Shown here: positions 1-21,366 of the stretch, piece by piece
How the letters are laid out: each line of letters begins with the position of its first letter
Position numbering within the stretch: the stretch's first letter is position 1
IMG/VR virus record: IMGVR_UViG_3300042398_000001
Coordinates: 1-21,366 of that record
DNA length: 21,366 nt
Source: a virus
Strand: one strand, 5' to 3'
Translations under genes and position numbers: made by a program
Notes under the pieces: model-generated
The model's input: the letters and a program-made list of their open reading frames with translations, nothing else
What the model was told of the DNA's origin: nothing
The model's database searches: none

Positions 1-789
1 ATTGACCCAACAATTCAGCCTTACCTGTCTTATGGTTTGCAAGAAGCCCAAAAGCTATACCAAGGTGGTGGGCCTCAGTACTATGGTGGTCAGACTTATG
101 TAAGCCCATCACAGCAAACGCAAACTGGATTACAGGCTTTAGAGCAACGTGCCTCTCAGGGTAGCCCTCTAACTGGTGCTGCTCAGAGCCAACTGCAAAA
201 CACCATTCAAGGTGGTTACTTACAAGGCAATCCTTTCTTTCAAGGTGCGTTTAACCCTGCTGCACAAGCGGCTGAGTCTAGGTTCAAGGAATCACTAGGT
301 AACATTGGTTCTGCTGCTTCTAAGGCTGGTCGTTATGGCTCTGGTGCTATGTCTACCATGCAACAAGGTGCTAGTGGTCAGTTTGCTAAGACTTTGGCTG
401 ATACTGCTGGTGGCTTGGCGTACCAGAACTACGAAGCAGAGCGTGGTCGTCAACAAGCGGCTACGATGGCTGCACCTGCAATGGCTCAAGCTGACTACGC
501 TGATATTCAGAATATGCTCAAAGCAGGTCAGATGCGTGAAGGCTACACAGGCGCACAACAACAAGCTGATATTGCTAAGTTCAATTATGAGCAGACTCAG
601 CCACAGCAAAACTTGGCTAACTTCTTGTCTGGTGTGTATGGCAACCCATTAGGTAGAGCGCAACAATCTATGGCTGCTCCTCAACCATCTAGATTGCAAA
701 ACTTCTTAGGTACTGCTTCTTTGTTGGGTGGTCTTGAGAAAGATACTGGTTGGTTGAGCAAGGGTTGGAACGCTTTAACAGGCCCATAA
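1..789 (+). CDS. Phage virion-associated protein, 5'-truncated by the window
   Basis: The reading frame is open from base 1 (IDPTIQPYLSYGLQEAQ...), so the true start lies upstream; the TTG at 37 is not a convincing start. What is visible is about 262 residues, rich in Gln, Ala and Gly, with an aromatic PQYYGGQTYVSP segment near the N-terminal end and long amphipathic Ala/Gln stretches. This composition is typical of podovirus virion or DNA-ejection proteins encoded between tail genes and tail fibre; I cannot name a family. The stop is followed 10 nt later by the next gene with an AAGGAAAAAA ribosome site, so it belongs to the same late transcription unit. Overlapping ORFs in other frames (295-609 minus, 305-652 plus) are shadows. 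Confidence 0.75.
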   Translation: MDPTIQPYLSYGLQEAQKLYQGGGPQYYGGQTYVSPSQQTQTGLQALEQRASQGSPLTGAAQSQLQNTIQGGYLQGNPFFQGAFNPAAQAAESRFKESLGNIGSAASKAGRYGSGAMSTMQQGASGQFAKTLADTAGGLAYQNYEAERGRQQAATMAAPAMAQADYADIQNMLKAGQMREGYTGAQQQADIAKFNYEQTQPQQNLANFLSGVYGNPLGRAQQSMAAPQPSRLQNFLGTASLLGGLEKDTGWLSKGWNALTGP

Positions 790-799
790 GGAAAAAATC

Positions 800-2089
800 A
801 TGGCAGGACTATTAGATATTTTCGGCACTAGCGGTCAGGAAACAATGGGTCTTTTGGGAATGTCTCCAGAAGACGTACAAAGGAATCGTGACAGCGCACA
901 AGCCCAAGCACTCTACGCATTAGCAGGTCGCCTATTCCAAGGTGGTAGGGGAGCATCATCTGTGCTTGAGGGACTTCAACAAGGTCAGCAAGCATACAGA
1001 ACAGCCATGCAAGGTAGTCTGCAACAACAACTGCAAAACGCACAGATTCAAGAGATGTTGCGTAAGCGTCAACAAGAGCAACAAGCATTGATGCGTCAAC
1101 AAGCTGTTCAAACTGAAATTGAAAAGGCATATCGCCCTGAGACTTTTGCTGAGACTCCATTGACTAACTTGATGGGTCAAGAGATTGCAGGGCCAAATAT
1201 GCCACAAGCAGCAGGTGGTGGATTGGAAGCACTAGCACCTAGATTGATGGCTACACCAGAAGGTCGCAGATCACTTACTGAATTGTTGGCTGCTCAAGAA
1301 GCCTTGGGTGGTAAGACTACTACCTTGGCTGAAGGTGCAAATCTTATTCGAGTTAATCCAATTACTAACAAAGTTGAAACTGTTGCTCAAGGCGCAAAGA
1401 AGCGAGATACAGTAACAGTAGGAAATGTTGTTCTTGATAAGAACACAATGGAAGTTCTTTATACAGCACCAGACGCACCTGCTGGTTCAATTAAAGAGTT
1501 CAACGACTTTAGCAAGATGACTCCGACAGAACAAGTTGCATACCTTAGATTGCAAGAGCAAAAACGCCCTGTAACTAATGTCAATGTGGCAACTGAAGGT
1601 GAGCGTAAAGCGGCTACTTTAGCAAGTCGTTTGAATTTCAGCGTTGGACAACTAAATCAAGCTGTTGGTCTTGACCCTAAAGCGGCTATGCCAAATACTG
1701 CGGCTGAAATTGCTCGTTTTGTTTCTCGTACAGAATTCTTGCCAAACAAGATTAACACCGAGCAACGTCAAATTGTTGAGGCGGCACAAATGGATATTCT
1801 TGATGCGGCTCTGACATTAGGAACTGGTGCTGCATATACTCGTGAACAGTTAGATGGTTACAAAAAGTCTTACTTCCCACAATTGGGTGACAGCCCAGCA
1901 ACAGTTAAAACAAAGCAAGAGCGTCTTACTAACTTGCTTAGGTCTGCTGAAATTGCATCAGGTCGTGCGGCAAATCAAATTACTGCGCCTATTCCTAAAT
2001 TGCCAAATGTTTCAACAGACGCTGGTTTGCCAAGTGCAGACGCTATTCAAGCAGAAATTGAAAGACGCAGAAAGGCTGGTGGTGGATAA
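800..2089 (+). CDS. Putative internal virion/ejection protein, 429 aa
   Basis: A 429-residue protein starting MAGLLDIFGTSG. Residues about 25-110 are Gln/Arg/Ala rich and predicted strongly helical, probably coiled coil (runs such as QQQLQNAQIQEMLRKRQQEQ). The C-terminal half (about 240-425) is globular-looking with many charged residues. No enzymatic motif is visible. The ATG follows AAGGAAAAAATC at good spacing. The stop overlaps the next ATG by one base (TAATG), indicating translational coupling. Position between another virion-type protein and the tail fibre, together with composition, suggests a minor virion or ejection protein; function is inferred, family not recognised. Confidence 0.7.
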   Translation: MAGLLDIFGTSGQETMGLLGMSPEDVQRNRDSAQAQALYALAGRLFQGGRGASSVLEGLQQGQQAYRTAMQGSLQQQLQNAQIQEMLRKRQQEQQALMRQQAVQTEIEKAYRPETFAETPLTNLMGQEIAGPNMPQAAGGGLEALAPRLMATPEGRRSLTELLAAQEALGGKTTTLAEGANLIRVNPITNKVETVAQGAKKRDTVTVGNVVLDKNTMEVLYTAPDAPAGSIKEFNDFSKMTPTEQVAYLRLQEQKRPVTNVNVATEGERKAATLASRLNFSVGQLNQAVGLDPKAAMPNTAAEIARFVSRTEFLPNKINTEQRQIVEAAQMDILDAALTLGTGAAYTREQLDGYKKSYFPQLGDSPATVKTKQERLTNLLRSAEIASGRAANQITAPIPKLPNVSTDAGLPSADAIQAEIERRRKAGGG

Positions 2090-3651
2090 TGGACTTAACT
2101 CAATTATCAGATAGTGACTTGCTTGCTTTACAAGCAGGAGACTTGACTAAAATTTCTGATGCTGGTTTGGCTATTCTTAATCAAGGCAAGACTAAACAGC
2201 CTACGATGAGAGAGTCATTTGAGCGTGGCGCAGGTTTGGCTTATCGTGCTGTTGCCCCTACATTAGCTGGCGCACAGATTGGCTCTTATGGTGGCCCTGT
2301 TGGTGCTTTAGTAGGCTCAATGGCTGTACCTGCGGCTGATGCTTTAAATTCATTGATTAACTTGGTTGCTTCTCCATTTACTGATAAACGACTAATACCA
2401 GCATCTCAAGCAATTCAAAACTTAATGACGAGAGCAGGTGTTCCTGCTGCGCCTGAAACACAGACCTCAACAGAGCGAGTAGTTGGTGGTGGATTAGAAG
2501 CAATGACTAATGTTGCTAGAACAATTCCTGCTTTGATTAAAGCATCGACTACTTCGGCATCTCCTGTCACTCGTGGAGTTACAGAGCAACTTGCTGTAGC
2601 ACCAAGGACTCAAGCAATTGTTTCTCCTACTGCTGTTATGACTGGTCAAACAGTAACAGAAGCTACTGGCAATCCTTTGTATGGTGCTGGTGCTACATTG
2701 GCTACAGGTATGGCTGGTGGTGTTAAACGCCCTCAAAGAGAAGAAGCATTGTCTACACAGGCATTAGACAGGATTGCTACTGACAGATATGACCAGTTAC
2801 AAAAGTCTGGTGTTCAGTTAAAAACTGATGAGTTTGTTAACTCAATGGATAAGATTGCAAAAGGATTGAGAGAAGAAGGTTATACGCCTAAAGCATATCC
2901 AAAAATCTCTGGTGCTATTGAAGAACTTACATCTACTACTCAGCCTAAAGATTGGACTGAACTTCAGGCTTTGCGTAAGATGATTCGTGGTGGTCAAAAA
3001 AGTACAGACCCAGAAGAAAGACGAATTGCATCTATCCTTTTGGATGACTATGACAATTACTTGATGACTGTTCCCAAAGACGCAATTGCTGCTGGTGACA
3101 TGAAAAACGCAGGTCAATTGTGGTCTGAGGCTCGTAACGCTTATTCAAGAATGAAGAAGGCTGAAGTCTTTGAGGATATGCTTAACGATGCAAAACTAGA
3201 TAAAAGTAAATTTACTCAGTCTGGTGAAGAAAACTCACTTGCTACACAACTGCGTCAACTTGCCAAGAATGACAAGAAAATGCGTTTGTTCACTAAAGAA
3301 GAACAAGCTGCTATTGAGCAAGCAGCCAAAGGTGGCAATGTTCAAAATATGCTGAAGTTCTTTGGTCGCTTTGCACCAACTGGCCCTGTAAGCGGAATCT
3401 TTACTGGTGGAGCAACTGTAATGGCCCCTGCTCTTGGTATTCCAATGGCATTAGGTGCGGCAGGTTCTCGTGTAGCTGCTACCAATATGCGTAGAGGTAG
3501 CGTAGAAGACTTGTCTAACATGATGCGTTATGGTGGTACTCCAGAGATAACTGGTGGCCCATTCAGGGCTGTAGCACCAACTGCAATGCGTGGTCTGTTG
3601 TCTATTGAAGACTTAGACCAAGAACAACGTAACTTACTTGGAATTGAATAA
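2089..3651 (+). CDS. Putative internal virion protein, 520 aa
   Basis: A 520-residue protein. The first 30 residues hold a repeated short pattern (LSDSDLLALQAGDLTKISDAGLAIL), seen in my experience at the N-terminus of podovirus internal virion proteins. Residues about 55-110 are Gly/Ala rich (GAQIGSYGGPVGALVGSMAV) and could be membrane-active, as could about 435-465 (GIFTGGATVMAPALGIPMAL). The middle is charged and helical. It is the third of three consecutive large Ala/Gly/Gln-rich proteins, coupled to the preceding gene by TAATG. A role in genome delivery through the envelope is inferred from context and hydrophobic Gly/Ala segments; no lysozyme or transglycosylase motif is visible. Confidence 0.7.
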   Translation: MDLTQLSDSDLLALQAGDLTKISDAGLAILNQGKTKQPTMRESFERGAGLAYRAVAPTLAGAQIGSYGGPVGALVGSMAVPAADALNSLINLVASPFTDKRLIPASQAIQNLMTRAGVPAAPETQTSTERVVGGGLEAMTNVARTIPALIKASTTSASPVTRGVTEQLAVAPRTQAIVSPTAVMTGQTVTEATGNPLYGAGATLATGMAGGVKRPQREEALSTQALDRIATDRYDQLQKSGVQLKTDEFVNSMDKIAKGLREEGYTPKAYPKISGAIEELTSTTQPKDWTELQALRKMIRGGQKSTDPEERRIASILLDDYDNYLMTVPKDAIAAGDMKNAGQLWSEARNAYSRMKKAEVFEDMLNDAKLDKSKFTQSGEENSLATQLRQLAKNDKKMRLFTKEEQAAIEQAAKGGNVQNMLKFFGRFAPTGPVSGIFTGGATVMAPALGIPMALGAAGSRVAATNMRRGSVEDLSNMMRYGGTPEITGGPFRAVAPTAMRGLLSIEDLDQEQRNLLGIE

Positions 3652-3660
3652 GGACTAACC

Positions 3661-4290
3661 ATGCACCACTTGGTCTATGTCACTACAAATATAGAGAATG
3701 GAAAGTTCTATATTGGAAAACATAGTACTAAGAACTTGAACGACAACTATTGTGGTTCTGGCGTTTGGGTGCTAAGAGCAAAGAAAGCAAAAAAGAAACT
3801 TTTTACTAGAGTAGTTAAATCTTGTCAAACTGAGGAAGAAGCATATAAGCAAGAGTATGAAATTATTGTTGCTGCAAAAGAATGTTGGCCTGACTTGTGT
3901 ATGAATATGTCTGATGGTGGAGTTGGCTTTTCTATCTCATATCCAAAGCAAAGGCATGGTGAGTTTGCTCCTATGTATGGAAAAAAACATACAGAGGAAG
4001 TTAAAAAGAAACTTGCTGAAGTAATGGCATATCGTGCTGGTGAAAACCATCATATGTATGGCAAAAAGCACAATGATGACACTCGAAAAAAGATGTCTAA
4101 AACACATTTAAAAATTGGTCATTTGCGTGGCAAAAAAGTAAAATGTTTAACTAATGGAGTTATTTATGGTTCTCTATCAGAAGCTGCTAGAAATGTAGCC
4201 ATAAATTCAAAAGCAAGAAGCAATATCAGACTCGCTATCAAACAAGGGTCTATTGCTTATGGTCACAAATGGTCTTTTATTGAGGAATAA
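3661..4290 (+). CDS. GIY-YIG homing endonuclease with NUMOD3 repeats
   Basis: A 209-residue protein of the phage Seg-like GIY-YIG type. The N-terminal nuclease fold is marked by VYV (residues 5-7) and YIG (17-19) in the FYIGKHST context, with the conserved YCGSG at 30-34. Two NUMOD3 DNA-binding motifs follow: MYGKKHTEEVKKK at 105-117 and MYGKKHNDDTRKK at 132-144. The C-terminus (about 160-200, containing GVIYGSLSEAARNVA) resembles NUMOD1. Such enzymes cut intronless alleles and spread themselves; this one is free-standing, between a virion gene and the tail fibre, with its own AAGGA ribosome site. It is lysine-rich and more AT-rich than its neighbours, consistent with separate acquisition. 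No split gene is seen around it. Confidence 0.9.
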   Translation: MHHLVYVTTNIENGKFYIGKHSTKNLNDNYCGSGVWVLRAKKAKKKLFTRVVKSCQTEEEAYKQEYEIIVAAKECWPDLCMNMSDGGVGFSISYPKQRHGEFAPMYGKKHTEEVKKKLAEVMAYRAGENHHMYGKKHNDDTRKKMSKTHLKIGHLRGKKVKCLTNGVIYGSLSEAARNVAINSKARSNIRLAIKQGSIAYGHKWSFIEE

Positions 4291-4292
4291 TC

Positions 4293-5660
4293 ATGCCCCG
4301 TACAAAAATCTCAGAATTTTCTAGCACCCCTGCTAACAACACAGACATTGACAGTATCAATATCAGTGAGGGTTGTGCGCCCTCTGGTATCAACGATGCT
4401 ATCCGTGAGTTAATGGCTCAACTGAAAGACTTTCAGGTCGGCTCTGCTGGTGACCCTGTAACTGTTGGCGGTGTTTTGACTGTTCAGGCTGGCTCTGCTT
4501 CTACACCTGCATTGACTACGGCTGGCGACACAAACACAGGTATGTTCTTCCCTGCGGCTGACACGATTGCTTTTGCTGAAGGCGGTGCGGAGATCGCTAG
4601 GTTTGATAGCTCTGGCAATCTAGGCTTGGGAGTTACTCCTAGTGCTTGGAGTGGGCTGACGGCGTTTGAGCTTGGCGCAGCGGGTTCACAGAATTTTTGC
4701 ATGTATGGTGGAGGCATTCTTAGAAATGCGTACTATAACGGTACAAACTTTATTTACAAGGCTACGGCCGCAGCCACCCTTTATGAGCATTCTGCGGGCG
4801 CACATCGCTGGTATAACGCCCCCTCAGGCACAGCAGGAAACGCCATTACCTTTACTCAGGCAATGACTCTATCAGCGGCTGGAGGCTTATCTGTTGGCAC
4901 AACCACAGATGCAGGTGCAGGAAACATTTGGGCTAGTAATAGGGTTTATGCTGGTGATGGTAGTGCTGCCAACAACTCATTTGCACGAGCCGCTGGTACA
5001 GGTACTGGAATGTATTTCCCTGCGGCAGATACTTTAGGACTTTCTACAAGTGGAGCAGAACGTGCCCGTATAACGTCAGATGGTGTATTGCTAGTAGGTA
5101 TTACGAGTGCTTTTAATGGTACTTCGATAACACAAATATCAGGTAATCCTCCAAGCAACCAAGTGCTTTCAGTAAGACACACAGGAGCTTCTCCAAACGG
5201 GATGTACTTGGTTTATTCAGGTGCTGCTCCAAATGGTAGTGGTAATCCTTTTTTTCTTGCTACCGATAATTCCGCAACGCGTTTTGAAGTTAGGTCTAAT
5301 GGTGGTATTGCCAACTACAGCGCAAACAATGTAAACCTGTCTGACCGCAGAGAAAAGACAAACTTTGCACCTGCTAAGTCTTACCTTGACACAATCTGCG
5401 CTATCCCTGTTCAAACATTTAATTATCTTGACCAAAACATTGAGCAAGATGGGGGTTTAACATTAGGTGTTGTAGCTCAAGATGTTCAAGCCGTTGCACC
5501 TGAATTGGTTATGGAAAGCGATTGGGGGACTAAAGAAGAACCCAAAATTCGTTTATCAATTTACCAAACAGATTTGCAATATGCGCTGATGAAGTGCATC
5601 CAAGAACAACAAGCAATCATTGAAAATCTCAAGGCTCGTTTGGATGCCGCTAACCTGTAA
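4293..5660 (+). CDS. Tail fibre with C-terminal S74 intramolecular chaperone
   Basis: A 455-residue fibre protein. The N-terminus (MPRTKISEFSSTPANNTDID) is a typical virion-attachment start. Two related modules of about 35 residues occur around residues 82-115 (TGMFFPAADTIAF) and 238-272 (TGMYFPAADTLGL), each followed by a Glu-Arg-Ala-Arg-like stretch; such FPAADT repeats are common in fibres ending in S74. The C-terminus from about residue 348 is the endosialidase-type chaperone (Peptidase_S74): NLSDRREKTN then FNYLDQN and LGVVAQDVQAVAPELV. Ser350 and Lys355 have the +5 spacing of the known Ser-Lys self-cleavage dyad, so the last ~105 residues probably trimerise the fibre and are cleaved off. 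The terminal helix (about 430-455) is a likely coiled coil. GAGGAATAATC precedes the ATG. Confidence 0.92.
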   Translation: MPRTKISEFSSTPANNTDIDSINISEGCAPSGINDAIRELMAQLKDFQVGSAGDPVTVGGVLTVQAGSASTPALTTAGDTNTGMFFPAADTIAFAEGGAEIARFDSSGNLGLGVTPSAWSGLTAFELGAAGSQNFCMYGGGILRNAYYNGTNFIYKATAAATLYEHSAGAHRWYNAPSGTAGNAITFTQAMTLSAAGGLSVGTTTDAGAGNIWASNRVYAGDGSAANNSFARAAGTGTGMYFPAADTLGLSTSGAERARITSDGVLLVGITSAFNGTSITQISGNPPSNQVLSVRHTGASPNGMYLVYSGAAPNGSGNPFFLATDNSATRFEVRSNGGIANYSANNVNLSDRREKTNFAPAKSYLDTICAIPVQTFNYLDQNIEQDGGLTLGVVAQDVQAVAPELVMESDWGTKEEPKIRLSIYQTDLQYALMKCIQEQQAIIENLKARLDAANL

Positions 5661-5668
5661 GGAATAAT

Positions 5669-6190
5669 ATGACCATCCTGACACAAGAAGAAGCACACCG
5701 CTTGTTTGAGTACAAGGATGGTGAGTTGTTTTGGAAAGAACAATCAGTATCTAACTTTCCAACACCTTCATACCATAAAAGATGGACAACAAGATTTTTA
5801 AACAAAAAAGCAGGTTCTTGTGCTGGAATTTATGTAAATATTTCCATAAAAGGCGCACGACATCAAGCGCATAGAATTATTTTTCTAATGCACCATGGGT
5901 ATTTGCCAAAGATTGTTGACCATATCAATGGGAAAACTCAAGACAATAGAATTGAAAATTTAAGAGCCGCAACACATACTGAAAATTTAAGGAATTGCAA
6001 AGTTCCTAAGACAAATACTTCAGGATATAAAAATGTTGTTTGGCATTCTCAAAGAAAAAAATGGAATGTTAAATTAACTATAAACCATAAAAATACATCT
6101 TTTGGTTTGTATGATGATATTGAACTTGCTGATCTTGTTGCTCAAGAAGCAAGAAGTAAATATTTTGGTTCTTTTGCTCGTAACTTTTAA
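5669..6190 (+). CDS. HNH endonuclease with AP2-type DNA-binding domain
   Basis: A 173-residue free-standing homing-type nuclease. The HNH_3 core spans about residues 65-110: AHRIIFLMHHG, then VDHINGKTQDNRIENLR, with His68, the DHIN residues 84-87 and Asn93 as likely metal/catalytic positions. The C-terminal part (about 115-170, NTSGYKNVVWHSQRKKW, then YDDIELADLVAQEARSK) is the AP2/ERF-like DNA-binding fold often fused to phage HNH enzymes. It lies directly after the tail fibre, with an AAGGAATAAT ribosome site. High Lys/Asn content and AT-rich codons differ from the fibre gene. It is a paralogue-type relative of the gene at 7871-8377. Confidence 0.9.
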   Translation: MTILTQEEAHRLFEYKDGELFWKEQSVSNFPTPSYHKRWTTRFLNKKAGSCAGIYVNISIKGARHQAHRIIFLMHHGYLPKIVDHINGKTQDNRIENLRAATHTENLRNCKVPKTNTSGYKNVVWHSQRKKWNVKLTINHKNTSFGLYDDIELADLVAQEARSKYFGSFARNF

Positions 6191-6200
6191 AAGGTAATAT

Positions 6201-6497
6201 ATGAACATCGTTTGGACAGTTAGTAATCTTGACAGAGATACATCAAACAATTTTGTAACAACTGCACATTGGCAAGCAACTGCTACTGATGGCGATCACA
6301 CAGCATCTGTTTATGCGACAGTATCGTGGGCAGAAGGAGAGCCTGTAATCCCATATAGTCAACTTACAGAGGCTACAGTTCTAGGATGGGTTTGGGAAAA
6401 TATTAGCAAATCTGCTACAGAGGCTTCTTTGGCGGCTCAGATTGCTTTGCTGAAGAACCCTGTAAAGGCTACTGGTTTGCCTTGGGGTGAAGCATGA
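6201..6497 (+). CDS. Small phage protein, possibly fibre/tail associated (98 aa)
   Basis: A 98-residue protein (MNIVWTVSNLDRDTSNN...). The first half is beta-strand-like (WTVSNLDRD, FVTTAHWQATATDGDHTASV), the second half helical with aromatic anchors (YSQLTEATVLGWVWENI). Proteins of this style occur downstream of tail fibre genes in several podovirus-like phages and lack an assigned function; I recognise the style, not a function. AAAAGGTAATAT precedes the ATG. The stop overlaps the next ATG (ATGA), so translation is coupled to the 47-residue gene that follows. Confidence 0.7.
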   Translation: MNIVWTVSNLDRDTSNNFVTTAHWQATATDGDHTASVYATVSWAEGEPVIPYSQLTEATVLGWVWENISKSATEASLAAQIALLKNPVKATGLPWGEA

Positions 6498-6637
6498 AGC
6501 TAGAATTTGAAGTCAACGAGATTAACTTTATCTTGCAGACTCTTGGCGAACTACCAAGCAAGTCAGGTGCATGGCCTCTGATCGTCAAGATCAAGGAACA
6601 AGCCGAGAAGCAATTACCTAAAGACCCAGAGGCATAA
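6494..6637 (+). CDS. Small conserved-type phage protein (47 aa)
   Basis: A 47-residue ORF beginning MKLEFEVNEINFILQTLGEL and ending KDPEA. It overlaps the preceding stop as ATGA. The pattern 'beta strand, then helix with LGELPSKSGAWPLIVKIKEQ' is that of a short phage protein seen often beside lysis genes; function unknown. No membrane segment. The tight packing between two genes with 4-nt overlap upstream and 1-nt gap downstream supports it as real. Confidence 0.65.
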   Translation: MKLEFEVNEINFILQTLGELPSKSGAWPLIVKIKEQAEKQLPKDPEA

Positions 6638-6638
6638 C

Positions 6639-6842
6639 ATGGAAAACACCGCAGAAGCCATTGCAGCTAAGACAGCTTCAGTAGCTACCTATGGTGGTGC
6701 AGGAAGTGCTGTGTTCTTTGGTTTATCAGCCAATGAATTTGGTGCTCTCTGTGGTGTGATTATTGGCTTTGTTGGTCTGGTGGCTAATATCTGGTTTAAA
6801 CACCAACATTTAAAGATTGCTCGCAAGGAAGCTGAGAAGTGA
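6639..6842 (+). CDS. Putative holin, two hydrophobic segments (67 aa)
   Basis: A 67-residue protein with a short polar N-terminus, a weakly hydrophobic segment (about residues 16-30, ATYGGAGSAVFFGLS), a strong transmembrane segment (about 34-53, FGALCGVIIGFVGLVANIWF) and a basic C-terminal tail (KHQHLKIARKEAEK). Size and topology match small class II-type phage holins (HP1-like group). Holins set lysis timing by permeabilising the inner membrane. The endolysin and spanins lie about 2.2-3.5 kb downstream on the same strand, separated by membrane genes and an inserted HNH gene. The other candidate holin is the two-TM protein at 8558-9049. Confidence 0.65.
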   Translation: MENTAEAIAAKTASVATYGGAGSAVFFGLSANEFGALCGVIIGFVGLVANIWFKHQHLKIARKEAEK

Positions 6843-6961
6843 GTTGGTTGCTTGTATTGGCACTACAAGCAGAATACCGATGTGTAAAGTGGACATGGAC
6901 AGGTGATGTTTATAACCGAAAGGTTGTTTGCCTTGAATGGAAGAAGGTAGAGCGAAAATGA
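6839..6961 (+). CDS. Tiny hydrophobic-start phage protein (40 aa), GTG start
   Basis: A 40-residue ORF starting at GTG 6839 (MSWLLVLALQAEYRCVKWTW...) overlapping the holin stop by 4 nt; AAGGA lies 9 nt upstream. It ends in TGA that overlaps the ATG of the next gene, so the chain of overlaps supports translation. The first dozen residues are hydrophobic, followed by an aromatic beta-like stretch and a basic tail (CLEWKKVERK). I have a recollection of similar short proteins in this position in freshwater phages; no function known. Confidence 0.6.
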   Translation: MSWLLVLALQAEYRCVKWTWTGDVYNRKVVCLEWKKVERK

Positions 6962-7452
6962 TAGACCCCATAACCGCCCTAAATGGCCTACAAAGTGCCA
7001 TTTCAATGGTCAAGAAGGCTAGTAAGGTAGCCAATGATCTAGGCGGTCTTGCGCCCATGATTGGCAAGATGTTTGATGCTAAGAGCCAAGCAACGAAGGC
7101 TATGCTTCAAGCAAAGAGGGAAAAGAAAGGCTCGAACATGGGTGCTGCTCTACAGATTGAGATGGCACTAGAGCAAGCCAGAGCCTTTGAAGAAGAATTA
7201 AAAATGTTGTTCATGCAAACAGGAAAGATTGATGTTTGGAACAAGATCAAAGCTAGACAAGCTGAGATGGACAGGGATGATGCCAAAGAGATGGCAGCGT
7301 TAAGAGCCGAGGAAAAGAAAGCCAAAGCCAAAGAAGAAGAAATGCAAGAGATCGCCATGATTATTGGTGGTGTTGCTTTTGTTCTACTACTGGTCTTTAT
7401 TGGTATCAACGAGTTGATGAGCCTATGTCCAAAGGGCGGTTGTGGTAGATGA
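6958..7452 (+). CDS. Helical phage protein with C-terminal TM segment (164 aa)
   Basis: I choose the ATG at 6958 (MIDPITALNGLQSAISMVKK) over the in-frame ATG at 6937 because it forms an ATGA overlap with the preceding gene, whose coding sequence covers the upstream part. The body is highly helical and charged, with Lys/Glu/Ala-rich coiled coil around residues 60-130, then one membrane segment at about 131-152 (IAMIIGGVAFVLLLVFIG) and a short Cys-containing tail (CPKGGCGR). Small proteins of this architecture occur in lysis/tail regions of podovirus-like phages. A membrane-anchored scaffold or lysis accessory is possible; function unassigned. Confidence 0.7.
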   Translation: MIDPITALNGLQSAISMVKKASKVANDLGGLAPMIGKMFDAKSQATKAMLQAKREKKGSNMGAALQIEMALEQARAFEEELKMLFMQTGKIDVWNKIKARQAEMDRDDAKEMAALRAEEKKAKAKEEEMQEIAMIIGGVAFVLLLVFIGINELMSLCPKGGCGR

Positions 7453-7598
7453 ACGAGTACCAAAAGCAATTCGACTTGTTTTGCAGGGTGTTCTGCTACG
7501 GGTGTATTGCTTGGTGGTTTCTAGGGTTTCTCAGGTTCTTACCTGATGACTTGTCAGACAAGATTGTTAACCTTTTACTTGGAAAGATTGGGTTATGA
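7449..7598 (+). CDS. Small membrane-associated protein (49 aa)
   Basis: A 49-residue ORF (MNEYQKQFDLFCRVFCYGCI...) with a hydrophobic aromatic stretch, CIAWWFLGFLRFL, at residues about 19-31 and an amphipathic C-terminal helix. It overlaps the previous stop (ATGA) and its own stop overlaps the next ATG (ATGA). Too short to assign; the coupling chain and clean membrane-like segment support a real gene in the lysis-region operon. Confidence 0.6.
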   Translation: MNEYQKQFDLFCRVFCYGCIAWWFLGFLRFLPDDLSDKIVNLLLGKIGL

Positions 7599-7771
7599 AA
7601 ATTACCACTTATCAAGAAAACGCTAGGATGCTATGGGAGGCTCATAGGGTGATACACCAACAAAATATGCAAAGGTTAGCAGAGTTGAACCATCAAGCCC
7701 AACACCAACAAAAGACCCAAGAGATCAAGACTCAATGGGTCAAGGCTTCTCAAGTGGATGTGATGGCATGA
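7595..7771 (+). CDS. Small Gln-rich helical protein (58 aa)
   Basis: A 58-residue ORF (MKITTYQENARMLWEAHRVI...) overlapping the upstream stop by 4 nt. It is almost entirely helical and rich in Gln and His (HQQNMQRLAELNHQAQHQQK), with coiled-coil potential. No membrane segment or motif. It is the last gene of the coupled series that began at 6494; a 99-nt noncoding gap with a promoter-like box and hairpin follows. Confidence 0.6.
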   Translation: MKITTYQENARMLWEAHRVIHQQNMQRLAELNHQAQHQQKTQEIKTQWVKASQVDVMA

Positions 7772-7780
7772 GATATTTGC

Positions 7781-7808
7781 TTGCAATTTAATTTGACAAG
7801 AGTAAAAT
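7781..7808 (+). promoter_or_regulatory. Weak promoter-like sequence ahead of the HNH gene
   Basis: TTGCAA (7781-7786), 16-nt spacer, TAAAAT (7803-7808). A separate TTGACA lies at 7793-7798 but has no good -10 at 16-18 nt. The segment 7793-7809 matches 12584-12600 at 14 of 17 positions, so it may instead be part of a phage-specific promoter or protein site. It sits in the only noncoding gap between 6194 and the HNH gene. Confidence 0.35.
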
Positions 7809-7813
7809 GCGAA

Positions 7814-7841
7814 ATGCCAAGTGGCGGTAACTACTTGGCAT
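7814..7841 (+). promoter_or_regulatory. Perfect 9-bp inverted repeat upstream of HNH gene
   Basis: ATGCCAAGT (7814-7822) and ACTTGGCAT (7833-7841) are perfect complements with a 10-nt loop. No T-run follows, so it is not an intrinsic terminator. It ends 29 nt before the HNH start and could be a leader hairpin, a processing site, or a dyad operator. Confidence 0.55.
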
Positions 7842-7870
7842 CTCTAACCTAAATGATGAAAGGACATCAA

Positions 7871-8377
7871 ATGGCTGAAATTAGTTTATCACGAGAGCGT
7901 TTGTGCGAGTTGCTTGAGGTAGATACCGAAAAAGGAATCTTTACTTGGCGAAACACAATGGGTGGAAAAGCACAAAAAGGTCAGCAAGCAGGTTCAAAGC
8001 AGAAAATTGGTTATGTTTTGATAAGGCTTGACCAGAAAGATTACTACGCACACAGGTTGATGTGGTTGTATGTTTATGGTGCAATACCACTATTACAGAT
8101 AGACCATATAAATCGAAACAAAGAAGATAACAGACCTAGCAATTTGAGGTTGGCAACACAAAAACAAAATAGTGAAAATTTGTTCAGACCAAAACAGAAT
8201 ACATCAGGGTTTCGAGGTGTTCGGTTTGAGGCTAGGCTGAAGTCAAAACCTTGGTCTGCTTGTATAACAAACAATTACAAACAGAAGCATTTAGGATATT
8301 ACGCAACAATGGAAGAAGCGATTATTGCAAGACAAGCTGCTGAAGATGCACTTTTCACACATCACATAAGACAATGA
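7871..8377 (+). CDS. HNH endonuclease with AP2-type DNA-binding domain (second copy type)
   Basis: A 168-residue nuclease. I start at ATG 7871 (MAEISLSRERLC) because AAAGGA precedes it at 7 nt; the in-frame ATG at 7853 has no ribosome site. HNH_3 core: AHRLMWLYVYG (about 60-70), IDHINRNKEDNRPSNLR (about 77-93), with His61, Asp78-His79 and Asn81 as key positions. AP2-like domain from about 109 (QNTSGFRGVRFEARLKSK, then GYYATMEEAIIARQAAED). It is the same architecture as the gene at 5669-6190 but diverged throughout. It interrupts the lysis-region operon; its stop overlaps the next ATG (ATGA), which keeps downstream translation coupled. Confidence 0.9.
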   Translation: MAEISLSRERLCELLEVDTEKGIFTWRNTMGGKAQKGQQAGSKQKIGYVLIRLDQKDYYAHRLMWLYVYGAIPLLQIDHINRNKEDNRPSNLRLATQKQNSENLFRPKQNTSGFRGVRFEARLKSKPWSACITNNYKQKHLGYYATMEEAIIARQAAEDALFTHHIRQ

Positions 8378-8586
8378 AAAAAATTATTTTGGTTATTGTT
8401 GCGCTTTTTTTGTCTGGTTGCTTTGAAGACAGGTATCGCTATTTCTGCCAAAATCCCGATAACTTTGTCCATGCTAACTGCCAGAAGCCTAAGTGCTTGT
8501 TTACCCAGACTTGCCCTGAGTATTTAGTAGCCCCTATTCTTGAAAAGAAAGTCAACGATGTACAAGAAACAAAGACCAACAATTGA
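8374..8586 (+). CDS. Small lipoprotein (70 aa)
   Basis: A signal peptide (MKKIILVIVALFLSGC) with a lipobox LSGC puts the lipidated Cys at residue 16; the mature part is about 55 residues with six further Cys (FCQNPDNF, ANCQKPKC, TQTCPEYL), likely disulphide-bonded in the periplasm. Phage lipoproteins of this kind can act in superinfection exclusion or lysis, but none is recognised by name. ATGA overlap with the HNH gene upstream; its 3' end overlaps the next gene from 8558 by 29 nt. Confidence 0.75.
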   Translation: MKKIILVIVALFLSGCFEDRYRYFCQNPDNFVHANCQKPKCLFTQTCPEYLVAPILEKKVNDVQETKTNN

Positions 8587-9049
8587 AGAAGTAGAAACCT
8601 ATGTGTGGGGATTTGTGGTCGTTATGGTCACATTGATTCTTTGCTTTATTGTTATTGCTTTGCTCTACTCTGTTACCTTTGTGACTCAGCCTATCAAGAG
8701 TATGGCCCCGATTGATATGGCCTATACCAAGATGCTGAACGACATTGTTCTGTTGATTGTTGGTGGTATCGGTGGAGTTATCGGTAAAAAGGGTGTAGGA
8801 ACTGCTTTAAACGCCATCCAAGGCACTCCAACACCGCCTCCTAGCCCTACACCGCCTCCAGCGCCTCAAGCTCCTGTAGCCTCTAATACTTGGACATCAA
8901 CAGGATCAGCACCTAACTGGTTGAACTTTAAGAATCCTGATTTGGATGAGTCTTGGACACCACCTCCTCCACCAACTACACCACCTGATTTGCTAGAAGC
9001 AGACCATGAGCGTGAGCAGTTGGCTATGGCTCGTAAAGAGGTGGGCTAA
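8558..9049 (+). CDS. Two-TM membrane protein with proline-rich tail (163 aa)
   Basis: Start chosen at ATG 8558 (MYKKQRPTIEEVETYVWGF); an in-frame TTG at 8540 has no better ribosome site. Two membrane segments: about 17-42 (GFVVVMVTLILCFIVIALLYSV) and about 61-75 (IVLLIVGGIGGVIGKKG). The rest is proline-rich (TPPPSPTPPPAPQAP and WTPPPPPTTPPD) and ends in a charged helix. Located directly before the spanins, coupled by TAATG. It is an alternative holin/antiholin candidate; the long Pro-rich tail is unusual for a holin, so I leave it as a lysis-cassette membrane protein. Confidence 0.7.
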   Translation: MYKKQRPTIEEVETYVWGFVVVMVTLILCFIVIALLYSVTFVTQPIKSMAPIDMAYTKMLNDIVLLIVGGIGGVIGKKGVGTALNAIQGTPTPPPSPTPPPAPQAPVASNTWTSTGSAPNWLNFKNPDLDESWTPPPPPTTPPDLLEADHEREQLAMARKEVG

Positions 9050-9543
9050 TGTTTGGCATACCACTACCTTGGGTTCTGGTTGTTCTTTGTATAACCTTGT
9101 TTGGTACATACCGAGGTGGATACCACTTTGGTTGGTCAGACAGGGACAAAGAGATGCAGATTGAGATTGCTCGAAAGAATGAGGAATCTCGTCAAACTGA
9201 ACAGAAACTCAACGAACAACTAAACACTACTGCTGGTAAACTTTTGGAGGTTAACAATGTTGTCACTCAGAAACAGTCTGCTCTTGATCGTGCTATTAGG
9301 GATGGTAGGGTGCGCCTCCCCTCCCCAAGTTGTGTACAAGCCCCCACAAGTACCCCCATTGCCCCCACAAATCCAGAAACAACCAGTCAACCTGACAGAC
9401 CGACTGACACAGCTTCTGATGCCGAAAGAGCAACCCTCCAAGCCATCGCAGAAATAGTGGCGCAGGGAGATCGGAATACTGCTGCACTCAATGCGTGTGT
9501 GGATGCTTACGATAATGTTAGGAATTTGTTAAATGGTAAATAA
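9049..9543 (+). CDS. Inner-membrane spanin subunit (Rz-like)
   Basis: A 164-residue i-spanin candidate: one N-terminal membrane anchor (about residues 6-22, LPWVLVVLCITLFGTY), then a periplasmic helical/coiled-coil domain (DRDKEMQIEIARKNEESRQT ...), a Pro/Thr-rich stretch and a terminal helix. It works with the outer-membrane lipoprotein encoded inside it (9257-9457) to fuse the two membranes at the last step of Gram-negative lysis. The Pro/Thr-rich part (about 88-125) is exactly where the nested reading frame overlaps, a usual consequence of overprinting. The stop lies 11 nt inside the endolysin gene. Confidence 0.85.
   Translation: MFGIPLPWVLVVLCITLFGTYRGGYHFGWSDRDKEMQIEIARKNEESRQTEQKLNEQLNTTAGKLLEVNNVVTQKQSALDRAIRDGRVRLPSPSCVQAPTSTPIAPTNPETTSQPDRPTDTASDAERATLQAIAEIVAQGDRNTAALNACVDAYDNVRNLLNGK
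9257..9457 (+). CDS. Outer-membrane spanin lipoprotein (Rz1-like), nested in the i-spanin gene
   Basis: A 66-residue ORF wholly inside 9049-9543 in the +1 frame. Signal peptide MLSLRNSLLLIVLLGMVGC with lipobox ending at Cys19, then a proline-rich mature protein (PPQVVYKPPQVPPLPPQIQ), the hallmark of Rz1 proteins. A strong GGAGG at 9246-9250 lies 6 nt before the ATG, so translation is well supported. Fully embedded Rz1 genes are known from lambda. Confidence 0.88.
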   Translation: MLSLRNSLLLIVLLGMVGCASPPQVVYKPPQVPPLPPQIQKQPVNLTDRLTQLLMPKEQPSKPSQK

Positions 9544-10129
9544 AACTCAACTAGAGCAACTTCACATTGGTGAACAATGGGTAGATGCGTTAAACGAGAC
9601 ATTCCAGAGATTTGGGATTATTACTCCTGCTCAACAAGCATCATTTATTGGTCAATGTGGGCATGAGTGTGGTAACTTTAAAGTTCTTGAGGAGAACTTA
9701 AACTATCGTGCTGAGACTTTGATGAAGTTGTGGCCTAAACGCTTTGATGCTGCCAAAGCACAAGCGTGTCAGCGTAATCCACGACTTATTGCCAATATTG
9801 TTTACTCTAGTCGTATGGGAAACAGAGATGAAGCGTCTGGGGATGGTTATCGTTTCAGGGGTCGCGGGTGTATTCAATTGACGGGTCACGCTAACTACTA
9901 TCACGCAGGTATTGCCTGTGGTGAGGACTTTGTGATGAATCCTGATCTAGTAGCTACACCTCGCTACGCTGCAATGACTGCTGGATGGTTCTGGAATACC
10001 CACAAGCTAAACCAATACGCTGATGCCAGAGACTATGTAACCATGACTAAAAAGATCAATGGCGGAACAATAGGTTTAGCTGATAGGCAGAAACATATTG
10101 CTCACGCATTAGAAGTGCTTATTGCTTAG
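9533..10129 (+). CDS. GH19 chitinase-like endolysin
   Basis: A 198-residue peptidoglycan hydrolase of glycoside hydrolase family 19. Signature segments: FIGQCGHECGNF with the likely catalytic acid Glu45, MGNRDEASGDGYRFRGRG with second Glu100, and IQLTGHANYY (about 114-123). No signal peptide or membrane anchor, so it needs a holin for access to the wall. The ATG lies 11 nt before the i-spanin stop. The gene ends convergently with the leftward HTH gene: the two coding regions overlap by 11 nt (10119-10129), and no terminator is visible between them. Confidence 0.93.
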   Translation: MVNKTQLEQLHIGEQWVDALNETFQRFGIITPAQQASFIGQCGHECGNFKVLEENLNYRAETLMKLWPKRFDAAKAQACQRNPRLIANIVYSSRMGNRDEASGDGYRFRGRGCIQLTGHANYYHAGIACGEDFVMNPDLVATPRYAAMTAGWFWNTHKLNQYADARDYVTMTKKINGGTIGLADRQKHIAHALEVLIA

Positions 10130-10439
10130 TAGTCCATTCTCTCTCGTTCCTACCAGAGTTAGATTTGACCGTGTTACCTGTCAACTCAATCAATCCAATT
10201 ATTTTCATCTCATTCAAACGTCTAGCGACTTGATTACCATCTAATCCAGACAACGAAGCTATCCCATCTTTGCCTAGCGCACCATGAGTTTTTAGGCAGT
10301 CTAGGATGATTTGATGATGTTGAGCGACTACTGGTTTAATAGCCTCTGCTGCTTCAAAAGAAGTTATAGGGTCTGTAGTCCTAACTCTTGGGAAGTCAGG
10401 CATAACAAAAATTCTTTTAAACGCTTCTTTGTAATCCAT
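10119..10439 (-). CDS. Winged-helix DNA-binding protein (106 aa)
   Basis: Start at 10439 (MDYKEAFKRIFVMPDFPRVR) is set by a strong AAGGAG 7 nt upstream; the longer open frame to 10631 runs through the SSB-like gene in another frame and is spurious. Residues about 40-100 form a winged-helix pattern: HHQIILDCLKTHGALGKDGI, then a recognition-helix candidate GLDGNQVARRLNEM, and a wing around IIGLIELTGNTVKSN. It is last in the leftward operon and could regulate it or the lysis genes it abuts; target unknown. Confidence 0.75.
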   Translation of the reverse strand: MDYKEAFKRIFVMPDFPRVRTTDPITSFEAAEAIKPVVAQHHQIILDCLKTHGALGKDGIASLSGLDGNQVARRLNEMKIIGLIELTGNTVKSNSGRNEREWTTKQ

Positions 10440-10456
10440 TATTTTCTCCTTGATGT

Positions 10457-10472
10457 GGGGGACTAAGCCCCC
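10457..10472 (-). promoter_or_regulatory. GC hairpin in the leftward operon
   Basis: GGGGG/CCCCC arms (10457-10461, 10468-10472) with a 6-nt loop. It lies between the SSB-like stop and the AAGGAG of the HTH gene. There is no T-run on either strand, so it is more likely an mRNA-stabilising or partial-termination hairpin than a full terminator. Confidence 0.4.
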
Positions 10473-10479
10473 TATTAAC

Positions 10480-10725
10480 TTAAAACGGCATTGAATCGTC
10501 AAATTCTTCTTTAACCTTTTTCTTAGGTTGCAAAGAAGCGTCTGCGTTCTTGTTCTTGACAGACAGAGACATAAACTTCTGCCCATCCTTACTGACTTTA
10601 ATCCAAGCTGATAGCCAGTAGTCAATCCCATCTACGTTAATGCTTCCTTTGTAATCAGGAAATTTAGCATCGTCTTTTCGGTCGTTCTTAAATAACGAGC
10701 CTCGGTTGTTGTTGTCGTATTCCAT
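10480..10725 (-). CDS. SSB-like single-stranded DNA-binding protein (81 aa)
   Basis: An 81-residue protein with a compact beta-rich core (YKGSINVDGIDYWLSAWIKV, then GQKFMSLSVKNK) and a Lys/acidic tail ending DDSMPF at residues 76-81. That terminal acidic-Pro-Phe tip matches the partner-docking tail of bacterial SSBs (DDDIPF type). It is shorter than a full OB-fold SSB (about 110 residues before the tail), so I call it SSB-like. It is translationally coupled (TAATG) behind an ERF annealing protein, a common phage pairing for recombination. Confidence 0.7.
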   Translation of the reverse strand: MEYDNNNRGSLFKNDRKDDAKFPDYKGSINVDGIDYWLSAWIKVSKDGQKFMSLSVKNKNADASLQPKKKVKEEFDDSMPF

Positions 10726-11327
10726 TACTCTTTCGCTTTCTTTAATGCACTTCTTACTTTACTAGGAAGCAAAGTCCACAGGGCGATTTTTTGTTGATCG
10801 TCTAGGTTCTCTGCTTCCAACTTCACCCAAGCTGTCTTAGGTTCTTCTTTCTCACAGAGAGCAATTAAGTCCATTGCTAACTCTTTGAGATAAATCTGTT
10901 CATCCTCTGGGATGTTATCCATTGCACCCTGTGTAGGTGTGATGATTACTTCTTTGATCGGTGCAGAGGAGTCCAGAGCATCATGTTCAACGATCTCCAT
11001 TGCTGTTACCCAGAGGTAGCGTCTGGTGTAGGTTTCTACTGCGCCAAGATTCTGGATAGGATGGCAGCCTTTGAGATTAGCTTCTGCCATTGGGCTTGTG
11101 ATGATGATGTTAGTACCATCGTCTGTGTCTGTGATCGTCAGGCTTGCAATCTCTGAATCGTAGGAGACTACGCCACAAAGACCAACTTCATTAAAGATTG
11201 AATTGATCGTGGGGATAAAGTCACCGAGTTCAAAGTATGAGTAGCCAGCGAACTTATTGTGGCCTGACTTCTTGAGAGGTGCGTTTTGCAACATGATTCG
11301 TGCTTGCATTAACTTCTTATGTACCAT
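10725..11327 (-). CDS. erf: ERF-family single-strand annealing recombinase
   Basis: A 200-residue protein with the ERF family pattern: N-terminal helix (LMQARIMLQNAPLKKSG), YSYFELGDFIPTINSIF (about 29-45), and the most conserved stretch NLGAVETYTRRYLW (about 93-106) followed by EIVEHDALD. ERF proteins anneal complementary ssDNA during phage recombination and genome circularisation. The C-terminal 75 residues are acidic and helical, as expected. It overlaps the upstream gene by 11 nt and is followed by the SSB-like gene, its usual partner. Confidence 0.9.
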   Translation of the reverse strand: MVHKKLMQARIMLQNAPLKKSGHNKFAGYSYFELGDFIPTINSIFNEVGLCGVVSYDSEIASLTITDTDDGTNIIITSPMAEANLKGCHPIQNLGAVETYTRRYLWVTAMEIVEHDALDSSAPIKEVIITPTQGAMDNIPEDEQIYLKELAMDLIALCEKEEPKTAWVKLEAENLDDQQKIALWTLLPSKVRSALKKAKE

Positions 11328-11502
11328 TTGAATTTCCTTGAGTTAAATATTCTTCAATCATTGCTTCTTTATCTTCTTCATAGAGATCGCCAAACTCTAC
11401 AAAGTGGTTTTCTCCACAGCATGAGCCGTAGGTCTTTGGTTCAGTACAGTAGCAGCAGTAAAGTGGCCCTGTTAAATCCTTGATTGCGTCTTGTCTTGTC
11501 AT
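11317..11502 (-). CDS. Small Cys-rich putative zinc-binding protein (61 aa)
   Basis: A 61-residue protein (MTRQDAIKDLTGPLYCCYCT...). Cys16, Cys17 and Cys19 with Cys28-Cys29 (SCCGENH) could bind zinc; the C-terminus is acidic (YEEDKEAMIEEYL). ATGA overlap with the upstream gene and an 11-nt overlap with ERF. Function not recognised. Confidence 0.65.
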   Translation of the reverse strand: MTRQDAIKDLTGPLYCCYCTEPKTYGSCCGENHFVEFGDLYEEDKEAMIEEYLTQGNSNGT

Positions 11503-11654
11503 TGGATTCTCTGGATTTGTTTAGCTACAAGCCATTTATCACCTAAGTGCCTAACTGACCTTACCCATTGCTTTTGGTAGCCTCTAATGACCTCTGGAGG
11601 GGCATCGTAGGTAGCAAATATCTTACGAACGTGGGTTAAGAATCTTGTGTTCAT
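11499..11654 (-). CDS. Small basic protein in leftward operon (51 aa)
   Basis: A 51-residue ORF, MNTRFLTHVRKIFATYDAPP..., basic and aromatic (GYQKQWVRSVRHLGDKWLV). It starts inside the upstream stop (ATGA at 11654) and ends overlapping the next ATG, so it fills the operon with no gap. Resembles small helical nucleic-acid-binding proteins only in charge; function unknown. Confidence 0.6.
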   Translation of the reverse strand: MNTRFLTHVRKIFATYDAPPEVIRGYQKQWVRSVRHLGDKWLVAKQIQRIQ

Positions 11655-11836
11655 TCTTGCCTCGCTTTCAGCATTGCGTCTGCAATTTTGTAAGCGTTAC
11701 GAGAAACATCACCCTCATGGCTGTGTTTGCTAACAAGTGTTTGCATAGCCTTAGCTGCGAAATAGTCACGCAAGGTCATGCCGTGTTCGTTGTCTGCTAA
11801 ATCAAAGTGCATAGCAGGAAAAGCTGGTATGTTCAT
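11651..11836 (-). CDS. Small phage protein with 'MTLRDYFAAKAMQ' motif (61 aa)
   Basis: Start chosen at 11836 (MNIPAFPAMHFDLADNEHGM), which overlaps the upstream stop as ATGA and has GGTGG nearby; longer open frame to 11998 is out of context. The segment GMTLRDYFAAKAMQ and the ending SRNAYKIADAMLKARQE are typical of a widespread family of short phage/prophage proteins of unknown function, usually found in early operons beside recombination genes. Confidence 0.75.
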   Translation of the reverse strand: MNIPAFPAMHFDLADNEHGMTLRDYFAAKAMQTLVSKHSHEGDVSRNAYKIADAMLKARQE

Positions 11837-11922
11837 GTTGACCACCATGCAACCAGTAAAACTGCCATGCCAACACCGATTGATATTGCTGTAACGTAAT
11901 CCATGATTTTCTCGAAGTTCAT
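11833..11922 (-). CDS. Very small single-TM protein, first in leftward operon (29 aa)
   Basis: A 29-residue ORF (MNFEKIMDYVTAISIGVGMA then VLLVAWWST) preceded by AAGGAAAC at about 6-8 nt. Residues about 9-26 form one membrane helix. Its stop overlaps the next start (ATGA), so it is either a real membrane peptide or a leader that couples translation. It is the first ORF after the leftward promoter; early small membrane peptides often modify host functions. Confidence 0.6.
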   Translation of the reverse strand: MNFEKIMDYVTAISIGVGMAVLLVAWWST

Positions 11923-11943
11923 CTTGTTTCCTTAAAAAGACCC

Positions 11944-11973
11944 ACTTACGTTTTGTTGTGGGCTGACGTAAGT
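11944..11973. promoter_or_regulatory. 8-bp perfect dyad overlapping the leftward promoter start
   Basis: ACTTACGT (11944-11951) and ACGTAAGT (11966-11973) are perfect inverted repeats with a 14-nt spacer. They cover the end of the leftward -10 and the expected leftward transcription start. This fits a repressor operator; alternatively the arms plus the internal CCCAC/GTGGG (11941-11945, 11958-11962) form a leader hairpin in the leftward RNA. Confidence 0.5.
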
Positions 11974-11998
11974 ATAGCAAACTGAACGAACTAAACAA
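11971..11998 (-). promoter_or_regulatory. Leftward sigma70-type early promoter
   Basis: On the minus strand: TTGTTT (11998-11993), 16-nt spacer, TATACT (11976-11971), with TGC directly before the -10 (extended -10). Expected start near 11964, about 40 nt upstream of the first leftward ORF at 11922. The 12-nt box TTTGCTATACTT is shared in mirror orientation with the rightward promoter. Confidence 0.7.
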
Positions 11999-12026
11999 GA
12001 TATTTTTATTAGGACAAACCCTTAGA

Positions 12027-12054
12027 TCAACATTTTGTTGACTTTGCTATACTT
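12027..12054 (+). promoter_or_regulatory. Rightward extended -10 promoter with overlapping dyad
   Basis: TGCTATACT (12045-12053) is an extended -10; there is no good -35 at 16-18 nt. The 12-nt box TTTGCTATACTT (12043-12054) is the exact reverse complement of 11970-11981. A short palindrome, TCAAC-N5-GTTGA (12027-12041), sits at the -35 region and is a candidate operator for the Cro-like product. The expected start falls on or next to the ATG at 12060. Confidence 0.65.
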
Positions 12055-12059
12055 CAAGA

Positions 12060-12212
12060 ATGGATAAACAAACTGCTATCACACTTGCTGGCTCACAAAG
12101 TGCGCTTGCTCGTATCTTTGGAATAGAAAGGTCTGCCGTTCACCAATGGAAGACAATCCCTCTATTGCGCCTATACCAACTCAAAGAACTCAGACCAGAA
12201 TGGTTTAAATGA
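12060..12212 (+). CDS. Cro-like helix-turn-helix repressor (50 aa)
   Basis: A 50-residue DNA-binding protein: MDKQTAITLAGSQSALARIF then GIERSAVHQWK. The helix-turn-helix is QSALARIFGIERSAVHQWK (about 13-31), followed by IPLLRLYQLKELRPEWF, which matches small Cro/YdaS-type phage regulators. Such proteins repress the divergent early promoter. No Shine-Dalgarno precedes the ATG; the -10 ends 6 nt upstream, so the mRNA is probably leaderless, like cI in lambda. It overlaps the next gene by ATGA. No CI-type repressor or integrase is in the window, so a temperate lifestyle is not shown. Confidence 0.82.
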   Translation: MDKQTAITLAGSQSALARIFGIERSAVHQWKTIPLLRLYQLKELRPEWFK

Positions 12213-12574
12213 CCCAAGAAGCAATAATTAAAGCCCTCCAGAATGGCCCACTTACTTCACAAGAAGTCTGTGACTTAACAGGGATGCACAAATCCTCTGT
12301 CCTGTCCACGGCTAAGAAACTACGCTACAAAGGTGATCTAACAACCGAGGAGGTCAAGGTTGGTCGCTACAGGGTAGCTAAGTACACCCTTGCTGACCAC
12401 TTGATTGAGAACAGGCCAAAAGACGAAACTCGCTGCTTACTGAACCCTTTTGATATTCGTAATGCCAAGGGCATCTTTAGCAAATCAGAGTACGCTGTGA
12501 TGAACGCACAAGCTAAACGATTGCTTGGCAGACCAAGACCTGCGAAAGAAATCACAAATAATCAATTTATTTAA
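12209..12574 (+). CDS. Winged-helix DNA-binding protein (121 aa)
   Basis: A 121-residue protein coupled to the Cro-like gene. The N-terminal 60 residues form a winged helix: EAIIKALQNGPLTSQEVCDL, recognition helix MHKSSVLSTAKKLRYKG, and wing VKVGRYRVAKYTLA. The C-terminal half is basic (EYAVMNAQAKRLLGRPRPAK). Probably a second transcription regulator of early genes or a replication-initiation accessory. The noncoding structured region begins directly after its stop. Confidence 0.78.
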   Translation: MTQEAIIKALQNGPLTSQEVCDLTGMHKSSVLSTAKKLRYKGDLTTEEVKVGRYRVAKYTLADHLIENRPKDETRCLLNPFDIRNAKGIFSKSEYAVMNAQAKRLLGRPRPAKEITNNQFI

Positions 12575-12583
12575 AAAAAAGTG

Positions 12584-12608
12584 TTGACAAGGTAAAAATG
12601 TGTATAAT
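12584..12608 (+). promoter_or_regulatory. Promoter-like sequence of the structured RNA, unusual spacing
   Basis: Exact TTGACA (12584-12589) and exact TATAAT (12603-12608), but the spacer is only 13 nt; a weaker TTAAAT at 12608-12613 gives an 18-nt spacer. Transcription from TATAAT would start at about 12614-12616, exactly where the first RNA hairpin begins. The TTGACAAG...AAAATG context is shared with 7793-7809. Confidence 0.55.
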
Positions 12609-12613
12609 TAAAT

Positions 12614-12769
12614 CGTCTGAGTGGCATCAGACGAGTGACGCTAATCACGAACCCTACAGATACCTGTGGTGGTCTTGTCAGACGGCAAGTGAACTTTTGA
12701 TTAGCGTCATTCGTTTGCTGTTGCTCTCGCCAAGAGCCAAGACCACCAGAGTTATTTGTAGGGTTTTTT
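12614..12769 (+). ncRNA. Candidate structured small RNA with pseudoknot and terminator (about 156 nt)
   Basis: No credible protein is encoded here. Helices read directly: 5' hairpin CGTCTGA/TCAGACG (12614-12620/12627-12633); long helix 12649-12677 with 12738-12766, 29 opposed positions without bulges, 27 paired (2 G-U) and 2 mismatches; inside it a 6-bp helix (12683-12688/12715-12720) and a 5-bp hairpin GCTCT/AGAGC (12723-12727/12733-12737). A 12-bp perfect pair TGACGCTAATCA (12636-12647) with TGATTAGCGTCA (12698-12709) crosses the long helix, so both together make a pseudoknot. TTTTTT (12764-12769) ends the long helix as in an intrinsic terminator. TCAGACG recurs at 12678-12684, so the 5' strand has two possible partners. 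I do not recognise the class; not tRNA, tmRNA, RNase P or a group I intron by motif. Confidence 0.7.
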
Positions 12770-13010
12770 GCATTTGGCGACTACACAATGCGGTACGTCG
12801 GTGGTTGTGTGTTGGGATACCCTGTTACACGAGCGAACTAAAGCAGGGGCGGTGGGCGAAGGATAGAGCCGAGTGGTTGGGATGCAAATCTCAGAAGTCT
12901 GTCCAATGCGATGCGATGACATGGCTCCGAAGGGGAAGTTATCCACAAGCAGGGCGAAACTGAGTTATGACTCGGTAAGGCTTTGCTTTGCTCAAACAAT
13001 CACCAAAGGG
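12770..13010 (+). other. Gene-free, hairpin-rich segment following the RNA candidate
   Basis: About 240 nt with no convincing ORF. Local pairings: GCATT/AATGC (12770-12774/12787-12791), alternative ACACAA/TTGTGT (12783-12788/12805-12810), CCCTG/CAGGG (12820-12824/12844-12848), GAGCC/GGCTC (12866-12870/12923-12927), and a 7-bp hairpin ACTGAGT/ACTCGGT with a 4-nt loop (12959-12965/12970-12976, one G-U). GGTGG occurs at 12800 and 12851 as well as in the RNA upstream. It may be a longer read-through form of the RNA, a second RNA, or an origin region; I cannot separate these. Confidence 0.45.
12939..12947 (+). other. Perfect DnaA-box-like 9-mer TTATCCACA
   Basis: TTATCCACA equals the strong E. 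coli DnaA box, in a gene-free structured region just before a replication-like gene. A second exact copy at 19771-19779 is inside a coding region, so chance occurrence is quite possible. Only a weak hint of a replication origin. Confidence 0.25.
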
Positions 13011-13015
13011 GAAAC

Positions 13016-13051
13016 ATGAAGAAGGTTAAACATAAGGAGAAGATGGAATGA
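13016..13051 (+). CDS. Possible 11-codon leader peptide
   Basis: ATG AAG AAG ... TGA encodes MKKVKHKEKME. AAAGGGGAAAC gives a good ribosome site, and the TGA overlaps the ATG of the next gene (13048). It may only deliver ribosomes to the next start, which also has its own AAGGAG (13034-13039). Too short for a confident call. Confidence 0.35.
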   Translation: MKKVKHKEKME

Positions 13052-13446
13052 TGGACTTGTTTGGTAACGAGATACCAGAAGAAAAGAAGAAGACGCACGA
13101 AGGGTTTGATGAATTCTGGAGTGCATATCCAAAATGTTTTAGAAAAGGTGAGAAGGCTTCTTGTAAAAAAAAGTGGGCTGATTCTTACTACTTCATGCAA
13201 AAGGAAATCATTGTGAAGCATCTGCAATGGATGGCGACAACAGCACAATGGTTAAAAGATGGTGGTGCATTTATTCCTGCGCCATTGGTCTACTTAAATC
13301 AACAGCGATGGGATGGTGCTGATATACCTGAAATAAAACCTGTCCAGACTGTTGACCCTGCATTGGCAAAGATCGAAGCTGATAGAAAAAAAGCAGCCCC
13401 TATGCCAGAACACATCAGAGCAAGATTAGCTGAACTAAGGAAATAA
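13048..13446 (+). CDS. Phage replication-associated protein (132 aa)
   Basis: A 132-residue protein. The core FDEFWSAYPKCFRKGEKASC (about 20-39) followed by KKKWADSYYF, IVKHLQWMATTAQWLKDGGA and FIPAPLVYLNQQRWDG is the pattern of the C-terminal part of phage replisome-organiser/helicase-loader proteins (O/DnaT-like or DUF-type), usually found fused to an N-terminal DNA-binding domain that is absent here. Start at 13048 is 8 nt after AAGGAG. Likely an accessory that recruits host helicase; inferred. Confidence 0.65.
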   Translation: MMDLFGNEIPEEKKKTHEGFDEFWSAYPKCFRKGEKASCKKKWADSYYFMQKEIIVKHLQWMATTAQWLKDGGAFIPAPLVYLNQQRWDGADIPEIKPVQTVDPALAKIEADRKKAAPMPEHIRARLAELRK

Positions 13447-13448
13447 AA

Positions 13449-13643
13449 ATGCCAATTTATCTACCTGCAGAATATGAAACAACAGTCGCTGGAACAGGCG
13501 ATGGTTTTGTAAGTTTTACCCAAAAAAGATTAGATGGTGAAGAAATGGTTATGTTCTTGTCACTACATCAATTTCAAACAATTTTTAACCATGAAAAAAC
13601 AATTGTTCGTGAAGCATTAAGTGGAAAGGAAGGCGATGAATGA
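13449..13643 (+). CDS. Small hypothetical protein (64 aa)
   Basis: A 64-residue, acidic protein (MPIYLPAEYETTVAGTGDGF...) with a likely beta-sheet N-terminal half (GFVSFTQKRLDGEEMVMFLS) and a helical C-terminus. AAGGAAATAAAA precedes its ATG. Its 3' end overlaps the methyltransferase start by 8 nt, so all three reading frames are in use near 13636-13643. Function unknown. Confidence 0.65.
   Translation: MPIYLPAEYETTVAGTGDGFVSFTQKRLDGEEMVMFLSLHQFQTIFNHEKTIVREALSGKEGDE
13625..13642 (+). promoter_or_regulatory. Shared ribosome site for two overlapping starts
   Basis: AAGGAAGG (13626-13633) precedes ATGAATG. It is 5 nt (from AGGA) before dcm ATG 13636 and 6-9 nt before ATG 13640 in the other frame, so both starts lie within workable Shine-Dalgarno distance. 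Confidence 0.6.
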
Positions 13644-14436
13644 GTTGGCATTATTTGCGGGGGGGGGGGGAGGAATCCTTGCAGGACATTTGCTCGGATG
13701 GAGAACTGTGTGTGCCGTTGAAATCGAAGATTACCCACGCAGAGTTTTACTGCAACGGCAAGCTGATGGATTCTTACCTAGATTCCCTATCTGGGATGAC
13801 ATTTGTACATTCGATGGGAAACCTTGGAGAGGAAAAATCGATGTTGTGTCTGGAGGATTCCCATGCCAAGACATTAGTGCTGCAGGAAAAGGCGCAGGAC
13901 TTGATGGAGAAAGATCAGGACTCTGGGGAGAAATGGCAAGGGTCATTTACGAAGTACAGCCCAGATTCGTGTTCGTGGAAAACTCACCAATGCTCACTTC
14001 TAGGGGACTTGGAACAGTTCTCGGAGACTTGGCCACAATGGGGTTTGATGCGAGATGGGGAGTGTTGGGAGCATCAGACGTTGGAGCGAAGCATGAAAGG
14101 AAACGAATCTGGATTGTTGCCAGACAACCAAAATTTCTTTCACACGCCCAACACAACAGGATTAGATGGTGGGAGCAACAGCAGAAAAGCATTGAAGAAA
14201 AGGCTTTCAACATGGCCAACACCAACGACTCCAACTGGAGGCGGGAACATAGGCGGTTCTGGAGCGTACAAAAATGCAATAAAAAATGGGACTCACATTC
14301 CACATTCAATCAACCCGAACCTATACGAATGGTTGATGGGGTGGCCAATAGGGTGGACAGACTTAAAGCCATTGGAAATGGACAAGTACCACTTTGTGCA
14401 GCAACAGCATGGAGAATTTTAAGTGAGCCACTATGA
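13636..14436 (+). CDS. dcm: DNA cytosine-C5 methyltransferase (Dcm-type)
   Basis: A 266-residue enzyme that transfers a methyl group from S-adenosylmethionine to cytosine C5, probably protecting phage DNA. Motif I: LFAGGGGGILAGHLLGW (5-22); motif IV with the catalytic Cys: GGFPCQDIS (73-81, Cys77); motif VI: FVENSP (113-118); motif VIII: KHERKRIWIVA (152-162); motif X: RLKAIGNGQVPLCAATAW (242-259). The variable target-recognition region between VIII and X is short (about 80 residues). Start is ATG 13636 (MNELALFAGG), 5 nt after AAGGA; the GTG at 13621 is unlikely. Motif I is encoded across twelve consecutive G, so a one-base slip would destroy it. Most of the gene is overlapped by another long ORF. 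Confidence 0.92.
   Translation: MNELALFAGGGGGILAGHLLGWRTVCAVEIEDYPRRVLLQRQADGFLPRFPIWDDICTFDGKPWRGKIDVVSGGFPCQDISAAGKGAGLDGERSGLWGEMARVIYEVQPRFVFVENSPMLTSRGLGTVLGDLATMGFDARWGVLGASDVGAKHERKRIWIVARQPKFLSHAQHNRIRWWEQQQKSIEEKAFNMANTNDSNWRREHRRFWSVQKCNKKWDSHSTFNQPEPIRMVDGVANRVDRLKAIGNGQVPLCAATAWRILSEPL
13640..14422 (+). CDS. Overprinted protein inside dcm, +1 frame (260 aa)
   Basis: A 260-codon ORF starting 4 nt after the dcm ATG (ATGAATG) and sharing its ribosome site. It is stop-free for 783 nt. It reads like a phage protein, not a random shadow: WHYLRGGGEESLQDICSDGE, CVPLKSK then FYCNG then SYLDSLSG (25-52), AKTLVLQEKAQDL, KWQGSFTKYSPDSCSWKTHQ (98-117), FSETWPQWGLMRDGECWE (127-144), SGLLP, WPTPTTPTGGG (192-202) and NPNLYEWLMGWPIGWTDLKP (225-244) then LEMDKYH. 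From memory these segments recur in phage proteins annotated as methyltransferase-associated. It lacks the Dcm motifs, so it is not itself a methylase; a target-recognition or accessory role is a guess. Its TAA is directly followed by the GTG of a 39-residue gene. Confidence 0.62.
   Translation: MSWHYLRGGGEESLQDICSDGELCVPLKSKITHAEFYCNGKLMDSYLDSLSGMTFVHSMGNLGEEKSMLCLEDSHAKTLVLQEKAQDLMEKDQDSGEKWQGSFTKYSPDSCSWKTHQCSLLGDLEQFSETWPQWGLMRDGECWEHQTLERSMKGNESGLLPDNQNFFHTPNTTGLDGGSNSRKALKKRLSTWPTPTTPTGGGNIGGSGAYKNAIKNGTHIPHSINPNLYEWLMGWPIGWTDLKPLEMDKYHFVQQQHGEF
13659..13670 (+). repeat. Homopolymer of twelve G
   Basis: G12 between C13658 and A13671, coding Gly-Gly-Gly-Gly of dcm motif I, whose usual form is FAGAGGGIL-like with an Ala. 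Loss of one G would join the dcm start to the second frame; gain of one G would join the second start to the dcm frame. It may be a phase-variation or slippage site, or an assembly error. Confidence 0.95.
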
Positions 14437-14542
14437 AGCTATGAAACTACTAGACAAGGTGCGTGAAGGTATTCCATACCCTCTACACCTGATAAACAAA
14501 GCATTGGAATTAACTGGTGACTTACTCTCGCAAGACGATTGA
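14423..14542 (+). CDS. Small phage protein (39 aa), GTG start coupled to the overprinted ORF
   Basis: GTG directly follows the TAA of the 13640 ORF; GGAG lies 8 nt upstream. Product: MSHYEAMKLLDKVREGIPYP then LHLINKALELTGDL. I recall very similar short proteins (MNHY..KLLD.VREG..YP...IN.AL.LTGD) in phages with this early-gene arrangement. Helical, no motif. The last 26 nt overlap the next gene. Confidence 0.62.
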   Translation: MSHYEAMKLLDKVREGIPYPLHLINKALELTGDLLSQDD

Positions 14543-14729
14543 AAACCCAAACGATAGGGTAATCCTTGAGCAAGCAGAAGCAAGGGAACTCTATCGCACT
14601 TGGGAGACAAACAAAGATAGAGACTTTGTGCGTGGTCGGCTAGAGAGAGCAGAACGAATTTATGGCTCTGGTGCTAGAGACAGGATTCGTACTTATATGG
14701 CGCAAATAAAGGATGGGACACTTGAATGA
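14517..14729 (+). CDS. Conserved-type small phage protein (70 aa), GTG start
   Basis: A 70-residue basic, helical protein: MTYSRKTIENPNDRVILEQA, YRTWETNKDRDFVRGRLERA, RIYGSGARDRIRTYMAQIKD. Starts at GTG 14517 inside the upstream ORF, with GGAATT upstream; the next ATG for RusA overlaps its stop (ATGA). A common companion of RusA in phage early regions; function unknown. Confidence 0.7.
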   Translation: MTYSRKTIENPNDRVILEQAEARELYRTWETNKDRDFVRGRLERAERIYGSGARDRIRTYMAQIKDGTLE

Positions 14730-15154
14730 CATTTATTGTAAATTTCACAGTAGAAGGTAATCCTGTTGGCAAACAAAGAGCAAGGTATGTCAAACGTGGA
14801 AACTTTGTTTCTGCTTACACCCCTGAGAAAACCAGAACTTACGAATCTTTGATTAAAGATGCAGCCATCAAAGCGATGGGAAGTTCCGAGCCACTAGAAA
14901 CCCCTATAACGCTTTACTTGTACATCAGAGTACCAATTCCTAAGTCACACTCTAAAAAACGCATAGAGGCTTGTTTAAATGGCTCTGAACAACCAATTAA
15001 GAAGCCTGATGCCTCCAACATCCTGAAAAGCGTAGAAGATGGCATGAATTCTGTGGTTTACAAAGATGATTCGCAGATCGTCAATATCCATGTAACCAAG
15101 GTTTATTCAAGCCAAGCTGGTGTAGATATTTGCGTTAAGGAGTGTCTTGAATGA
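14726..15154 (+). CDS. rusA: RusA-family Holliday junction resolvase
   Basis: A 142-residue metal-dependent endonuclease that resolves four-way junctions during phage recombination and replication. Signatures: VEGNPVGKQRAR (9-20), RVPIPKSHS (68-76), KPDASNILKSVEDGMNSV (93-110) and YKDDSQIV (112-119). Acidic residues Asp95, Asp105, Asp114 and Asp115 are present. The usual D-x-D-N of RusA is D-A-S-N here: Ser97 stands where the second Asp is normal, which may alter activity or reflect a subfamily. Coupled to neighbours by ATGA overlaps on both sides. Confidence 0.88.
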   Translation: MTFIVNFTVEGNPVGKQRARYVKRGNFVSAYTPEKTRTYESLIKDAAIKAMGSSEPLETPITLYLYIRVPIPKSHSKKRIEACLNGSEQPIKKPDASNILKSVEDGMNSVVYKDDSQIVNIHVTKVYSSQAGVDICVKECLE

Positions 15155-15483
15155 AAGCACCTTACAAAGCCATTGAGTTCATCCTAGAAAACGCACCAAA
15201 GTATGCAGAGGCTAAAGCACAGCGTATATACCTTGAGGAGTTTCGTAAAACAAAGAAGGCTCTGCTGATGAAGGATGCGTTAGCCAGAGGAATTGACTCT
15301 GGTGTAGCCCAAGAGAGAGAAGCCTATGCCCATTACGAATATGCTGATTTGCTCAAAGGGCTAATGGCGGCTATCGAGAAAGAAGAAACTTTAAAGTGGA
15401 TGCTAACTGCTGCCCAGATGAAGGCTGACATTTGGAGATCAGAGCAAGCAAGTGAGCGTCTTGGCGTAAAAACTACAGAGTAG
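15151..15483 (+). CDS. Helical phage protein (110 aa), unknown function
   Basis: A 110-residue, almost wholly helical and charged protein (KAIEFILENAPKYAEAKAQR, YLEEFRKTKKALLMKDAL, YAHYEYADLLKGLMAAIEKE, LKWMLTAAQMKADIWRSEQA). Overlaps rusA by ATGA. Short helical proteins of this type directly after rusA are frequent in phages with this early-gene arrangement; no catalytic motif. Its stop is followed by an 88-nt promoter-containing gap. Confidence 0.7.
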   Translation: MKAPYKAIEFILENAPKYAEAKAQRIYLEEFRKTKKALLMKDALARGIDSGVAQEREAYAHYEYADLLKGLMAAIEKEETLKWMLTAAQMKADIWRSEQASERLGVKTTE

Positions 15484-15486
15484 GTA

Positions 15487-15524
15487 TAAACACCTAGACA
15501 ATTGTGTTTAGAAATCTATACAAT
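15487..15524 (+). promoter_or_regulatory. Promoter with overlapping 7-bp dyad
   Basis: TAGACA (15495-15500) with TATACA (15517-15522, 16 nt spacer) or TACAAT (15519-15524, 18 nt). The -35 lies in the spacer of a perfect inverted repeat TAAACAC/GTGTTTA (15487-15493/15504-15510, 10-nt spacer), which suggests an operator. Would drive 15572 onward. Confidence 0.55.
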
Positions 15525-15571
15525 CACAGACAGCCCAAGCAATTCGCAAGGGTACTTTTAAGGACAAAGAA

Positions 15572-15829
15572 ATGCAATACAAATTTGACACTACTGTTGG
15601 TGAAGGCTCTGTAATCGTTACTGTCGTCATGGAGTACGAGCAAGACGAAGAAGGTATTTATAACGAGAACATCGAAGATGTGATCTACGAAAAGATTTCG
15701 CTGATGGGTATCTTTACTGCTGAACAGTACAAAGATTTAGAGATCGAAGGCTCTATGCGTCTTTCTAAGCACATCTTAGATGAGGCAGATCACGCCAAAA
15801 CTGTTGACTACGACATGAGAGCAATCTAA
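15572..15829 (+). CDS. Small acidic hypothetical protein (85 aa)
   Basis: An 85-residue, strongly acidic protein (MEYEQDEEGIYNENIEDVIY) with an N-terminal beta region (YKFDTTVGEGSVIVTVV). AAGGACAAAGAA precedes the ATG. TAATG coupling to the next gene. Its acidity is compatible with a DNA-mimic or inhibitor role, but nothing specific supports that. Confidence 0.65.
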   Translation: MQYKFDTTVGEGSVIVTVVMEYEQDEEGIYNENIEDVIYEKISLMGIFTAEQYKDLEIEGSMRLSKHILDEADHAKTVDYDMRAI

Positions 15830-15972
15830 TGTTGCTTGGTTGCAAGCCTAAAGAGCCTGATGCAAAGTGTCTAAATTGCAAAAGGTTCTCTTTACCTAAT
15901 CCAGTAAATGTCAAGAACTCCAAGGACAAGGCTTGCATTTATGTACCTAAATCTTTACAGGTGAAGACATGA
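15829..15972 (+). CDS. Small Cys-rich putative zinc ribbon (47 aa)
   Basis: A 47-residue ORF: MLLGCKPKEPDAKCLNCKRF then SLPNPVN... Cys5, Cys14, Cys17 and Cys36 could hold one zinc (CxxC plus two distant Cys). Basic otherwise. Coupled on both sides (TAATG, ATGA). Family of short 'CxNCKRF' phage proteins; function unknown. Confidence 0.62.
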   Translation: MLLGCKPKEPDAKCLNCKRFSLPNPVNVKNSKDKACIYVPKSLQVKT

Positions 15973-16205
15973 CGAATGATGAAATCATTAACTTGGCTAT
16001 TGAAAATACCATTCATGGTTTGAAGTTTGATGAGGAAGGTTTATTACGCTTTGCCAAGTTAGTAGCACAGAATGAGCGTGAGAAGTGTGCAGAATTGGCA
16101 GACATGGCTGTTGATTTTTGGGTAAAAGGTGGTTTTCCAGAGTGTGCAGAGGTTAGAGAAGCAATGAATATTGGAGAATCTATTCGAGCAAGGGGACAAG
16201 CATGA
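15969..16205 (+). CDS. Small helical hypothetical protein (78 aa)
   Basis: A 78-residue protein with a helical pattern (EEGLLRFAKLVAQNEREKCA ELADMAVDFWV): the segment F-x-x-L-V-x-x-x-E-R-E-x-C-A is very common in small phage early proteins. ATGA overlaps at both ends keep it in the coupled series. Function unknown. Confidence 0.68.
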   Translation: MTNDEIINLAIENTIHGLKFDEEGLLRFAKLVAQNEREKCAELADMAVDFWVKGGFPECAEVREAMNIGESIRARGQA

Positions 16206-16453
16206 CTGACTGGACACCAGAAGAAGACGAGGCTTTTAACATGGTTGAGCAAAACAGTAACCTTGGCAAACAGATATTGAGAGCAAACAAATCTAGTGGC
16301 ATGGACTGTTGCACTTACGACTGTACCCAAGGCAGGAACTGTCCAGTACGCAATAAGACGCTAGATGAGGTAGCCCATGAGTTCAGCTTAATGAAGTCAT
16401 TTGGTGATACTGCACAGAGTTTTGCTGCTTTTGTAAGGGGTATGAAAAAATGA
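16202..16453 (+). CDS. Small Cys-containing hypothetical protein (83 aa)
   Basis: An 83-residue protein with an acidic N-terminus (MTDWTPEEDEAFNMVE) and a Cys cluster, MDCCTYDCTQGRNCPVR (about 34-50), that could bind zinc or a metal cluster. Helical C-terminus. Coupled to both neighbours by ATGA. Function unknown. Confidence 0.65.
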   Translation: MTDWTPEEDEAFNMVEQNSNLGKQILRANKSSGMDCCTYDCTQGRNCPVRNKTLDEVAHEFSLMKSFGDTAQSFAAFVRGMKK

Positions 16454-16647
16454 GCAAGGGGTCAACTCAAAGGCCGTTTTCAGTAAGCAATCAAGAATAC
16501 TCAAACCGATGGGATGCCATATTTGGCAGAGACAATGAGAAAGAAAACAAAGAGAAAGCATTGGAATCTTGTGAATCCGATATCTCATGCCCTAGTGGGG
16601 GCATCGATAACCCAGAGGGACAAGCTGGACAAACTCAGACTCCTTGA
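16450..16647 (+). CDS. Small phage protein 'MSKGSTQRPFSVS' type (65 aa)
   Basis: A 65-residue protein. The first 27 residues (MSKGSTQRPFSVSNQEYSNR, WDAIFGR) are a well-preserved phage pattern; the rest is polar and disordered (SCPSGGIDNPEGQAGQTQTP). The disordered part overlaps the start of the next gene by 113 nt in another frame, suggesting its tail is tolerated filler shaped by the overlapping gene. Confidence 0.7.
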   Translation: MSKGSTQRPFSVSNQEYSNRWDAIFGRDNEKENKEKALESCESDISCPSGGIDNPEGQAGQTQTP

Positions 16648-16993
16648 GTACTCAGCACTAGACGCAATGACAAAAGGCTCTGGAACTATCCTAGATTGGC
16701 GAACCTTGGTAGATGTGTTAAATCTGTCTGAGATGATGGGAAAGAATGGGATAGGCCCAGAAGTACTACCTATTTGCCAAACAGCACAAGATAGCCTCCA
16801 CAAAGCAGCTTTGCGCTACCAAGAGACAAAGAAGATGGGTTTAGATGGTCAAGGTATAAAAGCCATCAGAGAATTGATCGAGTATGCTGATTTACAGCAG
16901 GGAAGTATCTCAAGAAGTGAGTTTGAGAGATACATTCAGAAAACAAAAGACTACATAAAGTCAAATGGGAATCTGGTGGTAGAGATTGAATAA
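16535..16993 (+). CDS. Conserved phage protein 'MRKKTKRKHW' type (152 aa)
   Basis: I start at ATG 16535 (MRKKTKRKHWNLVNPISHAL) rather than 16514, because a very basic start followed by NPI.HA...ASIT is the pattern I know from related phage proteins. The rest is helical (KLRLLEYSALDAMTKGSGTI, DWRTLVDVLNLSEMMGKNGI). Often encoded a few genes from rusA in Burkholderiales phages; proposed roles are speculative. It overlaps the previous gene by 113 nt and the next by 8 nt. Confidence 0.75.
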   Translation: MRKKTKRKHWNLVNPISHALVGASITQRDKLDKLRLLEYSALDAMTKGSGTILDWRTLVDVLNLSEMMGKNGIGPEVLPICQTAQDSLHKAALRYQETKKMGLDGQGIKAIRELIEYADLQQGSISRSEFERYIQKTKDYIKSNGNLVVEIE

Positions 16994-17243
16994 CAAACTT
17001 TCTAGCCGTGAGAGACTACACCTAGCAAGGGTAAAAGAGATGCCTTGTGGGGTCTGTGGTCAGGCAGGGCCATCAGATGCTCACCACATTGAGCAGCATC
17101 AGCAGTACCTTTGTATTCCGCTATGTAAGGACTGCCATCAGGGGTATAATGGCATACATGGCACTAAAGCATTATGGCGAGTTAGAAAACTTGACGAGAT
17201 AAAGGTGCTTAATGAAACCATAAGGAGTCTTGTCGGTGGCTAA
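16986..17243 (+). CDS. Ref-like HNH recombination nuclease (85 aa)
   Basis: An 85-residue zinc-bound HNH protein: MPCGVCGQAGPSDAHHIEQH (Cys21, Cys24, His33, His34), IPLCKDCHQGYNGIHG (Cys47, Cys50, His51, Asn55, His58). This is the C-terminal nuclease domain of P1 Ref-type, RecA-directed endonucleases; phages often carry just this short form. It begins at TTG 16986, overlapping the upstream stop, with GGTGGTAGAG before it. It groups functionally with RusA, ERF and the SSB-like protein. Confidence 0.85.
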   Translation: MNNKLSSRERLHLARVKEMPCGVCGQAGPSDAHHIEQHQQYLCIPLCKDCHQGYNGIHGTKALWRVRKLDEIKVLNETIRSLVGG

Positions 17244-17850
17244 AAAAAATGAATTAGGAAGTATTTTTGAAAACTTAACTGTAATTGCAGAGCATGGATG
17301 TAATAGTTCTGGTCAAACAGTTTGGTTATGTAAATGTATTTGTGGAACTACTAAGCCTGTAGATGGCTCTAGTTTGCGTCTTGGAAGGGTAAAGAGTTGT
17401 GGGTGTCAGTCTCCAAGATTTACATCTAAAAGAATGTCAACTCATGGCTTATCAAGAACAAGAACATACAGGATTTGGAATGGTATGGGCATGAGATGTA
17501 GCCCTAAAGCCAATGGCTCTGCAAGAAAAAATTATTTTGAAAAAGGTATTAGAGTTTGTCAAAGATGGGAAAGTTTTGAAAACTTTTATGCTGATATGGG
17601 TGAATGTCCTGAAGGCTATACGCTTGGAAGAATTGATGGAAGTAAAGGATATGAACTAAGCAATTGCAGGTATGAAACTTATAAAGAACAAGCTAACAAC
17701 ACATCTAAAAACAGAAAAATTACTTATAAAGATTTAACTTTAAATGTTGGAGAATGGGCAGATATGCTTGGCATTAAACAAAATACATTAGTTTATCGTT
17801 TTAGAAGAAATTGGCCTCTTGAAAAAGCCCTTGCAAAACTTATTGCTTAA
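17236..17850 (+). CDS. HNH-like mobile endonuclease with Cys-rich N-terminus (204 aa)
   Basis: Start GTG 17236 (MAKKNELGSIFENLTVIAEH) is 8 nt after AAGGAG (17222-17227); TTG 17230 is too close. N-terminal zinc ribbon: WLCKCICGTTK (Cys32, 34, 36) and SCGC (Cys55, 57). Middle: HGLSRTRTYRIWNGMGMRCS (70-89), then GIRVCQRWESFENFYADMGE and the conserved LGRIDGSKGYELSNCRYETY (130-149) with KEQANN, seen in phage HNH-type mobile genes. A C-terminal NUMOD/HTH-like segment, VGEWADMLGIKQNTLVYRFR (171-190). AT-rich and Lys-rich relative to neighbours, overlapping the Ref-like gene by 8 nt and followed by a terminator: likely a mobile insertion. Confidence 0.75.
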   Translation: MAKKNELGSIFENLTVIAEHGCNSSGQTVWLCKCICGTTKPVDGSSLRLGRVKSCGCQSPRFTSKRMSTHGLSRTRTYRIWNGMGMRCSPKANGSARKNYFEKGIRVCQRWESFENFYADMGECPEGYTLGRIDGSKGYELSNCRYETYKEQANNTSKNRKITYKDLTLNVGEWADMLGIKQNTLVYRFRRNWPLEKALAKLIA

Positions 17851-17884
17851 CTCACAATAGAGACACTCAGTTGCCATGAGTTTT

Positions 17885-17911
17885 AGAGAGACTTGTTCTC
17901 TCTTTTTTTTT
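17885..17911 (+). terminator. Intrinsic terminator
   Basis: AGAGAGA (17885-17891), 5-nt loop, TCTCTCT (17897-17903), followed by an unbroken T-run to 17911. A smaller hairpin ACTCA/TGAGT lies just upstream (about 17866-17882). It ends the early/middle transcript after the mobile HNH-like gene. Confidence 0.88.
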
Positions 17912-17921
17912 ATGGGATAAT
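17893..17921 (+). promoter_or_regulatory. Extended -10 promoter for the packaging operon
   Basis: TTGTTC (17893-17898), 17-nt spacer, GATAAT (17916-17921) with TGG directly upstream (extended -10). The -35 is inside the terminator stem, so the two elements overlap. Start expected near 17928, just before the gene at 17945. Confidence 0.65.
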
Positions 17922-17944
17922 GAACAAACTCCATGAGGATTGCC

Positions 17945-18451
17945 ATGACAGGCTTGCTAGAACCATCCGTTAAGATTGAAATTGAGATACAAAGCCAAGA
18001 GAAAAGTGGCAAGGCTTGTCCTGTTGCTACAGGTGATGTAGAGGTCAATCTTGAGAATCGTCAGAAGGCTATCGACAAGGCTAACTATGGCCCAATGAAC
18101 CCCAACGAAGCCAACATGGATTACTGGCGTGAGATCAGTAAGACTTGGAGAAACTCACCAGTTCAGGCTAAGAAGTCTCGCTGTGGTAACTGTTCAGCCT
18201 TTATCCAAACACCAAAGATGCTTGCTTGCATTGAGTCAGGCTTGGAGATGAATGGCGAGGAGATGGATGCTTGGGAAGTGATTGACGCTGGTGACTTAGG
18301 TTACTGCGAAGTGTTTGATTTTAAGTGTGCTTCCAAGAGAACTTGTGAGGCATGGATTGCAGGTGGGCCAATAACCGAGGATGAATATGATGGGAACGAC
18401 AAATCAGCAAGCTCTGGAGATGATGCAGAAGTTGATGCAGAAGAAGACTAA
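17945..18451 (+). CDS. Hypothetical Cys-rich protein, acidic tail (168 aa)
   Basis: Start ATG 17945 (MTGLLEPSVKIEIEIQSQEK) has GAGGATTGCC upstream; ATG 17933 is the alternative. Residues about 60-85 hold NEANMDYWREISKTWRNSPV; then CGNCSAF, MLACIESG, GYCEVFDFKCASKRTCEAW give a set of Cys (about 94-145) suggesting a zinc or Fe-S site. The C-terminus is very acidic (DEYDGNDKSASSGDDAEVDA). Similar Cys-patterned proteins sit upstream of terminases in podovirus-like phages; function unknown. Confidence 0.75.
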   Translation: MTGLLEPSVKIEIEIQSQEKSGKACPVATGDVEVNLENRQKAIDKANYGPMNPNEANMDYWREISKTWRNSPVQAKKSRCGNCSAFIQTPKMLACIESGLEMNGEEMDAWEVIDAGDLGYCEVFDFKCASKRTCEAWIAGGPITEDEYDGNDKSASSGDDAEVDAEED

Positions 18452-18512
18452 ACCCATGCCTGTGCGTGGTGAGCGTACTGCAAAGAACAAAGCAAAGAAG
18501 CCTAAAAAATGA
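18435..18512 (+). CDS. Very small basic protein (25 aa, start uncertain)
   Basis: In-frame ATGs at 18420, 18423, 18435 and 18456; 18435 gives MQKKTKPMPVRGERTAKNKA then KKPKK. Highly basic. The 5' end overlaps the preceding gene in another frame and the stop overlaps the next ATG (ATGA). It fits the row of basic small proteins here, but the start is a guess. Confidence 0.5.
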   Translation: MQKKTKPMPVRGERTAKNKAKKPKK

Positions 18513-18664
18513 GTCTCTATGAGAACATCCGCAAAAAGCGTGATCGTATCGAGGCTCAAAAGGCTGCTGGCAAGACTCCAGAGCGTATGCGTAAAGTTGG
18601 CTCGAAGGGTGCGCCAACTGCGGATGCGTTTAAGCAAGCGGCTAAGACTGCTAAAAAGAAATGA
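18509..18664 (+). CDS. Small basic protein (51 aa)
   Basis: MSLYENIRKKRDRIEAQKAA, then GSKGAPTADAFKQAAKTAKK. This 'MSLY.NI..K..RI...MR..G.KGAPT...F..AAKTAK' pattern is a frequent short phage protein near terminase or structural genes. Lys/Ala-rich, possibly DNA-binding or virion-associated. Coupled on both sides by ATGA. Confidence 0.75.
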   Translation: MSLYENIRKKRDRIEAQKAAGKTPERMRKVGSKGAPTADAFKQAAKTAKKK

Positions 18665-18912
18665 TTAAACGAGGCACAGAGCAGTTTTCTGGCTATAACA
18701 AGCCTAAGAGAACTCCTGACCATCCAACCAAGTCTCACGCTGTATTAGCGAAGTCTGGTGAGGATGTAAAGCTAATTCGTTTTGGTCAGCAAGGCGTAAA
18801 AGGTTCTGCTGATGGCACGAAGCGTAACGAAGCGTTTAAGGCTCGTCACGCTGAGAACATTGCCAAAGGTAAGATGAGTGCTGCTTTCTGGGCTAATAAG
18901 GTTAAATGGTGA
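18661..18912 (+). CDS. Small basic phage protein (83 aa)
   Basis: An 83-residue protein: MIKRGTEQFSGYNKPKRTPD, HPTKSHAVLAKSGEDVKLIR, FGQQGVKGSADGTKRNEAFK, then ARHAENIAKGKMSAAFWANK. The HPTKSH.V.AK...K.IRFGQQGV segment is a well-preserved phage pattern with no assigned function. Basic, probably nucleic-acid or capsid associated. ATGA coupled upstream. Confidence 0.8.
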   Translation: MIKRGTEQFSGYNKPKRTPDHPTKSHAVLAKSGEDVKLIRFGQQGVKGSADGTKRNEAFKARHAENIAKGKMSAAFWANKVKW

Positions 18913-18917
18913 ACAAC

Positions 18918-19082
18918 ATGAAAATGACAAAAGCTGGTCAGAAAAAAGTTGGCAAGGTCATGGGTGAGTACAAAGAAGGCACTCTGCACTCTGGTAAGGG
19001 TGGCAAGGTTGTCAAGAATCCAAAGCAAGCCATCGCTATCGCTATCTCTGAAGCTGCCAAAAAAATGGGCAGGATGAAGTAA
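18918..19082 (+). CDS. Small basic protein of the DUF6496 type (54 aa)
   Basis: Starts at ATG 18918 (MKMTKAGQKKVGKVMGEYKE) or GTG 18909; I prefer ATG. The stretch GTLHSGKGGKVVKNPKQAIA then IAISEAAKK is the short 'KQAIAIAxSEA' module found in many phage and bacterial small basic proteins, which I associate with DUF6496. Stop overlaps the next start (TAATG). Confidence 0.75.
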   Translation: MKMTKAGQKKVGKVMGEYKEGTLHSGKGGKVVKNPKQAIAIAISEAAKKMGRMK

Positions 19083-20266
19083 TGGCTGAACTTGGCGCAT
19101 TTTTTGGTAATCCAAACATACAGCGTCAAGGTGCTAGGGCTAGAGCCTTGGCAGGACAGAGAGATGTCAACACATTGGCAGACCCTAGAACTTATGCAAT
19201 TGTTCAAGGTTTGTTAGGAACTGCTCCTGACCAGATGGGGCTTAGTGTTCTAAATCCTGATTACGAAAAGATCAGGAAAGCCGCAGAACCAGCGTTTGCT
19301 CTTGGTTTGCTTGGTCAAGCCTCACCTTTACTAGCACCACTTACTAAGGGTTTACCAGTAGGCGCAAGTATTAAGAATGTTGGAAAGTTTGATGTTGTCA
19401 AACGAGATGCCTCTGATATTTTTGGCGAGGGCGCACAAAGGATTAGATACATTGACCCAAAGAGTAATGGTCAAATAGAAGTTTTGGCTCGTCAAGATGG
19501 AACAGCATCTGTTTTAAGTCTTGAAGTACCAGAGAAGTTTCGTGGCAAAAAGATTGGTGAAAGTTTACAAAAGCAAGTGCTTGAGGATTTTCCTGATATG
19601 CAAGGGCAAGTTTCATCTAAAGCTGCGGCTACTACTGCTTACAGAATAGGCAGAAGACCAGTAGATATGCCTGATGCAACACTAAAAGATGTGCATAAGA
19701 TGATTGACGAGGACTCGTCAGTCAATATGATCTCTCCACAAATGCAACAGAGAATTAGCCCATCAGCTAGTTATCCACAGCAAGAAGCACTAGATACAGC
19801 CCAAAGAAACGATGCATTACCTGTTGAAGAAGGTTTGCTTTCTGTTCAAAAAGAACAGCCAATGCAAGGATTATTGGAGTCAAAGATTCCCAGTCCTAGT
19901 AGCCTAACAATGCCTGATGTTCCTACTATGGAGCAAATGCAAAAGTATGGTCGAGTTGAGACTGTTCCCTTATCTAAAGCTGTAAGTTTCCAAAGTGCAA
20001 GAAATTGGGATAAGTTTAATAAAGGTGAATACTCTGGCGATTTAGTCAAAGGGTTTGGTGACAAGCCATTGGCTTTACGTTTAGAGAATGGTGAGTACAT
20101 CATCTATGATGGAAACCATCGTACAGACTTAGCCATGCAAGCTGGAAAGACAGAACTTCCAATGAATGTCATTGATGTAAAGTCTTATGACCCTGCACAC
20201 GCAGGTAGGAAGCCAGTGCCTCCAAGCATAAGTGATGATGAGTTACTTAGAAGTCTGTTAGAATAA
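19082..20266 (+). CDS. Mosaic phage protein with GNAT-like and ParB-like segments (394 aa)
   Basis: A 394-residue protein. Residues 50-90 (DQMGLSVLNPDYEKIRKAAE, PAFALGLLGQASPLL) are a phage virion-region pattern. Residues about 120-190 look GNAT-like: RYIDPKSNGQIEVLARQDGT, SVLSLEVPEKFRGKKIGESL, with R-G-K-K-I-G resembling the acetyl-CoA loop (R/QxxGxG/A). Residues about 330-365 (LALRLENGEYIIYDGNHRTD) resemble the ParB/Srx DGxHR motif. Linkers are Gln/Ser/Pro-rich. This resembles phage polyvalent proteins that carry several small domains and may be injected with DNA; enzymatic function is not proven by sequence alone. Confidence 0.7.
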   Translation: MAELGAFFGNPNIQRQGARARALAGQRDVNTLADPRTYAIVQGLLGTAPDQMGLSVLNPDYEKIRKAAEPAFALGLLGQASPLLAPLTKGLPVGASIKNVGKFDVVKRDASDIFGEGAQRIRYIDPKSNGQIEVLARQDGTASVLSLEVPEKFRGKKIGESLQKQVLEDFPDMQGQVSSKAAATTAYRIGRRPVDMPDATLKDVHKMIDEDSSVNMISPQMQQRISPSASYPQQEALDTAQRNDALPVEEGLLSVQKEQPMQGLLESKIPSPSSLTMPDVPTMEQMQKYGRVETVPLSKAVSFQSARNWDKFNKGEYSGDLVKGFGDKPLALRLENGEYIIYDGNHRTDLAMQAGKTELPMNVIDVKSYDPAHAGRKPVPPSISDDELLRSLLE

Positions 20267-20309
20267 AGTATTAACTTAACCTTGACCAACCCTAGAGGAG
20301 TCAAACAAA

Positions 20310-20621
20310 ATGAATAAATTAGAGGTAGGAAAACCAGAAAACCTAACCAATAGGGGCAGGGGAAGACCTAAAGGCGCAACTAATAAGTCAACAGTAATCG
20401 TCAGAGAGGTCATAGCCTCATTTGCTGATGAGAACGCACATAAGCTGCAACAATGGCTAGATGATGTGGCTATGGGCATAGGTGGCAACAAGCCAGACCC
20501 TGCAAAGGCTGCTGATCTATATCTAAGGGCTATTGAGTACCATATCCCCAAGTTAGCTAGAACAGAGTTGTCTGGCAATCCTGACCAACCAATTCAGCAC
20601 ATCGTCACATGGGCGAAGTAA
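20310..20621 (+). CDS. terS: Terminase small subunit (putative)
   Basis: A 103-residue protein: GRGRPKGATNKSTVIVREVI (17-36) is the AT-hook-like start typical of this small terminase group, followed by a helical core (SFADENAHKLQQWLDDVAMG, KAADLYLRAIEYHIPKLART). It recognises phage DNA and feeds it to the large subunit. AGGAGTC lies upstream. It overlaps the large terminase gene by 13 nt, the usual order. Confidence 0.85.
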   Translation: MNKLEVGKPENLTNRGRGRPKGATNKSTVIVREVIASFADENAHKLQQWLDDVAMGIGGNKPDPAKAADLYLRAIEYHIPKLARTELSGNPDQPIQHIVTWAK

Positions 20622-21366
20622 TCGAAATCCCTTACGCACCAAGGGAGCACCAACTAAAGGTTCACGAGTTACTAGATGGCAATAGGTTTGCTGTCGTAGT
20701 GGCTCATAGACGCTTTGGAAAGACTGTTGCGGCTCTCAATCACCTAATCCGTGAGGCGGTGCTAAACCAACAAGAGACACCTAGATACGCTTACATTGCT
20801 CCTACCTATGGACAAGCTAAAAGGGTGGCATGGGATTACTTAGTTAAGTACACACAACCTTTGGGTGGAACTAGCAACATCTCAGAACTGAGGGTGGACT
20901 TCTGGGGTAGACGCATCCAGTTATATGGCTCAGACAATCCTGATTCCTTACGAGGCCAGTTTTTCGATGGGGTAATCATTGATGAGGTAGGCGATCAGAA
21001 CCCTAAGATATGGACTGATATTGTTAGACCTGCCCTTACAGACCGAAAAGGATGGTGTTTATTTATTGGTACACCAAAGGGACATAACCACTTCAAAGAA
21101 CTCAGGGATAGGGCCGAGAAAGAGGATGGATGGGGTTTACTAGAGTTTAAAGCCTCAGAGACAGGTGTGGTGGATGACACAGAACTGAAGGCTGCTCGAA
21201 GTGAGATGGGTGAAGATAAATACCGCCAAGAGTTTGAATGTAGCTTTGACGCTGCTGTAGAGGGTTCGTACTACGGGCAAATCCTTAACGAGTTAGAAGA
21301 CAAGAAGCATATGCAAGAGATTCCTTGGGAGGAACTTAGCAGAACCTTTACAGCTTGGGACTTGGG
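20609..21366 (+). CDS. terL: Terminase large subunit, 3'-truncated by the window
   Basis: Open from ATG 20609 (MGEVIEIPYAPREHQLKVHE) to the window end, 252 complete codons. ATPase domain: Walker A VAHRRFGKTV (31-40), adenine-side IAPTYGQAKRVAW (63-75), Walker B GVIIDEVG (121-128), coupling motif FIGTPKG (152-158). The start of the nuclease domain, TFTAWDLG (246-253), is just visible. It is the ATP-driven motor that packages DNA into the procapsid and cuts it. Frame overlap with terS is 13 nt. Confidence 0.95.
   Translation, partial: MGEVIEIPYAPREHQLKVHELLDGNRFAVVVAHRRFGKTVAALNHLIREAVLNQQETPRYAYIAPTYGQAKRVAWDYLVKYTQPLGGTSNISELRVDFWGRRIQLYGSDNPDSLRGQFFDGVIIDEVGDQNPKIWTDIVRPALTDRKGWCLFIGTPKGHNHFKELRDRAEKEDGWGLLEFKASETGVVDDTELKAARSEMGEDKYRQEFECSFDAAVEGSYYGQILNELEDKKHMQEIPWEELSRTFTAWDL

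Follow-up and report, generated by a model that had tools for sequence, protein, structure and literature searches.

Does a phage gene for a Dcm-type cytosine methyltransferase encode one protein or two? The question is raised by a locus in the window analysed here, which comprises positions 1 to 21,366 of the virus record IMGVR_UViG_3300042398_000001 and in which dcm and a second frame in the +1 register (alt) occupy nearly the same DNA. The dcm-frame product matches PF00145 (E=2.6e-29, residues 4-217) and carries the SAM-binding and catalytic motifs I, IV (PC), VI (EN), VIII (RxR), and X (GN), with P76-C77, E115-N116, R155/R157, and G247-N248 invariant among 97 relatives. The target-recognition region (TRD) and motif IX are absent from this frame and present in the +1 frame, and a non-conserved linker replaces the small domain in the dcm-encoded chain, alpha. 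The alt product, beta, is proposed to be the small domain (target recognition and motif IX), preceded by an N-terminal part that is written over motifs I-VIII. The features of the locus are:

13627..13643, + strand: start region, with the Shine-Dalgarno-like AGGAAGG, dcm ATG, TGA, and alt ATG
13636..14436, + strand: alpha subunit, dcm frame; 266 aa, PF00145 m5C methyltransferase large domain, motifs I-VIII and X
13640..14422, + strand: proposed beta subunit, alt (+1) frame; 260 aa, ATG start
13659..13670, + strand: G12 homopolymer within motif I; 10-15 long in relatives
13852..13872, + strand: motif IV GGFPCQD with catalytic Cys77, dcm frame; from invariant columns and knowledge of the PF00145 family
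13978..13986, + strand: motif VI ENS, dcm frame; from invariant columns
14098..14124, + strand: motif VIII RKRIWIVA region, dcm frame; final segment ahead of the switch in selected frame
14125..14305, + strand: target-recognition region, alt frame, with PTP modules and AYKNAIKNGTHIPHSI; from codon-position divergence in gapless pairs
14309..14377, + strand: motif IX NPNLYEWLMGWPIGWTDL, alt frame; from altC profile matches to actinophage motif IX
14359..14391, + strand: motif X RLKAIGNGQVP, dcm frame; dcm position 3 diverges fastest, confident helix at 252-263

The genomic setting is that of an ordinary phage, with a RusA resolvase (14726-15154), an ERF recombinase (10725-11327, minus strand), and a GH19 (chitinase-like) probable endolysin (9533-10129) as neighbours. 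The same 21-kb contig holds three homing-type endonuclease genes, one GIY-YIG/NUMOD3 and two HNH_3 (3661-4290, 5669-6190, and 7853-8377). No restriction gene was recognised near dcm.

The two starts lie only 4 nt apart (dcm ATG at 13636, alt ATG at 13640), downstream of a single Shine-Dalgarno-like AGGAAGG (13627-13633). The alt ATG also overlaps, as ATGA, the TGA stop (13641-13643) of an upstream 64-aa ORF (13449-13643). Its position 4 nt past the dcm start recurs in 188 of 199 loci. The dcm codon at the start position varies (ATG, GTG, TTG, TTA, or CTT), and those TTA and CTT loci that were read have an in-frame dcm start further upstream. The second dcm codon, an Asn codon that supplies the alt ATG, is AAT in 186 cases and AAC in none, whereas AAT makes up only 45% of the Asn codons elsewhere in these genes.

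Selection on the +1 frame

The +1 register puts a dcm wobble base in the middle of every alt codon, so alt would be nearly free to drift unless selected. The window dcm has two +1 stops, one abutting the alt ATG upstream and the other being alt's own, against a mean of 6.8 in synonymous shuffles that preserve the dcm protein and its codon usage (p<0.002); its +2 frame has 18. The initial annotation had reported two long nested genes here and had put the chance of so long an open frame at (61/64)^260. That estimate is too simple, yet its conclusion that chance is not responsible stands in the shuffles, and the two nested genes themselves are confirmed, both under selection.

Among 106 distinct loci with Dcm identities of 31-100%, alt is open nearly end to end in almost all, and the +2 frame has about 10-25 stops. 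Stops in alt are confined to codon 0, before the alt ATG, and to the extreme dcm end, except in a few distant members and in homopolymer-shifted loci. The distant members have stops within the first ~40 alt codons, and beta must therefore start later in them. The first 80 loci were collected with a Dcm query alone and are thus unselected for an open alt, and the infrequency of stops in relatives argues against alt as a shadow of dcm.

Nor is synonymous variation in dcm normal. Four-fold-site divergence in dcm and in flanking genes is 5.6% versus 22.8% at amino acid identities of 0.95-1, 11% versus 28% at 0.90-0.95, and 16% versus 40% at 0.85-0.90, so that synonymous change in dcm is 2-4x below that in flanking genes of the same loci (80-98% protein identity). 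With a profile of the alt core, the real sequence outscores all 60 synonymous dcm shuffles in 99% of 167 viral loci, a figure that, like the other percentages, is no exact probability because related-sequence pairs are non-independent, a point partly answered by a bacterial replicate and by same-genome controls. In the replicate, nearly all bacterial-genome loci, which had been left out of profile building, also exceed their shuffles. In the controls, ordinary m5C methyltransferases encoded by these bacterial genomes (L359-L361, L363, L367, L370, L373, L374, L384, and L385) score like their own shuffles (z about 0). From the open frame, the synonymous constraint, the excess over shuffles, and the null same-genome controls, all comparisons of sequence, it follows that alt is a selected reading frame specific to one Dcm clade.

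Searches with alt gave no match in Pfam or NCBIfam and nothing significant among PDB sequences. The frame matches phrog_1008, annotated as DNA methyltransferase (E=1.4e-19, residues 62-198), as well as phrog_16143, phrog_26627, and phrog_35493. Three of its segments (WPQWGLMRDGECWE, WPTPTTPTG, and YEWLMGWPIGWTDLKP) had been likened to methyltransferase-associated phage proteins, and they do have matches in phage families whose annotation is DNA methyltransferase or unknown. At every inspected locus alt lies in the +1 frame of dcm, frame-shifted copies excepted.

Division of the methyltransferase motifs between two frames

The rates at which codon positions diverge reveal where each frame is selected. 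Over dcm codons 1-160 (motifs I-VIII), dcm position 3 diverges fastest. At codons 181-240 the fastest is dcm position 1, which is alt position 3 (0.343, 0.297, and 0.198, compared with 0.06-0.12 for the other positions), and at codons 241-260 (motif X) dcm position 3 leads again. Gapless pairs, which are free of alignment bias, give dcm1/dcm2/dcm3 divergences in the stretch from motif VIII to IX of 0.252/0.031/0.039 in viral contigs and 0.330/0.081/0.085 in bacterial genomes. In a four-class substitution test, dcm is neutral over codons 178-240 (dNN/dSN 1.00) and alt is constrained (dNN/dNS 0.50), while over dcm codons 101-160 both frames are constrained (0.25 for dcm, alt dNN/dNS 0.55). The evidence is mixed for dcm codons 1-60 (dNN/dNS 0.96, dSN/dSS 0.25), yet the alt start codon and N-terminal profile are conserved there; the latter exceeds all shuffles in 32 of 37 out-of-sample loci. 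Alt residues from about 59 to 98 seem nearly unconstrained.

The codon-position switches and the four-class test therefore assign the large domain (motifs I-VIII and X) to the dcm frame and the small-domain segment (TRD and motif IX, EWLMGWPIGWTDL) to alt. At the level of substitution patterns, the selected frame switches at the boundary of motif VIII and the TRD and back at that of motifs IX and X, with both frames under protein-level selection.

The identity of motif IX comes from actinophage relatives. A profile of the alt C-terminal part (altC, NPNLYEWLMGWPIGWTDL) matches the motif IX of Tweety gp72 (E 2.5e-5), which stands in one chain with motifs I-VIII and is followed by an in-frame motif X (LRIIGNGVVPQQ). 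In Vagabond, Backyardigan, and PrincessTrina it matches the beta chains, immediately ahead of motif X. In this split form, alpha (I-VIII) occupies one frame and beta, containing SETWP..G..RNG, PTP modules, EWMMG, and motif X, occupies the +1 frame. These actinophage beta chains match phrog_1008 at E=4e-56 to 9e-113. The initial annotation had suggested looking for homologues free of a dcm overlap, and none was found among the ~170 loci inspected; the actinophage beta chains come closest, yet they start inside the DNA of alpha motif VIII and overlap the alpha gene by their first ~70 codons. Single-chain, split, and fully interleaved forms are thus all present in living phages, and they may represent successive stages in that order. 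In the Streptomyces phage Darolandstone (L391, 1-1392), motifs I-VIII, IX, and X share one frame, and LPTP recognition-like modules lie in the +1 frame between VIII and IX, with a stop before IX.

Structure prediction is consistent with this division. In the AlphaFold model of alpha (97 relatives), pLDDT exceeds 90 over most of residues 1-160 and is about 92 for 251-266, whereas the segments 193-209 and 218-245 fall below 50. The model superposes on the large domain of M.HhaI, including motif X, over 189 residues (rmsd 2.3) and contains no folded small domain. Alpha is thus predicted to be a confident large domain with a disordered gap at the place of the small domain. Beta modelled alone (118 relatives) reaches only pLDDT 49.7 and pTM 0.19, with a short helix on EWLMGWP, a result that may reflect partner-dependent folding and equally a bad alignment.

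A proposed two-chain enzyme and its alternatives

These data very probably describe a two-subunit DNA (cytosine-5) methyltransferase produced from a single stretch of DNA. The dcm frame would yield alpha, the catalytic and SAM-binding large domain (I-VIII, X) whose small domain is replaced by a meaningless linker, and the +1 frame would yield, from the conserved ATG 4 nt downstream, beta, which would bring target recognition and motif IX together with an N-terminal part over motifs I-VIII. The adjacent starts would suit equimolar subunits and supply alpha and beta in similar amounts. With the TRD and motif IX missing from the alpha chain, the enzyme would be the two-chain unit and not alpha by itself: the subunits would come together on DNA, where beta would recognise the target and alpha would carry out the methyl transfer. 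Translation of both proteins, formation of the heterodimer, and its DNA specificity are presumed in this scheme. Since the enzyme is phage-borne and no restriction gene was recognised alongside, it would most likely protect phage DNA from host restriction.

The initial annotation had offered two origins for the overlap. A separate family that arose by overprinting dcm is not supported, as the C-terminal part of alt, where it is best conserved, corresponds to motif IX and the target-recognition region of the methyltransferase itself, read in a shifted frame, and only the alt N-terminal part overlies motifs I-VIII. The other suggestion, two genes locked together, comes nearer, yet they look like two subunits of one enzyme.

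Three other accounts of the locus have to be weighed against the two-chain enzyme. It is hardly credible that alt is an unmade shadow of dcm codon usage and protein conservation. Such a shadow would fit with gene callers mostly annotating one frame and with the failure to find a dcm-free alt homologue; against it, shuffles that keep the dcm protein and codon usage leave a +1 frame far less open and less alt-like than the real one, dcm is under synonymous constraint, the stretch between VIII and X bears an alt-frame third-position pattern, and the same-genome negative controls show no signal. In its purest form, a shadow of codon bias, it is ruled out by the shuffles and these controls. Little more can be said for the view that alt, perhaps an anti-restriction or regulatory factor, was overprinted on dcm without any relation to it and does no more than resemble part of a methyltransferase. 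The missing PDB sequence match, the unusual composition of alt, and the poor stand-alone model of beta would agree with this. What makes it very improbable is that the split beta chains carry motif IX and PTP modules in the reading frame of motif X, that Tweety gp72 unites these elements with I-VIII and X in a single chain, and that conservation of alt coincides exactly with the stretch in which the dcm frame no longer encodes a small domain of its own.

Less remote, and still unlikely, is a single chain that would arise through a pair of programmed frameshifts (+1 past motif VIII and back before motif X), with alt used mid-gene only. The selected frame does switch at exactly both places, and some relatives have homopolymer tracts near the first switch. 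Most loci, however, have no homopolymer near it, and alt possesses its own conserved ATG (AAT 186:0) and a conserved N-terminal part (32/37 out-of-sample loci). Selection on alt also reaches into dcm codons 101-160, ahead of the switch, and frameshifting would not need both frames open throughout, yet both are.

The G-tract in motif I reads G10, G11, G12, G14, or G15 at the same site in relatives, only multiples of three preserving both frames; it is possibly a slippage or phase-variation tract, or else a sequencing error. Six loci (L075, L130, L131, L133, L134, and L145) have poly-C near dcm nt 490 and one (L150) has poly-G near nt 504. In these seven, length shifts join dcm I-VIII to the alt C-terminus, or the alt N-terminus to motif X, making them natural frame-swapped copies. 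That interleaved frames and homopolymers (G10-15 within motif I; C10-13 or G9-13 where the recognition region begins) form a frame-swapping switch is a speculative and rather doubtful idea. If it were true, a one-base slip would yield a fused dcm-N/alt-C chain or uncouple the subunits, and the phage family could toggle methylation or alter how catalytic and recognition parts are joined.

Distribution and known two-chain methyltransferases

The dcm/alt overlap is found in phages, prophages, and contigs assigned to Pseudomonas, Acinetobacter, Vibrio, Salmonella, Stenotrophomonas, Microcystis, and Synechococcus, and also to Bacteroides, Mycobacterium, Desulforhopalus, Verrucomicrobia, Planctomycetes, Chloroflexi (Dictyobacter), and an archaeal MAG. 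In Leptospira it lies on plasmid records. A Streptococcus phage has the central part of alt alone, with many stops elsewhere. The arrangement thus appears widespread in phages and prophages and is mostly annotated as a single gene. No examined annotated record of the fully nested form has both frames annotated; in Vibrio phage 1.291.O (L158) and the Pseudomonas phages phPA-G (L357) and Shamal (L351), alt is annotated as a hypothetical protein and the dcm frame is unannotated. In the Mycobacterium phage Jinglebell (L355, 753-1458), the annotation places two hypothetical ORFs antisense to a dcm match that is itself split into two pieces, and in the E. coli PCP07014 prophage (L393, 1500-2261), a dcm relative that contains an internal stop is entered as a pseudogene.

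As gene callers retain one frame, the proposed specificity part is missing from the annotation of many phage 'Dcm' genes, and a phage 'Dcm' cloned with recoded codons would seem inactive if the enzyme is indeed split. Two interacting domains of one enzyme overwritten in two frames would be about the most demanding form of overlapping coding. Hundreds of natural examples could serve for testing the origin of overlapping genes and for predicting methylation targets from the correct frame.

M.EcoHK31I and M.EaeI are two-polypeptide m5C methyltransferases. The small chain of M.EcoHK31I, according to work by Lee et al. in 1995, is reportedly encoded within the large gene in an alternative frame, with both chains said to be needed for methylation. 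The dcm/alt locus likewise has its small chain in another frame of the large gene. In the literature covered, which included few subscription papers, no report of a nested gene in phage dcm was found beyond M.EcoHK31I/M.AquI, and no annotated copy of M.EcoHK31I was met in plasmids or E. coli genomes.

Among single-chain enzymes, M.HhaI and M.HaeIII are divided into a large and a small domain (PMC3404938). The alpha model fits their large domain; unlike the enzyme proposed here, they have the small domain in cis. Tweety gp72 shares the EWMMGWPAGW motif IX and the LLPTP element with alt but holds motifs I-X all in one chain. In the split actinophage enzymes (Vagabond gp6/gp5, Backyardigan gp74/gp73, and PrincessTrina gp81/gp82), alpha likewise has I-VIII and beta lies in the +1 frame; in contrast to the present locus, they have motif X on beta, their alpha stops after VIII, and the two genes share only a short overlap. 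M.AquI, also a naturally split m5C methyltransferase, is divided near the variable region into I-VIII and IX-X (PMC3404938), so that its beta holds both IX and X, whereas motif X stays on alpha here.

The closest parallel is M.EcoHK31I, whose larger chain has motifs I-VIII and X and whose smaller chain has motif IX, with the predicted TRD on the large chain (PMC3404938). Here too motifs I-VIII and X belong to the large chain and motif IX to the small chain only, and dcm/alt, which would work in the manner of M.EcoHK31I, may be viewed as a variant of that kind by motif layout. It differs in that the TRD is under selection on the small chain and that the system is phage-borne and very widely distributed, with no restriction gene recognised nearby. 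What dcm/alt adds to M.EcoHK31I is an overlap that runs the full length from starts 4 nt apart, evidence resolved by frame, and its spread.
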